NCBI GenBank assembly: GCA_016432585.1
Contig: CP066696.1
Span: 124,001 to 188,000, forward strand
Reading direction: 5' to 3'
DNA length: 64,000 bases
DNA from: Candidatus Saccharibacteria bacterium
Lineage (GTDB): Bacteria; Patescibacteriota; Saccharimonadia; Saccharimonadales; Saccharimonadaceae
Part shown: one piece after another, positions 1 to 64,000 of the stretch
Layout: every line of letters begins with the position of its first letter
Position numbering within the stretch: position 1 is the first letter of the stretch
Translations under genes and position numbers: made by a program
The notes under the pieces: generated by a model
What the model saw: only the letters and a program-made list of their open reading frames with translations
Told to the model about the DNA's origin: nothing
Database searches by the model: none

Positions 1-135
1 GATCTTCGCAGTTCGGATTTATTTGAGCTGGTTGGCTGGAGTTCGTTAAAAGGCGTGATAATCGACGGCGTGCAGCTGGCGGCCGTATCGCCATACCTTG
101 CGCACGAACTTGGGATTACGGTTCGCAGCCAATAA
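1..135 (+). CDS. C-terminal fragment of an unidentified protein
   Basis: An open frame enters from the left edge in frame 1 and stops at TAA 133-135, giving 44 residues that end in GITVRSQ. No motif allows a family call. It is followed by about 187 bases without a gene. Confidence 0.5.
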   Translation, partial: DLRSSDLFELVGWSSLKGVIIDGVQLAAVSPYLAHELGITVRSQ

Positions 136-300
136 TTATTTATCTATGGGGCGAAAAGGGGTATACTAAGGGTACTTCCCCGCGATACTCACTGGCGTAA
201 CGCTAAGCGTCCCTCGCGATTGGATCATTCATTGTCTTCGGAATTTTGCTAAGAAACGGGCAAAAGAACGGGCAATACAATCAAAAAGCGTTTCTCAAAC

Positions 301-306
301 TATAAT
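301..306 (+). promoter_or_regulatory. -10 box before the polymerase operon
   Basis: TATAAT lies 17 bases before the ATG at 323. The -35 region (about 278-283) is weak. I found no LexA-like palindrome. The rest of 136-300 holds no gene; it has another TATACT at 162-167 and a short direct repeat (AACGGGCAA) near 255-275. Confidence 0.5.
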
Positions 307-322
307 TTTGAGGATTTTTGAT

Positions 323-589
323 ATGAATGATGAAACTTTTTTGAACGAGCGAATAGAGGTGGTAACGGTATTTGGCGAGGGCTTAAACCCGTGCCGGCCA
401 GTGCGATTTAGACGACCCAACGGCCGCGATGTAGAGGTGAGTGAGATTGGTCTGCGCCACCCAGACAACAAGGGTTTAAAGACGATTCATATGTTCGATG
501 TGACCGATGGCGGCACCGATTACCGGCTAGAGTTTGATAGCGAGCGGCTGACATGGCACCTTACGCAGGAGATGGATCACTATGAATGA
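323..589 (+). CDS. small hypothetical protein paired with a Y-family polymerase
   Basis: This is an 88-residue soluble protein, probably beta-rich, with no recognised domain. I chose ATG 323 rather than the upstream TTG 308 because GAGGA at 310-314 sits 8 bases before it. The gene overlaps the polymerase start by 8 bases, so the two are almost certainly co-translated and may act together. Nothing in the sequence states the role; a polymerase accessory or regulator is a guess from context. Confidence 0.6.
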   Translation: MNDETFLNERIEVVTVFGEGLNPCRPVRFRRPNGRDVEVSEIGLRHPDNKGLKTIHMFDVTDGGTDYRLEFDSERLTWHLTQEMDHYE

Positions 590-1814
590 TAGTTACAATC
601 CCGAGCGCCCAATGGTGCTGCATATCGATTTGAACTCGTGCTTTGCCACGGTAGAGCAGCAGGCACGGCCAATGCTGCGCGGCAGACCAGTGGCGGTGGT
701 AAACCGACGTACCGAAAATACGATGATAGTGACTGCCAGCTACGAGGCAAAGCGCCTTGGTGTAACGCTAGGCATGCGCGTGCGGGATGCAAAGCGGCTG
801 GCACCCGATTTGGTGGCGCTAGAAAGCGACCCGCCAAAATATCGTTTTGTGTATCACAAACTTATGGATATTATGAAACGCTATTCGGCACATATCACCA
901 TGAAAAGTATCGATGAGGGGGTGATTGATTTTCATTTTGCGACTGATGCCATGAAATCGCGTGATTTGGTAGAGATCGGCTACGAGCTGAAAAAGGCGCT
1001 AAAAGACGAAATTGGCGTGTGGATGCGCTGCAATGTGGGGATTGGTCCGAACCGGTTTTTGGCAAAAACGGCGGCTGGCCTGCACAAGCCCGATGGTCTG
1101 GATGTGATTGATTATACGAACCTTCGACAGACGTTTGCGACATTAAAGCTAACGGATCTTACCGGGATTGCTGGGCGGAACGAAGCGCGACTGAATAGGG
1201 TGGGGATTTACACGCCGCTAGAGTTTTTAGACGCCGACGTAGAGACCTTGCAAAAGATTGTATTTAAAAGCGTGAACGGTGTGTATTGGCACCAGCGTTT
1301 GCGCGGCTGGGAGGTCGACGACGTTTCGCACGACGTAAAAACGGTGGGGCGGGAATACGTACTGGAATCGTTTGATTTGTCGCGGACAGAGATTTTGCAG
1401 CGGCTACATCATTTGTGTGAATCGGTAGGACACCGCATGCGTTCGCAAAACAAGGCGGCTCGCGGCGTGCTAGTGGGCGTTCGCTCGCGCTCGCAGGGGC
1501 ACTGGCATGCGCGGCGTATGTGTCCCCTGCCCTTTTTTAGCAACCAGGCAATTTACGCGCAGGCGGCCATGCTATTTGCACAGGCGCCCGACGATGTGGT
1601 GAAAATCAGTATCACCTGCTACGAACTAGAGAGCGGCATAAGTAATCAGCTTAGCCTCTTTGGCGATCAATTGGCGCGCGAACAACATGTGACCGACGCG
1701 ATAGACGAGATAAACAAGCGCTTTGGCGATCGCACGGTTCATTCTGCAAATACGCTTGGTACCGGCTTTTATGTAAAACAAAAAGTGCCGTTTGGAAGCA
1801 CAAGGTTTTTATAG
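582..1814 (+). CDS. dinB: Y-family translesion DNA polymerase (DinB/Pol IV-like)
   Basis: A 410-residue error-prone polymerase that would copy past damaged template bases. The N-terminal catalytic motif HIDLNSCFATVE supplies the first metal-binding Asp, and MKSIDEGVIDF near residue 110 supplies the SxDE acidic pair. A helix-hairpin-helix thumb follows around residues 195-215, then the little-finger domain. QLSLF at residues 356-360 matches the sliding-clamp binding motif but lies about 50 residues before the C-terminus instead of at the very end. It overlaps the preceding 88-residue gene. No SOS operator was visible. Confidence 0.88.
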   Translation: MNDSYNPERPMVLHIDLNSCFATVEQQARPMLRGRPVAVVNRRTENTMIVTASYEAKRLGVTLGMRVRDAKRLAPDLVALESDPPKYRFVYHKLMDIMKRYSAHITMKSIDEGVIDFHFATDAMKSRDLVEIGYELKKALKDEIGVWMRCNVGIGPNRFLAKTAAGLHKPDGLDVIDYTNLRQTFATLKLTDLTGIAGRNEARLNRVGIYTPLEFLDADVETLQKIVFKSVNGVYWHQRLRGWEVDDVSHDVKTVGREYVLESFDLSRTEILQRLHHLCESVGHRMRSQNKAARGVLVGVRSRSQGHWHARRMCPLPFFSNQAIYAQAAMLFAQAPDDVVKISITCYELESGISNQLSLFGDQLAREQHVTDAIDEINKRFGDRTVHSANTLGTGFYVKQKVPFGSTRFL

Positions 1815-1849
1815 TCGAGGCGTACTTAAAAATGGTACTATAAAGCTAT

Positions 1850-2419
1850 ATGAAAAGTCGTGGGCGAACCAAGGGATTTACGATTGTAGAGCTGTTGATT
1901 GTGATTGTAGTCATTGCAATTCTCGCTGCTATTACAATCGTTGCGTATAACGGCATTCAGGGAAGAGCGCGCGACAGCCAGCGAGTGCAAGACATGAACA
2001 CAATTATTAAGGCACTCGAGGTATATAAAACGTTAAACGGTACCTATCCTGCACCCGTTTCTACAACTGGCGCTGCCGGCTGGGAGGTGAGCACGACGGG
2101 GTCGGCCGCTACTAACTTTTTATCGGCCTTAACGGGCACGAGTGGTGTTTCAAAAGTGCCGGTTGACCCTACGAACACAGGGGTTGTAGGCGATCTTGCC
2201 CCGGCGCGCAACAAAGAAAACTACGAATATTTTTACTATAGGTATACTGCGGGTGATAACGGCTGCAATGCGGCGCGCGGTGATTATTACGTAGTGGGGG
2301 TTGCGCGCATGAACGGCGTTGCAAGTGGATCAAATTCACCGCAGAGTCCCGGATTTTCATGCACGGGGCGTGATTGGTCATATGAAGGCGCATGGGTAAC
2401 AGGAGGGTATACAAAATGA
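1850..2419 (+). CDS. type IV pilin-like protein
   Basis: This 189-residue prepilin has a short basic leader, a prepilin-peptidase site (KG before FTIVELLIVIVVIAIL) with Glu at mature position 5, one hydrophobic helix, and a globular domain with two Cys near the C-terminus. A TATAAA ends five bases before the ATG and no Shine-Dalgarno fits, so a near-leaderless start is likely. Its stop overlaps the ATG of the next pilin. The pilus motor genes lie on the opposite strand at 41.5-47 kb. Confidence 0.85.
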   Translation: MKSRGRTKGFTIVELLIVIVVIAILAAITIVAYNGIQGRARDSQRVQDMNTIIKALEVYKTLNGTYPAPVSTTGAAGWEVSTTGSAATNFLSALTGTSGVSKVPVDPTNTGVVGDLAPARNKENYEYFYYRYTAGDNGCNAARGDYYVVGVARMNGVASGSNSPQSPGFSCTGRDWSYEGAWVTGGYTK

Positions 2420-3033
2420 TGCATTATTATAAACGCGGGTTCACTATTGTGGAGCTATTGATAGTTATTGTGGTAATTGCGATTTTGGCATCGCTTGTGA
2501 TCGTTTCGTATAACGGAACGCAGTCGCAGGCGCGCGAAGCAAGGATTCGTACCGATTTAGGAAAAATGCGCGAGCTGGTCGACGCTTACAAGGCCGAAAA
2601 GGGTACGTATCCGATTACTGCGGCCGCGCTCAACCCGGATTGGGGTACGGTAACAGCGCGAACTGACACGATGTGTAATATTGGGACACAAAGCGGCGAT
2701 TGGATTCCGAGCCTTGGCACGTCGAATCTGCCGAAAAGTAATAAAGAAAAGGGCGTTGGCGGACACCCGGGCTGTTACATGTATGTGAGCGACGGCACGA
2801 GTTACGTTATTTCGGCCTGGAACATGCTCGATGCGCCTAAAACCGATACGCTGTATCGCCGGCTCGGATTTCGCGAGACCGACCCATCCCATGCTAACCA
2901 GTTTTATATCTGTAACCACAGTGCTATTGGCGGAGTAATTGGCTCATATAACGTGAACAACGATTACTATAAGCGCTCTCTGACTATTTCGAATATAGAA
3001 TCGTGCAACGAAACACCGCCTTCAGGTGCGTAA
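2416..3033 (+). CDS. type IV pilin-like protein
   Basis: This 205-residue prepilin has the site RG before FTIVELLIVIVVIAIL and a C-terminal domain with several Cys (MCNIG, HPGCYMY, FYICNHS, ESCNET) that could form disulfides outside the cell. ATG 2416 was chosen because AGGAGGG at 2401-2407 lies 8 bases upstream and the ATG overlaps the TGA of the preceding pilin. The paralogues share the N-terminal helix but differ in the head, as expected for major and minor pilins. Confidence 0.85.
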   Translation: MMHYYKRGFTIVELLIVIVVIAILASLVIVSYNGTQSQAREARIRTDLGKMRELVDAYKAEKGTYPITAAALNPDWGTVTARTDTMCNIGTQSGDWIPSLGTSNLPKSNKEKGVGGHPGCYMYVSDGTSYVISAWNMLDAPKTDTLYRRLGFRETDPSHANQFYICNHSAIGGVIGSYNVNNDYYKRSLTISNIESCNETPPSGA

Positions 3034-3034
3034 T

Positions 3035-3880
3035 ATGAAGTATCTTGTTGCAGTAAGTGGCGGTGTTGATTCGGTGGTGCTTTTAGATATGCTAGTGGGC
3101 GAGGGCGAGCACGAATTGATTGTGGCGCACTTTGACCATGGGATTCGCGAGGACTCGGCGGCGGATGCCCGATTTGTCGAGACGCTCGCAAGACACTACA
3201 ACTTAGAGTTTATAGGAACGCGCGAAGAGTTAGGCCAGGGCGCGAGCGAAGAGCTAGCCCGCACTCGGCGATATGAGTTTTTGCGAAACGAGGCAAAAAA
3301 GCGCGGTGCGACAATCGCCACTGCGCACCATGCCGACGATATTATCGAAACGATCGCAATCAATATAAGCCGTGGAACGGGCTGGCGCGGCGTAGCGGTA
3401 CTGGATAGCCCTGCTATATATCGGCCGCTTTTAAGCCTTACAAAAGAGAGTATTCGTACCTATGCCCGGAGCAAACGGCTGGAATGGGTCGAGGATAGTA
3501 CGAATGCCGAGACGAAATATCTTCGCAACAGGATTCGGCGGCTCATTGCCGAGAAGCTAAGCGACGAGCAGCGAGATACTATTCTTGCGGTGTGGAAACG
3601 CCAAATCGGCCTAAAGGCACAAATCGATCTCGAAACCTTGGCGTTTGTCGATAGCGATGGTGAATACTCACGTTACTTTTTTGCGCAGATCGATGACGGG
3701 GTGGCGAGCGAACTGCTTCGGGCGTTTGTTTTGGTGCGAGGCGGCGAAAGCCCGACGCGTCCGCAGGCGGCCCGCGCGTTAATCGCAATTAAGACCGCTA
3801 AGCCACATTCGGTTTACGAACTTGGCGCACGTACGAATCTTCGCTTTACGGCTCGGACTTTTATTGTAGAAACACCTTAG
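3035..3880 (+). CDS. tilS: tRNA(Ile)-lysidine synthetase
   Basis: TilS modifies the CAU anticodon of tRNA-Ile with lysine so that it reads AUA. The PP-loop SGGVDS is at residues 8-13, followed by AHFDHGIR and the ATAHHADD motif. At 281 residues it contains little beyond the catalytic domain, so the C-terminal extension of larger TilS proteins is absent or very short. ATG 3035 is preferred over GTG 3026 because AGGTG lies just upstream. The order tilS-ftsH is conserved in many bacteria. Confidence 0.9.
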   Translation: MKYLVAVSGGVDSVVLLDMLVGEGEHELIVAHFDHGIREDSAADARFVETLARHYNLEFIGTREELGQGASEELARTRRYEFLRNEAKKRGATIATAHHADDIIETIAINISRGTGWRGVAVLDSPAIYRPLLSLTKESIRTYARSKRLEWVEDSTNAETKYLRNRIRRLIAEKLSDEQRDTILAVWKRQIGLKAQIDLETLAFVDSDGEYSRYFFAQIDDGVASELLRAFVLVRGGESPTRPQAARALIAIKTAKPHSVYELGARTNLRFTARTFIVETP

Positions 3881-3950
3881 GAAGTGGTATTATTATCTAG
3901 AGTGAATTTTCTTATATGAACCGTACCTAGGAAGGAACAACCGATTTTTT

Positions 3951-5810
3951 ATGGCAACTAAACAGCAACCCCCGAAGAAGAAAATGAGCAACCTGATTCG
4001 TATCAGTCTTTTTTGGGCAATTTTGGTATTTATCGTCCTCGCGACCATCGCTATCTTTTCTCCTCAGAGCACTCTGAAAGAAGTTTCGATTTCTGATGTT
4101 ATCAACAGGGCAAACAGTGGACAAATTAAAAAGCTCGAGATTCAGGGCGACGATGTCAAAGTGACAGTAAAAGACCAAGACAAAGCGACTGAAAAATCTG
4201 TCAAAGAGTCGAGCAGTAGTATTTACGAGCAAGGCTTGCAGCAGGGTAAAACCGAAGTCTCAATCTTGCCGCCTTCAACAACTGGCACGACACTATGGAA
4301 CCTTGCGATTATCATTGTTCCAGTGATTCTTATTGCTGCGTTCTTTATGTTTATGATGCGCCAGGCGCAGGGTCAAAACAACCAGGCTATGGGCTTTGGT
4401 AAATCAAAGGCTAAGCTTTACGGTATCGATAAGGAAAAGGTGACGTTTAGCGATATCGCCGGTAACGATTCTGCAAAGCAAGATCTTGAAGAGGTCGTTG
4501 ATTTCTTGAAACACCCTAAAAAGTACGAGACACTTGGTGCCAAGATCCCTAAGGGTGTGCTACTTGTGGGTAACCCAGGTACTGGTAAGACCATGCTTGC
4601 GCGCGCAGTAGCGGGCGAGGCAAACGTTCCTTTCTTCTCGATTTCAGGTTCTGAATTCGTAGAAATGTTCGTTGGTGTTGGTGCTAGTCGTGTTCGCGAT
4701 TTGTTTGCGAAGGCTAAAAAGAACGCGCCAGCTATTATCTTTATCGATGAGATTGACGCTGTTGGTCGCAAGCGCGGCTCGGGTATGGGCGGTGGCCACG
4801 ACGAGCGCGAGCAAACCCTTAACCAGATTTTAGTAGAGATGGACGGATTTGAGACAGGTACGAACGTTATCGTTCTTGCGGCAACAAACCGTGCAGATGT
4901 GCTTGACCCTGCACTTCTTCGCCCGGGCCGTTTTGACCGTCGAACGAATATCATGCTCCCAGAGCGCAAAGACCGCGAAGCGATTTTGAAAGTTCATTTT
5001 AAGAACAAGCCAACCGACGAATCAGTAAATATCGACGCACTTGCAGCAAAGACCGCCGGTTCATCTGGTGCGGATCTTGCAAACATGGCTAATGAGGCAG
5101 CGATTGTGGCTGCTCGCCGCAACGCAAAAAAGATCAGCAACGCAGATCTTACCGAAGCATTTGAAAAAGTTGCTATTGGTCCAGAGCGCAAAACCAAGGT
5201 TATGAACGAACAAGAAAAGAAAATGACCGCTTACCACGAAGCTGGTCACGCGATTGTTGGACACGTGCTTCCAGACAGCGATCCTGTTCACAAGGTAACG
5301 ATCATTCCTCGTGGCGGTACCGGCGGTGTAACGTGGTTCTTGCCACCAGAAGACCGTAGTTACACGAACGTGTACGAGTTTAAGGACATTCTTGCCCGCG
5401 CAATGGGCGGCCGTGTTGCCGAAAAAATCATGTATGGTGCCGATGGTATTACAACCGGCGCTGGCTCTGATCTTCGTAAGGCGACCGAAATCGCGCGCGA
5501 TATGATTATCGAACAAGGAATGGGTACGAAACTTCGCGACCAAGTATTCCACGAAGACAACGGCGGTATGATGTTCGACCGCATGACGCACGAACGTCCA
5601 TATAGTGACGACACCGCAAAAGAAATCGACAAAGAAGTTGAGATTCTTATCCGCGAAGCGGCAAAGCGTGCCGAAGCTGTTATTGAACACAACCGCAAGA
5701 GCCTTGATAAGCTTGCAGATGCACTTCTTGAAGCTGAAACGGTTGACGAAGATACTGTTAAAGAAATCCTCAAGGATGCAAAACTTCCAGCGGAGGCCAA
5801 GCTTCATTAA
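3951..5810 (+). CDS. ftsH: ATP-dependent zinc metalloprotease FtsH
   Basis: FtsH is a membrane-bound AAA+ protease that extracts and degrades membrane and soluble proteins. It has two membrane segments (about residues 16-37 and 105-130) around an extracytoplasmic domain, Walker A GNPGTGKT near residue 207, Walker [12 protein letters not shown], an arginine-finger region RPGRFDRR, and the zinc site HEAGH near residue 429. It is 619 residues, the usual size. AGGAAGGA precedes the ATG by about 15 bases, and TATTAT at 3888-3896 is the likely -10. Confidence 0.97.
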
Positions 5811-5831
5811 AAGCGATAGGCGGATTCAATT

Positions 5832-7460
5832 ATGGGTCGAGTAAGAAGCGCTGTAGCGCGGGCAAATATGAAGTTGACAATCCAGCTAGCAGCAGCGCTG
5901 TTAGCTGGATCAACGCTTGTTTCCAGCTTGCTCGGCCTTTTCCGCGTTCGTCTTTTGAACGGTAATTACTACGATACTTATCCCGTAGGGCTCGATGCAT
6001 ACACCGTTGCATTTTTGATCCCTGATTTCATGTTTTTTATTCTGGTATCTGGTGCGCTGAGCGTTACCTTTATTCCAGTCTTTAACCAGCGCCTGGCGAG
6101 TGGCAATAAAAAATCAGCCTGGGAGCTTTCGTCGAGCATGATCAACTTCATGGCGATTGTAACCCTTATTGCCAGTGTGCTTATTATTATATTTGCCGAG
6201 CCACTTGTGCGCTACGTGGTGGGGCCTGGCCTCGATGAATCTGGTCGCAACCTTGCAATCAGTATGATGCGCGTAATTGCTGTTAACCCGTTCTTGTTTG
6301 CTGTGGCGACGGTTATCGCTAGCATGCAGCAGGCTATTGGGCGCTTTGCATTTTATGCGCTCGCACCAACGATTTACAACGTAGGAATTATTATTGGAAT
6401 CGTGTTCTTTACGGGTGGAATCAATATTTTTGGATGGCAAGTGTTCGAGGGTGGAATAATGGGCGTGGCGCTGGGTGTGGTACTTGGATCCATCTTGCAA
6501 CTGATTGTTAGTTCGATAGGACTGATTGGTCTTGGTTTTGACTATCAATTCAAGGTGTATTGGAAAAACAAAGGGTTTCGAGAGGTATTGCATCTTCTAC
6601 CGGCCCGATCACTCGATCAAGGCGCAGATTATGTAAATAGTATCGTTGAAACAAATTTGGCGTCACGTATGATGTCGGGAACGGTTGCCGCGTACCAACA
6701 GGCGACCACACTGCATCTGGTGCCAATCAACCTTATCGGTGTTGCTATTAGTACGGCGGCGTTTCCGAAAATGACTGAACGTTTGGCTCAGGGAAGGCCA
6801 GATTTATTTAAAAGCGAGCTGCAAACCGTTATTAGGGTTATTATATGGCTGTCATTGCCTGTGGCGACAATCGCGTTCTTTACGCGTGGTTACCTGGTGA
6901 ACTTTATTAAGAACGGTGGTGATGCGCTTATGGCAGGGCTACTTGGTTCGCTTGTTGTGGCGATTCTTTTCCGATCAATTTATCATATTGCGGCGCGTAG
7001 CTTTTATGCACAGCAAGATACAAAAACACCACTTTATATCTCCATTTTTGCCATAGCACTTAATATTGGACTTGCGATTTGGTTTACTATGTCACTTGGG
7101 ATGGGTGCATATGGTTTGGCGTGGGCGCAGTCTATCGTTGCGTTTATAGAAGTGATGATTCTGTTCTATATTATGTCGCGACGAATTAAAGGGCTGTTCG
7201 ATATGGCGTTTATGCATGCCGTTGGGCGGATGATGACGGCCACGGCTATTATGGGAATCGTTAGCTATATTACGGTGCAGATTTTTCAACTTGGGGCGGT
7301 CGACCAGAGCTTTCTTGCGACATTTCCAAAGTTTGCAATTATTGTAGCTATTAGTGCGGCTGCATATGTTCTATTTAGTAAAATGCTAAAATTGTCCGAA
7401 TCCGACCCTATTATTTCGCGTGTTAAATCGCTGCTGTTTGGGCGTGCGCGATCGAACTGA
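5832..7460 (+). CDS. murJ: lipid II flippase MurJ
   Basis: This 542-residue polytopic membrane protein of the MviN/MurJ family moves lipid II across the cytoplasmic membrane for peptidoglycan synthesis. Family signatures include LLGLFRVRLLN near the N-terminus, GALSVTFIPVF, and a cluster of about fourteen hydrophobic segments. It follows ftsH after 21 bases on the same strand. The first ATG gives a short basic N-terminus; a later start at MKLTIQL is possible. Confidence 0.9.
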   Translation: MGRVRSAVARANMKLTIQLAAALLAGSTLVSSLLGLFRVRLLNGNYYDTYPVGLDAYTVAFLIPDFMFFILVSGALSVTFIPVFNQRLASGNKKSAWELSSSMINFMAIVTLIASVLIIIFAEPLVRYVVGPGLDESGRNLAISMMRVIAVNPFLFAVATVIASMQQAIGRFAFYALAPTIYNVGIIIGIVFFTGGINIFGWQVFEGGIMGVALGVVLGSILQLIVSSIGLIGLGFDYQFKVYWKNKGFREVLHLLPARSLDQGADYVNSIVETNLASRMMSGTVAAYQQATTLHLVPINLIGVAISTAAFPKMTERLAQGRPDLFKSELQTVIRVIIWLSLPVATIAFFTRGYLVNFIKNGGDALMAGLLGSLVVAILFRSIYHIAARSFYAQQDTKTPLYISIFAIALNIGLAIWFTMSLGMGAYGLAWAQSIVAFIEVMILFYIMSRRIKGLFDMAFMHAVGRMMTATAIMGIVSYITVQIFQLGAVDQSFLATFPKFAIIVAISAAAYVLFSKMLKLSESDPIISRVKSLLFGRARSN

Positions 7461-7466
7461 TATAAT
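7461..7466 (+). promoter_or_regulatory. -10 box of lepA
   Basis: TATAAT ends 13 bases before the lepA ATG, leaving a leader of about 7 bases with no Shine-Dalgarno. TTGGGC at 7438-7443 is a possible -35 with a 17-base spacer. Confidence 0.5.
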
Positions 7467-7479
7467 TGACATCTGAACT

Positions 7480-9258
7480 ATGAACCAGTCTAATATTCGA
7501 AACTTTTGTATTATTGCGCACATCGACCACGGCAAGTCGACGCTTGCTGATCGCATGCTAGAAATGACCGGAACGGTTGAAAAGCGCGATATGAAATCGC
7601 AGCTGCTTGATACGATGGATCTTGAGCGTGAAAAGGGAATTACAATTAAACTTGCCCCCGTTCGCATGAAGTATAAAGACCACGACCTTAACCTTATTGA
7701 TACGCCAGGGCATGTCGACTTTAGTTACGAGGTGTCGCGTAGCCTTGAGGCGTGTGAAGGTGCTGTACTAGTGGTAGATGCAAGCCAAGGCATTCAGGCA
7801 CAGACACTCGCGAATGTTTATTTGGCTCTTGCTGCTGATCTTACGATTATTCCGGTCTTAAACAAAATCGATCTTCCTGCGGCGGATGTTCCACGAGTTT
7901 CGGCAGAAATCATTAATCTTCTGGGATGCTCCGAAGAAGATATTTTGAAAATCAGCGCGAAAACAGGCGAAGGTGTGTTTGACGTGCTTGACGCTGTGGT
8001 TGAAAAAATTGTTCCACCTCAGGGCGACACCGAAAAGCCAACACGCGGGCTTATTTTTGATAGCTACTACGATGATTACCGCGGCGTGATATTGTACATG
8101 CGCGTTATGGACGGCACGATTAAAAAAGGTGACGTTATTGAAATGCTGGCAACAGGTGCAAGCGGTATTGCACTAGAAGTTGGCGTGCTTTCGCCAACCA
8201 TGAAAGCCGAGTCCGATATTGGCACGGGCGAAATTGGTTATATCGTTACTAACCTTAAAACGACACGCGATGCAAAAGTGGGCGACACCGTAACAACCAA
8301 ACGCTCGCGTGCCACCGAAATGTTACCGGGCTACAAGAACGTTAAGCCTTTTGTGTATGCCGGGTTCTTTCCCGTTTCGAACGAAGACTACAACGACCTA
8401 AAAGATGCTGTTGAAAAGCTAAGTCTTAGTGATTCCGCGCTGCAATTTGAGCCAGAAAATTCGCCAGTTCTAGGCTTTGGTGTACGTATCGGGTTCCTTG
8501 GGTTGCTACACATGGACATTATCCGCGAGCGATTAGAGCGTGAGTATAATCTGGATTTGGTTGTCACTAACCCATCAACCGATTACCAGGTAAAGCTAAA
8601 AAACGGCGATGAAGTTGATATAAAATCGGCTAGCGATCTTCCTGACCCGTCGCGTATCGAAGAAATCAGCGAGCCATGGATTAAGGGCGAGATTATTGTT
8701 CCGCAGGATTATATTGGCGGCGTTATTCAGCTGATTGTGTCAAAGCGTGGAAGACAGCGAAACCTTAGTTATATCGACGAGCGCGCGCTTATTAGTTTTG
8801 ATGCGCCACTTGCAAACCTGTTGACCGATTTTTACGACCAACTAAAATCGGTAACAAGCGGCTATGGCAGCTTTAATTACGAGCTTGATACCTATAAGGT
8901 TGAGGATTTGGTGAAGGTAGATTTTTATGTTGCTGGCGAGATCGTCGATGCACTGAGCCTCATGGTGCATCGTTCCGAGTCGCAGCGTCTTGGTCGCGAA
9001 GTTGTCGATAAATTGAAAGAAGTTATTCCGCGCCAGAACTTTCAGGTGGCACTGCAGGCTGCAATCGGCGGTAAGTTTATCGCACGTGCTGATCTGTCGG
9101 CATACCGAAAAGACGTGACGACTGGTTTGTATGGCGGCGACGTGTCGCGAAAAAAGAAAGTGCTTGCAAAACAGGCCAAGGGAAAAAAGCGAATGAAACG
9201 TTTTGGAAAAGTTGATATTCCGTCAGAAGCCTTTACTGTCATGCTGAAACGTGACTAG
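7480..9258 (+). CDS. lepA: elongation factor 4 (LepA)
   Basis: LepA is a ribosome-associated GTPase that can back-translocate ribosomes and affects translation under stress. G1 is AHIDHGKST near residue 14; switch and G3 appear as DTPGHVDF, and G4 as NKID. The C-terminal LepA-specific domain ends with KAKGKKRMK and the tail is intact. The length of 592 residues is typical. The leader appears too short for a ribosome-binding site. Confidence 0.97.
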   Translation: MNQSNIRNFCIIAHIDHGKSTLADRMLEMTGTVEKRDMKSQLLDTMDLEREKGITIKLAPVRMKYKDHDLNLIDTPGHVDFSYEVSRSLEACEGAVLVVDASQGIQAQTLANVYLALAADLTIIPVLNKIDLPAADVPRVSAEIINLLGCSEEDILKISAKTGEGVFDVLDAVVEKIVPPQGDTEKPTRGLIFDSYYDDYRGVILYMRVMDGTIKKGDVIEMLATGASGIALEVGVLSPTMKAESDIGTGEIGYIVTNLKTTRDAKVGDTVTTKRSRATEMLPGYKNVKPFVYAGFFPVSNEDYNDLKDAVEKLSLSDSALQFEPENSPVLGFGVRIGFLGLLHMDIIRERLEREYNLDLVVTNPSTDYQVKLKNGDEVDIKSASDLPDPSRIEEISEPWIKGEIIVPQDYIGGVIQLIVSKRGRQRNLSYIDERALISFDAPLANLLTDFYDQLKSVTSGYGSFNYELDTYKVEDLVKVDFYVAGEIVDALSLMVHRSESQRLGREVVDKLKEVIPRQNFQVALQAAIGGKFIARADLSAYRKDVTTGLYGGDVSRKKKVLAKQAKGKKRMKRFGKVDIPSEAFTVMLKRD

Positions 9259-9286
9259 TCTGACTTTCAAATACATACACATATGA

Positions 9287-9292
9287 TATAGT
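9287..9292 (+). promoter_or_regulatory. -10 box giving a leaderless start
   Basis: TATAGT is followed by exactly six bases and then the ATG at 9299. TTTCAA at 9265-9270 is a weak -35 candidate. No Shine-Dalgarno is present. Confidence 0.55.
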
Positions 9293-9298
9293 TGTTTC

Positions 9299-10054
9299 AT
9301 GGAAGACACCTTACCTACATTACATAATAAACAAGCCTTTCAAGAAGCTCTGGAAAACTACCAGATCTCCGATCACGCCAAAAGAGTGCTTGCGAGCACT
9401 CCTTTCGTAGCACTCAGCGGTCTCGCGGGTGGTGGTCGTAACACGGTTATTAAAGAGCTTGTTAAAAACTACAATTACATTTTTGCCATATCAGACACAA
9501 CGCGCCCGCCCAAGGTTCGCGATGGCAAATTAGAACAAGATGGTATCAATTATTACTTCCGCACCGAGGCGGAAATTTTAAAAGATATTCAAAATGGCGA
9601 ATATATCGAGGCTGAAATAATTCATAATCAACAGGTTTCTGGCACGAGCATCCGTGAAATCGAGCGGACTATGGCGACCGGAAAGATCCCGATCCACGAT
9701 TTTGAATACGGGGGTATGCTCAATGTCTACAAGGCAAAACCCGATGCTGCAATTATTGGGCTGATACCGCCAAGCTACGATGAATGGCTGCGACGTCTCC
9801 GGGGCCGTGAAGTCATGGCTGACCAAGAGTTCTTAAATCGTCTTACGACTGCCGATAAAGTGCTCGAAACGATGTTGTCGCACCCACAGTATACGATTGT
9901 TATCAACGACAATCTTGATCAATGTGTTCAAGACGTGCGCGCTGTTGTTGAACTTGGAACGTATTCGGTCGAACAAGGTGCCGAGGCTCGTACGCTTGCT
10001 AGTGAACTTCACGTTCAGGTAAAGCAAGCGCTTCAGCAGTTTACTGCAAAGTAG
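9299..10054 (+). CDS. guanylate kinase-like protein with altered P-loop
   Basis: This 251-residue protein has the guanylate kinase fold order: P-loop region, then DTTRPPKVRDGKLEQDGINYYF, which matches the TRxPRxGE..G..Y.F GMP-binding segment of true guanylate kinases. The P-loop reads GLAGGGRNT, so the invariant Lys of GxxGxGK(S/T) is Arg and the next residue is Asn. Catalysis may be weak, different or lost, leaving a nucleotide sensor or binding protein. It is transcribed alone between lepA and the hrcA operon. The start is fixed by the -10 box six bases upstream. Confidence 0.7.
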   Translation: MEDTLPTLHNKQAFQEALENYQISDHAKRVLASTPFVALSGLAGGGRNTVIKELVKNYNYIFAISDTTRPPKVRDGKLEQDGINYYFRTEAEILKDIQNGEYIEAEIIHNQQVSGTSIREIERTMATGKIPIHDFEYGGMLNVYKAKPDAAIIGLIPPSYDEWLRRLRGREVMADQEFLNRLTTADKVLETMLSHPQYTIVINDNLDQCVQDVRAVVELGTYSVEQGAEARTLASELHVQVKQALQQFTAK

Positions 10055-10057
10055 GTC

Positions 10058-10082
10058 TGGCACTCTAGTTGAATGAGTGCCA
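10058..10082 (+). promoter_or_regulatory. CIRCE-type HrcA operator before hrcA
   Basis: TGGCACTC, nine bases, GAGTGCCA. This is a full inverted repeat differing from the TTAGCACTC/GAGTGCTAA consensus only at the outer positions. The nine-base loop contains the -35 element of the hrcA promoter, so bound HrcA would block RNA polymerase and repress its own gene. Confidence 0.85.
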
Positions 10083-10096
10083 AAACATGCTAAAAT
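10069..10096 (+). promoter_or_regulatory. hrcA promoter inside the operator loop
   Basis: -35 TTGAAT at 10069-10074, 16-base spacer, -10 TAAAAT at 10091-10096. Transcription should begin at or within a base or two of the ATG at 10103, giving a leaderless mRNA. Confidence 0.7.
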
Positions 10097-10102
10097 AAAA
10101 GC

Positions 10103-10810
10103 ATGACAGAACGCCAACTTGCCATTCTTTCAGCCATTATCGAACAGTACGCAGAAATTGCCGTACCCGTTGGTAGCGTCACGCTTGCCAAATTATTTGG
10201 CGTTTCAAGCGCGACAATCCGTAGCGAAATGTCACGCCTTGAAGAAATGGGGCTTATCACCCAGCCTCACACAAGCGCTGGGCGAATTCCAACCGATGCT
10301 GGCTACCGCTTGTATGTTAACGCAATTACCGAAGCCGACAGCGAAGAACTGCCGCGCCTCGATCGCAGTGCGAGAGCGATTGAAGCGCGCGTGGCAACAC
10401 ACGGTGATTCTACGACGCGCGCGATTAGAAGTGCGGTAGATAGTCTGGTGGATCTTACGCAAAACTTGGGCCTTGCCACGATAGGTGACCAGCTGTATAT
10501 CAACGGTATCGGCAACCTGTTTAGTCAACCCGAATTTATGCAGGGAAGTCACACTCAGGCGGTAGCGCGATTGCTCGACAACCTCGAGCCATGGCTACGC
10601 GAGGCGGCGCCAAACGAGCCGCTGAATGTTTATATCGGCGCAGAAAATCCTATCGGAAAAACCAGCGGAGCAAGTCTTATTATTAGTCGTTTCCGTTCGC
10701 CGTATTCGGACAGAAGCTATATCGGTGTGCTTGGCCCTACGCGCCAAAGCTATGGTAAAGTTATGCGCCTTGTCCGTCATGCGGGCGCAATGCTAGAGGA
10801 GGTTCTGTAA
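10103..10810 (+). CDS. hrcA: heat-shock repressor HrcA, short form
   Basis: HrcA binds CIRCE operators and represses chaperone genes until heat diverts the chaperones that stabilise it. The N-terminal winged helix (residues 1-70) shows SSATIRSEMSRLEEMG and HTSAGRIPTDAGYRLYV, and the C-terminal signature IGVLGPTRQSYGKVMRLVRH is present. At 235 residues it is about 100 shorter than the usual form; the loss appears to lie in the middle domain. CIRCE sites precede hrcA, dnaK (two) and dnaJ in this window, so the regulon is local. Its stop overlaps the next small gene. Confidence 0.92.
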   Translation: MTERQLAILSAIIEQYAEIAVPVGSVTLAKLFGVSSATIRSEMSRLEEMGLITQPHTSAGRIPTDAGYRLYVNAITEADSEELPRLDRSARAIEARVATHGDSTTRAIRSAVDSLVDLTQNLGLATIGDQLYINGIGNLFSQPEFMQGSHTQAVARLLDNLEPWLREAAPNEPLNVYIGAENPIGKTSGASLIISRFRSPYSDRSYIGVLGPTRQSYGKVMRLVRHAGAMLEEVL

Positions 10811-10944
10811 TGGAAATTATTCAAGCAATTATAAATGCAATTGTTGCGGTGGTGCAGGCGGTGGTTGGCGCAATTGTGGCCGTCGTGACGGCGATTGGTA
10901 ACGCGATTATTAGCGTGTTTACTGCAATAGGAAATTTGTTTTAA
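10810..10944 (+). CDS. 44-residue hydrophobic peptide between hrcA and grpE
   Basis: The ATG shares one base with the hrcA stop (TAATG) and follows GAGGAGG at 10796-10802, one of the strongest Shine-Dalgarno sequences here. The product is almost wholly Ala, Val and Ile with regularly spaced Gln, Asn, Thr and Ser and one Glu, and no basic residue; it could form one long amphipathic or membrane-spanning helix. It resembles no family I can name. A membrane-stress peptide or toxin-like peptide is possible, but its function is unknown. It is followed by grpE after ten bases. Confidence 0.75.
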   Translation: MEIIQAIINAIVAVVQAVVGAIVAVVTAIGNAIISVFTAIGNLF

Positions 10945-10954
10945 GGGGATATAA

Positions 10955-11419
10955 ATGCCAAAAAGTAGCAAAAAAGATGAATTAGAACAGCAGGTCGCGG
11001 AACTAACCGAAGATCTTCAGCGTACGCGCGCTGATTTCGAAAACTATCGCAAGCGTGTCGAGCAAGAAAAAACAGCCGCACGCGAGGCTGGTCAATCTAA
11101 CGCAATCTTAAAACTACTTCCGGTTGTCGATAATATCGAGCGCGCTATCGCATATACACCCGAAGATATCAAGGATCACAAGTGGGTACAAAGCGTAACA
11201 AGCCTTGTCAAAAATCTAGAAAAGTCGCTTGATAATCTTAACCTTAGGCGAATCGATGCTACTCCGGGAAGTGATTTTAACCCAGATATTCACGAAGCAA
11301 TTCAGTTTGACGAAGATGCAACTGGCGAAAAGGAAGTGATTGCCGAAGAGCTACAGGCGGGCTACTTATTGAATGGCCGTCCTATCCGTCACAGCATGGT
11401 AAAAGTGACACGCCAATAG
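10955..11419 (+). CDS. grpE: nucleotide exchange factor GrpE
   Basis: GrpE releases ADP from DnaK. This 154-residue protein has an N-terminal coiled coil (residues 5-45, with DFENYRKRVEQE), a helical dimerisation region, and a C-terminal beta domain with NPDIHEAIQ, GYLLNGRPIRHSMVKV. AAGGGGA precedes the ATG. It is third in the hrcA operon under CIRCE control, separated from dnaK by 2.4 kb. Confidence 0.95.
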   Translation: MPKSSKKDELEQQVAELTEDLQRTRADFENYRKRVEQEKTAAREAGQSNAILKLLPVVDNIERAIAYTPEDIKDHKWVQSVTSLVKNLEKSLDNLNLRRIDATPGSDFNPDIHEAIQFDEDATGEKEVIAEELQAGYLLNGRPIRHSMVKVTRQ

Positions 11420-11435
11420 TCACTACCTGACCGCT

Positions 11436-11693
11436 TTATGACTTGCGGTAATGTCGGATAAGTTTTTTTGCAAAAAGAATAGACGCAGCAAGTATCAGGG
11501 CAAGGGCGAAGGCGACGGGAATAATTATATTCCACCCCGTGTCGGGCAATAAACCGCCTTCTTGAGGTGCGTTTGGATCGGTTGTGGTGCTACACTCGGC
11601 GTTATTATAAGTCCCCCTGCCGTAGGCGTTACAATCGTAACTGGCAGCGAACTGAACGAGAGGGCTGATAGTAGTAGTGATAGCGTATTGCAT
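11436..11693 (-). CDS. small LPDTG surface protein (sortase substrate)
   Basis: The 85-residue C-terminal part of this frame is convincing: a cysteine-containing ectodomain (DCNAYGRGTYNNAEC), a Thr/Pro linker, LPDTG, a hydrophobic helix of about 20 residues, and the basic tail KKLIRHYRKS, which together form a cell-wall sorting signal. I chose ATG 11693; the N-terminus is only mildly hydrophobic and not a classic signal peptide, so the start is uncertain. A sortase gene lies at 52.1 kb. It is convergent with grpE and divergent from tatA. Confidence 0.65.
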   Translation of the reverse strand: MQYAITTTISPLVQFAASYDCNAYGRGTYNNAECSTTTDPNAPQEGGLLPDTGWNIIIPVAFALALILAASILFAKKLIRHYRKS

Positions 11694-11766
11694 TTTTACC
11701 GTAACCGATTTATCATAGCAACAGTATATAGCACTAATATAGCTATAGCAAGTGAGGGAGAGACAC

Positions 11767-11985
11767 ATGCCAGTAACTAATTTTGCAGATTTTATGGGAG
11801 TAGGCACGCCAGAGTTGCTTATTATCCTTGTGATAATTTTGTTGCTTTTTGGTGGAAGCAAGCTACCGCAATTATCACGAAGCATCGGTTCGTCAATCAA
11901 AGAGCTACGAAAGGGCATTGACGATGGCGTTAACGAGGAAAGCCCAGAAAAAGCGAAGCCAGCCGCTAAACAAACCGAAAAATAG
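11767..11985 (+). CDS. tatA: twin-arginine translocase subunit TatA
   Basis: TatA oligomerises to form the passage for folded proteins. Here it has 72 residues: a short N-terminus, the membrane helix ELLIILVIILLLFGGSKLPQ with the FGxxKLP hinge, an amphipathic helix, and a charged tail. GAGGGAG lies just before ATG 11767. No separate tatB is present, so this is a minimal TatAC system. Confidence 0.93.
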   Translation: MPVTNFADFMGVGTPELLIILVIILLLFGGSKLPQLSRSIGSSIKELRKGIDDGVNEESPEKAKPAAKQTEK

Positions 11986-13060
11986 ATCGACAAACGGGGT
12001 GGCCGAGCAAAATACTCAGACGTTTGCGCAGCATATACGCGAACTAAGGCGTCGTTTATTTTGGACGATCGCCGTTTCGATGGTGGTCGGGTCACTCGTC
12101 TATTACTATAGCGACTTTTTCATAAAGATCGTTATGGGTCCTATTGGGGGTCAAAAGCTTATTTATCTTACTCCCGCTGGCGGCTTCTCTTTTATTTTCA
12201 TGGTGACGTTCTATGTGACGCTCATGTTTATTTTGCCGTTTATCATGTATCAGATCTACGCGTTCCTTAAACCGGCGATCCCTCGCCATACTGGCAAACT
12301 TTCTCTTCTTGTTGCCACGGCCGCGCTTGTTCTTATGATTGCTGGGGCGACTTTTGGGTATTTGTACGCCGTGCCTGCTGGGCTTAATTTTCTTAGTAAC
12401 TTCGCGAATAGCTACGTAGTCCCTTCTATCACGGCCGATTCTTACCTTAGTTTTGTATTAGGGTACGTGCTTGGTATTGGTCTTTTGTTTGAGCTGCCGC
12501 TACTTCTTTTATTCTGGCACTGGATACACCCGTTAACACCAAAAGGTCTGTTGAATTCCGAGCGATTTGTCATAGTGGGTGCATTTATCGCGGCAGCAAT
12601 ACTCTCGCCGTCGCCAGATATTCTTAGCCAAACGGTTATAGCTGTGCCGATAATTATCGTGTATCAACTAGGTGTCGTTAGCGTAATGGTCTCTATCCGT
12701 AAAACGAAACGCCTTGCCAAGCAGCAAAAAAATCTTACTTCGCAAAAGCCTGCCCTTGCTGAGACAAAGACTATTGCTCCTGTGTCAGTGCAACCAGAAG
12801 GAAAGCCACTTGTATCTAAGCCGTTGGCTCAGCCCGTAAAACCCGCGGTTCAGACTATAAAACGACGCCCAGTAATGTCAATGGATGGTGTTATGGCAAA
12901 AAGTATACCCACGGCGAGCCGTAGTGGCCACACCCAAAAGCCTGTCGTCAGTCCTCATAGACAGGTCGCCAATCGTAATAGTCTAAACGTTGCGCCTCGA
13001 TCGCGGGTGATTAGTGATTTTAGACCAGCACGAAACTCTGCTATTGACACGGGACGCTAA
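11924..13060 (+). CDS. tatC: twin-arginine translocase subunit TatC with long C-terminal tail
   Basis: TatC is the receptor for Tat signal peptides. The conserved core begins at TFAQHIRELRRRLFW and includes six membrane helices up to about residue 260, with SPSPDILSQ before the last ones. About 110 further residues form a basic, Pro/Lys/Ser-rich low-complexity tail not found in ordinary TatC (about 250 residues). ATG 11924 overlaps tatA by 62 bases and has AAAGGG upstream; GTG 11999, just after the tatA stop, is the alternative start. Confidence 0.88.
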   Translation: MALTRKAQKKRSQPLNKPKNRSTNGVAEQNTQTFAQHIRELRRRLFWTIAVSMVVGSLVYYYSDFFIKIVMGPIGGQKLIYLTPAGGFSFIFMVTFYVTLMFILPFIMYQIYAFLKPAIPRHTGKLSLLVATAALVLMIAGATFGYLYAVPAGLNFLSNFANSYVVPSITADSYLSFVLGYVLGIGLLFELPLLLLFWHWIHPLTPKGLLNSERFVIVGAFIAAAILSPSPDILSQTVIAVPIIIVYQLGVVSVMVSIRKTKRLAKQQKNLTSQKPALAETKTIAPVSVQPEGKPLVSKPLAQPVKPAVQTIKRRPVMSMDGVMAKSIPTASRSGHTQKPVVSPHRQVANRNSLNVAPRSRVISDFRPARNSAIDTGR

Positions 13061-13120
13061 GACGATTACGCTTAATAGTAACAACCGTTCAAAAATAAAT
13101 AAAAACAAAAAGGTATGGGC

Positions 13121-13333
13121 ATGAAAAACGAACTCGATTCTCTTCTTCAAAAAGAAATGGACCGCAAAAGTTTCTTAAAGCACGTGGGCATTGGTTTTGT
13201 TGCAATGACCGGAGTAGCTGCATTGCTAAAAACCCTCAATAATTTTGGCGGCAACAATGCTCGCGTAGGTCGTGGCTACGGAAGTTCAGCATACGGTGGC
13301 GCTCGCTCCGTCAATTCTTCAGTTAAATCATAA
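13121..13333 (+). CDS. tiny Tat-like exported or anchored protein
   Basis: This 70-residue protein has an N-terminal DRKSFLKHVG followed by a hydrophobic stretch (IGFVAMTGVAALL) and a Gly/Ser-rich remainder. DRKSFLK resembles the (S/T)RRxFLK Tat motif with Arg-Lys instead of Arg-Arg. It follows tatC by 60 bases, with AAAAGG seven bases before ATG 13121. A Tat substrate or TatC-dependent membrane anchor is inferred. No catalytic residues are visible. Confidence 0.7.
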   Translation: MKNELDSLLQKEMDRKSFLKHVGIGFVAMTGVAALLKTLNNFGGNNARVGRGYGSSAYGGARSVNSSVKS

Positions 13334-13407
13334 AGATTAGGGCAGAAACAGGTCAGGCTGGTATGTACGCTGTTGCATGCCGCCGGAGACCTTGTAGGCA
13401 GACAATC

Positions 13408-13437
13408 TTGCCGACAATGTAAGCATAGGCTTATACT
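13408..13437 (+). promoter_or_regulatory. promoter giving a leaderless start
   Basis: TTGCCG at 13408-13413, 18-base spacer, TATACT at 13432-13437, six bases, ATG 13444. Confidence 0.6.
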
Positions 13438-13443
13438 AGGTGT

Positions 13444-13716
13444 ATGAGTGAAACTTTGAAGCAGAATCAATCAAATGACTCACCAGAAAACGGTGAGTCA
13501 TTTGATGATGAGGTCCCGCGCCGTTTGCGCATACGGCTCTCATATATAGATTTCGTAAGCCCTGCAGGGGCTCTAAGGGCCCGGCCCGATCAGCCAGGTC
13601 AGCTTGAGCTTGCACCCGCAAACTCGGAGGTATGGGGGGATTGGCGGGAGGATCTTGGCCGCCGTATAGCCAGAACGGCTGCGCAGGCAGATGAGCTTCT
13701 TGCTAGCGTGCAGTAA
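13444..13716 (+). CDS. hypothetical acidic/basic small protein
   Basis: A 90-residue soluble protein with an acidic N-terminal half (ENGESFDDE) and an Arg-rich middle (RRLRIRLSY). No family was recognised. The start is supported by the -10 box exactly six bases upstream. It is transcribed alone and ends 15 bases before the dnaK operator, so it is not obviously part of the heat-shock unit. Confidence 0.6.
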   Translation: MSETLKQNQSNDSPENGESFDDEVPRRLRIRLSYIDFVSPAGALRARPDQPGQLELAPANSEVWGDWREDLGRRIARTAAQADELLASVQ

Positions 13717-13731
13717 TTGGGCAAAAGATAA

Positions 13732-13758
13732 TTAGCACTCTTGACATGAGAGTGCTAA
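13732..13758 (+). promoter_or_regulatory. perfect CIRCE operator of dnaK
   Basis: TTAGCACTC, nine bases, GAGTGCTAA: an exact match to the consensus. The loop begins with the -35 hexamer TTGACA. Confidence 0.97.
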
Positions 13759-13770
13759 TTTATTTACAAT
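13741..13770 (+). promoter_or_regulatory. dnaK promoter
   Basis: -35 TTGACA at 13741-13746 lies in the CIRCE loop; the 18-base spacer is followed by -10 TACAAT at 13765-13770. The transcript would carry a leader of about 78 bases with AGGAGG at 13840-13845. Confidence 0.85.
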
Positions 13771-13777
13771 GAAGATA

Positions 13778-13804
13778 TTGGCAATCTCCATATCAGAGTG
13801 CTAA
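13778..13804 (+). promoter_or_regulatory. second, imperfect CIRCE in the dnaK leader
   Basis: TTGGCAATC, nine bases, GAGTGCTAA. The left arm matches 7 of 9 consensus bases and the right arm 9 of 9. It begins 46 bases after the first operator, around the predicted transcription start, so tandem HrcA binding is likely. Confidence 0.7.
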
Positions 13805-13854
13805 AATATATCACAGATATAGCGACAAATACATTCAACAGGAGGAATCTAAAA

Positions 13855-15744
13855 ATGGGAAAAATTATCGGAATCGACCTCGGTACAACCAACAGCGCGT
13901 TTGCGTATATGGTTGCCGGCAAGCCAGAAGTTATTGCAAATGCTGAAGGCAATCGCACGACACCAAGTGTTGTCGCGATCAATAAAAACGGCGAACGTCT
14001 TGTTGGCCAGGTGGCGCAGCGTCAGCGTGTTACAAACGCCAAAAACACTATTTATGGCGTAAAGCGCTTAATTGGCCGAAAGTTCAGCAGCGACGAAGTT
14101 CAGCGCGACCACGATATTATGCCATACGAAATCGTTAAAAAAGGCGACGGCGTTGCAGTAAAGATGGGCGATAAGGAATACACGCCAGAAGAAGTATCGG
14201 CAATGATCCTCTCAAAGATCAAGGCGGATGCCGAAGCGTTTCTTGGTGAGCCTGTTACCGAAGCGGTTATTACTGTCCCTGCGTACTTCGACGATTCACA
14301 GCGCCAAGCCACAAAAGACGCCGGTAAGATTGCTGGTCTAGAGGTAAAGCGTATTATTAACGAGCCAACAGCTGCCGCGCTTGCGTATGGGCTAGAAGGC
14401 AAAAAAGAAGAAAAGATTGCCGTATTCGACCTTGGTGGTGGTACGTTCGATGTTTCTATTCTAGAGCTTGGCGACGGTGTGTTTGAAGTCCGTTCGACAA
14501 ACGGTGACACACACCTTGGTGGTGAAGACTTCGACAACCGAATCGTTAACCACTTCCTCGATGTATTCAAGCAGCAAGAAGGTATCGACCTTAAAAACGA
14601 CAAGGCTGCAATGCAACGCCTTAAAGATGAAGCTGAAAAAGCCAAGAAAGAGCTTTCAAGCACTCCAGAGACCGAAATCAACCTTCCGTTTATTACGGCA
14701 GACGCCGACGGCCCAAAGCACTTCGAGTACAAGCTTACCCGCTCAAAGCTTGAAGACCTCGTGAAAGATCTGATTGATCGCCTTGCCGAGCCAGTGCAAA
14801 AGGCACTAAAAGACGCCGGTATGAGCGCTGGTGATGTTGACGAGATCGTCCTTGTGGGTGGTATGACCCGTATGCCAGCTGTCGTTGAAAAAGTGAAATC
14901 TATCTTTGGCAAAGACCCTCTAAAGGGCGTCAACCCAGATGAGGTCGTGGCTGTCGGTGCGGCGATCCAAGGTGGTGTTCTTGCTGGTGATGTGAAGGAT
15001 GTTCTGCTTCTCGATGTAACGCCACTTAGCCTTGGGATCGAAACGATGGGCGGTGTATCGACAAAGCTTATCGAACGCAACAGTACTATTCCTACCAGCA
15101 AATCACAGGTGTTTTCTACCGCTGCCGACAATCAGCCGCAGGTAGAAATCCACGTTTTGCAGGGCGAACGCGAAATGGCGAACGACAACAAGTCACTCGG
15201 TACGTTCGTACTCGATGGCATTGCGCCGGCGCCACGTGGTGTACCACAGATTGAGGTGACATTTAACCTCGACGCTAACGGTATCTTGAACGTTACTGCA
15301 AAAGACAAGGGAACGGGCAAAGAAAACAGTGTCACTATCCAAGATAGCGGCAACATGAGCAAAGAAGATATTGAAAAGGCGCAAAAAGAAGCCGAGGCTC
15401 ACGCCGACGAAGACAAGAAAAAGCGTGAAGCTGTCGATGCGCGAAACACGCTAGAAAACGCTATTTACCAGGCCGAAAAAATGCCAGATGAATACAAAGA
15501 CAAAATCTCTGATGACGACAAAAAAGTCATTAAAGATGCTGTTGAAGAAGCGAAAAAGCACAAAGACGCAACCGATAAAGACGAACTAGAAGCAGCCGTA
15601 AAAGCACTCAACGACGCAATTATGCCAATTGGTGCCAAAATGTACGAAGCCGCAAGCAAAGAAGAAGCGCCAGCCGAAGGTGCCGAAAAGAAAGATGACG
15701 AGCCGGTAGAAGGCGAAGTTGTCGACGACAAAGACAAGAAATAG
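13855..15744 (+). CDS. dnaK: chaperone DnaK (Hsp70)
   Basis: DnaK folds and protects proteins in ATP-driven cycles with DnaJ and GrpE. Its 629 residues comprise the ATPase domain with GIDLGTTNS (residue 5 on), [11 protein letters not shown] and VGGMTRMP; the linker [16 protein letters not shown]; the substrate domain; and a helical lid ending in an acidic tail. ATG 13855 has AGGAGG nine bases upstream; the longer frame starts before the leader ends and is rejected. Two CIRCE sites control it and a strong terminator follows. Confidence 0.98.
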
Positions 15745-15751
15745 CAGTCGC

Positions 15752-15785
15752 AAAAAAGAGCCGCAGCAACCCGCGGCTCTTTTTT
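15752..15785 (+). terminator. intrinsic terminator of dnaK
   Basis: GAGCCGC and GCGGCTC form the stem around an 8-base loop, with an A-tract before and six T after. Confidence 0.93.
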
Positions 15786-15810
15786 ATGTCCAAAGTGTGA
15801 TCTGTGAGCT

Positions 15811-15838
15811 TTGAATGGTTCGCTAAAGCGAGTATAGT
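15811..15838 (+). promoter_or_regulatory. promoter of the RadC-like gene
   Basis: TTGAAT at 15811-15816, 16-base spacer, TATAGT at 15833-15838, then ten bases to ATG 15849; the leader is only about four bases. Confidence 0.6.
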
Positions 15839-15848
15839 GGTAAGTATT

Positions 15849-16604
15849 ATGCACACGCTTACTTTGCCGCGGCCTTATAGCCTCACTGATTCCGATATTG
15901 TTATCGGCGAGGGCGAAACGCGGTATATGTTGCGGGTACGGGACCTGCCAATAGAAGAAAAGCCCCGCGAAAAACTGCTTCGCATAGGACCGCACAACCT
16001 CACTCATGCCGAGCTCATGGCAATCCTTCTGGGGGTGGGAACGCGCCGCGAAGAAGTAATGGCTATGTCTCACCGAATACTGCGGGAATACGGGCACCGA
16101 GCAATTATCAACGAGCGAAATCCAAAACGCCTTGCCGAGTCACTACAAATTCCCATTGCAAAAGCCTGCCAAATTATTGCAAGTTTCGAACTAGGGCGGC
16201 GAGCGTATCAACAAAAGGCCGGTAAGCCAACCCATGTACGAACAGCCCGGCAAGCCTATGATCATTTAAAAAGCATGGGCGATCTGCAAAAGGAACAACT
16301 TCGGGGACTTTACCTGAACAGCCGATATCAAGTCATTCACGAAGAGGTGATATCGGTAGGGAGTGTGACGGCAAATATTGTCCATCCGCGAGAAGTGTTT
16401 CAGCCTGCACTTCAGTACAGCGCGGTGGCCGTTATCGTTGCGCATAACCACCCGTCGGGCGTGCCCGAACCTACCGAAGATGACCTACGGGCAACCGATC
16501 AACTGATTGCCGCCGGAAAAGTACTAGGTATCGACCTGCTTGACCACCTTATTATTGTAAAAGATTCATATATTAGCTTGACCGAAAGGAACGACAATGA
16601 CTAG
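15849..16604 (+). CDS. radC: RadC-family JAB1/MPN domain protein
   Basis: This 251-residue protein has a helix-hairpin-helix N-terminal half (HAELMAILLGVGT) and a C-terminal JAB/MPN metallo-domain with HNHPSG and a following Asp (PEPTEDD), the zinc ligands of this fold. Despite the name, RadC proteins have no settled role in repair. ATG 15849 is chosen because the promoter lies downstream of the longer frame's start. Its stop overlaps the next gene by 8 bases. Confidence 0.88.
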   Translation: MHTLTLPRPYSLTDSDIVIGEGETRYMLRVRDLPIEEKPREKLLRIGPHNLTHAELMAILLGVGTRREEVMAMSHRILREYGHRAIINERNPKRLAESLQIPIAKACQIIASFELGRRAYQQKAGKPTHVRTARQAYDHLKSMGDLQKEQLRGLYLNSRYQVIHEEVISVGSVTANIVHPREVFQPALQYSAVAVIVAHNHPSGVPEPTEDDLRATDQLIAAGKVLGIDLLDHLIIVKDSYISLTERNDND

Positions 16605-16881
16605 CACCTCGCTGGCTTACCACTTACCAACATTCACCGGGCATACCAGCCATGGCTGGCATAGCGGCCTACTTCGAGACGGCGCCGAACACAAGACATC
16701 GGATATGAAACTAGAGGCGCAGGTGCGTTCGGGTGACTACTTTATTACGCTGGCGACATTTCTGGATACAGTTGCGCGTGAACTTACCGATCACCAGGCA
16801 CAAATGCAGCTAGAAGACATGGTATCCGACCTTATTTTTCTGCAAGATAACTACGAAATAGAGCGGCGTAAGGAGCGGTAA
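16597..16881 (+). CDS. hypothetical protein downstream of radC
   Basis: A 94-residue, mainly helical protein with an N-terminal His-containing segment and the stretch DHQAQMQLEDMVSDLIF. No family was recognised. It overlaps radC by 8 bases and ends 3 bases before the oxidase gene, so the three form one transcription unit; a functional link is only implied by this packing. Confidence 0.65.
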   Translation: MTSTSLAYHLPTFTGHTSHGWHSGLLRDGAEHKTSDMKLEAQVRSGDYFITLATFLDTVARELTDHQAQMQLEDMVSDLIFLQDNYEIERRKER

Positions 16882-16884
16882 ACT

Positions 16885-18537
16885 ATGGCATTTGATATCA
16901 AGACCGAACTTGAAAAAATATTTAAAGGCGAAATCGATACGTCAGATGCAACGCGTGAGTTTTACAGTCACGATGCGAGTTTGTTTGAGGTTAAGCCGCA
17001 AGTGGTCGCGTTTCCAAAAGACGCCGAAGATATCAAATCTGCAGTGGCCTTTGTGGCTAAAAACAAAGCTGCATATCCCGAATTAAGTATTACGCCGCGT
17101 GCTAGGGGAACCGACATGTCGGGTGCCGCAGTGGGCGAATCGATTATTCTTGATGTTAGCAAAAATATGAATAAGCTCTACGAGGCGACCGCCGAAAGTG
17201 CGCGTGTGCAATCTGGTATGCTTTACCGCGAATTTGAAGTAGAAACACTTAAGAATGGTAGTATTCTACCTTGTTATCCTGCCAGTCGTGACCTTGCTTC
17301 GGTAGGTGGTATGGTAAATAACAACTCTGGTGGTGAAAAGTCGCTCGAATACGGCAAAACCGACAATTTCGTGCAAGAAATCAAGGTTGTCTTAAGCGAT
17401 GGTAACGAATACACGGTTAAGCCACTCACCCGCGAAGAGCTAAACGCCAAAATGGACCAAGACGATTTCGAAGGTAATTTATACAGGCGCACGTTTGAAC
17501 TATGCGACACCCACTACGACGAATTGCGGGCGGCTGCGCCAAAAGTAACGAAGGATTCAACAGGGTATCACCTGTGGAATATTTGGAACCGTGAAACGGG
17601 TATTTTTGACTTAACGAAGCTATTTGTGGGTGCCCAGGGGACGCTTGGTATTACTACCGATCTTCAATTGCGACTTGTGCCAAAGCCAAAATACGCCGGC
17701 ACCCTAGTGTGTTACATGCGTACAATCAAAGATCTGGGCGAGGTGATTCCGGCGGTATTAGCACACAAGCCCGCTACATTCGAAAGCTTCGACAATAATA
17801 CACTATGGCTGAGTTTCAAGTTTTTCTTTGCCTTTCGTAAAAAGCTTGGCTTTAAGACATGGGCGTTACTGGCGCTACAGTTGATTCCCGACGGTGTTAT
17901 GTTGCTTCGTGGTTTTCCGCAAATGGTATTGCTGATTGAGTTTACGGGGTCTACCCAAGAAGAGGTGACGCGTCGGATTCATGCTGCCAAGCAAGACCTA
18001 AAGCGGTTCAAGTTCACGTACATGGAAGAAGACGACACAGAGGTAAAATCGCGCAAGTTCTGGCTTATGCGACGCGAAAGCTTTAATCTGCTTCGTAGCA
18101 AGGTAAAAGACAAACACACGGCGCCATTTATCGATGATTTTGTGGTGCCGCCAGCGCGCCTGACTGAGTTTTTGCCCCAACTTCGCGATATCATAAAAAA
18201 ATACAAACTTATCGCTACGATTGCAGGGCACATGGGCGATGGAAACTTCCACGTTATTCCTCTTATGAAAATCGAAGATCCCGAAGAGCGTGCCAAGTTT
18301 GAGCCTGCCATGAAAGAGGTGAACGACCTCGTTATCTCGTACGGCGGCTCGGTTTCGGGCGAACACGGCGATGGATTAATTCGCGGTCCTTGGCTAGAAC
18401 AAATGTATAGCCCAAGTGTGCTTGGCTACATGCGCGAGATTAAAGATCTGTATGATCCTCAAAATATCTTTAATCCTCACAAAAAGACCGACGCTGATTG
18501 GGATTACAGCTTTACGCATATCCGCGAGCATTTCTAG
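16885..18537 (+). CDS. FAD-linked oxidase (GlcD/D-lactate dehydrogenase family)
   Basis: This 550-residue flavoenzyme has an N-terminal FAD_binding_4 domain (PRARGTDMSGAAVG; ASVGGMVNNNSGGEKS) and a C-terminal FAD-oxidase domain with GHMGDGNFHVIP and SGEHGDGLIRG. Such enzymes oxidise 2-hydroxy acids such as D-lactate or glycolate. The iron-sulfur domain of the long fused Dld/GlpC-type enzymes is absent and no ferredoxin gene is adjacent, so the electron acceptor is unknown. It closes the radC transcription unit. Confidence 0.85.
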   Translation: MAFDIKTELEKIFKGEIDTSDATREFYSHDASLFEVKPQVVAFPKDAEDIKSAVAFVAKNKAAYPELSITPRARGTDMSGAAVGESIILDVSKNMNKLYEATAESARVQSGMLYREFEVETLKNGSILPCYPASRDLASVGGMVNNNSGGEKSLEYGKTDNFVQEIKVVLSDGNEYTVKPLTREELNAKMDQDDFEGNLYRRTFELCDTHYDELRAAAPKVTKDSTGYHLWNIWNRETGIFDLTKLFVGAQGTLGITTDLQLRLVPKPKYAGTLVCYMRTIKDLGEVIPAVLAHKPATFESFDNNTLWLSFKFFFAFRKKLGFKTWALLALQLIPDGVMLLRGFPQMVLLIEFTGSTQEEVTRRIHAAKQDLKRFKFTYMEEDDTEVKSRKFWLMRRESFNLLRSKVKDKHTAPFIDDFVVPPARLTEFLPQLRDIIKKYKLIATIAGHMGDGNFHVIPLMKIEDPEERAKFEPAMKEVNDLVISYGGSVSGEHGDGLIRGPWLEQMYSPSVLGYMREIKDLYDPQNIFNPHKKTDADWDYSFTHIREHF

Positions 18538-18550
18538 AAGATACGGAATA

Positions 18551-18582
18551 AAAATAACGCCTAGCAAGAGGCGTTATTTTTT
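18551..18582. terminator. bidirectional terminator
   Basis: AAAATAACGCCT, six-base loop, AGGCGTTATTTT: a perfect 12-bp stem with A and T tracts, between the converging oxidase and Asn/Thr-rich genes. Confidence 0.95.
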
Positions 18583-18597
18583 ATAGGTATTTAACGG

Positions 18598-19305
18598 TTA
18601 AATATTAACAGGAACGACAACGACGTTATCGCTTAAAAGGTGGTTCTCGACAGTATTGTTCGAGTTGGTAGTGTTTCCAGAGTTGACGGCAGTGTTAACT
18701 GTATTGTTCGAGTTAGTGTTGGTCGTGGTGTTCGTTGTGGTGTTGGTGATAGTCGTTGGAACGACAGTAGTGTTACCAGAGTTAACTGCAGTGTTGTTGT
18801 TCGAGTTAAGGTTGACGGTGTTGTCTTTTACAATGATTGGATTATGACTGTTTTTACTGTTGTCGTTGAAACTGTCTTTAATTTTAACGACGGTTTTGTG
18901 GTGAATTTCGGTGTTGGTGATTTTGTTGTTCGTTGTCGTGTTGCTGACATTCGAACTATTGAAAGAGTGGTTGGCTGATACGGGTGGCGCCACGTAGGCA
19001 ACCGAATACGCGCTTTGCATAAGAGGTGCTGCCACAGAAGTAGCTGCGACAGGTGTTGCTGAAGCGGCCGCTGTTGCTGGCGCGCTGTTTTTTGCCGCTG
19101 CCGACGTATCAACGCACGACGATGCGGTTTGAGATGTTGGAGATGAATTCTGAACGTTCGATGCAAGCGCACCGGCAATTTCGCCTCGCATAAGTGTCAT
19201 AATAATAACAGTCGATAAAATAACGGCAGCCGTAATAGATACGAATATTGTTGCACCCATCATCATAAGTTGCTGACGGTTGTCTTGGTAATTAGATTGT
19301 TGCAT
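18598..19305 (-). CDS. Asn/Thr/Val-rich membrane-anchored surface protein
   Basis: This 235-residue protein has one hydrophobic helix near residues 18-38 (GATIFVSITAAVILSTVIIM), then an Ala/Ser/Thr stretch and a long Asn/Thr/Val low-complexity region. TAVNSGNTT occurs twice, and NTTTNTT tracts fill the space between. The N-terminus is cytoplasmic and the rest probably outside. No sorting motif or enzyme domain is visible. A surface fibre or adhesin-like protein is a guess. ATG 19305 follows GGGGGG by seven bases; ATG 19320 is the alternative. Confidence 0.7.
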   Translation of the reverse strand: MQQSNYQDNRQQLMMMGATIFVSITAAVILSTVIIMTLMRGEIAGALASNVQNSSPTSQTASSCVDTSAAAKNSAPATAAASATPVAATSVAAPLMQSAYSVAYVAPPVSANHSFNSSNVSNTTTNNKITNTEIHHKTVVKIKDSFNDNSKNSHNPIIVKDNTVNLNSNNNTAVNSGNTTVVPTTITNTTTNTTTNTNSNNTVNTAVNSGNTTNSNNTVENHLLSDNVVVVPVNI

Positions 19306-19415
19306 GGTTTTGCCCCCCATTTATTTAATTGTGACGAACTCCACAGTTCTATTTCCATCATATTCCAATTAAACCTTAAGCAAAATAAAAGGCGTTGTAG
19401 TATTGTCATCAGCTG

Positions 19416-19442
19416 CTAGCACTCTAGACACCCAAGTGCTAA
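19416..19442 (+). promoter_or_regulatory. CIRCE operator of dnaJ
   Basis: CTAGCACTC, nine bases, AAGTGCTAA: 8 of 9 matches to consensus in each arm. Confidence 0.9.
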
Positions 19443-19453
19443 TTCGATACAAT
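19425..19453 (+). promoter_or_regulatory. dnaJ promoter inside the operator loop
   Basis: TAGACA at 19425-19430 in the CIRCE loop, 17-base spacer, TACAAT at 19448-19453, then eight bases to ATG 19462, so leaderless or nearly so. Confidence 0.75.
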
Positions 19454-19461
19454 AAATACAG

Positions 19462-20574
19462 ATGAGCAAACGTGATTATTATGATATTTTAGGGGTCACC
19501 AAAAGTGCGAGCGCCGACGAAATAAAAAAGGCGTTTCGCAAGGCTGCCGTAAAACATCACCCAGATAAAGAGGGTGGTGACGAGACGAAATTCAAAGAAG
19601 TCAACGAAGCCTACGAAGTACTAAAAGACCAGCAAAAGCGCCAACGCTACGATCAGTTTGGCCATGCTGGTGTTGGTGGCGATTCCGGTGGCGCAGGAGC
19701 TGGTGGGTTTGCTGGCGGCAATCCATTTGGTGGCGGCTTTGGCGGACAGAACGTTCACTTTGATTTTGGCGACGGTGGTCTTGGTGATATATTTGGCCAG
19801 TTCTTTGGCGGCGGTGCCCAGCAGCAGCGAGGTCCAAAGCGCGGCCGTGATGTCGAAACGACGCTCTCGCTCACCTTTGAGCAGGCAATTTTTGGCATGG
19901 AAGAAAAAATCGAGCTCGATATGGACGACGAATGCTCGCATTGCCATGGCTCTACAGTAGAGCCTGGCCACAGCATGAAAACCTGTCCTACCTGTAAGGG
20001 CGCAGGGCAGCAAAACCGTGTTATGAATACGATTTTTGGCCAAATTCAGCAAGCAGTTACCTGTGAAACATGTCGTGGCACCGGTAGCGTTCCCGAAAAA
20101 ACCTGTACTGTTTGTAAAGGCAAGGGTACCGAACGCCGCAAGCAAAAAATGACTCTCAAGGTTCCTGCAGGTATCGACGACGGCTCGACAATCCGCTTAA
20201 AAGAGCGCGGTGAGGCCGTAGCAGGTGGCGCACGAGGTGATTTGTATGTTCATATCCGCGTAAAAGCACACAAAAAGTTCACACGCGAAGGTGATATTAT
20301 TCTGTCAGAAGAGCATATTTCTATGGTAGATGCCGCACTTGGTACCGAAATAGAGGTCGATACTGTCGACGGTTCTGTTCGTATGAAGATTCCTGCGGGT
20401 ACACAAAGCGGTACGGATTTTAAGCTTTCGTCTCATGGAGTGCCGCACATGCGGGGCAGCTCTAGAGGTGCGCATATTGTTAGCGTGATTGTCGATATAC
20501 CGACCAAGCTATCTAAAAAGCAAAAAACCCTTCTTGAGGAATTCAAAAACGCTAAAAGGACTAGTATTTTTTAG
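19462..20574 (+). CDS. dnaJ: co-chaperone DnaJ (Hsp40)
   Basis: DnaJ delivers clients to DnaK and stimulates its ATPase. This 370-residue type I protein has a J domain with HPD near residue 34, a Gly/Phe-rich linker, a zinc-finger domain with four CxxCxGxx repeats ([32 protein letters not shown]), and the C-terminal peptide-binding domains. It is transcribed alone from its own CIRCE promoter. Confidence 0.97.
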
Positions 20575-20588
20575 CACCCTCCCTCAAA

Positions 20589-21107
20589 ATGTATTCCATG
20601 CAGCCTACTATTCGCTCGGCCGTAGTGTCGGACATACCCAAAATGTATGCAATATCTACCCGAGCCCATCAACGGTCATACGCACAACTAATTCCCGCCA
20701 GTGGTCGGGCAAAGTTTGACAAGCACTATACGCCGTCAGAAGCTTCAAAGCGATATTATATCGCTAAAATGGCACTAAAATTAGGCAACCCCGCTTGGCG
20801 TATATGGGTCGCCGAGCTAGATGGAAGTGTCGTTGGGTTTACGCTGGAGCAGATAATCGGCGACGCTCTTGTTCAAAAGCGGGGTCTATTTGTCGATCCG
20901 GATATGCAAGGAAGAGGTATTGGCAAGCTTCTTTTTGAGGAGTCGCTAAAAGACATTCCGCGCGGTGCGACAGTGCGTCTATCGGTAATCGAAAACAATC
21001 ACCGTGCCAAAGAACTTTATAAAAAATACGGATTTGTTACTGTAGGCTACGATTCTAAGTCATTTTACGGTAGTCGTTTAGAGGTGATGGAGTTACAATT
21101 GGATTGA
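20589..21107 (+). CDS. GNAT-family N-acetyltransferase
   Basis: This 172-residue acetyltransferase has the acetyl-CoA signature LFVDPDMQGRGIGKLLFEES and the C-terminal NHRAKELYKKYGFVTVGYD. The substrate is unknown. It starts 14 bases after dnaJ with no clear ribosome site; ATG 20598 is an alternative. Its stop TGA lies within the -35 box of the next gene, and by position it could belong to the peptide-ligase cluster that follows. Confidence 0.85.
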   Translation: MYSMQPTIRSAVVSDIPKMYAISTRAHQRSYAQLIPASGRAKFDKHYTPSEASKRYYIAKMALKLGNPAWRIWVAELDGSVVGFTLEQIIGDALVQKRGLFVDPDMQGRGIGKLLFEESLKDIPRGATVRLSVIENNHRAKELYKKYGFVTVGYDSKSFYGSRLEVMELQLD

Positions 21108-21132
21108 CATTTTACCCAGAAAGTGATAAAAT
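21104..21132 (+). promoter_or_regulatory. consensus promoter, leaderless start
   Basis: TTGACA at 21104-21109, exactly 17 bases, TAAAAT at 21127-21132, seven bases, ATG 21140. Confidence 0.85.
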
Positions 21133-21139
21133 AAAACTA

Positions 21140-22483
21140 ATGAACCACGAAAAAACAACAGAAACTATCGATATAAGCTACGGAACACTTCTTGAAAGTG
21201 AGCCAAAGCTCATTACAAACTTTGTACCTTCGAATGCGGCTGAACAGCGAGAAGCTTTCTTACGCGGTGATATCCGTAACCCTAACCATACGTACGGCAA
21301 ACTCGATACTATCAATTTTGGCGATACAGCAGAGGCAATTACGAAAACCGGTGAGACGATTTTAGGAAACCCCGATCTTAATCCTAAGCATGCGGCAGCC
21401 TACGAGCAATTTGTCGCAGGATACCTAAAGAAGACCCGTCTACTAGAATTGGTACATGTCATAAAAACAACCAGCGACCCGGCCGAAAAAGAGGCTGCAA
21501 AGCGCGAGTATATGGCGCTGAATATAGAGCTGTATGGCGAACCCGACGAAACGACATACCGTTCACTTCTTCAAGAAAAGCTTCGCAAAATCGCTGGCAA
21601 AAACCTTACGGGACAGGCCGCTGTTTTACGCCAGGAACTATTTGACTCTATTGGGTACGACGATTCTGTCGAGGTGCCCGAACGGTTCAAGCCGTCTACC
21701 GAGACGGTTGAGTGGATGCATGAGGTTGTCGAGACGTTATATGGCAACATGCTTGCGCACGTACCCGAGGATAAAGAAACATTTACGGTTGTAGAGGCTC
21801 AGCAGGTTTTTCAAGAAATTATTGACGAGGAGTTCGAGGGCGCCGGCGAGGGCTGGGTTGTCGACGTTGAAGATGCAAAATCTATCAATGTTAAGGCGGC
21901 CGAAAAGCGGATTGTTATTCCTACCGACAGAGGCGACCTTAGCCGAGATGTCTTAAGAAAGCTAATCGTTCACGAACTCGGCGTTCACATGCTTCGAGCC
22001 ATAACGGGTGCCGATACTGATCTTCACCCACTTGGACACGGCCTCGATAACTATTACGATGCAGAAGAAGGCTTAGGTGTTGTTATGGAACAGGCTCTAC
22101 AGGGTCAGTTTAAAGAAGCGGGCATCGATCACTATATTACTGCCGGCTTGGCCTATCACGACAAAAAAGACTTTCGCGGTATTTACGAAGCAAAGTGGCG
22201 ACTTAGTGTTCTTGGTTCACTAGACGATAACGGCGAAGTAAGCGAATCTGCTGTGCAAAAAGCGCAAAAAGCAGCGTATGGCGGGACGATGCGTAGTTTG
22301 CGTGGTACTGATGAGTTGCCATGGTTTAAAGACCTTGCCTACTATAATGGCGCGGTGGATATGTGGCGTCACCTAGAATCAATACGAGGTGACGACCTCA
22401 AGTTTATGTTTGTTCTTATGGGCAAGGGTAACCCTGCTGATATTGATCACGAACGTATAATGTACGAAACGTCAACGGTTTAG
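21140..22483 (+). CDS. DUF1704 family metallopeptidase-like protein
   Basis: This 447-residue protein carries HELGVH near residue 275 and DAEEGLGVVME about 35 residues later. These match the HExxxH plus (Q/E)EGL signature of DUF1704, the family that includes the animal tubulin carboxypeptidase MATCAP. The predicted role is zinc-dependent removal of C-terminal residues or of peptide tails. The start at 21140 rests on the consensus promoter seven bases upstream; the longer frame runs through that promoter. An ATP-grasp ligase follows after 15 bases. Confidence 0.8.
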   Translation: MNHEKTTETIDISYGTLLESEPKLITNFVPSNAAEQREAFLRGDIRNPNHTYGKLDTINFGDTAEAITKTGETILGNPDLNPKHAAAYEQFVAGYLKKTRLLELVHVIKTTSDPAEKEAAKREYMALNIELYGEPDETTYRSLLQEKLRKIAGKNLTGQAAVLRQELFDSIGYDDSVEVPERFKPSTETVEWMHEVVETLYGNMLAHVPEDKETFTVVEAQQVFQEIIDEEFEGAGEGWVVDVEDAKSINVKAAEKRIVIPTDRGDLSRDVLRKLIVHELGVHMLRAITGADTDLHPLGHGLDNYYDAEEGLGVVMEQALQGQFKEAGIDHYITAGLAYHDKKDFRGIYEAKWRLSVLGSLDDNGEVSESAVQKAQKAAYGGTMRSLRGTDELPWFKDLAYYNGAVDMWRHLESIRGDDLKFMFVLMGKGNPADIDHERIMYETSTV

Positions 22484-22498
22484 ATATGGAGGTGCATT

Positions 22499-23485
22499 AT
22501 GGGTATTATTAAAGACGAGCATGCTTCATACAAACTGCTTGCGCGAGCGCTCGAACAAAAAGGATATGCGATTGGCGTTACCGAAGGGCGCTCAGTTACC
22601 GCTACGTACACTCGCCCAACTGGTGAAGTTTGGAAGACACGCGCCGCGCATCTTGCCTACCCTTTTACGAGTAGTAAAGCCCGATCTGTCTCGCAGTACA
22701 AAAATAAGGCATACGAACTTGCCGAAGAAGTGGGCTTTTCGTATCCTTCTACGGTTTTTGTGACAGATTTGCCGAGCGATGAAACTCTTGAATCGCTACT
22801 TTCAAGGTATAAAAAACTTATTGTGAAGCCCAACAACTCCTCGCTGTCGCGTGGCTTAACGGTAAATATTGAGACTATTGATGATCTAAAAAAGGCAATA
22901 GCACACGCTCGAAAAGTGACGCCAGATGTTCTGATTCAAGAGCAAGTAAAAGGTGAAGAAATACGATTTACGGTTATCGAAGGTAAGGTCGAGGCGGCAC
23001 TTTTGCGTCGGACAGCTCGTGTTATTGGAGATGGTGTTTCGTCGATATCGGCGCTTATTCAAGCAGAGAACGAACTGCGAAAAAACTTAACGTTCGACTA
23101 CATAACCTACCCGCTTCTTAGCGCATCTTTGGTAGGGGAGGAACGCATGCAAGACGCCCGTGTTCCAGCCAAAGGCGAAATTGTCGAGTTGTCGCACTCA
23201 ACAATGATACGCGGCGGTTGTTCGGTGTACGATATCTTGCCAGAAATCCACCCAAGCTATATTAAGCAAGTCGAGAATCTTGTAGCAAAACTCGATGCAG
23301 GGTTCGTTGTTGTCGATGTATTCTGTCAGGCATTTGACCAGCCAGCTACCCCTGAAAATCACTGGTTTATCGAATTTAATACGGCGCCGGTTTTAAAGCT
23401 GTATTATTCGTGCCGAGACGGCAAACATTTTGATATCGTTTCGCGTCTTGCCGATGCCATAGACCGCTCGTTAGTGACGTCGTAA
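22499..23485 (+). CDS. ATP-grasp amidoligase (cyanophycin synthetase/GshF-like)
   Basis: This 328-residue ATP-grasp enzyme has the lysine segment LIVKPNNSSLSRGL, the Glu/Arg segment VKGEEIRFTV, the substrate-loop region RVIGDGVSSISALI that is typical of cyanophycin synthetase and the fused glutathione synthetases, and the metal-binding FIEFNTAP. It should join an amino acid to a carboxylate using ATP; substrates are not evident. GGAGGTG lies before the ATG. It follows the DUF1704 gene in the same operon. Confidence 0.83.
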   Translation: MGIIKDEHASYKLLARALEQKGYAIGVTEGRSVTATYTRPTGEVWKTRAAHLAYPFTSSKARSVSQYKNKAYELAEEVGFSYPSTVFVTDLPSDETLESLLSRYKKLIVKPNNSSLSRGLTVNIETIDDLKKAIAHARKVTPDVLIQEQVKGEEIRFTVIEGKVEAALLRRTARVIGDGVSSISALIQAENELRKNLTFDYITYPLLSASLVGEERMQDARVPAKGEIVELSHSTMIRGGCSVYDILPEIHPSYIKQVENLVAKLDAGFVVVDVFCQAFDQPATPENHWFIEFNTAPVLKLYYSCRDGKHFDIVSRLADAIDRSLVTS

Positions 23486-23488
23486 TCA

Positions 23489-23517
23489 TTGACTATAAAT
23501 TAAAATTATGTTAGAAT
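23489..23517 (+). promoter_or_regulatory. consensus promoter, leaderless start
   Basis: TTGACT at 23489-23494, exactly 17 bases, TAGAAT at 23512-23517, six bases, ATG 23524. Confidence 0.85.
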
Positions 23518-23523
23518 ATCATT

Positions 23524-23973
23524 ATGTCAGAAGTCAATAGCACTACGGTTTTCGGCTGCTATGAACATGTCTCTATTCCACAGCTTGGCATAGACGACAC
23601 AATAGCAAAAATAGATACCGGTGCATATTCGGGTGCTCTTCATTGTACGTTTGTAAAAGAGACTGTACGAGAATCCGATGGCAAAAAAGTACTTAGGTTT
23701 ATACCCGTCGATAATCATCGGCATGCCACCGAGACCGAAAACTACTCGGTCGTAAGGGTGCGTAGTTCGACAGGTCACGAAGTTCGGCGATACCTTATTA
23801 CCACCGAAATAAATATCCAGGGAAAAAACTACGAAATAACCATTGGTTTATCGAACCGAAGAAAAATGAAACGCCAGGTGCTGATAGGCCGCAGGTTTTT
23901 ACGGCAAAACAACATACTGGTAGACGTGCGAATTAATCAAGAACTAGACACTAACCGCGGAGATATATTATGA
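23524..23973 (+). CDS. RimK-associated retropepsin-like protease
   Basis: This 149-residue protein has the aspartic protease motif KIDTGAYSGALH and VLIGRRFL, matching the ATP-dependent zinc protease/RimB family (PF05618), which is often found beside rimK and is thought to trim the glutamate tails that RimK adds. One active-site motif per chain implies a dimer. Its stop overlaps the rimK start (ATGA), so the two proteins are co-translated. Confidence 0.85.
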   Translation: MSEVNSTTVFGCYEHVSIPQLGIDDTIAKIDTGAYSGALHCTFVKETVRESDGKKVLRFIPVDNHRHATETENYSVVRVRSSTGHEVRRYLITTEINIQGKNYEITIGLSNRRKMKRQVLIGRRFLRQNNILVDVRINQELDTNRGDIL

Positions 23974-24875
23974 AAATAGCAATTCTATCAAAAGGCTCGG
24001 CTAACTACACGACTCGCCGCCTAAAAGAAGTGGCAGAAGCCCGCGGTCACGAAGTACGCGTTATTAACTATGCCAAGTGTTACGTGGCTATCGAAAAAGA
24101 CAAGCCGGTTATTCGTTACAAGGGTGAATCGCTCGATCATTTCGATGCTATTATTCCGCGAATTGCTCAAAGCTATACCAAATACGGTACAGCTATTGTT
24201 CGCCAGTTCGAATCGCAGGGTGCATACAGTCCGGCAACATCGCTTGCCATTAATCGATCGCGCGACAAATTACGCGCCTACCAAGTACTGGCAAAAGCTG
24301 GCGTGGCTATTCCTAAAACAGTGTTCGCCAGTGAAACGGCAAACTTTGAAGACGTCGTAGAGCTTGCTGGTGGTACGCCGCTTATTATTAAGGTAGCGCG
24401 CGGAACGCACGGCAATGGCGTGGTTCTTGCCGAAACGCCAAAAGCCGCCAAAGCCGTAATGCAGGCCTTTTATGTAGAGGGCGTGAACTTTTTGGTACAA
24501 GAATTTGTTAAAGAATCTGCCGGTACTGATATTCGTGCGTTGGTTGTTGGTAGCCGCGTGGTGGCAAGCGTTAAGCGTCAAAGCCTCGACGACGACTTTA
24601 GAAGCAACACGCACCAAGGCGGCGTGGGTACGGCTGTAAAACTTACCGAAGAAGAAACCAAAACGGCAATCAAAGCTGCCAAAGCTATGGGACTTTCTAT
24701 TTGTGGCGTCGACATGATGCGCAGCGAGCGCGGGCCGCTAGTACTAGAAGTAAATTCATCTGCCAGCCTTAAAACCCCGGAGCTTATAACCAAGCGCGAC
24801 GTAGCAACAAAGATTATCGAATACGTTGAAATGAACGCAAAGCGCCGCAACAAAAAAGACAAAGTCGGCGCGTAG
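23970..24875 (+). CDS. rimK: RimK-type alpha-L-glutamate ligase
   Basis: This 301-residue ATP-grasp ligase of the RimK/LysX group adds glutamate residues to a protein C-terminus (ribosomal protein S6 in Escherichia coli) or to an amino-group carrier. It shows IIPRIAQSYTKYG, IIKVARGTHGNGVVL, QEFVKESAGTDIRALVVG and the metal-binding LEVNSSASL. GGAG lies seven bases upstream. The neighbours suggest reversible tail addition; the target is unknown. A Lys-rich C-terminus (KRRNKKDK) is notable. Confidence 0.88.
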   Translation: MKIAILSKGSANYTTRRLKEVAEARGHEVRVINYAKCYVAIEKDKPVIRYKGESLDHFDAIIPRIAQSYTKYGTAIVRQFESQGAYSPATSLAINRSRDKLRAYQVLAKAGVAIPKTVFASETANFEDVVELAGGTPLIIKVARGTHGNGVVLAETPKAAKAVMQAFYVEGVNFLVQEFVKESAGTDIRALVVGSRVVASVKRQSLDDDFRSNTHQGGVGTAVKLTEEETKTAIKAAKAMGLSICGVDMMRSERGPLVLEVNSSASLKTPELITKRDVATKIIEYVEMNAKRRNKKDKVGA

Positions 24876-24898
24876 TCGGCATTCGCTGCCATAGCTGA

Positions 24899-24904
24899 TA
24901 TAAT
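24899..24904 (+). promoter_or_regulatory. -10 box of the mini-ORF/DUF192 operon
   Basis: TATAAT followed by exactly six bases and ATG 24911, the start of an eight-codon mini-ORF. The -35 region is weak. Confidence 0.6.
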
Positions 24905-24910
24905 GAGCTT

Positions 24911-24937
24911 ATGGTAAGTCAAGGTACGTGGGCATGA
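24911..24937 (+). CDS. eight-codon leaderless mini-ORF coupled to the DUF192 gene
   Basis: The frame MVSQGTWA ends in TGA that overlaps the next ATG as ATGA. It contains AAGG at 24921-24924, which can serve as the ribosome site for the downstream gene. The initiating ribosome would load on the leaderless 5' end and re-initiate at 24934. The peptide itself may have no role. Confidence 0.6.
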   Translation: MVSQGTWA

Positions 24938-25419
24938 GCCGCAAAAAGGACGTTTTTTCGTGGGGTATTATTATCCTGGCGCTTCTTTTGATTGCCGCGA
25001 CCGCCCTTTATGTGCTGTGGCCGCAGCTACAGCCCCATGCGAGCGTTCGCATAGGCGACGGCGTATTTGCCGCACGTGTTGCTAACACGCCAGAGACGCG
25101 CGAAAAAGGCCTTTCAGGCACACAAAGTCTCCGCCAGGAAGAAGCTATGCTATTTGTGTACGATACCGACAGCAAATGGTCGGTCTGGATGAAAGACATG
25201 AATTATCCTATCGATATTGTGTGGCTAAACAGTAAAAAAGAGGTCGTGTATATCGTTAAAAACGCCGCGCCCGAAAGCTATCCGTACGAAAACTTCGCAC
25301 CAAAGCAAGACGCGCGCTATATACTAGAACTCGCCGCAGGGACAGTCGACAGAAAAAAGATTATAGTAGGAAAAGAAGCAGCGTTCGATGAAAACAACCT
25401 GGAGGGAATAGGTTTATGA
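24934..25419 (+). CDS. membrane-anchored DUF192 protein
   Basis: This 161-residue protein has an N-terminal membrane helix (IIILALLLIAATALYVLW) and an extracytoplasmic DUF192 domain (TPETREKGLSG, EEAMLFVYD, SVWMKDMNYPIDIVWL). The function of DUF192 is unknown. ATG 24934 was chosen over GTG 24928 because it overlaps the mini-ORF stop. It overlaps the next gene by 4 bases. Confidence 0.85.
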   Translation: MSRKKDVFSWGIIILALLLIAATALYVLWPQLQPHASVRIGDGVFAARVANTPETREKGLSGTQSLRQEEAMLFVYDTDSKWSVWMKDMNYPIDIVWLNSKKEVVYIVKNAAPESYPYENFAPKQDARYILELAAGTVDRKKIIVGKEAAFDENNLEGIGL

Positions 25420-25889
25420 GTTTTGTCGTGATTTTCGTGATTATTATTGCACTATTGTTCGCCACTGCGTTCTTTACCAAGCGGCGTTTTGGCGTATTAG
25501 GGCTGGCCCTTACCGCTGGCGCAATGCTAAGCACCTTGTGGGTAGGCGACTTAACGCCAATTATTGCCAAGGCGGGGATTATTATTGTAAAGCCACCACT
25601 CGAAAGTATTGTTGCCGCTACCCTTACGCTACTACCTGCGCTTTTGCTGCTAACTAGTGGCCCAACCTACAAAGCCTCGCATCACCGTATTGCCGGTGCG
25701 GCGGCATTTGCCGTGCTCGCCACTATGTTGCTGCTAGAGCCCCTAGGTTCGGCACTGGTAATAGAGGGCGTAGGCAAGCAAGTGTATGACTTTGTTACCG
25801 ACTGGCGCGTGGTTATAATAACTGCCTGTTTGGTATATGCGGTTATAGATCTTCTTATGACTAAAACACCAAAGCACAAAGAAGCTTAG
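25416..25889 (+). CDS. four- to five-helix membrane protein, unknown
   Basis: A 157-residue protein made mostly of hydrophobic segments, ending in the basic tail KTPKHKEA. GGAGGGA lies upstream, and the ATG overlaps the DUF192 stop (ATGA), so it is co-translated with it. No family was recognised. A terminator overlaps its stop codon. Confidence 0.75.
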   Translation: MSFVVIFVIIIALLFATAFFTKRRFGVLGLALTAGAMLSTLWVGDLTPIIAKAGIIIVKPPLESIVAATLTLLPALLLLTSGPTYKASHHRIAGAAAFAVLATMLLLEPLGSALVIEGVGKQVYDFVTDWRVVIITACLVYAVIDLLMTKTPKHKEA

Positions 25890-25932
25890 TTAAGAGGTAG
25901 TTAGGGAGCTACTGGCTACCTCTTAGCTTTTT
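25888..25932 (+). terminator. terminator of the DUF192 operon
   Basis: AGTTAAGAGGTAG pairs with CTACCTCTTAGCT (one G-U pair) across a 15-base loop, followed by five T. Confidence 0.75.
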
Positions 25933-25955
25933 GGCTTCTGTCTATATAAATGCGC

Positions 25956-26351
25956 CTAGTATGTAGACTTTGTTTTACTATTTACCTTGTCTTGACTGTA
26001 AGTTACAGTGATCACTGCTTTATCGATAAACACGCTGCCGTATGTACAAATCTCAGTCTTGCCTAAATACTCACTACTATTTTCGGTGCAGCTTTCCGAA
26101 TCTTTGTTGGTAACCTTCTCGACTTGAGCTTTGGTCATGCCATTCTTGATCTTTCCATATACAGCGTCAACATTCCATTCCGCTGGCGTTTCTTCTTTTG
26201 GCGTTTCTGTCACGGGTGTTGTGGGTGTCGAGGTGTTTGATGATTGATTGCCGTTGGCCGAGGTTCCGACGATAGCAATCAAAAAGATGATGCCGATCCA
26301 TACCCAGACTCTTTTGTACCAGGCTTTTTTAAATTTATCGTTTTTGTCCAT
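25956..26351 (-). CDS. anchored protein with a small SmpA/BamE-like domain
   Basis: The 131-residue protein has a basic N-terminus, one membrane helix (VWIGIIFLIAIVG), a Ser/Thr/Pro/Glu linker, and a C-terminal domain with YGKIKNGMTKAQVEKV, two Cys and beta strands that resembles the SmpA/OmlA or DUF3862 fold. Family assignment is tentative. ATG 26351 follows AAAGGAGG by seven bases. The gene sits behind a structured leader and terminator-like hairpin, so it is probably regulated by attenuation. Confidence 0.7.
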   Translation of the reverse strand: MDKNDKFKKAWYKRVWVWIGIIFLIAIVGTSANGNQSSNTSTPTTPVTETPKEETPAEWNVDAVYGKIKNGMTKAQVEKVTNKDSESCTENSSEYLGKTEICTYGSVFIDKAVITVTYSQDKVNSKTKSTY

Positions 26352-26514
26352 TGGGACGCCTCCTTTAGTTATTTTTGTGTTGTCCCAATAAAAAAGGACA
26401 ACCATTGCAGGTTGTCTAGACTCTTCAAAGCAGGGATAAACCTAACTTCTAGCAACAGTTGCCCATTTCTAAAGTTAGGGGATAAATAGCCCTGCTGAAT
26501 TGAAAAGTCTAGAC
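26352..26514 (-). promoter_or_regulatory. riboswitch-like structured leader of the 131-residue gene
   Basis: On the minus strand, TATAAT (26526-26521) precedes a transcript whose first 101 bases fold into one long interrupted helix: 26414-26428 with 26499-26514, 26430-26435 with 26490-26495, and 26441-26448 with 26472-26479. A terminator-like hairpin (26398-26403 with 26410-26415, then six U at 26395-26390) follows at once and shares two bases with the outer helix. The AAAGGAGG ribosome site is at 26366-26359. No known riboswitch class was recognised. Confidence 0.6.
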
Positions 26515-26640
26515 GGGGTTATTATAGCATTCTGTTATCAAAAATGCATTAAGCTCTTAGAAATATGTGTCATTCTCTAGCCTCCTCGGGACTTGCGACA
26601 ATGGCTCCTAGTGGAGTGGTCTGTGGTCAAGTAAAGCAAC

Positions 26641-26668
26641 AAAAAAGCCCCGTTCTCGGTTCGGGGCT
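26641..26668 (-). terminator. terminator of the 68-residue gene
   Basis: On the minus strand AGCCCCG, nine-base loop, CGGGGCT, then T6. Confidence 0.93.
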
Positions 26669-26687
26669 ATAACTTGCTAGCGTATTG

Positions 26688-26894
26688 CTATCGTTTCTTT
26701 GCGCTGCCGTAAGGGCTTTGGTTGGTCGGCTTTAGACTAATGCCTAACTTCGACGCCTGGCTCTGCACTGAGCCGGGAGTGCGACCAAGCTTGAGACCCG
26801 CTACGCGCGTAGGCGTGTTGCCTTTTGCCAGCGACCGTAGTTGCTGGTTCTGGGCGGATGTCCAAGCTTTGCCGGAATTTTTAGGGGCTGCCAT
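26688..26894 (-). CDS. 68-residue SANT/Myb-like helix-turn-helix protein
   Basis: This basic small protein has AWTSAQNQQLRSLAKGNTP and GLKLGRTPGSVQSQASKLG, which fit a SANT/Myb-like or GcrA-like DNA-binding helix-turn-helix. Similar short proteins occur in many Proteobacteria, so horizontal transfer is possible. AAAGGAGGT at 26912-26904 precedes the start and is flanked by a 10-base direct repeat. A terminator follows. It may be an autonomous regulator; its targets are unknown. Confidence 0.75.
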   Translation of the reverse strand: MAAPKNSGKAWTSAQNQQLRSLAKGNTPTRVAGLKLGRTPGSVQSQASKLGISLKPTNQSPYGSAKKR

Positions 26895-27033
26895 TTTGGC
26901 GAGACCTCCTTTCGGCGAGACCTAAATAAAAAAGCATGGTCGGTCTCACTGGCTTACTACCAGCGTGACCGAGCCACACTAATAGTAGGCTGTTTAGTCT
27001 CCACGCTTTTACTCGACTCCACCTCGATGGAGC
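26895..27033 (-). promoter_or_regulatory. structured leader of the 68-residue gene
   Basis: Minus-strand TATAAT (27045-27040) gives a leader of about 139 bases. A CTCCA/TGGAG hairpin is followed by a junction closed by AAAAGCGTGG (27010-27001) with CCATGCTTTT (26939-26930). The junction encloses an AGCC/GGCT arm and a 12- to 13-bp arm (CGGTCACGCTGG with CCAGTGAGACCG). The closing helix ends in a U-run, like a terminator. GAGACC (26947-26942) could instead pair with GGTCTC beside the ribosome site. Confidence 0.55.
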
Positions 27034-27133
27034 ATCTATATTATATAACACTTCTTATGCTTACGCACTATATTAAATGATATGCTTTTTATCTGCTTAT
27101 GTGCTTGAGCTCATAGCCGCATCCTAATAGACA

Positions 27134-27163
27134 TTGACAGAACACCCCTTAAAATGCTATTTT
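27134..27163 (+). promoter_or_regulatory. tRNA-Lys promoter
   Basis: TTGACA at 27134-27139, 18-base spacer, TATTTT at 27158-27163, about 20 bases before the tRNA. Confidence 0.65.
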
Positions 27164-27182
27164 ATTTAGGTGGCAAAGCTAT

Positions 27183-27259
27183 GGGCCCATAGCTCAGCTG
27201 GTTAGAGCACCTGCCTTTTAAGCAGGGTGTCGTGAGTTCAAGTCTCACTGGGCCCTCCA
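27183..27259 (+). tRNA. tRNA-Lys (anticodon TTT)
   Basis: The cloverleaf is complete: acceptor GGGCCCA with TGGGCCC, D arm AGCTCAGCTGGTTAGAGC, anticodon loop CTTTTAA, T loop GTTCAAG (T arm GTGAGTTCAAGTCTCAC), and an encoded CCA at 27257-27259. Confidence 0.97.
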
Positions 27260-27298
27260 TAGAAAACGACTCATCGAAAGATGGGTCTTTTTCTATGG
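27257..27298. terminator. terminator after tRNA-Lys
   Basis: CCATAGAAAA pairs with TTTTCTATGG, and inside it GAC.CATC pairs with GATG.GTC around GAAA. It overlaps the tRNA CCA end. Confidence 0.85.
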
Positions 27299-27360
27299 AT
27301 TTGGATGTTCAAGATTTTAAGAGTACTATTTTAATATAAAATTAAGAAAAGGAGCGTTGA

Positions 27361-28140
27361 GTGTTTAGAAAGGTCGTTGTTATTGGGCTGCTGTTTATTA
27401 TGGGTTTCAGTGTAGTAACTAATTCAGCTGAAGTCTACGCCCATCGTAGTGGATGCCATCGCTGGCATTCATGCCCGAGCGACTCGGGGAGCTATTCATG
27501 CGGAGACTGGGGTTATAGCAATTATTGCAGCGCACCTTCATACGTTTATCAACCGACCATTACGACAAAAAGTATTGTCTCAATGAAGAAAATATCACGC
27601 CCTGTAGAGACTCGATCAAACGATAATGAATACCCAGACTATAAGAGGATAATCAAAAAAGGATCAGATGGCACGTCTAGGTCGATCGTTGAGGTTACGT
27701 ACACTGATTACGTTGAGACATATCGAACTGATCCTGCGGTGGAGGTTATTAAAAAACCTACGCCAAAAATAATTGAGCAGGGTACTCGCTTGAGACCGAC
27801 AGGCTTTGTAACGGGTGTCGAGAAGGTGCAAGACGAAGGGTGGTTCGGATGGAATAAGGGCAAGTTCCATATCAAAGGCGATTACGTGGCCTCTAGCGAA
27901 ATAACTCTCATTGTTAATGACAGGGTGGTAGATGTTACTAGAGTGAACGACGAGGGCCATTTCGGGTTTAAATATATAACAGTAAAAAATGAAGACAGAA
28001 TTGCCATAGGGACGAATGATGGTAGAAGTTGGTTCTGGGAACCTCCCAAGACAACAAGGGTGTCTGAAAAGTATATTTTTAATGATGTTGATGTTAGTCT
28101 TTTGTCTGAGTACGATTCCATTCACGATAGTGTCAAGTAG
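27361..28140 (+). CDS. secreted Cys/His-motif protein with a G5-like domain
   Basis: The 259-residue protein has a signal peptide (VVVIGLLFIMGFSVV...EVYA), then HRSGCHRWHSCPSDSGSYSC and GYSNYC. It continues with a G5-like domain (VEVTYTDYVETY..PAVEVIKKPTPKIIEQGTR) and a C-terminal beta domain of unknown type. The Cys/His motif recurs in exported proteins of many bacteria and may bind metal or form disulfides; G5 domains are found in cell-wall-binding proteins. GTG 27361 has AAGGAG upstream. Confidence 0.8.
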   Translation: MFRKVVVIGLLFIMGFSVVTNSAEVYAHRSGCHRWHSCPSDSGSYSCGDWGYSNYCSAPSYVYQPTITTKSIVSMKKISRPVETRSNDNEYPDYKRIIKKGSDGTSRSIVEVTYTDYVETYRTDPAVEVIKKPTPKIIEQGTRLRPTGFVTGVEKVQDEGWFGWNKGKFHIKGDYVASSEITLIVNDRVVDVTRVNDEGHFGFKYITVKNEDRIAIGTNDGRSWFWEPPKTTRVSEKYIFNDVDVSLLSEYDSIHDSVK

Positions 28141-28207
28141 GTTAGAATTTCGTCTCCATATCTGTTATAATAAAGAAAACATACCGACTTAAACCACGGA
28201 GATTCTT

Positions 28208-28933
28208 ATGTCAGGACACAGTAAATGGTCAACCATCAAGCGAGAAAAGGGTGCTAAAGACGCCAAGCGTGGTGCTGTATTTACCAAAATCGGTAACTTA
28301 ATTGCTATTGCGGCACGTAGTGGTACTGACCCTACTATGAACTCAGCGCTTGCCCTTGCAATCGAAAAAGCAAAACAGGCAAACATGCCAAATGCTAACA
28401 TTCAGCGCGCAATCGATCGCGTGAGTGATAAAAACGCAGCCGTAATGGAAGAGGCGACTTACGAAGGTTATGGTCCGGGTGGTATTGGTATTATTGTAGA
28501 AGTCGCGACCGACAACAAGAACCGAACATACCCAGAAGTGCGGAGTGCGTTCACTAAAAACGGCGGAAGTATGGCAGAGCCAGGCAGTGTTGCATTTCAA
28601 TTCACGCGCAAGGGTGTGATTAATGTTGCCGCAACTGGCGAAGACGCTCTTTTGACGATACTAGATGCTGGTGCGGAAGATGCTGTTGAAGAAGAGGGTG
28701 AAATTATTGTTTACACCGACCAAAAAGAACTTGCGAAGGTTCGTACGGCAATTATTGAAGCAGGGCTAGAGGTAAAAGGTGCGGAGCTGCAATATGTTCC
28801 GAACGCACAAGTACCAGTTGACGATCCTGAGGTTGCCAGAAAAGTATTGAAGCTTTTGGACGCACTAGACGATCACGACGATGTGATGAATGTGCACACA
28901 AATGCCGATATCATAGTTGAACTCAACGAATAG
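28208..28933 (+). CDS. yebC: YebC/PmpR-family protein
   Basis: This 241-residue protein begins SGHSKWSTIKREKGAKDAKRG and contains GPGGIGIIVE, both family signatures. YebC proteins act as transcription regulators, and some relieve ribosome stalling at proline stretches. GGAG precedes the ATG, and a TATAAT about 35 bases further up gives an ordinary leader. The family often neighbours ruvC, as here. Confidence 0.95.
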   Translation: MSGHSKWSTIKREKGAKDAKRGAVFTKIGNLIAIAARSGTDPTMNSALALAIEKAKQANMPNANIQRAIDRVSDKNAAVMEEATYEGYGPGGIGIIVEVATDNKNRTYPEVRSAFTKNGGSMAEPGSVAFQFTRKGVINVAATGEDALLTILDAGAEDAVEEEGEIIVYTDQKELAKVRTAIIEAGLEVKGAELQYVPNAQVPVDDPEVARKVLKLLDALDDHDDVMNVHTNADIIVELNE

Positions 28934-28935
28934 AC

Positions 28936-28941
28936 TATACT
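28936..28941 (+). promoter_or_regulatory. -10 box of ruvC, leaderless start
   Basis: TATACT, six bases, ATG 28948. It starts just after the yebC stop. Confidence 0.6.
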
Positions 28942-28947
28942 TTATAT

Positions 28948-29424
28948 ATGAGAATAATCGGAATCGACCCGGGCACGGGAATACTGGGGTTTGGGGTTGT
29001 TGATTTTGTAAATGGCAAGGCTCGCATGGTAACGGCGGGGGTTATTACCACACCCGCGCATACGGCGCTAGATGTACGGCTAGAAGAGATTTTTGATGGC
29101 CTAACGGATATTATTGCCGAAACAAAGCCCGAGGTTATGTCGATAGAAAAGCTGTTTTTCTCGCAGAATGTTACGACGGCCATGAGCGTATCGCACGCGC
29201 GTGGCGTTGCTATGCTAACGGGGCGCAAGGCAAAGCTGCCGATTGCTGAATATACGCCACAGCAAATAAAACAAACGCTTACGGGCTATGGCAAGGCAGA
29301 TAAAAAGCAGGTGCAAGAAATGGTCCGGATTCACCTGGGGTTAAAAGAAGTGCCAAAACCAGATGACTGCGCTGATGCGCTGGCGGCGGCTATTACGCAT
29401 TCGATGATGAGCCGCGGGCAGTAG
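28948..29424 (+). CDS. ruvC: Holliday junction resolvase RuvC
   Basis: RuvC cuts Holliday junctions in concert with RuvAB. The 158-residue protein has the first catalytic Asp in IIGIDPGTGILGFGV, Glu in SIEKLFF, and the final acidic cluster in KPDDCADALAAAI. ruvA and ruvB lie separately at 34.2 and 36.8 kb. The start is leaderless by the -10 spacing. Confidence 0.95.
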   Translation: MRIIGIDPGTGILGFGVVDFVNGKARMVTAGVITTPAHTALDVRLEEIFDGLTDIIAETKPEVMSIEKLFFSQNVTTAMSVSHARGVAMLTGRKAKLPIAEYTPQQIKQTLTGYGKADKKQVQEMVRIHLGLKEVPKPDDCADALAAAITHSMMSRGQ

Positions 29425-29449
29425 CTTTTTGTGTGATACGATAGAAATC

Positions 29450-29455
29450 TATACT
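29450..29455 (+). promoter_or_regulatory. -10 box before purF
   Basis: TATACT, six bases, then TTG 29462, which opens a five-codon mini-ORF ending over the purF start. Confidence 0.5.
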
Positions 29456-29461
29456 GTTTGA

Positions 29462-29479
29462 TTGAAAGGGGACGCGTGA
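29462..29479 (+). CDS. five-codon mini-ORF coupled to purF
   Basis: TTG start, frame LKGDA, stop TGA overlapping the purF GTG (GTGA). It includes AAAGGGG at 29465-29471, a good ribosome site for purF. The TTG start makes this the weakest of the three mini-ORFs. Confidence 0.35.
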   Translation: MKGDA

Positions 29480-30867
29480 CCACAACCAGCCAACTAACTG
29501 AAAAGTGTGCGGTAGCAGGGGTGTGGGGTAGCGCAGTGGCAGCCGAAAAAACGCGGGATATGCTAGAGGCATTGCAGCACCGTGGGCAAGATGCAACGGG
29601 GGTTGTAACGCTAAATGGCGGCATGTCGCGTTATGTAGAGCTGGGGTTGGTGGCGGATGCGTATCCGCAGGCGGTGCTAGAAGAGTTGGTGGGTGATATT
29701 GCGATAGGACACAACCGCTACGCGACATCGAGCCATGCGCACGATTTGGAACATGTGCAGCCATTTGCCGATGAAGATGCGCAGTGGGCGCTGGCGCACA
29801 ATGGGAATTTATCTGTAACAAAACCGCTGGTTGAGTTTTTGAACGAAAAGAACGTAGCTATAGATGATTTGAACGATTCGGGTATGATGCACGCGGCGAT
29901 CGGCTGGTATTTACGTGCAGGGTCTAGTATGGAGGATGCAGTGGCAAAATCGTACCCGCTATTTGTGGGTGCTTTTTCGTGTGTGGCTATTTGTGAGGGC
30001 AAGTTGTTGGCGTTTCGCGACGGGCACGGAATACGCCCGCTTTCGTATGGCAAATTGCCGGGCGGCGGATATGCGGTTGCCTCGGAAACTCGCGCGCTTG
30101 ATGCGCTGGGTGCGGTAGAACAAGCGGACATTGGGCCGGGCGAACTGCTGGTAGTAGATGAAAACGGCGCTCGAACTGTGGCGATAGTAGAACCAACGCC
30201 AAAGCTGGATATTTTTGAGCTTGTGTATTTTGCGCGTGGCGATAGCCGGCTGTGCGGCCGGGTGGTAGAAGATATACGGCGTGATTTTGGTGCGCAATTG
30301 GCGCGTGAATGTCCGGTAGAGGGTGAGGCGATTGTAGTGCCAGTGCCGCGTTCGGCCGTATCGGCAGCCGAGGGATATGCGCAGGTGAGCGGCCACGTAT
30401 ATGCCGATGGAATTGAGCGTGCAAACAGGCTGCGAACGTTTATTCGCCCCGATCAAGAATCGCGTAAAATGGCGGTTCGCCAGAAGCTTATTCCTAAACC
30501 CGAAGTACTGGGTGGTAAGCGCGTGGTGCTTATTGAAGACTCAATTGTACGCGGCACAACGCTGGGCGTATTGGTGGCAATGCTACGCGAGGCTGGTGCC
30601 AGCGAAGTGCATGTGCGAATTAGTTCGCCACCTGTTTTGTACCCCAACTTTTACGGAATCAACATGCCATCGCAATCGGAGCTAATTGCGCACGGGCGCA
30701 CGGTAAATGATGTGTGCGAAAAGATAGGTGCTGATTCGCTTGGGTATCTTTCGGTAGAGGGAATGCTGCAGGCGACAGGGCAGCCCGCGGATACGTTCGA
30801 TACCTCCGTTTTTACCGGTGAGTATCCAATAGATATTGGCGATCACCAAAACGAAATAACGCGCTAG
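29476..30867 (+). CDS. purF: amidophosphoribosyltransferase PurF
   Basis: PurF makes phosphoribosylamine from PRPP and glutamine, the first step of purine synthesis. From GTG 29476 (463 residues) a ten-residue propeptide precedes the nucleophile Cys (KCAVAGVWG), followed by the Ntn domain (LQHRGQDATG, IGHNRYAT) and the phosphoribosyltransferase domain with VVLIEDSIVRGTT. No other purine gene is in the window, and CPR genomes often lack the pathway, so its use is unclear. It ends one base before the converging PLD gene. Confidence 0.92.
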   Translation: MTTTSQLTEKCAVAGVWGSAVAAEKTRDMLEALQHRGQDATGVVTLNGGMSRYVELGLVADAYPQAVLEELVGDIAIGHNRYATSSHAHDLEHVQPFADEDAQWALAHNGNLSVTKPLVEFLNEKNVAIDDLNDSGMMHAAIGWYLRAGSSMEDAVAKSYPLFVGAFSCVAICEGKLLAFRDGHGIRPLSYGKLPGGGYAVASETRALDALGAVEQADIGPGELLVVDENGARTVAIVEPTPKLDIFELVYFARGDSRLCGRVVEDIRRDFGAQLARECPVEGEAIVVPVPRSAVSAAEGYAQVSGHVYADGIERANRLRTFIRPDQESRKMAVRQKLIPKPEVLGGKRVVLIEDSIVRGTTLGVLVAMLREAGASEVHVRISSPPVLYPNFYGINMPSQSELIAHGRTVNDVCEKIGADSLGYLSVEGMLQATGQPADTFDTSVFTGEYPIDIGDHQNEITR

Positions 30868-31863
30868 TTATTTTACGTGGGTTTCGAGGAATTTTTCGAT
30901 TTGTTTTACGATAGACGGCTCGGTTGTTTCGAGCGCTACCTCGCGCGTGCCAAACAACACGCCGCTGTGGGCAAAATTGTGCGAGCCAGTAATGGCAATT
31001 TTTTCGCCGCTTGGCATGGTAAAAATAATAAACTTGGCGTGAACGTATTTTTTGTGACGATATAACGTGCGTAGTCCGGTGCGAACTTGCGCGAACCAAA
31101 TCAGCAAACGAGTGGCGGGGTAGGTGTTTTTCGGCTGGTTAAAATAAATGTCGGAATCACCAAGTTTTAGCAGCGCGGCAAGTTCGCCGGTAGGGCAGTA
31201 CTGTGTAACGACGACTGAGTGTTTGGCGGTGGCGGCAAGTTCGAGAATGCGGTTATAAATAATAGAATCTCGCGGCCGGCCGCTATCGACATAAATCGTT
31301 CCGTAGGGTGTTTTTGCCATAAAACCCGGGTACTGGAGGTGGTGGCTAGAGACAACGGCAAGATGCTGCTCGTATAATTGCTCGGCCAAAAGGGGATCGG
31401 GGGAGCGAAGCATAAAATCGGTGCTGTCTATCCCCTCTTTGTATAAATTGACGCCACCAAAACTATAGGTAGTGGTATCGACAATCGACCATTTAATATG
31501 TGTTAAGCCCCTGAATGGATTTATTTTGTGGCGGCGGCCAAGCCAGGTAAATGTAACACCTGCCCGCTTTAACTGGTTTGCCATAGTGGTGGCATTGCGC
31601 GAGTCGCGTGCGAATCGTTTAAAAGGTGAGAAATAGCCACCAAATTCGTTGTAGGTAAAGACATCGACGGCTATATTGACATCGACCCCGCGTTTTGCGG
31701 CTGCTTTTAGCGCCAAAACAAGCTTGTGGGTTGAAGGGTCGTCGGTAAGGGTAAGGCACATAATCGCGACACGGCTTTTGGCTTTGGTAACGCTGTCGGT
31801 GAGATCGTTTATGTACTGGGTAGAGGTGAGAAGTTTAAAGTTGGTTTTTGTGTTTCGTCTCAT
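30868..31863 (-). CDS. phospholipase D superfamily protein (cardiolipin synthase-like)
   Basis: This 331-residue protein has two HKD-type halves: HIKWSIVD near residue 120 (full HxKx4D) and HAKFIIF near residue 270 followed by GSHNF, where the Asp position is not conserved. It lacks the N-terminal membrane helices of standard cardiolipin synthases. Phosphatidyl transfer or nuclease activity are both possible. The start lies nine bases after a -10 box and has no ribosome site. Confidence 0.85.
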   Translation of the reverse strand: MRRNTKTNFKLLTSTQYINDLTDSVTKAKSRVAIMCLTLTDDPSTHKLVLALKAAAKRGVDVNIAVDVFTYNEFGGYFSPFKRFARDSRNATTMANQLKRAGVTFTWLGRRHKINPFRGLTHIKWSIVDTTTYSFGGVNLYKEGIDSTDFMLRSPDPLLAEQLYEQHLAVVSSHHLQYPGFMAKTPYGTIYVDSGRPRDSIIYNRILELAATAKHSVVVTQYCPTGELAALLKLGDSDIYFNQPKNTYPATRLLIWFAQVRTGLRTLYRHKKYVHAKFIIFTMPSGEKIAITGSHNFAHSGVLFGTREVALETTEPSIVKQIEKFLETHVK

Positions 31864-31872
31864 ACGATTACA

Positions 31873-31878
31873 AGTATA
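31873..31878 (-). promoter_or_regulatory. -10 box of the PLD gene
   Basis: Minus-strand TATACT, nine bases, ATG 31863: a leader of two or three bases. It is divergent from the penicillin-binding protein promoter. Confidence 0.5.
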
Positions 31879-31900
31879 GTGTACTTTAAGTAAAACATAC

Positions 31901-31906
31901 TATAAT
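31901..31906 (+). promoter_or_regulatory. -10 box of the penicillin-binding protein gene, leaderless start
   Basis: TATAAT, six bases, ATG 31913. The -35 is weak. Confidence 0.65.
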
Positions 31907-31912
31907 ACGAGT

Positions 31913-34168
31913 ATGATTCGTCAAGGAAAATACACGAAAAAGGTGACCAAAGTCACCCAGATGAAGCGTGCCCTAAAGCGTCGATGGCGCTGGTTTATGG
32001 GGCTTTCCAAGAAGAAAAAAGCACTGCTTATTGCAACACCTATCCTGGCTTTCTTGATTTTGACTCCCCTGCTCACCTATCTTTATTATTTCAATGATAT
32101 CGGTGACCAAGAGCGCCTGATGAACCGTAATAATACGGGCGTTGTACTAATGGATAGAAACGGTAAGACTTTTTACAGTACTGGCCGCGCCGAACATCGC
32201 GACCTTGTGCCGCTTGATAAGATTTCGACCAATGTGAAAGAGGCACTGATAGCGGCAGAGGACAAGGACTTTTACAACCATGGCGGGTTTTCGATAGAGG
32301 GAATTATGCGCGCGGTGTATGGCACGGTGACGTCACAAGAGGCGTATGGTGGTGGATCGACGCTGACGCAGCAGTTGGCTAAGAACACGCTACTTTCGGC
32401 TGATTATTCGTATATTCGTAAATATCAAGAATTGGCAATTTCGATAGCGATTGAACAGCGTTATAGTAAAGATCAGATTTTAGAAATGTATCTTAACTCG
32501 GCATTTTTTGGCGGGACGATATTTGGTATAGAAGATGCGGCGAAGGCGTACTTTAATAAGGCGCCAAAAGATTTAACCCTTGCCGAGAGTTCGATGCTGA
32601 TTGGTATTTTGCCAGCGCCAAATGCGTACTCGCCGACGCTTGGTAACCCGCAATATGCAAAAGAGCGCCAAGAAACGGTGCTGACCCGCATGGTGACAAA
32701 CGGGTATATTACCGAGGCCGAGAAAACCACGACACTAGCGAAAAAGCTAAAATACGCACCTATGAACGACACTAACGACAGCGAAGCGCCGCATTTTGCC
32801 GAGATGGTTTTGGAAGATTTGTATGCAAACCATGGTGGTGAAGAAACGGTAATACGTTCGGGCTACCAGGTAAAAACCACGCTTGATTTAGAATTGCAGC
32901 GCAAGCTTAAAAAGAATATCGATAACCACGTGAGTTACATAGAAATGAACGGTGGTTCAAACGCTGGCGGTGTTGCAATTGACCCGGCGTCGGGCGAGAT
33001 TCGCGCACTAGTAGGAAGCGTGGATTGGAACAATAAAAAGTGGGGCAATGTGAATATGGCTACCACACCGCGCCAGCCGGGATCGAGCTTTAAGCCTATC
33101 TACTACAGCGAGGCGTTGGCGCAGGGTCTTATTACGCCGGCCACAATTCTTGCCGATGTTCCGACTGATTTTAATGGCTACAAACCGCAAAATGCCAACC
33201 GAACATTCAGCGGTAATATTTCGGTGCGAAACGCCCTTGCCCGCTCGCTTAACATTCCAGCAGTAAAGGTTATGGAAAAGCTGGGCGTTGAGCGTTCGGT
33301 AGAGGCAGCGCGTCGCATGGGAATTACTGCTATCGAGGAAAATAAAGAGTATGGATTGTCGCTTGCGCTTGGATCGGCCGAAGCGCCACTGGTGCAGATG
33401 ACAAACGCCTACGCGGCATTTGCAAACCAGGGGAAGCAGTTTAATACATCGGTAATTCGTGAAATTGATAACAAGTACGACGACACGATATTTGTAAGCA
33501 CCGAGAAAAGTCGAGAGGTTATTAGCGAAGAAGGCGCGTTCTTGATATCGAGCATACTTTCGGATAACAATGCGCGCGCACCAATATTTGGTTCGTCGCT
33601 GACGGTTTGGGGGCATACTGCGGCAGTTAAAACCGGTACAACCGACGACCAGCGCGATGCCTGGACAATTGGCTACACGCCACAACTCGCCGTGGGAGTA
33701 TGGGTGGGGAATAATAACAATGCCACTATGCTAAACGGTGGGTCGGGCATGGCAGGGCCAATTTGGGTAAATACCATGAGCCAGGCGCTTGCAGGCGTTG
33801 CCGATACTAAATTTACGATGCCAAGCGGTGTTATACAAAAACCGATTTGTTACGGATCGGGCGGACTCGCGAGCGGATCGGGAACAAACACCTATAACGA
33901 ATTCTTCCTCTCCTCTGCCCTTCCAACGGCAACATGTTCGCCGACTCAAAAAGAGACAAAGACGGAAGAGAAGCCGAAGGATGAAGGCGACACCGATCAA
34001 GATCAAGACGCGGGTACCGATGGTGGTGATGGCACCGGTGATACTGGTACCGATAACGGCGATGGTACGACACCTCCGGTAGATGACGGCACCGATCCTG
34101 GAGCGGGCGATGGAGACACGGGGACTGATCCTGTTGTCGATCCGGTGACCGACCCCGTAACGCCGTAA
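31913..34168 (+). CDS. class A penicillin-binding protein (PBP1A-like)
   Basis: A bifunctional peptidoglycan synthase of 751 residues: basic cytoplasmic N-terminus, membrane helix near residues 38-60, a GT51 glycosyltransferase (AAEDKDFYNHGG, GGSTLTQQLAKN), and a transpeptidase with SSFK near residue 390 and KTGTT near 571. The last 80 residues or so form an acidic Asp/Gly/Thr/Pro tail (GDGTGDTGTD...PVTDPVTP), unlike the basic tails common in other bacteria. Confidence 0.95.
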   Translation: MIRQGKYTKKVTKVTQMKRALKRRWRWFMGLSKKKKALLIATPILAFLILTPLLTYLYYFNDIGDQERLMNRNNTGVVLMDRNGKTFYSTGRAEHRDLVPLDKISTNVKEALIAAEDKDFYNHGGFSIEGIMRAVYGTVTSQEAYGGGSTLTQQLAKNTLLSADYSYIRKYQELAISIAIEQRYSKDQILEMYLNSAFFGGTIFGIEDAAKAYFNKAPKDLTLAESSMLIGILPAPNAYSPTLGNPQYAKERQETVLTRMVTNGYITEAEKTTTLAKKLKYAPMNDTNDSEAPHFAEMVLEDLYANHGGEETVIRSGYQVKTTLDLELQRKLKKNIDNHVSYIEMNGGSNAGGVAIDPASGEIRALVGSVDWNNKKWGNVNMATTPRQPGSSFKPIYYSEALAQGLITPATILADVPTDFNGYKPQNANRTFSGNISVRNALARSLNIPAVKVMEKLGVERSVEAARRMGITAIEENKEYGLSLALGSAEAPLVQMTNAYAAFANQGKQFNTSVIREIDNKYDDTIFVSTEKSREVISEEGAFLISSILSDNNARAPIFGSSLTVWGHTAAVKTGTTDDQRDAWTIGYTPQLAVGVWVGNNNNATMLNGGSGMAGPIWVNTMSQALAGVADTKFTMPSGVIQKPICYGSGGLASGSGTNTYNEFFLSSALPTATCSPTQKETKTEEKPKDEGDTDQDQDAGTDGGDGTGDTGTDNGDGTTPPVDDGTDPGAGDGDTGTDPVVDPVTDPVTP

Positions 34169-34190
34169 TCTGTGGCATAATAGGTAACAT

Positions 34191-34766
34191 ATGATTGCAC
34201 ATGTTTCTGGAATAGTGGCCGAAAAGTTTAACTCGTCGATAATTGTCGACGTGAATGGTGTTGGTTACGAAGTGGCGGTGGCGCTGGGCGATTTTGAGCG
34301 CTCGCTTATTAACGAGCCGGTGAAGTTTCATACGTACCATCACATTCGCGAACAGTCACAGGAGCTGTTTGGCTTTACCAGCTTGGCGGCAAAAAAGCTG
34401 TTCGAAATGCTGATTACCGTGCAAGGTGTGGGGCCAAAGGCGGCGCTGGCGATTCTTAGTTTGGGCGAAAGCGAAACGGTGCGCAACGCAATTGCCAATG
34501 GCGATGTCGTGTTTATTACGAAGGCCAGCGGAGTAGGCAAGCGAATTGCCGAGCGTGTGGTTGTTGATCTTACCGATAAGGTAGGATTAGCGCTGCGTAC
34601 TACTGTTGATAGCGTGGGAGTATCGCGCCAGATTAATCAAACCGACGAAGCGCTAGAGGCGCTCATGGCACTTGGATACAATTTGAACGACGCGACACGT
34701 GCGCTTGAAGGGATTTCGACCGAACTTTCTACAGCCGATCGTGTTACGCAAGCCTTAAAGGGCTAA
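34191..34766 (+). CDS. ruvA: Holliday junction helicase subunit RuvA
   Basis: RuvA binds four-way junctions and loads RuvB. The 191-residue protein has an OB domain (MIAHVSGIV..VDVNGVGYEV), helix-hairpin-helix motifs (VQGVGPKAALAILS, ASGVGKRIAERVV), and a C-terminal three-helix RuvB-binding domain (EALEALMALGYN). CATAAT ends nine bases before the ATG, so a very short leader is likely. It overlaps the converging gene by 4 bases. Confidence 0.95.
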   Translation: MIAHVSGIVAEKFNSSIIVDVNGVGYEVAVALGDFERSLINEPVKFHTYHHIREQSQELFGFTSLAAKKLFEMLITVQGVGPKAALAILSLGESETVRNAIANGDVVFITKASGVGKRIAERVVVDLTDKVGLALRTTVDSVGVSRQINQTDEALEALMALGYNLNDATRALEGISTELSTADRVTQALKG

Positions 34767-35338
34767 ACTTCTTCTGTTGGGCGAATAGGGCTGCGGCTTT
34801 TTGCAAGGCGCGCTTCGCGGGATTCGGCAAGTATGCCCCTAAAGTGCGCGCGAATAAGTGCGCGCATAAGAACTTTTTCTTGTTTTGAAAAGCTGTAATC
34901 AACTGGCTTGAGCTTGGCGAGAAGCATGCTGAGCTCGGTAAGTTCAAGATCGGCGAGATTGATAGAGTGGACGTAGTGAATGTGCTTTTTTATAGTGTCG
35001 CGGGGAAGTGGCGCAAGGGATTCGGCAAAATTGGGCGCTCCGGTCATAAGGATAGGCCGGTTTTTTAGCATGGCGTAGATAATTTGCGTTGCGATTTCGG
35101 TGTCGATTGGCGAATCGTTGTAGACGATATGAAACGGTGAACTTGCGATAGATTGATAAAAAGCAAGCTCACGGTCGTAGTGCCGCCATTGAGCCTTCGC
35201 GTCTGTCTCATAAAAAAGCGACTCATCCTGAGAAGGGTGAGCCACTTTAATACCAATAAGTGAAAGAAGTGATTTGAGCGCGTAGAGCGCTGTATTACCT
35301 GGACGAATGTTGCCGCTGATTTGTGTAAAATCGTTCAT
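34763..35338 (-). CDS. hypothetical protein, possible deoxyribosyltransferase-like fold
   Basis: This 191-residue protein has the segment SPFHIVYNDSPIDTEIATQI and then IIYAMLKNRPILM. This resembles the acidic motif and following helix of nucleoside 2-deoxyribosyltransferase-like proteins, two more of which are encoded here (36.2 and 62.3 kb). The remainder is helical and basic. The call is weak. TGAGGA lies before the ATG; TATAAT is at 35372-35367 on the minus strand, and an inverted repeat (CCTCAT..ATGAGG) spans the predicted transcription start. Confidence 0.5.
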   Translation of the reverse strand: MNDFTQISGNIRPGNTALYALKSLLSLIGIKVAHPSQDESLFYETDAKAQWRHYDRELAFYQSIASSPFHIVYNDSPIDTEIATQIIYAMLKNRPILMTGAPNFAESLAPLPRDTIKKHIHYVHSINLADLELTELSMLLAKLKPVDYSFSKQEKVLMRALIRAHFRGILAESREARLAKSRSPIRPTEEV

Positions 35339-35418
35339 TATGTGTCCTCATTAGGTTTATGAGGCAATTATACACATATAATGAGTAATTGTGCAAATGT
35401 ACAATAAAAAAAGAAGCC

Positions 35419-36051
35419 TTAGGATTCGGATTTCTGGGCGATTATGTGTGTCCAAACGTGCGTCGGAAGATCTCCCTGGACTCCATCATCGACTGCCACG
35501 AGCGTGAAGCCGGCGTGCACTACGGCGTCGCAAATCTCGTGAGGCTGCCAGTAGTTGATGTATCGCTTGTCGTTAAACTTCTCGTTTACCCACTCATCAT
35601 CTTCACCCTGCTTTATGTTAAACGCAAGAACTCCGCCGTTGTTCAGGGCCTGGTAGATATTCTCAAGCGCTGCGTCGACTTGAGTATCTGTAAGGTGTGG
35701 AAAGACGGCGTTTGCATAAATCATGTCGTACTTACCTTCAATCTTATCTTCGGTGACATTAATCGTTAAGGCTGGTTCGCCAAGGCTTTTAAGATGCTCG
35801 ACGAAGTTAGGTGTCGCGTCACTACACTGAACGCTATAACCTTTGCTGCGAATATAGTTTGCATCTCGCGGAGTAGCACTCCCAATCTCGAGTACGTGGC
35901 CGCCCTTTTTAATCTCTGCTAGGGCCCGGTCAATCCACAGGATAAGCCACTGCTGGACTACGCCATCGTGCGACGAAGGTGTTGCGCGTATATAATCTGC
36001 TGTGTGATTATTGTATGTTGTTAAGGTAATTTTGTTTGAGTCTTCTTGCAT
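35419..36051 (-). CDS. class I SAM-dependent methyltransferase
   Basis: A roughly 210-residue Rossmann methyltransferase: motif I VLEIGSATPRDANYI, then SDATPNFVEHL and YDMIYANAVFPHL, followed by an FNIKQGEDD motif. The substrate is unknown. Start at ATG 36051 (MQEDSNKI) is a choice; the frame stays open to 36126, and neither start has a clear ribosome site. Confidence 0.82.
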   Translation of the reverse strand: MQEDSNKITLTTYNNHTADYIRATPSSHDGVVQQWLILWIDRALAEIKKGGHVLEIGSATPRDANYIRSKGYSVQCSDATPNFVEHLKSLGEPALTINVTEDKIEGKYDMIYANAVFPHLTDTQVDAALENIYQALNNGGVLAFNIKQGEDDEWVNEKFNDKRYINYWQPHEICDAVVHAGFTLVAVDDGVQGDLPTHVWTHIIAQKSES

Positions 36052-36176
36052 TGATAATATTGCTTTTCGATTTAAAGATGGTATAGATAATTGTTGACGT
36101 TTATGATATGATTTAATCAGTAACAATTATTGATATTTTACAACATTATCGAACTGTTTAAAAGAGGTAAGGCAAA

Positions 36177-36746
36177 ATGAGAGTCCATCTAATTACATCA
36201 CGCGAAAGCCTGGTTAATAATGAGCATGTTCTGCGCGCCATTATGAAGACAATCGACGACCAGAAGCACACGCTTGCGAGTGACTGGATTGGCGAAGCGC
36301 TTGAGTGGCTTCGTTCGAATGACTATTCTGCGGCCGACTGGAAGCGTATCTACAAAGAGAGTTTAGAGCGTATAGCAGCCTCAGATGTAGTAGTAGCCGA
36401 GGTGAGTTACGAAAACTTTGGTGTTGGCTATCAAATTGCTGCAGCTGTGCAACAGAAAAAGCCCGTTCTATTGTTACGAAGCGATAGTGCCGACAAGAAC
36501 GTCTTTGTTCGGGGTGTTGAAGATGGATGGGTGAAATATGCCGAATACGGTAAGATTCCGGTTGAAGAGATAATTTCTGATTTCTTAGCTGAAAACGATA
36601 TTACGACGAAAGATATGCGTTTCAACTTCTTTATTGACCGCCCAATTTACAACTACCTTAGGTGGTCGGCGCTTAAAACTGGCAAAACCAAGGCCGAAAT
36701 CCTGCGTGAGCTCGTTCAGCACGAAATCGACAAAAAAGAACTCTAG
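36177..36746 (+). CDS. deoxyribosyltransferase-fold protein fused to a ribbon-helix-helix-like tail
   Basis: In this 189-residue protein, residues 1-115 look like the nucleoside 2-deoxyribosyltransferase fold (RIAASDVVVAEVSYENFGVGYQ, then KKPVLLL), with Glu in AEVS at the usual catalytic place. Residues about 145-189 (RFNFFIDRPIYNYLRW...GKTKAEILRELVQHEI) look like a ribbon-helix-helix DNA-binding segment. AGAGGTAAGG precedes the ATG. A nucleotide-sensing regulator is an inference. Confidence 0.65.
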   Translation: MRVHLITSRESLVNNEHVLRAIMKTIDDQKHTLASDWIGEALEWLRSNDYSAADWKRIYKESLERIAASDVVVAEVSYENFGVGYQIAAAVQQKKPVLLLRSDSADKNVFVRGVEDGWVKYAEYGKIPVEEIISDFLAENDITTKDMRFNFFIDRPIYNYLRWSALKTGKTKAEILRELVQHEIDKKEL

Positions 36747-36805
36747 ATTTAATCGGGTAATTCTTTTACGTCTTCAGCTACGGTGCGCAGATGTGTTTTT
36801 GATGG

Positions 36806-36811
36806 TATAAT
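36806..36811 (+). promoter_or_regulatory. -10 box of ruvB mini-ORF
   Basis: TATAAT, seven bases, ATG 36819. Confidence 0.6.
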
Positions 36812-36818
36812 AGACATA

Positions 36819-36839
36819 ATGATGAATAGGGCGCGGTAA
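36819..36839 (+). CDS. six-codon leaderless mini-ORF coupled to ruvB
   Basis: Frame MMNRAR; the TAA stop overlaps the ruvB start (TAATG). It contains AGGG at 36828-36831, usable as the ruvB ribosome site. Same layout as at 24911 and 29462. Confidence 0.55.
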
Positions 36840-37867
36840 TGGCTGTAGAACGCATTGTAGATACAAGTGTGCACGACGATGACTCGGATGAGCAACAGAT
36901 CGAGGTTACTTTGCGTCCGCAGACATTTGCAGATTATATCGGCCAAGAGCGCTTAAAAAAGAACTTGAAGCTGGCAATCGAGGCGGCAAAAAAACGCAGT
37001 GAACCGATTGACCACGTTCTGTTATATGGCCCTCCTGGCCTGGGCAAGACAACAATGGCGACGGTAATTGCCAACGAAATGGGAACGAATATTCGCATTA
37101 CGGCTGGTCCGGCGATTGAGCGTGCAGGCGATCTTGCGAGTATTCTTACTAACTTAACAGATGGTGACGTACTATTTATCGACGAAATCCACCGCCTAAG
37201 CCATGCTGTCGAAGAGGTGCTTTATAGTGCCATGGAAGATTTTAAACTCGATATTGTTATTGGTAAGGGGCCGGCTGCTAGAAGTGTCCGCTTAGACTTG
37301 CCCAAGTTTACCGTAATTGGTGCAACGACTCGCACTGGCGCGCTTACTGCGCCGCTGCGTGACAGGTTTGGGCATATTTATCGCCACGAATTTTACACGC
37401 CCGAAGAAATTTCACGGATTATCGCAAGGTCATCGGGAATTCTAGAGAGCAAAATCCACCCGAGTGCAGCCGAAATGCTTTCAACCCGCGCGCGCCTGAC
37501 TCCGCGTATTGCTAACCGCCTGCTAAAACGAGTGCGTGACTATGCCGATGTAAATGGCGATGGAATTATAGATACGGCCATTGCTACCGATGCGCTAGCT
37601 ATGCTAGAGGTTGATGAGCTGGGGCTTGATCCGGCTGACCGCAATCTCCTCACGAGCATTATTGATAATTATGGCAACAAGCCGGTAGGGTTGAATACGA
37701 TCGCCGCACTTACTGGCGATGAAGCCACGACGATCGAGGATTTTTACGAGCCATACCTTTTGCAGCTTGGATTTATAGAGCGCACCCCACGCGGCCGACG
37801 CGTAACGCATAAAGCGTATAAACACCTAGGTAAAGCGGCGCCGGAAATCGACGAAAAATTGGTATAA
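36839..37867 (+). CDS. ruvB: Holliday junction branch-migration ATPase RuvB
   Basis: RuvB is the AAA+ motor of the RuvABC complex. The 342-residue protein has [12 protein letters not shown], Walker [10 protein letters not shown] near residue 65, Walker [11 protein letters not shown], sensor GATTRTG, arginine finger RDRFG, and the C-terminal winged helix ending [12 protein letters not shown]. The stop codon lies inside the -10 box of the next gene. Confidence 0.97.
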
Positions 37868-37868
37868 T
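37863..37868 (+). promoter_or_regulatory. -10 box overlapping the ruvB stop, leaderless start
   Basis: TATAAT, six bases, ATG 37875; the ruvB TAA is within the hexamer. Confidence 0.6.
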
Positions 37869-37874
37869 AAGAGT

Positions 37875-38696
37875 ATGAACGATCAACCGAATCCTCCTGT
37901 TCAGCCAGTTCAGACACCCGATCCGCAAAAGCCTGTTGCTTATGACAGCGAGGGAAGGCCGCTTTATGCTGCGCCACAAGTAGCGCAAGCGCCGCCGCCT
38001 ATTGCGCCAGCGGCAGCACCAACACAGATGCCAACTCCTGTCGCAGGCCAGGCCGAGCCGCAACCGCAGTATGTTCACATGAGCCGCGCTGTTGATCCTG
38101 TAGAACAACCGATATCTCCAGAGGTGAAAAAACGCCACGACGAATCTATGAAGGCATTTCCGTTTTTGAACCTGAGCGATGCTGAGTTTGTGATTAGTGC
38201 TGTCCGCAGGCATCCGATTGGGCTTATTATCCCCGTAGGAATTACTGCATTCCTTATCACGATATCCGCATCGATGCTGATTAATTACACGCTCATTATG
38301 CAGTATTTTGGTATTCTTGACGCGCCAAATCCTGCAATGGTGTACTTTATTGGTACACTGTTTATTCTTTTGGTGGGCATTGGTGGCTATATTGCGGTGT
38401 GGGTATATATGAATAACAAGTTTTTCTTAACGAACGAAAGTGTTATTCAAGAAATTCAGACCAGTCTTTTTTCGCGGCACGAACAGACGGTGAGCCTTAT
38501 CAATATCGAAGATGCGAGTTTTCAACAGCATGGTATTTTGCAGACCATGCTTAACTATGGTTCGATTCGCCTTAGCACCGAGGGTGATGAAACAACCTAC
38601 CGGTTTGAATACGTTTCAAACCCAAAAGAGCAGATTGCAACGCTTAATAATGCTGTCGAGGCGTTCAAAAACGGCCGACCTGTTTTGAACGATTAA
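37875..38696 (+). CDS. membrane protein with bacterial PH domain
   Basis: The 273 residues form a Pro/Gln/Ala-rich cytoplasmic N-terminus (about 90 residues), two membrane helices (GLIIPVGITAFLITIS, FIGTLFILLVGIGGYIAV), and a C-terminal bPH_2-like domain (NKFFLTNESVIQEIQTSLFSRHEQTVSLINIED). Related YdbS/YdbT-type proteins have no firm function. Confidence 0.8.
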   Translation: MNDQPNPPVQPVQTPDPQKPVAYDSEGRPLYAAPQVAQAPPPIAPAAAPTQMPTPVAGQAEPQPQYVHMSRAVDPVEQPISPEVKKRHDESMKAFPFLNLSDAEFVISAVRRHPIGLIIPVGITAFLITISASMLINYTLIMQYFGILDAPNPAMVYFIGTLFILLVGIGGYIAVWVYMNNKFFLTNESVIQEIQTSLFSRHEQTVSLINIEDASFQQHGILQTMLNYGSIRLSTEGDETTYRFEYVSNPKEQIATLNNAVEAFKNGRPVLND

Positions 38697-38702
38697 CGTA
38701 AT

Positions 38703-39089
38703 CTAGCGATTAGTTTTTGTGTAGGCGGCTTCTTTTTCAAGTTCGGCAGTGAGCTTGTAGCCCTTACACTTTTCGTTGTCGCAGCCAGTAGCTTCGTAGC
38801 GATAGTCTGAGCCTTGTTCGTTCATTTTAACACCGTCTGGGTCGGTGAAAAGGCTAGCATCCATAGTGGTGAGTGTTTTACTGTCGATTTTCGATGGGTA
38901 GTAGCCGTTTTGCTCGTAGAAGGCCTCTTCTAGGCTGTAATACATGGCATTAACGGCAGTTTTTCGCTGGTCGTCGCGCTGCGTTGCTGATAAGTTATTT
39001 TTTTGTACGAGGAGCAGTGCCGTGGCTGCCGCGAGGAATGCGACAACAACGATGATTTCTATGACGGTAAACCCTTGAGAACGTTTCAT
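38703..39089 (-). CDS. minor pilin or pseudopilin
   Basis: A 128-residue prepilin with leader MKRSQG before FTVIEIIVVVAFLAAATALL and Glu at mature position 5, then a short head with one Cys pair (GCDNEKC). It is the third pilin-like gene here. The start is leaderless: minus-strand TATAAT ends seven bases before the ATG. Confidence 0.85.
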   Translation of the reverse strand: MKRSQGFTVIEIIVVVAFLAAATALLLVQKNNLSATQRDDQRKTAVNAMYYSLEEAFYEQNGYYPSKIDSKTLTTMDASLFTDPDGVKMNEQGSDYRYEATGCDNEKCKGYKLTAELEKEAAYTKTNR

Positions 39090-39096
39090 TACCTCT

Positions 39097-39102
39097 ATTA
39101 TA
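39097..39102 (-). promoter_or_regulatory. -10 box of the minor pilin gene
   Basis: Minus-strand TATAAT, seven bases, ATG 39089. Confidence 0.6.
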
Positions 39103-39156
39103 GCAAATTATGCGGCGGCAACGTATAATAGAAAGTGATAAAGAGAGGGAATTTTT

Positions 39157-40194
39157 ATGGCGAAAAAAGCTGAAAAGGCAGAAATGGCTGAAAAAGCAAC
39201 GAATAACGAGGGTAAGCTAAAAGCGCTTGGCCTTGCGATGGATCAAATCACCAAGCAATTTGGTGACGGCTCAATTATGAAATTAGGAGATACTCACAAA
39301 GCTGATGTTGAGTTGGTATCCTCTGGCGCGTTAAGTCTTGACTTGGCACTTGGCGGGGGTTACCCGCGCGGCCGTATTATAGAGATTTATGGTCCTGAAA
39401 GCTCTGGTAAGACAACACTTACGCTTCATGCAATTGCCGAGATTCAGCGTCTTGGTGGCACGGCGGCGTTTATCGATGCCGAGCACGCGCTTGACCCGGC
39501 ATACGCAAAACGTCTTGGTGTCGACACCGACAACTTGCTTGTTAGCCAGCCAGACAATGGTGAGCAAGCACTTGAGATTGCCGAGACATTGGTTCGATCT
39601 AACGCGGTTGACCTTGTGGTTGTGGACTCGGTTGCGGCACTTGTGCCACAGGCCGAAATCGACGGCGACATGGGTGATAGTCACATGGGTCTTCAGGCTC
39701 GTTTGATGAGCCAGGCACTGCGCAAGCTAACTGGTATTATCAACAAAAGCAAAACAACAGTTATCTTTATTAACCAGATTCGTATGAAAATTGGTGTTAT
39801 GTTTGGCAACCCAGAGACAACTACCGGTGGTAATGCGCTCAAGTTTTATGCATCGGTACGTCTTGATATTCGCCGAACAGGGCAGATTAAATCAGGCGAG
39901 GATATAGTGGGCAACCGCACGAAGGTGAAGATCGTGAAGAACAAGATCGCACCTCCTTTCCGTGTTGCCGAGTTTGATATCATGTACAACGAAGGTATTT
40001 CTAAGACCGGTGACGTTCTCGACCTCGCAGTGCAGCATGGTATCGTAGGTAAGGCCGGTGCGTGGTTTGACTACAACGAGGCAAAGATTGGCCAGGGCCG
40101 CGAAGCAAGCAAGGTGTATCTAAAAGAACACCCTGAGGTTCTAATAGAAATCGACGAGAAGGTTCGCGCGAAGGTCGCCGAACTAGAAGCGTAA
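39157..40194 (+). CDS. recA: recombinase RecA
   Basis: RecA performs strand exchange and homologous repair. The 345-residue protein has Walker [28 protein letters not shown], Walker [11 protein letters not shown], and loop L2 near [27 protein letters not shown] precedes the ATG, with TATAAT at 39124-39129 giving a normal leader of about 20 bases. Confidence 0.98.
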
Positions 40195-40200
40195 TAGCGA

Positions 40201-40231
40201 AAAGGCGGACTTGGCACTCAGGTCCGCCTTT
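40201..40231 (+). terminator. weak terminator between recA and recX
   Basis: AAAGGCGGAC, 11-base loop, GTCCGCCTTT. The T-run is only three long, so partial readthrough into recX is likely. Confidence 0.7.
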
Positions 40232-40250
40232 GCTATAAGGGGCAAGTTGC

Positions 40251-40883
40251 ATGAAAATTACTGGCGTTTCGGCACAGCAAAAAGATAAAAACCGTGTGAA
40301 TATCATGGTTGATGGAAAATACAGGTTTAGCCTGGATATTTTTCAGTATGCCGAACTGGGTATTCGAATAGGCCGGGATTATACCGACGAAGAGCTGACG
40401 GCGTTTGAAACCGAAAGCCAGTTTGGCAAGGCGTACGCTAGGGCGCTCGAGTATTGTCTTATGCGCCCGCATTCTGCCAAGGAAATGCGCGACTATCTTT
40501 ACCGGAAAACCCGGGATTCGCGCACCAAAACAGGTGATGTTAAAAAGGGATTGTCGCCGGATATCACTGCTAGGGTGTTCGACAGGCTTGTTGAAAAGGG
40601 GTATATTGACGACGAAAAGTTTGCGCGCTACTGGGTAGAAAACCGCAGCCTTACAAAAGGGGCGAGCTACCGCAAGCTAACGGCCGAGCTGCGCAGTAAA
40701 GGCGTGGCGAGTGGTATTATTGAGCGTTTTTTGAGTGAATCCGAACGATCAGATGAAGACGAGATACAAAAGATTATCGCAAAAAAACGGTCGCGGTATC
40801 CAGATGATCAGAAACTTATGCAGTATCTTGCCCGCCAGGGGTTTGGGTATGACGATATTAAACAGGCGCTTGCTAGCGACTAA
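40251..40883 (+). CDS. recX: RecA regulator RecX
   Basis: RecX modulates RecA filaments. The 210-residue protein has the helical repeats ARALEYCLMRPHSAKEMRDYL, LVEKGYIDDEKFARYWVENR and LARQGFGYDDIKQAL. AAGGGG lies before the ATG. Position directly after recA and its leaky terminator is typical. Confidence 0.93.
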   Translation: MKITGVSAQQKDKNRVNIMVDGKYRFSLDIFQYAELGIRIGRDYTDEELTAFETESQFGKAYARALEYCLMRPHSAKEMRDYLYRKTRDSRTKTGDVKKGLSPDITARVFDRLVEKGYIDDEKFARYWVENRSLTKGASYRKLTAELRSKGVASGIIERFLSESERSDEDEIQKIIAKKRSRYPDDQKLMQYLARQGFGYDDIKQALASD

Positions 40884-41458
40884 TCCCGTTCGACGTGTTC
40901 GGCTTGGGTGTTAGGGTTTTTGCGGAACGGGTTGTGATAGGCGCCTTGAACAGTTTGTACAACCGTCTGTTTTTTTACCTCGGAGTTGACGACAATAGCA
41001 GAGTTATTAATTTCGGTAATTTGCGTGCGGTGAATAAGCAGGTGTGTGTCGCCAAAGCTTTTTAGCAAGGGGCGCTTAACACTTAGTTGTTGCACGACAA
41101 AGCCGGTGGTTTCGATAGTATAACCGTCTATTTTGCCGAGCTTGTTCTTTTTTGTATCGATGACTTGCATACCCAAAAGCTTGAAGCCAAGTTTGTAGAT
41201 ATCGTTCAGTTTAATAATATCGTCAGGTGAAACAAATTCATCACTCGAATCGACAATTAAGCCAATGTCGCTAAATTCTCGCACATCAGCAATCCGAAGA
41301 AGAGAGGGGTGAGAATTGAGAAGTGGACCGGAAAGTTCGTAGGCGACGATTTCGAGTGTACGAGGGTCGATAACGGCGGCGCTGGTGCGCGCAAGCTCGC
41401 CACCGGTTTGGAGACCCATGACCGGTGCATCTATAAGGCGGGATCCAGCGATTAGCAT
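40880..41458 (-). CDS. PRC-barrel domain protein at the end of the pilus gene cluster
   Basis: A 192-residue protein with two PRC-barrel-like repeats (about residues 1-75 and 90-165; KLLGMQVIDTKKNKLGKIDGYTI) and an Asn/Pro-rich tail. PRC barrels bind proteins or RNA; the role here is unknown. It has its own promoter and a leaderless start, so it is not strictly part of the pilus operon. It overlaps recX by 4 bases. Confidence 0.8.
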   Translation of the reverse strand: MLIAGSRLIDAPVMGLQTGGELARTSAAVIDPRTLEIVAYELSGPLLNSHPSLLRIADVREFSDIGLIVDSSDEFVSPDDIIKLNDIYKLGFKLLGMQVIDTKKNKLGKIDGYTIETTGFVVQQLSVKRPLLKSFGDTHLLIHRTQITEINNSAIVVNSEVKKQTVVQTVQGAYHNPFRKNPNTQAEHVERD

Positions 41459-41464
41459 ACTATT

Positions 41465-41493
41465 AGTATAAACGTTTTTACGTCACTACTCAA
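41465..41493 (-). promoter_or_regulatory. promoter of the PRC-barrel gene
   Basis: Minus-strand TTGAGT (41493-41488), 17-base spacer, TATACT (41470-41465), six bases, ATG 41458. Confidence 0.75.
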
Positions 41494-41773
41494 CAAAGGG
41501 ATTAACGCGGCCTTTAGAGAGATCGAGGTCATCGCCGGACTGGTCGCTTGTTTTGAGATTTTTTACGCGCTCAATAGTTTCTTGGTCAAATGTCGCACCA
41601 GTGGTTTGGGTGTATTCACTCGTGTCAGAAGAGAGAACGACGATATTATTAAGGACGAAAATGGCGGCAGCGACACCTCCTAGCACGATAACAACAAAGA
41701 TAATGACATGAAACCTGTGAAGAAAGGTGGCAAACATTTTTTTAATTGAGTCGAGAGAAATATTCATATTCAT
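41486..41773 (-). CDS. small pilus-operon membrane protein (PilP-like position)
   Basis: The 95-residue protein has one membrane helix (VIIFVVIVLGGVAAAIFVLNNIV) and a Ser/Thr/Asp-rich extracytoplasmic tail ending NPFVE. Its place after pilO matches PilP, but sequence similarity is not evident and there is no secretin to connect with. ATG 41773 fits better than the upstream start, which lies inside the pilO-like gene. Confidence 0.65.
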   Translation of the reverse strand: MNMNISLDSIKKMFATFLHRFHVIIFVVIVLGGVAAAIFVLNNIVVLSSDTSEYTQTTGATFDQETIERVKNLKTSDQSGDDLDLSKGRVNPFVE

Positions 41774-41783
41774 AATGGTTTTC

Positions 41784-42392
41784 CTATCGGATATAGACCT
41801 CAATACTTAGGGCTTCGCTGGTTATCTGATTATCGGTGCCGCGCGCCAACCCCACACGGGATATCTGCATTTTCGTCAGATTGTCTTCGATAGACTTTAT
41901 GAAGCGAAGTAGCCGTGTGTAACTGACGGGATTTTTGAGCGTAATTGAGGCAGAGGTTGACTTGACGCCCGATGGCGCTGCGGGGGTTGTGGTTGTTCCG
42001 GATTTTGGTGTTGATGGCGTCGTAGGGGTTGCAGTACTTCCAGCCGAGAAGTCGATATTCGTAATCGTAACGCCAGCCTTTTTCGCGTAGCCGTTAAGAT
42101 CTGTAATAATCTGGTTTTGGTACTGGTAGCTTTGGTTGTCGGCGACAATGTTGCGCGCTCGTTCTTTAACTTCTTTATTTTTCTCGAGTTCTTCTTGCAC
42201 CTTTTGAAGCGCCTGAACGTTGTTTTGGCTAGAATTTGCCTCGGCCGTTACTTTACTGACCTCGCCAGCGTATGCCCGTAGTTGTTCGTTGATAAAATAA
42301 AGCGCACCACCGGCAAGCAACGTAATGGCGAAAAGCGAAAGAGATAGATAAAGGCGGAGCATTGAGGCGGTGAGAGTTTTACGTTTCATCAT
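41784..42392 (-). CDS. pilO: PilO-like type IV pilus assembly protein
   Basis: The 202 residues form a short N-terminus, a membrane helix (LSLSLFAITLLAGGALYFI), a coiled coil (about residues 40-90), and a ferredoxin-like C-terminal domain interrupted by a Thr/Pro/Ser linker (residues about 118-145). The stop of pilN overlaps its start. PilO works with PilM and PilN to align the pilus motor. Confidence 0.8.
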   Translation of the reverse strand: MMKRKTLTASMLRLYLSLSLFAITLLAGGALYFINEQLRAYAGEVSKVTAEANSSQNNVQALQKVQEELEKNKEVKERARNIVADNQSYQYQNQIITDLNGYAKKAGVTITNIDFSAGSTATPTTPSTPKSGTTTTPAAPSGVKSTSASITLKNPVSYTRLLRFIKSIEDNLTKMQISRVGLARGTDNQITSEALSIEVYIR

Positions 42393-42952
42393 TTTGCTGC
42401 ATCCTTTATGATCGTGATATTTAGGTTAACGGTAAACGGATATCCACTTGTGTCGCCTTCACCCGAAGAAATACTTTGAAAGTGGACATCCGAGAATAGC
42501 GGTGATTTTTGGAAAGAGTCTTTTAAAGCGATTGCCGCATTGTAGCTTTTAGCATGGGCGACAAGAGTTGTTTCGGTGCCGAATGTCTGTGCGTCGAGGC
42601 TGAGGTTTTCAAGAACAACACCCGATGGAAGAAGTTTAGAGATGCCCAGAATAACCTTAGTGTAGGCGACTTCGCGATCGATAATTTGCTTGGCGATTGC
42701 AAGGTCTGATTTAAACTGCGTCGCCTCGGCTTCTACAGATGAGAAGCTGCTTACTTTTGTTGTGTTTTGATTGATCGTGTTTTCGGCGGCGGTTTTTGTT
42801 GTTGTAAGATAGAAAAATGTGATTCCAACAGCGACGGCAAGAAAGCCGACTGCTGCAATAAGTAAAATATTATAACGCACAAGAAGCGTGTTGGAGCGTG
42901 CCGCCCGAAGCTGGCGCTTTTCTTCGTGGGGGAGAAGATTTATCATTTCCAC
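42389..42952 (-). CDS. pilN: PilN-like type IV pilus assembly protein
   Basis: The 187-residue protein starts INLLPHEEKRQLRAAR, matching the INLLP peptide by which PilN binds PilM, followed by one membrane helix and a periplasm-facing domain. GTG 42952 overlaps pilM by 10 bases; ATG 42946 is an alternative. Confidence 0.88.
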   Translation of the reverse strand: MEMINLLPHEEKRQLRAARSNTLLVRYNILLIAAVGFLAVAVGITFFYLTTTKTAAENTINQNTTKVSSFSSVEAEATQFKSDLAIAKQIIDREVAYTKVILGISKLLPSGVVLENLSLDAQTFGTETTLVAHAKSYNAAIALKDSFQKSPLFSDVHFQSISSGEGDTSGYPFTVNLNITIIKDAAK

Positions 42953-43998
42953 ACCTCTTTTTGATCAACGCTAGCAAGGCCCGCTACGGTAATATAACGC
43001 GGACGGAACTGTTTGCTTGGCTGAGGTAGTTTACCAAAATCAAGCTTTTGCCAAGGGCTAGCCACGCGAGCAGGCATAACAAGCTCATTGGTAAAGTAAT
43101 CACCGATTCCCGGCACATTACTACCGCCACCCACAACGATTACCTGCTCTAGCTTGCGGTCATCGCGAAGACGTTCGTTGTAGTAACGGATAACCTTGCG
43201 AATTTCGGTGACGATACGCTGAAGGCTGGGTTGAAGGGCAGTGGTGATTTTTGCCTGGCGTGGCCCGGCACTAAGGCCGTTGAGGACCTTTAACTGGTGA
43301 GCGTTTTCTAGTGCGACACCAAGCTTTTTGGCGATATCGAGCGTAAATGTGTTGCCCCCGATACCAAGGCCGCCGCTAACGCGAATCGCACCACCATCGA
43401 GCACGGCGATATCGGTACTAGCGGGGCCGATATCGACGATAAGCGTTGGAAGGTGACCTTCTTCGGTGGATTGTAATACGCGTGCGACAGAGTTGATGCC
43501 CGGTTCGATCATGATAGGTTGTAGTCCAGCCGATTTGACCGCCTCGACACAGCTATCGACAAGAACCTTAGGTACGGCCGACATGATTGCTGTAAGTTGA
43601 TCGTTTGTCCGTTCGATAATTTCGTAATCAACGTAAAGTGAGCCCATTGGAATAGGAATATACTGGTCGACCTCTATTTCTACGGCATCGGCAAGCGTCG
43701 CTTCGTTTTTTGGCGGGATAGTGAACGTACGCGAGAAGGTGCGACTTGTTGGTATGCCTAGTGCCACTTGGTCGCTCGGCAATTGACCGACAAGCTTTTC
43801 ACCTATAAGTGCGCGAATGTTTTCGGCAAGATACTGGTCGCCCGATTCAAGGGATTTTTGCACCTTTGCAGGATCAAGATCGACCGAGCCGTACCCTGTA
43901 ACAAGCCATTTTTTTGGGTCGACAGCCATGACCTTGATACCAGTTTGACTGATATCAAGTCCGATGATTGGCTTGTCGTTATAAAATAATTTTGCCAC
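42943..43998 (-). CDS. pilM: PilM-like actin-fold pilus assembly protein
   Basis: A 351-residue actin/FtsA-like ATPase of the pilus platform, with phosphate-binding motifs IGLDISQTGIKVMAVD and LIVDIGPASTDIAVLDGG and the adenosine motif IVVGGGSNVPGIG. The start is GTG. It is followed by overlapping pilN. Confidence 0.92.
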   Translation of the reverse strand: MAKLFYNDKPIIGLDISQTGIKVMAVDPKKWLVTGYGSVDLDPAKVQKSLESGDQYLAENIRALIGEKLVGQLPSDQVALGIPTSRTFSRTFTIPPKNEATLADAVEIEVDQYIPIPMGSLYVDYEIIERTNDQLTAIMSAVPKVLVDSCVEAVKSAGLQPIMIEPGINSVARVLQSTEEGHLPTLIVDIGPASTDIAVLDGGAIRVSGGLGIGGNTFTLDIAKKLGVALENAHQLKVLNGLSAGPRQAKITTALQPSLQRIVTEIRKVIRYYNERLRDDRKLEQVIVVGGGSNVPGIGDYFTNELVMPARVASPWQKLDFGKLPQPSKQFRPRYITVAGLASVDQKEVWK

Positions 43999-44054
43999 TA
44001 CTATCGCCCACTCTTCTTTACATACCAGTATACCATGAGCGGTTTAATTTTTGC

Positions 44055-45287
44055 CTAACTCTTAATGCTTTGAGCGAGGCCGGCAATCGGCATCATAACA
44101 CTGGCGGCGATGATACCGACCATGCCACCCATGACAACAATCATGACTGGTTCGATGATGGCGCTGATACCGTCGATTGCGACATCAACCTCTTCTTCGT
44201 AGAAATCGGCAACTTTCAAAAGAACAGTGTCTGTTTGACCGGTTTCTTCACCGACCGCGAGCATCTGAGAAACGATAGCCGGAAACAATGGATCTGATTC
44301 GATAACAGATGAAAGTGTGGCGCCGTTCTTTACCGAATCGGCGGCTGCCACAAGCGCTTCTTCGTAAACGACATTACCAACAGCGCGCGCCGTAACGTTT
44401 AGTGCCTCAAGTACAGCAACGCCGGCTCCCATAAGCGCCGAGAAGGTGCGGGCGAACCTAGCAACGGCTACTTTAACGATAATGCCCTTTACTCCGGGAA
44501 CCTTAAGGATAAAGTGATGAAGCTGCGACTTGCCTTGTGGTGTTTTGATGTACCGCAAAAACAATACGATGCCGCCAATAAAGATAGGGAAGACAATATA
44601 CCAAAAAGTCGTTAGAAACCCACTAAGCGCAAGCATGGCTTGGGTAAGCGCAGGCAGCTCGGCGTCTGGCCCGCCAAGGTCGGTAAGAATAGTGCCGATT
44701 TGCGGAATAACAAAAAGCATGAGTCCAAAAAACGCCAAAATTGTTATACCAACAAGCACCATTGGATAGGTCATGGCACTTTTGATTTTTTTGCGGATGG
44801 TAGCATTTTTTTCTTGTTGCATGGCAAGACGCTTCAGAATCTCATCGAGAATACCGGCAGCCTCGCCAGCGCGAACCATGTTAACGTATACGTCGCTAAA
44901 AACATTGTTGTGTTTATCAAGGGCGTCTGCCAAGGGTGCGCCGTCCTGGACATCTGAAATAATACTTTCGAGAACTTTCTTAAGCCCGGCGCTTTCGGTA
45001 TGTTGCTGAAGTGAGTTAAGGGCGCGTAAAAGGGGTACGCCGGCACTTACCATGACGCTTAGCTGACGCGTAAAAATAACGAGGTCATCGGACTTTACTT
45101 TGTTGCCGTTAAAAATTTTGCCAAGGCTAAACTTACTGGCGGGGCCGGATGCCTCTTCTTTAACACTGACAGGGTGAAGCCCCTGCTCTTTAAGGCTGGC
45201 AATAACAGCGGCCCTGTCGGTTGTTTCTATGCTTCCAGTGATTGATGCGTTCTTTTCGCCTACGGCAATATACTTAAATTTCGGCAT
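44055..45287 (-). CDS. pilC: PilC/GspF inner-membrane platform protein
   Basis: The 410-residue protein contains two GspF domains (LVIFTRQLSVMVSAGVPLLRALNSL; FARTFSALMGAGVAVLEALNV) and three membrane helices. It forms the membrane base turned by the PilB ATPase. It starts two bases after the pilB stop. Confidence 0.95.
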   Translation of the reverse strand: MPKFKYIAVGEKNASITGSIETTDRAAVIASLKEQGLHPVSVKEEASGPASKFSLGKIFNGNKVKSDDLVIFTRQLSVMVSAGVPLLRALNSLQQHTESAGLKKVLESIISDVQDGAPLADALDKHNNVFSDVYVNMVRAGEAAGILDEILKRLAMQQEKNATIRKKIKSAMTYPMVLVGITILAFFGLMLFVIPQIGTILTDLGGPDAELPALTQAMLALSGFLTTFWYIVFPIFIGGIVLFLRYIKTPQGKSQLHHFILKVPGVKGIIVKVAVARFARTFSALMGAGVAVLEALNVTARAVGNVVYEEALVAAADSVKNGATLSSVIESDPLFPAIVSQMLAVGEETGQTDTVLLKVADFYEEEVDVAIDGISAIIEPVMIVVMGGMVGIIAASVMMPIAGLAQSIKS

Positions 45288-45289
45288 GA

Positions 45290-47068
45290 TTATTCCTTGG
45301 TGACTCGCAGTACTTCTTCTATTGTTGTATTGCCACGAAGCGCCTTAACAAGGCCGTCGCTTTGCATTGTCACCATGCCTTCGTTTATGGCCTGGTCCTG
45401 AATTTGGTTGCTAGTGGCGTTGCTGGTAATGAGCCGCTGAATAGGGATGGTATTACCAAGTACCTCGTAAATACCTACGCGGCCTTTGTATCCGGTGTGG
45501 CTACATTCGTCACATCCTTCTGGTGAAGCTTTCCAAAGCGAAACAACTGTTTTTTCGTTGGTCGCAAGTGGTGTGTCGCCACCAACTTTCTCTTTGGCGG
45601 CTTGCATTTCAAGATCGTGAATATGGGCGAATGTTTGGTCGGGCTTTAGGTTGAACAGGCGCACGATAATGTCGATTTCGGGTGCTGTTGGCACGTAGTT
45701 TTGGCGGCAGTTCATGCAAAGACGTCGCACCAGTCGCTGTCCAACCACGGCCTTTACCGTGCTTGCAATAAGGAATGGTTCAATGCCCATATCGAGCAAA
45801 CGCGGAAGCGACGTTGCGGCGTTGTTGGTGTGGAGCGTGCTAAACACCAGGTGTCCGGTAAGGGCAGCCTGCACGCCTAAGTTGGCCGTTTCGCCGTCAC
45901 GGATCTCACCGACCATGATAATGTTCGGGTCTTGGCGAAGCAGGGCTCGAAGGCCACTAGCAAAGGTCATTCCCGCTTTCGCGTTCGTTTGTGTTTGGTT
46001 GATGCCTGGGATTTTATACTCTACAGGGTCTTCAACGGTAGAAATATTGACATCGGGCGTATTGAGGATCGTAAGAATACTAAAGAGGCTGGTCGACTTA
46101 CCCGAACCGGTTGGGCCCGTAATAAGCACCATACCGTTTGGTTCGGTGAGCGCGAGCGAGATAACTTCAAGCGAGTGGCCCCAGTAACCAAGATCTTGCA
46201 AGGTGACAGCTTGGTTTGATTCGTCGAGAATACGCATGGCAACTTTTTCGCCGTCGACAACAGGTAGCGTGCTGACACGAAGGGCATATTGTTTGCCCGC
46301 AACCTTTATCTTGAAACGGCCATCTTGTGGCACGCGACGCTCGTCGATCTTAAGATTTGAAAGGATTTTGATACGACTAATAAGGGCGTTAACGACGTTT
46401 CGCGGAAGCCGGTTTACTTCTTTAAGCACGCCGTCGATACGATAGCGGATTTGCACGTAATCCTCGCGCGGTTCTATGTGAACGTCGCTGGCATTTGAAC
46501 GGATTGCATATTCAAGCAAGAGGTTAACCGTTTGCGCGATTGGCGAGTTTTCGGCAACATCGGCCTCGGTGATGGTTTGGTTTTCGCTGCTTTCACGCTG
46601 TACGTCGATAACTTGGTTAAGCTCTTGGTTGACATCGCCACGGTAGTTTTCGAGACAGGTGAGGATATTATTGCGCGTGGCAATGTACAGCTTAATGTTT
46701 TCGCCAATTTGCTTTTGAATAAAGCTCACCGCCTGAACGTCATCTGGGTCGTCCATGGCAAGATGCATCGTGCCGTCTTCATCGATCTTGAACAAAACGG
46801 CGTTGTATTGCCGGGCTATTCGTTCGGGGATTTTATTAAGAACTTCAGGAACGATCTGCTGAGGATCAAGCTCGATATAGGGGATCTGAATATAGTCTGC
46901 GAATGCCTTTGTAAGGTCGGGAAGTGTCATGATCTCGTTTTGAATAACAAGATCTTGCAAAGGACGCCTTGAACGTGAGCCCTCTTCTTTAAGGGTTTTA
47001 ATCTGCTCTTCGGTAGCGACGCCGCTGCGTTCGAGCAATTGTTCGATTGTGACATCTGAAATTCGCAT
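45290..47068 (-). CDS. pilB: type IV pilus extension ATPase PilB
   Basis: This 592-residue GspE-family motor has an N-terminal MshEN-like domain, Walker A GPTGSGKST, the Asp box VEDPVEYKIPGI, Walker B (ALLRQDPNIIMVGEIRD), the His box (GHLVFSTLHTNNA), and a zinc site (CMNC...CDEC). No pilT retraction ATPase is in the window. Minus-strand TACAAT lies 14 bases before the ATG. Confidence 0.95.
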   Translation of the reverse strand: MRISDVTIEQLLERSGVATEEQIKTLKEEGSRSRRPLQDLVIQNEIMTLPDLTKAFADYIQIPYIELDPQQIVPEVLNKIPERIARQYNAVLFKIDEDGTMHLAMDDPDDVQAVSFIQKQIGENIKLYIATRNNILTCLENYRGDVNQELNQVIDVQRESSENQTITEADVAENSPIAQTVNLLLEYAIRSNASDVHIEPREDYVQIRYRIDGVLKEVNRLPRNVVNALISRIKILSNLKIDERRVPQDGRFKIKVAGKQYALRVSTLPVVDGEKVAMRILDESNQAVTLQDLGYWGHSLEVISLALTEPNGMVLITGPTGSGKSTSLFSILTILNTPDVNISTVEDPVEYKIPGINQTQTNAKAGMTFASGLRALLRQDPNIIMVGEIRDGETANLGVQAALTGHLVFSTLHTNNAATSLPRLLDMGIEPFLIASTVKAVVGQRLVRRLCMNCRQNYVPTAPEIDIIVRLFNLKPDQTFAHIHDLEMQAAKEKVGGDTPLATNEKTVVSLWKASPEGCDECSHTGYKGRVGIYEVLGNTIPIQRLITSNATSNQIQDQAINEGMVTMQSDGLVKALRGNTTIEEVLRVTKE

Positions 47069-47122
47069 ATCGCTTATGCTCTATTGTACGCGACCACCCG
47101 CAAAAGTGCCACTCCCCAAACG

Positions 47123-48142
47123 CTAATAAACGCGCATGTCTTCGATGGCACTAGAGGTAAAGTCGAAACACTGCTTACCACTGCCAGAGCCCTCGAACTG
47201 TGACTCGTAGACGTAGCTGTCGTCGTAGGCATAGTTGCGATAACTCGTGCTATATCCACTGTTGCGGCTGGTGGTTTGGAATACGCCGCACACCTCGTAG
47301 GTACTGTCGGTCTTTTTTTCGTAGGTGATTTCAGAACTCTTCACGAGACCGTTGCCGTTTTCGGGCAAGCGCTTATTTGTGAGCGTGTTTTCGTAGACCG
47401 CAGTTACCGTTGCGGCTAGATCTTTCCGAAGCTGCTCGTCGTGGCTAGCGGGGCCTAATTGCATGACCGACATAATAAACAATGTTCCAAAGAGGGCGAG
47501 AAGAACGGGAATATGCGCCCAAACAACGATTTTGCGAAGTTTACCTTTGCCGAAGGCTGCGAACCCATAGGTAAGAATAACGACAAGGTTAAGCCCCATA
47601 ATAAGCCCGGCACTTAGCTGAACACTATACTCACCCTGCGTAATAAGTGAAACGACAAGAGTGATTGCGGCGATCATAGCCGTGACACTATGAAGGCAAA
47701 TGGTAATGATTGACCAGACTTTTCCAGGGATCAAATCTGGTGTTTTGCGAAGTTTAAGAAGGTAGAGGGTGAAGAATATGGCGTAGGGCACGAAGGTGAC
47801 AATTGTGACAGCGATCATTGACGCTAATGTTTGGGTAGTGACATGAAGCCCAGAGAGCGAGGCGACAACTCCAGCGATAGTAACCGCAGATGACCCCACA
47901 AAAAACCAAAGAAGTACATGGTGAAGCGCGGCCATCATTGGAGAAAGCGATGGGCGGCTGCCTTGAGGGTGAGATTGTGCGATTGCTTGCTGGTCGCCGG
48001 ATCCCTTTGGTACCTCAAGACCCAATAGAGCGGCTTCGGCAACGGCCGTATCCCAGCCTTGGGCGGTCAGAGCGCTACGTATTTGATCGTCTGAAAGACC
48101 TTTTTCTCTTGCTTGGCTCACGAATGTTTGTAGTTCTGGCAT
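47123..48142 (-). CDS. multi-pass membrane protein with UBA-like N-terminus
   Basis: The 339 residues begin with a helical segment (FVSQAREKGLSDDQIRSALTAQGWDTAVAEAAL) like those of UBA-type or bacterial AGW-type domains. A DUF5671-like set of about five membrane helices and a C-terminal Tyr/Ser-rich extracytoplasmic part with two Cys follow. Function unknown. It is upstream of pilB on the same strand with a 54-base gap. Confidence 0.72.
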   Translation of the reverse strand: MPELQTFVSQAREKGLSDDQIRSALTAQGWDTAVAEAALLGLEVPKGSGDQQAIAQSHPQGSRPSLSPMMAALHHVLLWFFVGSSAVTIAGVVASLSGLHVTTQTLASMIAVTIVTFVPYAIFFTLYLLKLRKTPDLIPGKVWSIITICLHSVTAMIAAITLVVSLITQGEYSVQLSAGLIMGLNLVVILTYGFAAFGKGKLRKIVVWAHIPVLLALFGTLFIMSVMQLGPASHDEQLRKDLAATVTAVYENTLTNKRLPENGNGLVKSSEITYEKKTDSTYEVCGVFQTTSRNSGYSTSYRNYAYDDSYVYESQFEGSGSGKQCFDFTSSAIEDMRVY

Positions 48143-48199
48143 ATTGTTTCCCGCCTATGTTTATGATGAAAGTATATCATAAATAGCCCCTGTGAGTGG

Positions 48200-48205
48200 T
48201 ATAAT
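48200..48205 (+). promoter_or_regulatory. -10 box of tsaE
   Basis: TATAAT, eight bases, ATG 48214: leader of one or two bases. Confidence 0.55.
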
Positions 48206-48213
48206 AGTCGGGT

Positions 48214-48669
48214 ATGACAATAGAGGTGAAGAGCGAAGCAGAAATGAAGACCCTTGGCGAAAAGCTGGGCTCTGTTTTGGTAGGCGGCGAGATTATTGAA
48301 CTGATTGGTGATGTCGGCGCGGGTAAGACAACCCTTACGAAAGGGATTGCGCACGGCATGGGTGTCGATGAAGACGTGCAAAGCCCGAGTTTTACGATTA
48401 GCCGCGTGTACGACACCCCTTCGAATCTTCACCTGTCGCACTACGATTTTTATCGTCTTCACGATGCCGGTATTATGGCCGACGAACTGCACGAGACACT
48501 TCACGATCCTGATACGGTAACAATTATCGAATGGGCCGAGATTGTTGCTGGCGTTTTGCCAGTGGATCGGCTTTCGGTTCATATTACGTCGCCCGGCGAA
48601 ACCGAACGACACATACTGTTGACCGCTGGCGGTCCGTCTAGCCAAGAACTTTTAGGAAAACTTTCATGA
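48214..48669 (+). CDS. tsaE: tRNA t6A synthesis ATPase TsaE
   Basis: TsaE resets the TsaB-TsaD-TsaE complex that makes the t6A base next to tRNA anticodons. The 151-residue protein has P-loop GDVGAGKTTLTKGIA, SPSFTISRVY, and HYDFYRL. It overlaps tsaB by 4 bases; tsaD is not in the window. Confidence 0.95.
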   Translation: MTIEVKSEAEMKTLGEKLGSVLVGGEIIELIGDVGAGKTTLTKGIAHGMGVDEDVQSPSFTISRVYDTPSNLHLSHYDFYRLHDAGIMADELHETLHDPDTVTIIEWAEIVAGVLPVDRLSVHITSPGETERHILLTAGGPSSQELLGKLS

Positions 48670-49052
48670 TTTTATTACTCGACACTTCCACGCCCGTTTG
48701 TAAGCTCACTCTTGTCGATGGTGACTGGCGCTACGACGACCAATGGCAAGCCGATCGCCAACTGGCAAAAGGACTTTTGCAGTATCTACAAGAACAGTTG
48801 CAAAAAAATGGCAAGACATTTCAGGACATCACTGCGATAGGCGCGTTTACTGGTCCGGGTAGTTTTACGGGGCTTCGTATTGGACTTACCGTTTTAAACA
48901 CGATTGCAGATTCTGAAAAGCTGCCGATTGTTGGTGCTGGCGGCGAAAACTGGCAATCAGATACTCTTGCCAGGTTGCAATCTGGTGAAAACGACCAAAT
49001 TGTCCTACCGTTTTATGGCGGCGATGCACATATCACAAAACCGCGCAAATAA
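48666..49052 (+). CDS. tsaB: TsaB-like protein, short form
   Basis: TsaB is the scaffold partner of TsaD. The 128 residues cover the N-terminal half (MILLLDTSTPVCKLTLVD; GAFTGPGSFTGLRIGLTVLN), while typical TsaB has about 220-230. The stop is genuine and the end is basic, so this looks like a trimmed version instead of a frameshift. Confidence 0.88.
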   Translation: MILLLDTSTPVCKLTLVDGDWRYDDQWQADRQLAKGLLQYLQEQLQKNGKTFQDITAIGAFTGPGSFTGLRIGLTVLNTIADSEKLPIVGAGGENWQSDTLARLQSGENDQIVLPFYGGDAHITKPRK

Positions 49053-49212
49053 GCTTGCCTGACTGACGTAAAAAGCGCTACAATAAGAATAAGTCTATTA
49101 TTAGACATTCATGAAACTTTTTGAAATTTCCAGTTATTGCTCTGATTTTGCTTGATAACAGATATATTTTTGATATGTTGCAGGGGCGATACCTTCGGAG
49201 AAAGGAACAATT

Positions 49213-50703
49213 ATGGTAGAGGGAATAGTAGCCGCAATCCTTGGGGTTGTTTTTGGCGTTGGCGGCACGGTTGTCTACGAAAAACGACGTACGCTCGATG
49301 GCAAGAATAAGGCCGAAAAAGAAATCGCCGCAGCTAAAGTTAAGGCTGGCGATATTGTTTTAAAGGCAAAAGATGAAGCGCTGAGCCTCGAGAACGAGCG
49401 TCGCAAGGAATGGCAAAAAACCGAGAAGCGTCTTGCCGACCGCGAAGTTGCACTCGATGGCAAGCTTGATCAAATCGACAAACGTGCCGAGAAACTTCGC
49501 CGCCAAGAAGACGAAGTTGAAGAACTAAAAACTGAAATCCGCGAAATCCGCAAAAAGCAGCAAGAAAAACTAGAAAAGATCGCCGGCCTTAAAAAAGAAG
49601 ATGCCGCCGACAAGCTGATGCAAATGACCGAGCGCGATATCAAGCACGACCTTGTTGGACTTGTGACTAAGCTACAGCACGACGCTGTTGAAGACGCTGA
49701 AGAGCGCGCCCAGACGATTCTTGTTAGCGCAATGGAGCGCATGGCTAGCGAGGTGACTGCAGAACGTACCGTGTCGGCAATCAAGCTTACCGACGACGAG
49801 ATGAAAGGCCGAATTATCGGCAAAGAAGGCCGCAATATTCAGGCGTTGCAGCGTGCAACAGGCGTGGATATTCTGGTAGATGACACCCCAGGAATGATCG
49901 TGCTTTCGAGCTTCGATCCTATTCGTCGCCAGATCGCTCGCCTTACAGTAGAAATGCTTATGAAAGACGGCCGTATTCACCCGGGACGTATTGAAGAAGT
50001 GGTGGCTAAAGCTGAAAAGCAAATCGAAAAAGAGATCGTTCGTGCTGGTGAAGACGCGGCACGCGAAGTTGGCGTTGCTGGTATTCCAAAAGAGATGCTT
50101 CGCCTTTTGGGTGAGCTGAAGTTCCGCACTAGCTATGGTCAGAACGTTCTGTTGCACAGTACCGAAATGGCACACATGGCAGGGCTTATCGCCGAAGAAA
50201 TCGGTGCGGATGTTCGTATTACTAAAATTGCTACGCTGCTGCACGATGTCGGTAAGGCTGTTACTCACAAGGTAGAGGGTAAGCACCACCATATCGGCGC
50301 CGAACTTGCGCGCAAAAATGGCATGGACGAACGAATTATCCACGCTATAGAGGCGCACCATGATGATATTGAGGCAACAACCCCAGAAGCATTGATTGTT
50401 CGTGTGTGTGATGCACTATCGGCTGCTCGCCCAGGTGCGCGCAATATTAGTGCCGAAAACTTTGTCGAGCGTATGCGTGACCTCGAAAACATCGCAACCA
50501 GTTTTCCTGGTATCGACAAAGCATATGCTATTAGCGCCGGTCGCGAAATTCGCGTTATCGTTAGTCCTAAATCGGTTGATGATCTTTCGGCAATCAAACT
50601 TGCGCGCGATATTGCTACCAAGATTGAAAGTACTATGCAGTACCCTGGAACAATCAAGGTGAATGTTATCCGCGAAACCCGTGCTATCGAATTTGCTAAA
50701 TAA
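49213..50703 (+). CDS. rny: ribonuclease Y
   Basis: RNase Y is a membrane-anchored endonuclease that starts mRNA decay. The 496-residue protein has an N-terminal membrane helix, a long coiled coil (residues about 25-145), a KH domain (GRIIGKEGRNIQALQRATG), and an HD domain (LLHDVGKAV). GAGAAAGGA precedes the ATG. The 160 bases before it hold no gene; TACAAT near 49080 is a possible promoter. Confidence 0.97.
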   Translation: MVEGIVAAILGVVFGVGGTVVYEKRRTLDGKNKAEKEIAAAKVKAGDIVLKAKDEALSLENERRKEWQKTEKRLADREVALDGKLDQIDKRAEKLRRQEDEVEELKTEIREIRKKQQEKLEKIAGLKKEDAADKLMQMTERDIKHDLVGLVTKLQHDAVEDAEERAQTILVSAMERMASEVTAERTVSAIKLTDDEMKGRIIGKEGRNIQALQRATGVDILVDDTPGMIVLSSFDPIRRQIARLTVEMLMKDGRIHPGRIEEVVAKAEKQIEKEIVRAGEDAAREVGVAGIPKEMLRLLGELKFRTSYGQNVLLHSTEMAHMAGLIAEEIGADVRITKIATLLHDVGKAVTHKVEGKHHHIGAELARKNGMDERIIHAIEAHHDDIEATTPEALIVRVCDALSAARPGARNISAENFVERMRDLENIATSFPGIDKAYAISAGREIRVIVSPKSVDDLSAIKLARDIATKIESTMQYPGTIKVNVIRETRAIEFAK

Positions 50704-50714
50704 TTCAGTTGCCT

Positions 50715-50751
50715 AAAAAAACGCTACCACGACAACTGGCAGCGTTTTTTT
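50715..50751. terminator. terminator of rny (bidirectional)
   Basis: A7CGCT.CC pairs with GG.AGCGT7; it separates the converging rny and cupredoxin genes. Confidence 0.9.
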
Positions 50752-50762
50752 GTTACAGGCAT

Positions 50763-51164
50763 TTATTCTACAGTGATCGTTGCGCTTTTGGTGTGGTCGA
50801 GGTGGTTATGAATGCTCCACTCCCCTTTGCTATCGAGCGTTATCGTTTTACTTTCACCGGGTTCTAGGTTGCCAATATTCAGTTCTGAGTTGGTAGTGTG
50901 GGCAGGGTGAGGGTCGGATGCTGGCTGTATGGCTGTCTGCGAATTATTAACAAACGTTACTTTTTCACCGGCCTTCACTGTGTTTGATGTTGGGCTGAAC
51001 CCGTTTTCTGTAGTGTAAGTAATTGTTACTGCCGATGTAGTATCACCTTCGTTTGTTTGTGGCGTGTTTGTTTCGGCGGCGGGTTTATTTGTGAACCAAA
51101 ACACACCTCCAGCGATAACTCCAACGGCAACGATTGCCGCGATAATTCTTCCTGTTTTGTTCAT
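50763..51164 (-). CDS. secreted cupredoxin-like protein
   Basis: The 133-residue protein has an N-terminal anchor helix (IIAAIVAVGVIAGGVFWF), a Thr/Asn linker, and a cupredoxin-like beta barrel (TTENGFSPTSNTVKAGEKVTFVNNS; DPHPAHTTN; GEWSIHNHLDHT). His residues are abundant but no Cys is present, so a classic type 1 blue copper site is unlikely. Metal binding is possible. Confidence 0.8.
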   Translation of the reverse strand: MNKTGRIIAAIVAVGVIAGGVFWFTNKPAAETNTPQTNEGDTTSAVTITYTTENGFSPTSNTVKAGEKVTFVNNSQTAIQPASDPHPAHTTNSELNIGNLEPGESKTITLDSKGEWSIHNHLDHTKSATITVE

Positions 51165-51218
51165 ATTTTACCCCCTATTTATGCATGGTTGTTGTATCCA
51201 TAATCACCTAATATATTG

Positions 51219-51224
51219 TATGCT
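51219..51224 (+). promoter_or_regulatory. -10 box of the DoxX-like gene
   Basis: TATGCT, six bases, ATG 51231. Confidence 0.5.
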
Positions 51225-51230
51225 GTCAAT

Positions 51231-51620
51231 ATGAAGCATTTTACGCGTGCTATAGACAACCTTCGTGCAAAGTGGCCTCAGCTTCCGTGGGTATTTCTGC
51301 GAATTGGGCTTGCAACGGTATTTATTTATGCCGCGGTTTCATCGACCATTAGTCCGAACGACTGGGTGAGTTTTTTGCCGCAGATAGTGCGCGATAATTT
51401 CTCGCCGATGCTTGTGCTAAAGGTATTCTCTGTTATAGAGCTTGTCTTGGCAGTGTGGCTGCTTAGTGGTGTATATGTGCGTTTGGCGGGGTTGGTATGC
51501 GCTGTAATGCTGGGCGGTATTGTGGTGTCGAACTTTAGCCTGTTTGCTATTAGTTTTCGCGACATCGGATTGATATTTGCCGCGCTTGCCCTTGTGTTTA
51601 GTGAAGAGCCGGAAGATTAA
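51231..51620 (+). CDS. DoxX-like membrane protein
   Basis: A 129-residue four-helix membrane protein with FLRIGLATVFIYAAVSS and VLAVWLLSGVYVRLAG, resembling the DoxX/YphA family. The role is unknown. The start at 51231 rests on the -10 spacing. Three bases separate it from the Nudix gene. Confidence 0.72.
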   Translation: MKHFTRAIDNLRAKWPQLPWVFLRIGLATVFIYAAVSSTISPNDWVSFLPQIVRDNFSPMLVLKVFSVIELVLAVWLLSGVYVRLAGLVCAVMLGGIVVSNFSLFAISFRDIGLIFAALALVFSEEPED

Positions 51621-51622
51621 CA

Positions 51623-52105
51623 ATGAAATTATTTAAGCAAGATGCAAAAAAGAAGTGGCTTAAATCGCTTCCATCCCGCGTATCGAGTGCGGCGATGATT
51701 CTTGAAAATGAAGTTGGTCAGATCTTGATTGTGAAAGCAAATTACAAACCGCACTGGACACTTCCGGGTGGCGTGGTCGATCCAGGTGAAACGCCCAAAG
51801 AGGCGGCGATCCGCGAAACATTCGAAGAAGTTGGTGTGCGTCTTGATCCAAGAAAAGTAGCATTCGTTGCGGTAATCAACCGAAAAAGCGATATAGCCGA
51901 TACGTACCAGTTTTTATTTAAGGCGGTTTTGCGAAAAGGTGCCCTGCGCGAGATTGTTTTGCAGGCGACCGAAATAGACGAATATGCGCTTGTAACGCGT
52001 GCGCAGGTGGCAACAAAAGACAGATATTATGGTAAAGTAATAGAACATTGGGCGGCCGGCAGAACAGGCTACCTAGAACAAACATTTGGGAGGGGCGATG
52101 CTTGA
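51623..52105 (+). CDS. Nudix hydrolase
   Basis: A 160-residue pyrophosphohydrolase with the Nudix box GGVVDPGETPKEAAIRETFEEVG (positions about 47-69). The substrate is unknown. It overlaps the sortase gene by 8 bases. Confidence 0.9.
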   Translation: MKLFKQDAKKKWLKSLPSRVSSAAMILENEVGQILIVKANYKPHWTLPGGVVDPGETPKEAAIRETFEEVGVRLDPRKVAFVAVINRKSDIADTYQFLFKAVLRKGALREIVLQATEIDEYALVTRAQVATKDRYYGKVIEHWAAGRTGYLEQTFGRGDA

Positions 52106-52691
52106 ACTTGAGACACATAAGCGAAAATGGCCACGAATTGTTGTAACAATTATCGCGGTTGTTCTTTTTGCTGGGGGCGTTTATATGCTTATCACTATTT
52201 TCGCTCCAACATTGCCGGTATTATCTGGTAAAAATCCAGAAGAAACGGCGAAGCGTTTGGAAAGTAAGGCGGGAACATATGGTAACCATTTGTATATTCC
52301 TAAGATAAATGTCGATGTCGATATCATTAGCGGTGGTGATGCGAGCGCACTCGAACATGGGGCGTGGCACCGTAAGCCCGAAAACGGCGACCCAGTAAAA
52401 GGTGGAAACTTTGTACTAAGCGCGCACCGTTTCGTTATGGATTACACGCCGCAGGGAACAGCCAAGAAATCACCTTTTTACAATATCGATAAGCTTGCCA
52501 TTGGCGATTCGATATTTGTTGACTATCAAGACAAACGCTACGAGTATAAAATAACCGAAAAATACGGTGTAAAACCAGATAATGTAGAAGTAGAATCACC
52601 AACAAACAAGCCGCAATTAACACTATATTCTTGCACCCTACAGGGAAGCTCCGACGGCCGCGATGTGATTGAGGCTGAGCCTGTTAAATAG
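52098..52691 (+). CDS. sortase (class D/E-like transpeptidase)
   Basis: The 197-residue membrane-anchored sortase has an N-terminal helix (IVVTIIAVVLFAGGVYML) and the catalytic domain with His in LSAHRF, Cys in TLYSCT, and Arg in SSDGRDVIEA. It would cleave LPxTG-type signals such as the one in the 11.4 kb gene. GGGAGGGG precedes ATG 52098. Confidence 0.93.
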   Translation: MLELETHKRKWPRIVVTIIAVVLFAGGVYMLITIFAPTLPVLSGKNPEETAKRLESKAGTYGNHLYIPKINVDVDIISGGDASALEHGAWHRKPENGDPVKGGNFVLSAHRFVMDYTPQGTAKKSPFYNIDKLAIGDSIFVDYQDKRYEYKITEKYGVKPDNVEVESPTNKPQLTLYSCTLQGSSDGRDVIEAEPVK

Positions 52692-53822
52692 TTACAGGTA
52701 TCCAGCGGATCCTTTGTTGATGCTCTTATAGACTTGCTCGTAAATAGCGTTAGCCTCATCGTTTGTAATGCTGCGTTCAAGGTGACGGAGTGTAATTCGC
52801 ACCAGGACGTTCTTTTGGTTTGGTGCGCAGCCTAGGCGCTCACGAGCGATAAGTGGCAGGCTTTCGTAGTGCGTCTCGCCGAGAATTTCAACTTCTTCAA
52901 GGGTGTCGCTTTTGTCACCTAAGGCTTCGCGAATATCTGCGCTAATATCTTCTTCTACGTATGTATCTGGAACGCTATACGACATATCGCGCTTTATGGC
53001 CGGCTGGCTAGACACTTCTTGGTAGAGTGCGAGGTTTTGCATTTGAGTTGCAATTTTTGGATTTGTGGAGCGTAAATAGCGAATATCGGGGATATTTTTG
53101 AGCGTCATAACAAGCCGGTCAAGTCCCATGCCGAGCGCCCAGCCAGAATAGGCTGCTGGGTCAAGGCCTGCCGCCTCTAATATGGCATCGTTAATAAGCC
53201 CGCATTCTAAAATCTCGATATCACGATCGCCATTGACGGCATTTACTTCGATACCTTCTTTTGTGTACGGGTGCGGAGAGTTTTCGATTCGTAGGTTCCA
53301 GCCGGGTGCTGCAGTTGCGGCAACGCCACGCACAACTTCAAGAAGATCATCTTTTCTAACTGTGGGGTGGTTTGAGTTTTTAACGACCCGCCACATCTCG
53401 AGCATATGGACTTCGCTGACATGTTTTTTGTCGGACACGTCGCGTCGGTAGGCCAGACCGGGCAGTAGAATGACGACATCGGTCCAATCGCTACGCGTTG
53501 AAAGCTCGCGCAAAATGCCCGGTAAGTGCGCGCTAGTGTGGGTACGAAGTACATGATCGGTGTCGACATAATGCGTGTAGGTAGACGAGCGGCTGATGTT
53601 ATCTTTGCTAATTCGCAAATTATCGTAATTATCGCGCACGGTCACGATAGGATCTTTGCGATAAACGGTGACGTCACTAGTCGGGTGAGCTGCGCGCATA
53701 TAGGCGACGATATTTTCGTACACCATTTTTATGGCGTGTGGCTGTGGTGATTGCGTAAGGTCGGCGATAGCAAGATAGTTGCTTAGAGCCTTTTTACTAA
53801 TAGGCTTAATATACATTTTCAT
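52692..53822 (-). CDS. single-chain phenylalanyl-tRNA synthetase-like protein
   Basis: This 376-residue class II synthetase has motif 2 (RTHTSAHLPGILREL), motif 3 (SGWALGMGLDRLVMTLKNIPDIRYLRS), and a C-terminal FDX-ACB anticodon-binding domain (VLVRITLRHLERSITNDEANAI). Core plus FDX-ACB in one chain is the plan of mitochondrial PheRS, not of bacterial PheST. The Phe-rich leader peptide upstream supports Phe specificity. Whether it is the cell's main PheRS cannot be told here. AGAGGAAC precedes the ATG. Confidence 0.82.
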   Translation of the reverse strand: MKMYIKPISKKALSNYLAIADLTQSPQPHAIKMVYENIVAYMRAAHPTSDVTVYRKDPIVTVRDNYDNLRISKDNISRSSTYTHYVDTDHVLRTHTSAHLPGILRELSTRSDWTDVVILLPGLAYRRDVSDKKHVSEVHMLEMWRVVKNSNHPTVRKDDLLEVVRGVAATAAPGWNLRIENSPHPYTKEGIEVNAVNGDRDIEILECGLINDAILEAAGLDPAAYSGWALGMGLDRLVMTLKNIPDIRYLRSTNPKIATQMQNLALYQEVSSQPAIKRDMSYSVPDTYVEEDISADIREALGDKSDTLEEVEILGETHYESLPLIARERLGCAPNQKNVLVRITLRHLERSITNDEANAIYEQVYKSINKGSAGYL

Positions 53823-53839
53823 AATAAAGTTCCTCTTCT

Positions 53840-53974
53840 TTGGAGTATAGTTGGCAAATAGAAATGGCGTGTGAAAATATTGCTGCTAGGCAGCAAAAAA
53901 GCCAAAGAAGAAAGAGTTAGGTGATACTAAACGAATACTTCGCATAACCGAAGCGGGCGAGTACTCGTTTGTAT
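53840..53974 (-). promoter_or_regulatory. attenuator-like structures in the leader
   Basis: Minus strand: AAACGAGTACTCGC pairs with GCGAAGTATTCGTTT (one mismatch, about 53967-53925) inside the leader frame. TTGCTGC, CTA, GCAGCAA (about 53895-53879) then overlaps the Ala-Ala-stop codons and is followed by TATTTT. The second hairpin is a weak terminator; a ribosome stalled on the Phe codons would cover it. Confidence 0.5.
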
Positions 53975-53987
53975 TGACACTGTTCAT
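53886..53987 (-). CDS. Phe-rich leader peptide of the synthetase gene
   Basis: A 33-codon frame beginning MNSVNTNEYS and ending SFFFGFFAA, with five Phe in six codons just before the stop. It starts seven bases after a -10 box and so is leaderless. Its place before a Phe-tRNA synthetase mirrors the pheM leader of Escherichia coli pheST. A short hairpin overlaps its last codons. Confidence 0.8.
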   Translation of the reverse strand: MNSVNTNEYSPASVMRSIRLVSPNSFFFGFFAA

Positions 53988-53994
53988 AAAATAT

Positions 53995-54023
53995 ATAGTA
54001 ATACGTTTATGGTTGGGTGTCAA
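53995..54023 (-). promoter_or_regulatory. promoter of the leader peptide and synthetase gene
   Basis: Minus-strand TTGACA (54023-54018), exactly 17 bases, TACTAT (54000-53995), seven bases, ATG 53987. Confidence 0.88.
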
Positions 54024-54026
54024 GTA

Positions 54027-54054
54027 AACAAAAAAAGACCATGCGCGGTCTTTT
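54027..54054 (-). terminator. terminator of tRNA-Pro
   Basis: Minus strand AAAAGACC, six-base loop, GGTCTTTT with T7; ends just before the synthetase promoter. Confidence 0.9.
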
Positions 54055-54066
54055 GAAATAATTTCA

Positions 54067-54142
54067 TGGTCGGGGTGAAAGGGCTCAAACCTTCGACCTC
54101 TCGGTCCCAAACCGAGCGCGCTATCAACTGCGCCACACCCCG
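54067..54142 (-). tRNA. tRNA-Pro (anticodon TGG)
   Basis: Acceptor CGGGGTG with CACCCCG, D arm GGCGCAGTTGATAGCGC, anticodon loop TTTGGGA, T loop GTTTGAG (T arm AAGGTTTGAGCCCTT), discriminator A and encoded CCA. Minus-strand TATAAT at 54166-54161 is its -10. Confidence 0.96.
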
Positions 54143-54213
54143 ATAGGTGGTACTTTAGAGATTATACCCCATATGGGTGGGTTTTTCCAGTGGTATTTTT
54201 GGTACAAAAAAGA

Positions 54214-54219
54214 TACGCT
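54214..54219 (+). promoter_or_regulatory. possible -10 box of the glycosyltransferase gene
   Basis: TACGCT, six bases, ATG 54226; a weak hexamer but the same spacing as elsewhere. Confidence 0.4.
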
Positions 54220-54225
54220 TAATAT

Positions 54226-55746
54226 ATGATACGAAAACTCATCGATGCTATTTTTCACCGACAAACTGTTACGTGGCCAGAACGGCATTTTATGCCAATC
54301 GTTATAGCCGGCGTTGTGCTAACTATGGCAATAAGCCTTGCTATTGGACTTAACCAAAGTGTTTGGTTCGACGAAGCGTACTCTATTATGCTTGCCAAAC
54401 AGTCGACAGCCGAGCTGCTGCACCTTACGGCTATCGACACGCACCCGCCACTGTACTATTTACTTCTTCAGGGGTGGGCGGCGATATTTGGCTGGAGCGA
54501 GGTGGCGCTTCGTAGTCTGAGTGTTCTGGCTATGGGCGGCGCGGCTTTGGTAGGGACGCTGCTAGTGAAGAAGCTATTTGGTGTTCGCGTGGCGCTTATC
54601 GCATTGCCGTTTATTGTGTTCGCGCCATTTTTGCTACGCTACGGGTTCGAGATTCGCATGTACGCACTCGCTTCGTTTATTGGTGTTGCAGCAACCTACA
54701 CACTAGTAAGTGCACTGCAGGCGCGTGATAAGCAGCGTCAGTGGAAACTGTATGCGCTGTATGCACTTTTGGTGGCAATTGGCGTTTACACGCTGTACTA
54801 TACAGTACTGCTATGGCTTGCACATTTGGCGTGGCTGGTGTGGACGGCAAAAAAAGACAAGCAGCCGATTTTGCGTGCGCCGTGGTTTGTGGCGCTGGGT
54901 GGCAGTGTGGCGTTCTTTTTGCCTTGGCTACCAACCTTTATTTCGCAGGTAGGCAATGGCGCTTTGGCGGCAATTTCGCAGCCACTTACCATCGATAATC
55001 TTATTGGTATCGTATCGTTTATGTTCGTGTATCAACCTACATGGCAGTTAACGGCGCTGATGTCGCTGGTGATAGTGTTTGTTATTACGGCGCTGATTGT
55101 ACTGTCTATTCGCGCATGGAAAAATGCCGATAAAAAGCAGCATTCGTACTTACTACTTTTGGCGCTGTATATTTTGGGGCCGATAGCGATACTAACGCTC
55201 GTGTCGTTGGTGAAGCCTATGTATGTGGAGCGCTACCTGTCGCATGTGATGATTGCTGGCAGTATGCTAGTGGGTGTTGTTGTGGCGCTGGCGTTGGCGA
55301 AAAAACCAACAAAGCGAATAATTGCAATGAGTATTGGCTTGTTTGCAGTAATGCTGATTGGTGTGGTGCAGCTGGCGAACGTGGGTAATTACAATTTTCA
55401 ACGCCTGCAGATTCCTGCGGTGAAAGAAATCGCCAGTTCAATTAAAGACTGTGGCAAAGACACAACTGTTTTTGCGGCGGACCCCTACACAGCAATAGAA
55501 CTTGCGTATTACTTGCCAGATTGTGAGATTCGTTTTTACAGTGAGACACTTGAACTAAAAGGTGGCTACGCACCGCTTTCAAACAATACACTTCATGTAG
55601 CCAACCCAGAATCTGAACTGGCGAACAGCAAAAAGCTAGTATACGTTTACTACGATGAGCAAAAGCTGAAAATGCCAGCGACGCTTACCGAAGTCTCGAA
55701 CCTTTCTATTGGTCCGCTGCAAGCGGCAACCTTTAGCGCGGAATAA
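54226..55746 (+). CDS. membrane glycosyltransferase (GT39/ArnT-like, GT-C fold)
   Basis: A 506-residue polytopic protein with the GT-C acidic motif WFDEAYSIML in the first loop, DTHPPLYYLLLQGW, about ten further helices, and a C-terminal extracytoplasmic domain. It should transfer a sugar from a polyprenyl phosphate to an extracellular acceptor. The 14-base overlap at the end is with the converging acyltransferase gene. Confidence 0.85.
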   Translation: MIRKLIDAIFHRQTVTWPERHFMPIVIAGVVLTMAISLAIGLNQSVWFDEAYSIMLAKQSTAELLHLTAIDTHPPLYYLLLQGWAAIFGWSEVALRSLSVLAMGGAALVGTLLVKKLFGVRVALIALPFIVFAPFLLRYGFEIRMYALASFIGVAATYTLVSALQARDKQRQWKLYALYALLVAIGVYTLYYTVLLWLAHLAWLVWTAKKDKQPILRAPWFVALGGSVAFFLPWLPTFISQVGNGALAAISQPLTIDNLIGIVSFMFVYQPTWQLTALMSLVIVFVITALIVLSIRAWKNADKKQHSYLLLLALYILGPIAILTLVSLVKPMYVERYLSHVMIAGSMLVGVVVALALAKKPTKRIIAMSIGLFAVMLIGVVQLANVGNYNFQRLQIPAVKEIASSIKDCGKDTTVFAADPYTAIELAYYLPDCEIRFYSETLELKGGYAPLSNNTLHVANPESELANSKKLVYVYYDEQKLKMPATLTEVSNLSIGPLQAATFSAE

Positions 55747-56854
55747 TTTTCATCAGGAATTTTGTTCGCACGGCAATCCAAATGAGCATAACGACGCTCG
55801 CGGAGAGTAAAAAGTTAACTACCCACGACGATGTAGGGTCTTTGATGATAAGATGTATGCCAAACACGGCAAATGCGTGCAGTGTATAAACGTAGAGTGA
55901 ATTAGTGCCAAAAGGTAGTAGCAGCCAGCCGAGGTGACGTACGATAAACCGTTCAAAATGGGCAAATAGCCAGAAGGACGCGACAAACCAAATGGCGAAC
56001 AGTGCAAGACGGGCTGGCGGTAATGCCTCTTTTGCGAAGTAGGGTTGAAGTGTGACGTGGAGGTTTTGTAACCATGTGATTGCGCCGCCGAACATTTCGG
56101 GCGCTTCTACTATTATGTAATTTCCAAGCATTGTAATAGCTGTGATTGCTACCGCACAGGCAACCGTGATTCGCCGGAGCAGTAGCGAGCGAGCCTCCCA
56201 CCATGCACGAATGTCATTGAAATGATGTCCGATAACAAGGCCGCTAAAGAAAATAAGTTGCCAGCTGTAAACCATTGAAAGTTCGTTAGTCTCGAGTGGG
56301 CTATTGCCGAATTGAGTCCATACGAATGTGCTAACGATAAGCACGACATACCATAAACCCTTGCGAAGCAGCCACAAGGCTGCGGGGCTAACAAACAAAA
56401 ATATTGCGTAAAGTCGTAAATAATCTGCCCATCCATAAATGTAGTTAAACGTAAGGCCGCCCCAAATCACGCTCCAAATATTTTCATCGACAGGGCGAAT
56501 ACCAGGTTTAACGCCCGGGTTATCGATAAAATACCAGCCGAGGAAAGTGAAAAATAACATTAAGATAACTGCGGTAATGTAAAGTTGAATACTGCGTTGC
56601 AGCAAAAGTTTTGCAGCAAATTTAAACGGCTTATCGAGTAGTTTTCGGCCACGGACGATTCCAAGAACAATCCCCGAAATTAAAAAGAAGCCCTCAGCGG
56701 CTGAAACATACAAATTACCACGCCCACCCCACCAGTCGATACCGTTTGGAAAGTAGGCCAAATGATCGAGGATGATTGCAACTAAAAAATAGCCCCGCAA
56801 GAGGTCGAACGTAAGAATTCTGGATGATTTCTTTGGGCTCACTCTATCTATCAT
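55733..56854 (-). CDS. OpgC-like membrane acyltransferase family protein
   Basis: This 373-residue polytopic protein begins RILTFDLLRGYFLVAIILDHLAYFP and has GFFLISGIVLGIVRGRKL, which match OpgC/acyltransferase-3-like proteins that modify glycans. ATG 56854 gives a basic N-terminus. It is divergent from bcp, whose -10 overlaps the candidate -10 of this gene. Confidence 0.8.
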   Translation of the reverse strand: MIDRVSPKKSSRILTFDLLRGYFLVAIILDHLAYFPNGIDWWGGRGNLYVSAAEGFFLISGIVLGIVRGRKLLDKPFKFAAKLLLQRSIQLYITAVILMLFFTFLGWYFIDNPGVKPGIRPVDENIWSVIWGGLTFNYIYGWADYLRLYAIFLFVSPAALWLLRKGLWYVVLIVSTFVWTQFGNSPLETNELSMVYSWQLIFFSGLVIGHHFNDIRAWWEARSLLLRRITVACAVAITAITMLGNYIIVEAPEMFGGAITWLQNLHVTLQPYFAKEALPPARLALFAIWFVASFWLFAHFERFIVRHLGWLLLPFGTNSLYVYTLHAFAVFGIHLIIKDPTSSWVVNFLLSASVVMLIWIAVRTKFLMKIIPR

Positions 56855-56873
56855 ACACGACAAGCGAGTGGGG

Positions 56874-56879
56874 TATAAT
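56874..56879 (+). promoter_or_regulatory. -10 box of bcp, leaderless start
   Basis: TATAAT, six bases, ATG 56886. Confidence 0.65.
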
Positions 56880-56885
56880 GGATGT

Positions 56886-57347
56886 ATGAAGCAAACTCCA
56901 TACAAAGCATCACCATTTACGTTGAAAGATAGCGAAGGAAAAGAGCACTCACTAACAGATTATGCGGGCAAATGGGTTGTCCTTTATTTTTACCCAAAAG
57001 ATGAAACGCCAGGTTGCACGGTAGAGGCGTGTAGTTTGCGTGATGCCCGTGATGATATTGCGGCGCTGGGTGCCGAGGTGATTGGCGTTAGCCAGGACGA
57101 CGCATCGAGTCACGAAAAGTTCAAGGCAAAACATACGCTTAATTTTACGCTACTAAGCGATCCAGATCGAAAGGTTATTGAAGCCTACGATGCTTGGGGT
57201 AAAAAGATGTTTGGCAAAGAAGGCGCACTTCGTAAAACGTTTATTATCAACCCAGATGGCATGGTTGTAAAAGTATATGGCCGCGTAACGCCGCTTGGAC
57301 ATGGTGAGCAGGTGATTGAAGAATTGAAAAGGCTTCAATCGGCATAG
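56886..57347 (+). CDS. bcp: thioredoxin-dependent peroxiredoxin Bcp
   Basis: Bcp reduces hydrogen peroxide and alkyl peroxides. The 153-residue protein has FYPKDETPGCTVEACSLRD with peroxidatic Cys and a second Cys five residues later (C-x4-C, as in E. coli Bcp), and RKTFIINPDG. ATG 56886 is used because the -10 box lies inside the longer frame. Confidence 0.95.
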   Translation: MKQTPYKASPFTLKDSEGKEHSLTDYAGKWVVLYFYPKDETPGCTVEACSLRDARDDIAALGAEVIGVSQDDASSHEKFKAKHTLNFTLLSDPDRKVIEAYDAWGKKMFGKEGALRKTFIINPDGMVVKVYGRVTPLGHGEQVIEELKRLQSA

Positions 57348-57352
57348 TGACT

Positions 57353-57386
57353 AATAAAACATCCGCGATAAGGCGGATGTTTTATT
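57353..57386. terminator. bidirectional terminator between bcp and gatD
   Basis: AATAAAACATCCGC, six-base loop, GCGGATGTTTTATT: a perfect 14-bp stem. Confidence 0.95.
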
Positions 57387-58105
57387 TAGCGGGGACGTTT
57401 TAGTGCTACAGCCCGGGCCGAGGCGGCAAAGCGATCATCGATAACGGTAGGGATAAACTCACCGAATTTATTGACCACAGCTTTTTCGATAAGAAAATCT
57501 GCGATCGCGGGATTTTTTGGCAAAATGGAACCGTGAAGATACGTGCCAATAACATTGTGAATACGCGCGCCTTCGGTTTCGTCTTGGCCGTTGTTGCCGG
57601 CGCCACGCACTACTTGGCCGAGCGGTTGCACATTCGTTCCAAGAAAAGTTTGTCCGCTGTGATTTTCGTAACCCACAATATCGCCAAACTCACTGCTTTT
57701 GGTGACGATATTACCGATAAGTCGTTCTGGTCCGGCATGTGTTTCAATATCAAGAAGTTCGATACCTTTAATAATATGTCCGTCTTGAGTTTTAAAGAAT
57801 TTACCGAACATTTGATAAAGGCCGCAAATCATAAGCATAGGAACGCCCTGTTCGGCGAGCGCGTGAAGTTTTGGCCCGATTGTTAAAAGGTCTTGCTGAA
57901 TAGTGTCCTGGCCGGAATCTTGGCCACCACCGCCCACGATAATATCGACGTCTTCTGGAAATGTGTCGCCAGGATTGTATTCGAGTAGCTTTGGCTCGTA
58001 GCCATGCCACTGCAAGCGGCGTTTAATAACGAGTGTGTTACCCCAGTCGCCATAAATATTCATATCGCGCGGGTAAAGCTGAAGAACGGTTATTTGCTGG
58101 CTCAT
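57386..58105 (-). CDS. gatD: lipid II isoglutaminyl synthase, glutaminase subunit GatD
   Basis: GatD supplies ammonia to MurT to amidate D-Glu of lipid II. The 239-residue class I amidotransferase has the nucleophile Cys in LMICGLYQMFG and His in GTYLHGSILPKNP. It overlaps murT by 4 bases. This pair is typical of Gram-positive-type walls. Confidence 0.94.
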   Translation of the reverse strand: MSQQITVLQLYPRDMNIYGDWGNTLVIKRRLQWHGYEPKLLEYNPGDTFPEDVDIIVGGGGQDSGQDTIQQDLLTIGPKLHALAEQGVPMLMICGLYQMFGKFFKTQDGHIIKGIELLDIETHAGPERLIGNIVTKSSEFGDIVGYENHSGQTFLGTNVQPLGQVVRGAGNNGQDETEGARIHNVIGTYLHGSILPKNPAIADFLIEKAVVNKFGEFIPTVIDDRFAASARAVALKRPR

Positions 58106-59379
58106 GAGATTTTCTCCACATCGGTAATTTTAGCAAGTTCGCGGCGAATAGCCAGCATGGCAGTATAGGTGCAAAAAATACGCTTTGGTTGGGTTGGCGC
58201 ACTGGCAATAAACTGCTGGAGGCTTGCGGCGATATCCGTAGAAATATGTGACACGGTAATTTCATCGTACTGCAAGCGCAGTGCCATATCGAAGGCACGA
58301 ATGCCAGTTACTTCTAATACTCCGCCTTCGCGCAGGCTATCAAAATCTACGTCCCAAAGCCACGACATGTCGCGGCCGTCGGCGTAGTTGTCGTTTATGG
58401 CGATCATTGTTTTATAGCCTTCGGGTTTAAACGATGACAGACTAAGTCGAAAGCCGCTAGGATTTTTTACCAAAACAATCTCAAGTGGCTGTCCACCGAT
58501 TTGCACAGTTTCACCACGTCCAAAAGCGGGGGTGACCTGTGAAAGTGCTTCGATAAGTTTTGGCTGATCTAGTGCTTTGCCGACAATTGTTCGAACGAGC
58601 GCCAGAGCTGCCGCCGCATTATAAATATTGTAAACACCTTGCAGTTCTAGCGTTGTGGTGACATTTTTGCCATCGATAGCAAACTGGGCGGTGTTGCCGT
58701 TAAGTTTTGTAAGCGTGACATCGGCCTCGGGTTGTTTTGCTTTACTGCTGGTTGTTTTGGCGCCACGCATATCGTCGTCGTTCGGAAAAAGTTGGCGAAG
58801 TTCTGGACTAAGGCCAAAATAGGTGATATTTTGCGTGCCAAGAAGCGAGGCGATGGCGGTAATTCGAGGATCTTCGCGGTTTAGGACAACAGTATCGGTT
58901 GTTGCGTTTGCAATTTGCTGCAAGAGCTTTGCGGTGGCATCGATCTCGCCAAACCTATCGAGCTGGTCGCGCATGACATTTAGCAAAAGGCTGTAGCGTG
59001 GCGCAATTGTTTTCACAAAGTGTACGGCGTGGGCTTCGTCGAGCTCTAGAACGGCAATATCAGCGTCTAAAATCCCATTATTGTCGACTTCGCCAAGGAG
59101 CGCCGCGGCGACACCACGCGTAAAGTTGCTTCCGGTGCGGTTGGTGAAGACTTTTAGGCCTTGGCTTTCGAGTAATTCGACGGTCATTTTGGTGGTAGTG
59201 GTTTTGCCGTTGGTGCCGCTAATGACAACCACGCCGCCCGAAAGTTGAGCCAGAGTACGTTTAATAAAATCGGGATCAATCTTTTCGACAAAAAGGCCAG
59301 GGAGGGCAGAGCCGCCGCCGCGGAGCATGGCGATCCTGCGCACAGCCTTACCAAGCAAGGTGACATATGGTTTTGACAT
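58102..59379 (-). CDS. murT: lipid II isoglutaminyl synthase, ligase subunit MurT
   Basis: This 425-residue Mur-ligase-like protein has ATP loop GVVVISGTNGKTTTTKM, LELDEAHAVHF, and NVMRDQLDRFGEID, plus the C-terminal MurT domain (MIAINDNYADGRDMSWLWD). The Cys4 zinc ribbon of Staphylococcus and Streptococcus MurT is missing; only one Cys exists in the chain. The start is leaderless by the -10 spacing. Confidence 0.94.
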   Translation of the reverse strand: MSKPYVTLLGKAVRRIAMLRGGGSALPGLFVEKIDPDFIKRTLAQLSGGVVVISGTNGKTTTTKMTVELLESQGLKVFTNRTGSNFTRGVAAALLGEVDNNGILDADIAVLELDEAHAVHFVKTIAPRYSLLLNVMRDQLDRFGEIDATAKLLQQIANATTDTVVLNREDPRITAIASLLGTQNITYFGLSPELRQLFPNDDDMRGAKTTSSKAKQPEADVTLTKLNGNTAQFAIDGKNVTTTLELQGVYNIYNAAAALALVRTIVGKALDQPKLIEALSQVTPAFGRGETVQIGGQPLEIVLVKNPSGFRLSLSSFKPEGYKTMIAINDNYADGRDMSWLWDVDFDSLREGGVLEVTGIRAFDMALRLQYDEITVSHISTDIAASLQQFIASAPTQPKRIFCTYTAMLAIRRELAKITDVEKIS

Positions 59380-59385
59380 AGGTCT

Positions 59386-59391
59386 ATTATA
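59386..59391 (-). promoter_or_regulatory. -10 box of murT, leaderless start
   Basis: Minus-strand TATAAT, six bases, ATG 59379. Confidence 0.65.
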
Positions 59392-59412
59392 GCCTAAGTG
59401 GCGAGGGTGCGT

Positions 59413-59418
59413 TACAAT
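59413..59418 (+). promoter_or_regulatory. -10 box of the membrane protein/Clp operon, leaderless start
   Basis: TACAAT, six bases, ATG 59425. Confidence 0.6.
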
Positions 59419-59424
59419 AAGATT

Positions 59425-59805
59425 ATGGTAATAGCGGGGATTCTTTTATGGTGGTACGGACCGGGGTGGCGTGGACGTGCCCTAAGCCTGCGCGACAAAC
59501 TGGCCGGCACGATGGATTACTTCTCGATCGATCTACTGCTTCGCACGCTTTTTTCGCCGTACCGTCAAATCTCTGCTGGTAAGGTTCGCGGGCCATTGGG
59601 TGTACAGATGCGTGCAATGATGGATAGGTTTATTTCGCGTATTATTGGGGCCATGATTCGCTTTACGATGATAATTATTGGCTCATTCGCGATTATTTTT
59701 TATGCACTTATCGGACTAGTTATGTTAGTGGTATGGGCAGTTGTTCCCGTGCTTCCCGTAATCGGGCTGTTACTGTTTTTGACCGGATGGATGCCATGGA
59801 TATAA
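59425..59805 (+). CDS. membrane protein upstream of the Clp-like ATPase
   Basis: A 126-residue protein: an N-terminal Trp-rich hydrophobic stretch (MVIAGILLWWYGPGW), a basic loop (FSPYRQISAGKVRG), and two C-terminal membrane helices. No family was recognised. It overlaps the start of the ATPase gene, so it is probably a dedicated partner or anchor. Confidence 0.72.
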   Translation: MVIAGILLWWYGPGWRGRALSLRDKLAGTMDYFSIDLLLRTLFSPYRQISAGKVRGPLGVQMRAMMDRFISRIIGAMIRFTMIIIGSFAIIFYALIGLVMLVVWAVVPVLPVIGLLLFLTGWMPWI

Positions 59806-62243
59806 CTTTTAACTACAATAGCGAGCGTGCGCAAAAAGCCCGTATCGCGCATTTGCTTGGCGGAGTTTGGTATCGCCTACTTGCCGTTACCTCCTTTTTG
59901 CTTGTCGTTCTTGGCGCTGCGTTGCTGTATGGTGGCATGGCGATCGGTTGGTTGGTGATAGGTATTGCAGCAATTCCTTTCGTTATTGCTAAATGGTATG
60001 CGTACGAATTGAAAAATCTGCCAGTTGCAAAAAACCCTAAAACGCTCGACGATGTCCTTGCTGGTGACATACTTGGCCGACTTCCGAAAAATCCAACACC
60101 ACACGATATTGCGACAGCAGTTGGTAGCGTACAAAGCGGCCAGTTCTTTTCGGCAAGATTTGGTATAGGCGGAAGGTTTTTGCAAGATATTGCTTCGCCC
60201 GATGTTGCCGTAACCCCTACGGTATGGCAAGAGGCGAAAGCTGTTCAAGAAGCACTAGGGAGTGATCAAATGACCGGTAGTATCTTGGTTATTGCGCTTA
60301 TAAAAGCATTTCCCGACTACGAAGGATTACTAGCACACCTTCATCTTAGTACCGACGATCTTGTTCAGGGTGTGGAGTGGCAACGTCATTTAATGGAGTT
60401 GATAAAAAACCATTCCCGTTCGCGGCGTACGGGCGGTATTGCACGCGACTGGTCGTTTGGCTACGTTCCGCTGCTTACTCGTTTTGGGCAGAACATTAGT
60501 GATCAGATTGCACGCGGCGGCTTGCTTTCGACAGACCTCGACGCGCATACACAGGCGCTCGATCAAATGATTAAGACATTTAGCGATAGTGGGCGCCAAA
60601 ATGCGGCGCTTGTTGGCCCGGCCGGCGCAGGTAAAACCACAATAGTCCACGCCTTTGCAGAGCGTCTTTTAGATGGCGATGGCAATCTACCCGACAATCT
60701 TAAGTTTCGCCAAGTGTATTTGCTTGATTCTTCGGCGCTTATTGCGGCTGCCCCTGGTAGGGGTGAACTAGAGCAGACGATCATGCAGGTGCTAGGCGAG
60801 GCATATAACGCCAAAAATATTATTATTTGTCTTGATAATGCGCAATTGTTTTTTGAAGAAGGCGTAGGGTCGGTTGATCTTACGAACGTGCTTTTGCCGA
60901 TTTTAGAGGCTGGGCGCGTGCGAATTATTTTAACCATGGACGAGCAGCGGTTCTTGCAGATTGGTCAGCGTAATCCGGGGCTTATCAACGCGCTCAACAG
61001 AATTAGTATCACGGCAGCAAGCAAGAGCGAGACGATAACCGTTATGCAAGACCAGCTGATTATGACAGAGTTTCAGCGAAAAGTGACGTTTACTTACCAG
61101 GCTCTGCAAGAAGCATTTCGCTTGAGTGAGCGTTATATTCATGATCTTGCAATGCCGGGGCGCGCAATAAAGCTAATGGAATCATCTGCTGGATACGCCG
61201 AGAATGGCCTTGTTACCGCAACATCGGTGCAAAAGGCTATCGAAAGTACGATGGACGTAAAAGTGGGCGTAGCCAGTGGCGAGGATGAGCGCGAGAAGCT
61301 GCTTCATCTTGAGGATCTTATTCATAAACGTATGATTAACCAAACGCGGGCAGTGGGCGTTGTAAGCGACGCACTTCGCCGTGCGCGAGCTGGGGTGCGT
61401 AATGAAAACCGGCCAATAGGAACATTCCTTTTTTTGGGCCCAACAGGTGTTGGTAAAACCGAGCTGGCAAAGGCACTTGCCGATGTCTATTTTGGTGGCG
61501 AAAACCGAATGGTGCGCCTAGATTTAAATGAATTTGTCGGTGCCGAAGACGTAACGAGGCTCATTGCCGATGGCGCAAACGACCCGTCTAGCTTAACAGC
61601 GCAAGTTATGAAGCAGCCGTTTAGCGTGGTGCTTCTAGACGAGATTGAGAAAGCACATCCGAATGTTCTTGCGACACTGCTGCAATTGCTCGACGAAGGT
61701 ATTTTGCGCGACATTAAAAACCGCGAGGTAAGTTTTCGCGATACGATTGTTATTGCCACAAGCAACGCTGGCGCCGATAGGATTCGTGAATACATAGAGC
61801 GCGGCTATTCGCTTGAGCAATTTGAACCAAAGTTTATTGATGAACTTATAAATAGCAACCAGTTCCGCCCCGAGTTCCTTAACCGATTTGATGAAATTGT
61901 GACCTTTAGGCCACTCGGAAAAGAGGAGCTTGTTCAGGTGATTGACCTTATTCTTGCCGGTATTAACAAAACGCTGGCACTGCAAAAAATTAGTGTCGAT
62001 GTTGCGCAGGATGCCAAGCTGTTTTTGGTAGATAAGGGCTACGATCCGCGACTAGGTGCTAGGCCTATGCGACGTATTGTCCAGCGTGCTGTTGAAAATA
62101 CTGTCGCCAAGCAGATGCTTTCGGGTAGTGTTGCGCCAGGTAGTGTTATAACAATCAGCCTTGATCAAGTAGAACAGATTTTAGGGTCTCAGCGAGACGC
62201 TGATCAAATTGTGGCTGATAGTACAAATCAACCGACAATATAG
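59787..62243 (+). CDS. membrane-anchored double-AAA+ Clp-like ATPase
   Basis: An 818-residue ClpA/ClpC-type unfoldase. After the N-terminus come two membrane helices (residues about 22-65), a diverged Clp_N-like region (HDIATAVGSVQS; LIKAFPDYEGLLAHL), AAA-1 with GPAGAGKTT, and AAA-2 with GPTGVGKTE, LLDEIEKAHPNVL and the C-terminal D2 domain (GYDPRLGARPMRRIV). The LGF/IGF ClpP-docking loop was not seen. ATG 59796 is an alternative start. Confidence 0.88.
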   Translation: MDAMDITFNYNSERAQKARIAHLLGGVWYRLLAVTSFLLVVLGAALLYGGMAIGWLVIGIAAIPFVIAKWYAYELKNLPVAKNPKTLDDVLAGDILGRLPKNPTPHDIATAVGSVQSGQFFSARFGIGGRFLQDIASPDVAVTPTVWQEAKAVQEALGSDQMTGSILVIALIKAFPDYEGLLAHLHLSTDDLVQGVEWQRHLMELIKNHSRSRRTGGIARDWSFGYVPLLTRFGQNISDQIARGGLLSTDLDAHTQALDQMIKTFSDSGRQNAALVGPAGAGKTTIVHAFAERLLDGDGNLPDNLKFRQVYLLDSSALIAAAPGRGELEQTIMQVLGEAYNAKNIIICLDNAQLFFEEGVGSVDLTNVLLPILEAGRVRIILTMDEQRFLQIGQRNPGLINALNRISITAASKSETITVMQDQLIMTEFQRKVTFTYQALQEAFRLSERYIHDLAMPGRAIKLMESSAGYAENGLVTATSVQKAIESTMDVKVGVASGEDEREKLLHLEDLIHKRMINQTRAVGVVSDALRRARAGVRNENRPIGTFLFLGPTGVGKTELAKALADVYFGGENRMVRLDLNEFVGAEDVTRLIADGANDPSSLTAQVMKQPFSVVLLDEIEKAHPNVLATLLQLLDEGILRDIKNREVSFRDTIVIATSNAGADRIREYIERGYSLEQFEPKFIDELINSNQFRPEFLNRFDEIVTFRPLGKEELVQVIDLILAGINKTLALQKISVDVAQDAKLFLVDKGYDPRLGARPMRRIVQRAVENTVAKQMLSGSVAPGSVITISLDQVEQILGSQRDADQIVADSTNQPTI

Positions 62244-62256
62244 CGACCGAATACCA

Positions 62257-62262
62257 TATACT
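62257..62262 (+). promoter_or_regulatory. -10 box, leaderless start
   Basis: TATACT, six bases, ATG 62269. Confidence 0.6.
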
Positions 62263-62268
62263 ACTAAC

Positions 62269-62649
62269 ATGAACATTTATATTTCTCACTGTGGCGGCGA
62301 TTACGACTATGAGAATGAGCTGTATGTACCGATTAAAGAATCGGATTTATCCCGGATTCATCATTTCTTTTTGCCACACGAGGCGCAAAATATCGATACG
62401 GACGCCGTGACTGAACTAAAACATACTGATATTCTTGTGGCCGAAGCGTCATTTCCATCTACGGGCCAGGGTATTGAGCTAGCTCAGGCGAAAGCTGCAA
62501 ACGTGCCAATCATCTGCTTCTATAAAAAGGGGGTAAAAACATCGAGTTCGCTAAGGTTCGTTACGAATAAGGTCGTTGAGTATACCGACATGTCCGATCT
62601 TCTTACTAAGCTTCGGGTAGAGCTGGATCTGCTTGCTAGTCGCGGATAA
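62269..62649 (+). CDS. nucleoside 2-deoxyribosyltransferase-like protein
   Basis: In this 126-residue protein, ISHCGGDYDYENELY at the N-terminus and ILVAEASFPSTGQGIELAQA followed by VPIICFYKKG fit the deoxyribosyltransferase fold; Glu of AEAS is at the catalytic site. It could act on nucleosides or nucleotides, or only bind them. The start is set by the -10 box; the longer frame overlaps the ATPase gene. It overlaps the converging Nudix gene by 14 bases. Confidence 0.72.
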   Translation: MNIYISHCGGDYDYENELYVPIKESDLSRIHHFFLPHEAQNIDTDAVTELKHTDILVAEASFPSTGQGIELAQAKAANVPIICFYKKGVKTSSSLRFVTNKVVEYTDMSDLLTKLRVELDLLASRG

Positions 62650-63202
62650 ACTTGGCTGTTTGTTTGAGTGCTTTTCGGTAGTAGGCGTAAGTGGGTAAAA
62701 GCCACCCGAGACTCTTGATATAATGTCGACGAATAAGCCACCAGGCGCTTTTTAGGGGAATGAAGCCTACCCAGGCGACTTCGTCTTCTTGCGGTGCTAA
62801 TTTGTAATCTTCTTTCGGAAGCCGTGCCGCGAATGTGTAAACGATAGAGCGGCTTGTTTTGAATATCGAGCCCGCTCGCCAGCGATGATTATATTTAGAT
62901 GTGCCAAGAAAAATAAGATCATCTGCCGAGAGCAGAATGCCGGTCTCTTCGAATACTTCGCGAATAGCGGTTCGTTGTGGTGTCTCGCCGCTATCAACAA
63001 ACCCGCCAGCGCCGATATCAATTTTATCGGGGTGGCGAAACGCGGTATGGCTGCGCTTTTGAATAAGGATTCGACCCGAGGGGGTGAATAAAATAACATG
63101 CGCACCTCGATGCCATAGGCCGCGAAGGTTGGCGTCGTTGGGATCGCTCTTTTCGCCGGTCGGGCGGTTGTGCTTGTCGATAATGTCGATCGGACGAAGC
63201 AT
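62636..63202 (-). CDS. Nudix hydrolase, IPP-isomerase-like
   Basis: The 188-residue Nudix protein has GGFVDSGETPQRTAIREVFEETG (about residues 67-89) and an N-terminal IDIIDKHNRPTGEK like isopentenyl-diphosphate isomerase-type and YfcD-type Nudix enzymes. The substrate is unknown. The ATG overlaps the stop of the upstream gene (TAATG). Confidence 0.85.
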   Translation of the reverse strand: MLRPIDIIDKHNRPTGEKSDPNDANLRGLWHRGAHVILFTPSGRILIQKRSHTAFRHPDKIDIGAGGFVDSGETPQRTAIREVFEETGILLSADDLIFLGTSKYNHRWRAGSIFKTSRSIVYTFAARLPKEDYKLAPQEDEVAWVGFIPLKSAWWLIRRHYIKSLGWLLPTYAYYRKALKQTAKFIRD

Positions 63203-63600
63203 TATTCTAACGTTTCGGATTGCTCAACGGTAAGGATACCGTCGCTAACATATTTGCTATCAGAAGCTTCCTTGAGGCTACCACTGATTCGCACACGCTT
63301 TTCGCTGCCCGCAAGGCTAGAAACAGAGATGTCGGAACGGCTATCGCTAATACTGTAGTGTTTGCCATCGTCGGTCTCGATTCCAATTGCGCACTCAAGC
63401 GTTTGCGGGCCGCTAGTATCGCGGTGGCTCAAGCAAACGATCTTTCCTTCGACCGACGCCTCGTACATGTCGGGATTAAGGGTTTTGCCTTGTTGGAACC
63501 CAAGGCCGTAGCCAACAAACAGTGAGATAACCGAAGCCGCGGCGATAGCTCCGGCAACAATGAACATTTTGGGCTGAAGTCGTTTTTTGCTTTTAACCAT
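63202..63600 (-). CDS. anchored extracytoplasmic small beta domain
   Basis: This 132-residue protein has a basic N-terminus, one membrane helix (MFIVAGAIAAASVISLFVGYG), and an extracytoplasmic domain that looks OB-fold-like (VEGKIVCLSHRD; RVRISGSLKEASDSKYVSDGILTVE) with two Cys. TAAGTT ends six bases before the ATG, so it may be leaderless. It is co-transcribed with the Nudix gene. Confidence 0.72.
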   Translation of the reverse strand: MVKSKKRLQPKMFIVAGAIAAASVISLFVGYGLGFQQGKTLNPDMYEASVEGKIVCLSHRDTSGPQTLECAIGIETDDGKHYSISDSRSDISVSSLAGSEKRVRISGSLKEASDSKYVSDGILTVEQSETLE

Positions 63601-63751
63601 ATCTAAAACTTATTGTAATCGTTTACGCTTAAAATATAAAGTGGCAATAAAAAAGTGAGTAAAATCACAATTACATATTGCATGTGTCAAATGAGGGGAG
63701 TAGTATAACTCAGTAGTTTAATAACAAATTCTTATTGGATCGGACACGTAC

Positions 63752-64000
63752 ATGGAATTAATTGCAATTATTGCAGCAGCGTTTTTTGCCTTCGGGTATT
63801 TTCTTATCACGCTAGAACAAAAGTTCAACACTCACAAATCGGCGATCGCTCTTACTATGGCAGGCGTATTATGGTTACTTACCGCAGTGTTCCTCTCGCA
63901 CGACAAAGAGGTGTTAAAACATGCGCTTTCACATGCGGGTGCTGAGATATTTAACATCGTTGCGTTTCTTTTGGCGGCTCTAGCGCTTATTGAAATACTT
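63752..64000 (+). CDS. nhaD: NhaD-type Na+/H+ antiporter, N-terminal part
   Basis: The 83 codons run off the right edge. The hydrophobic helices and the segment SHAGAEIFNIVAFLLAALALIEIL match NhaD/ArsB-superfamily sodium-proton antiporters. The 151 bases before it hold no gene and only a weak TATAAC near 63715; no known sodium riboswitch was recognised. Confidence 0.82.
   Translation, partial: MELIAIIAAAFFAFGYFLITLEQKFNTHKSAIALTMAGVLWLLTAVFLSHDKEVLKHALSHAGAEIFNIVAFLLAALALIEIL

Follow-up and report, generated by a model that had tools for sequence, protein, structure and literature searches.

In the 64,000-nucleotide window of a Candidatus Saccharibacteria genome analyzed here, a short reading frame rich in phenylalanine codons lies between a promoter and the gene for a single-chain protein related to phenylalanyl-tRNA synthetase (PheRS). 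The arrangement raises the question of whether the frame encodes a leader peptide through which the supply of charged tRNA-Phe controls the gene, and, if it does, at which level the control is exerted. From the sequence, its conservation in related genomes and the predicted folding of the RNA, we consider that the gene, here called SrmL after its protein family, is under Phe-tRNA-dependent leader-peptide control, whatever the level, with a probability of roughly 0.8.

Organization of the SrmL locus

All features of the locus lie on the minus strand. The promoter (53995–54023) has a -35 box TTGACA at 54023–54018, a 17-base spacer and a -10 box TACTAT at 54000–53995, and the ATG at 53987, seven bases past the -10 box, opens a frame of 33 codons (MNSVNTNEYSPASVMRSIRLVSPNSFFFGFFAA*, 53886–53987) with homologues at five related loci (L004, L033, L034, L040 and L035). 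Its product ends in SFFFGFFAA*. The preliminary description had placed promoter and frame exactly so, and had called the leader peptide leaderless, with which the promoter spacing is consistent: we infer from this spacing that the mRNA begins on the leader ATG or directly beside it, and in SrmL relatives the ATG is also found 3–7 bases behind a -10-like box.

The leader ORF contains a structured 5′ RNA domain (53921–53980), recognized by shuffle z-scores, and the putative Phe control codons TTC TTC TTT GGC TTT TTT, which are codons 26–31 (53895–53912). A strand of this Phe run, CTCTTTCTTCTTTGG (53901–53916), is complementary to the Shine-Dalgarno region of SrmL, CCAAAGAAGAGGAAC (53829–53843). 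The leader stop codon sits within a 7-bp hairpin, TTGCTGC-CTA-GCAGCAA (53880–53896), followed by TATTTTCA. This hairpin, previously described as short and with a T-rich tail, is evident in the sequence and recurs in relatives, yet it encloses the stop codon and its tail is poor, with 5 T in 12 bases. Between hairpin and Shine-Dalgarno region runs a G-poor spacer (53844–53880; 2–5% G in six loci), and SrmL itself (52692–53822, 376 amino acids) follows the leader stop after a gap of 63 bases. The upstream neighbor is a tRNA-Pro gene (TGG; 54067–54142), which by reading of the sequence also stands upstream of SrmL in L004; a terminator-like hairpin (54033–54054) lies behind it, between tRNA-Pro and the SrmL promoter.

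A second PheRS-like enzyme

The protein scores 413.5 bits against the NCBIfam model NF051887, ‘PheS-related mystery ligase SrmL’ (cutoff 300), and 154.1 bits against the mitochondrial PheRS model TIGR00469, below its cutoff of 258.35. It joins a PheRS class II core (PF01409) and an FDX-ACB anticodon-binding domain (PF03147) in one chain, and its AlphaFold model (pLDDT 84) has human mitochondrial PheRS as best fold match over the whole chain. With monomeric mitochondrial PheRS (3CMQ; PMC3275996) it thus shares the catalytic core and anticodon-binding domain in a single chain (TM 0.78), but it differs from that enzyme in having HPY for FPF and LECG for LGCG and in its sub-cutoff TIGR00469 score. 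The earlier assignment of the gene to Phe-tRNA synthetase therefore stands for a single-chain PheRS-like protein and not for the canonical PheRS: the product is a member of NF051887, and a canonical pheS and a full-length pheT are located elsewhere in the same genome. Because of this normal pheST, we regard SrmL as a second PheRS-like enzyme and not as the housekeeping PheRS. The tRNA complement of the genome includes one tRNA-Phe, and a genome-wide tRNA search for an odd tRNA that could be the partner of SrmL found ordinary tRNAs only.

SrmL proteins form a monophyletic family in the phylogenetic tree (support 100/100) with a patchy distribution: of 393 genomes sampled from the order, about 10 encode one. 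No further SrmL was found in the order of genome G447 or in the family of genome G175, and no phage-borne SrmL among the viral contigs searched. Two changes mark the substrate pocket. The FPF or FPY motif of PheRS is HPY in 12 of the 13 SrmL proteins and HSY in L034, and LGCG has become LECG. In Mycobacterium tuberculosis PheRS the phenylalanines of FPF touch the ring of the substrate, while the corresponding residues of the human cytosolic enzyme are Asn and Tyr (PMC12447630); since that enzyme departs from the motif as well, HPY is compatible with specificity of SrmL for Phe. SrmL is most likely a stress-induced second PheRS, with an altered pocket and with Phe as the presumed amino acid charged. 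The pocket, in which an invariant His and an invariant Glu take the places of the Phe and Gly of PheRS, could also be read differently, in that SrmL, switched on by its own leader when Phe-tRNA is short, might charge tRNA-Phe with a residue other than Phe, and Phe codons would then temporarily be read with the substitute; this we consider unlikely.

Single-chain enzymes of another kind were seen in about two dozen near-complete Patescibacteria genomes (L049–L076; for example G649, G599, G807 and G756), which have a single-chain PheRS with an FPY pocket and are without a full-length PheT. Many of these loci have a separate small gene alongside that matches PheT residues 40–150, the region of the tRNA-binding domain. 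The single chain seems to be the only PheRS of these genomes.

Phe-rich leaders in front of SrmL

We compared 13 distinct SrmL loci, including the one in the window. A Phe-rich short ORF starting 3–7 bases past a -10 box precedes SrmL in 11 of them, or in 12 if the weaker leader of L038 is counted in; the scan found no clear leader in L048, which has the most distant SrmL. A possible TTG-started mini-ORF, MATGNKIRTFCF, upstream of position 1447 in L048 is too weak to be taken as a leader. The same scan returned 6 hits among 29 canonical pheS loci, at scattered positions, and a chance-like 2 among 26 distant single-chain PheRS loci of other Patescibacteria. At the canonical pheST of the genome studied here, a leader ORF was looked for and none was found behind its plain promoter.

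Six loci (this locus, L004, L033, L034, L040 and L035) share one leader design, which we call type A. Their leaders are 31 or 33 codons long, with ATG position, frame and stop kept, and all six have the stop-codon hairpin and a U-rich tail. The preliminary description had proposed comparing relatives for the Phe run, and the run proves to be kept: FF-G-F/I-FAA* is retained in five of the six loci, and the sixth, L035, has scattered Phe codons. The N-terminal part of the peptide varies between type-A leaders while its RNA fold, the hairpin and the C-terminus stay. Over the first 22–25 codons a stable 5′ fold is present in all six loci although the peptide varies, with the shape of a three-way junction in four loci and of a long hairpin in this one. 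Dinucleotide shuffling gave z = -3.7 here and a Stouffer z of -6.3 over the six loci, and against synonymous recoding the Stouffer z was -4.5. These fold z-scores replaced column-based pair counting, since MAFFT put the 5′ stems of L035 in the wrong columns. As to what this domain does, our guess would be that it times the ribosome or the RNA polymerase.

Outside type A, the leaders belong to several non-homologous sets that stand before one monophyletic enzyme family. L044 and L045 have a different stem in the same layout as the type-A hairpin, and L036, L037, L038 and L046 have other peptides with true intrinsic terminators 20–50 bases past the stop. Phe codons recur in these unrelated peptides, as in MKTCSHNLFFNFILNPFRG and ..NSSTFFFAL. 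The enzyme of L046 nests among the type-A enzymes, which indicates that SrmL has changed from one leader design to another without losing the Phe codons. An extra ORF was observed between leader and SrmL in four loci (L036:2450-3001, L044:1092-1421, and small ones in L037 and L045); searches of the L036 and L044 ORFs against Pfam gave no family above its cutoff.

Such leaders are rare in the genome at large. A count over the complete genome (952,504 bases) gave 3775 short ORFs with a linked -10 box. Two of them have at least five Phe within seven residues, and the SrmL leader is the sole one of these with a 6/6 -35 box. Among the 145 intergenic candidates that are followed by a gene, likewise, no other is rich in Phe. 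With the threshold at three Phe or more in seven residues, 125 -10-linked ORFs are found in 952 kb on both strands, a genome-wide count that translates into a chance expectation of about 0.05 per locus of 800 bases.

Proposed control of SrmL translation

The pairing between the Phe run and the Shine-Dalgarno region suggests how such a leader might act. Transcription would begin at or beside the leader ATG, and a ribosome would load on the 5′ end. With ample Phe-tRNA it would pass the Phe run, stop inside the stop-codon hairpin and leave; the freed Phe-run RNA would then pair with the Shine-Dalgarno of SrmL and keep SrmL low, and the hairpin might add some termination. With Phe-tRNA short, the ribosome would wait on the Phe codons and cover the anti-Shine-Dalgarno strand, the Shine-Dalgarno would be open, and SrmL would be made and would restore the charging of tRNA-Phe. 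The sign of the response, SrmL rising when Phe-tRNA is short, is our expectation from this scheme: induction would have this sign because the anti-Shine-Dalgarno strand is exactly what a ribosome waiting at the first Phe codons would cover.

The helix between Phe run and Shine-Dalgarno is present in the minimum free energy fold of this locus, with a duplex energy of -15.3 kcal/mol that 2.9% of control genes equal. Across the six type-A loci the pairing beats 97–99% of control genes in three, reaches the 7–13% level in two and is absent in L035. Compared with synonymous recoding the pairing is unexceptional (0.20 here, 0.05–0.87 in the other loci), and complementarity between a polypyrimidine Phe run and a purine-rich Shine-Dalgarno is partly automatic. 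If Phe-tRNA control holds, we lean to a translational output at this locus, with about even odds, and give slightly lower odds to termination at the hairpin.

Alternative explanations

Transcription attenuation at this locus, in which the stop-codon hairpin would be an intrinsic terminator blocked by a ribosome at the later Phe codons, is the alternative that survives best, though it is rather doubtful. The six type-A loci all have a hairpin with a U-rich tail, as do L044 and L045, where the stem differs; clear intrinsic terminators stand behind the leader in L036, L037, L038 and L046; and hairpins with scores comparable to those of the type-A loci are found at 9% of gene ends versus 0.5% of coding windows. 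The terminator score itself speaks against this explanation, being -24 at this locus, and between -12 and -38 within type A, versus 4.5–7.2 in L044/L045 and 18–29 in L038/L046. So does the RNA folding with the ribosome footprint masked out, which we used as a switch test. When the ribosome is placed on the first two Phe codons the hairpin of this locus still forms (P = 0.98), and it is masked only by one that has reached the last Phe codon or the stop, so that the expected sign becomes less clear; the earlier proposal that a waiting ribosome covers the hairpin is thus right for the last Phe codon and wrong for the first two. In the near relative L046 the same test gave a terminator probability of 0.93 for the free RNA, which dropped to 0.00 when the ribosome occupied the Phe codons and was 0.96 when it stood at the stop, so that folding gives good support to L046 as a predicted textbook transcription attenuator. 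Attenuation of the pheST kind, which the preliminary description had proposed, therefore has good support from folding in the relative L046 and is no more than a candidate at the present locus, with its weak terminator. Seven SrmL genomes have no Rho above cutoff (best matches about 50 bits, cutoff 509), and tnaC-type Rho-dependent attenuation is accordingly out.

That FFGFFAA* acts as a peptide, either as an arrest sequence or as a general sensor of translation, and not through the supply of Phe-tRNA, we regard as quite unlikely. Four type-A loci conserve the motif residue for residue, and L040 comes close, but this C-terminus coincides with a constraint on the RNA, the hairpin lying in GCTGCCTAG, and Phe codons persist in the unrelated leaders mentioned above.

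Still less probable is a T-box or other tRNA- or metabolite-binding riboswitch with the leader ORF as an incidental feature. The structured 5′ domain common to the six loci would fit this idea; against it, no Rfam family besides tRNA is matched, the leader retains its start position, reading frame and stop despite the two lengths, and L046 and L038 have Phe codons without that structure. The T-box was looked for in 53500–54300 and rejected, with no Rfam match at E-values up to 5. Finally, a chance Phe-rich ORF behind a promoter, with no regulatory role, is scarcely credible: 125 such ORFs do exist genome-wide, but 11–12 of 13 SrmL loci have one where about 0.05 is expected for each, and hairpin, frame and 5′ structure are all conserved.

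Relation to known attenuators

In translational attenuation of the ermC type, a ribosome stalled on the leader peptide frees the Shine-Dalgarno of the target gene. The control proposed for SrmL differs from it in that the putative signal is Phe-tRNA and the control codons themselves are the anti-Shine-Dalgarno strand. Vecchione and Sello reportedly described, in 2010, an auxiliary antibiotic-resistant TrpRS of Streptomyces controlled by ribosome-mediated attenuation (cited in PMC4787780). That system is alike in that a second aminoacyl-tRNA synthetase gene is induced by way of a leader containing codons for the amino acid of the enzyme, and unlike in that SrmL concerns another amino acid and another phylum, and in that resistance to an inhibitor is a feature of the TrpRS. 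Attenuators in front of aminoacyl-tRNA synthetase genes include those of gamma-proteobacterial pheST and of Streptomyces trpS and leuS (PMC1262725). SrmL shares with gamma-proteobacterial pheST a leader peptide with Phe codons before a PheRS-type gene (PMC1262725); here, in contrast, the mRNA is apparently leaderless, the target is an accessory single chain, a strong terminator is absent and the genome’s own canonical pheST is without a leader. Our literature search, which covered few subscription papers or preprints, turned up no account of the regulation or substrate of SrmL, nor of leaders of this type in Saccharibacteria.

Leader-peptide control of SrmL would give a ‘mystery ligase’ family a testable function, as an enzyme wired to the supply of charged tRNA-Phe, and would extend this type of control of aminoacyl-tRNA synthetases to the Patescibacteria, in a genome lacking rho and with an apparently leaderless leader. 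It suggests that bacteria of this kind, very small and dependent on a host, maintain a second PheRS that can be induced, perhaps as a defense against starvation for amino acids or against PheRS inhibitors encountered there. With at least two attenuator designs, the SrmL family would also be a small natural series for the evolution of such switches. One further short frame in front of a synthetase gene was observed in the same genome, outside the window (G000:C1:916788-916839): the ORF MKTPCCLCTQFFTCKH, which looks leaderless and has four Cys, lies 20 bases before a gene for an 849-amino-acid class I aminoacyl-tRNA synthetase, which by reading of its start is probably ValRS; this four-Cys ORF may be due to chance.
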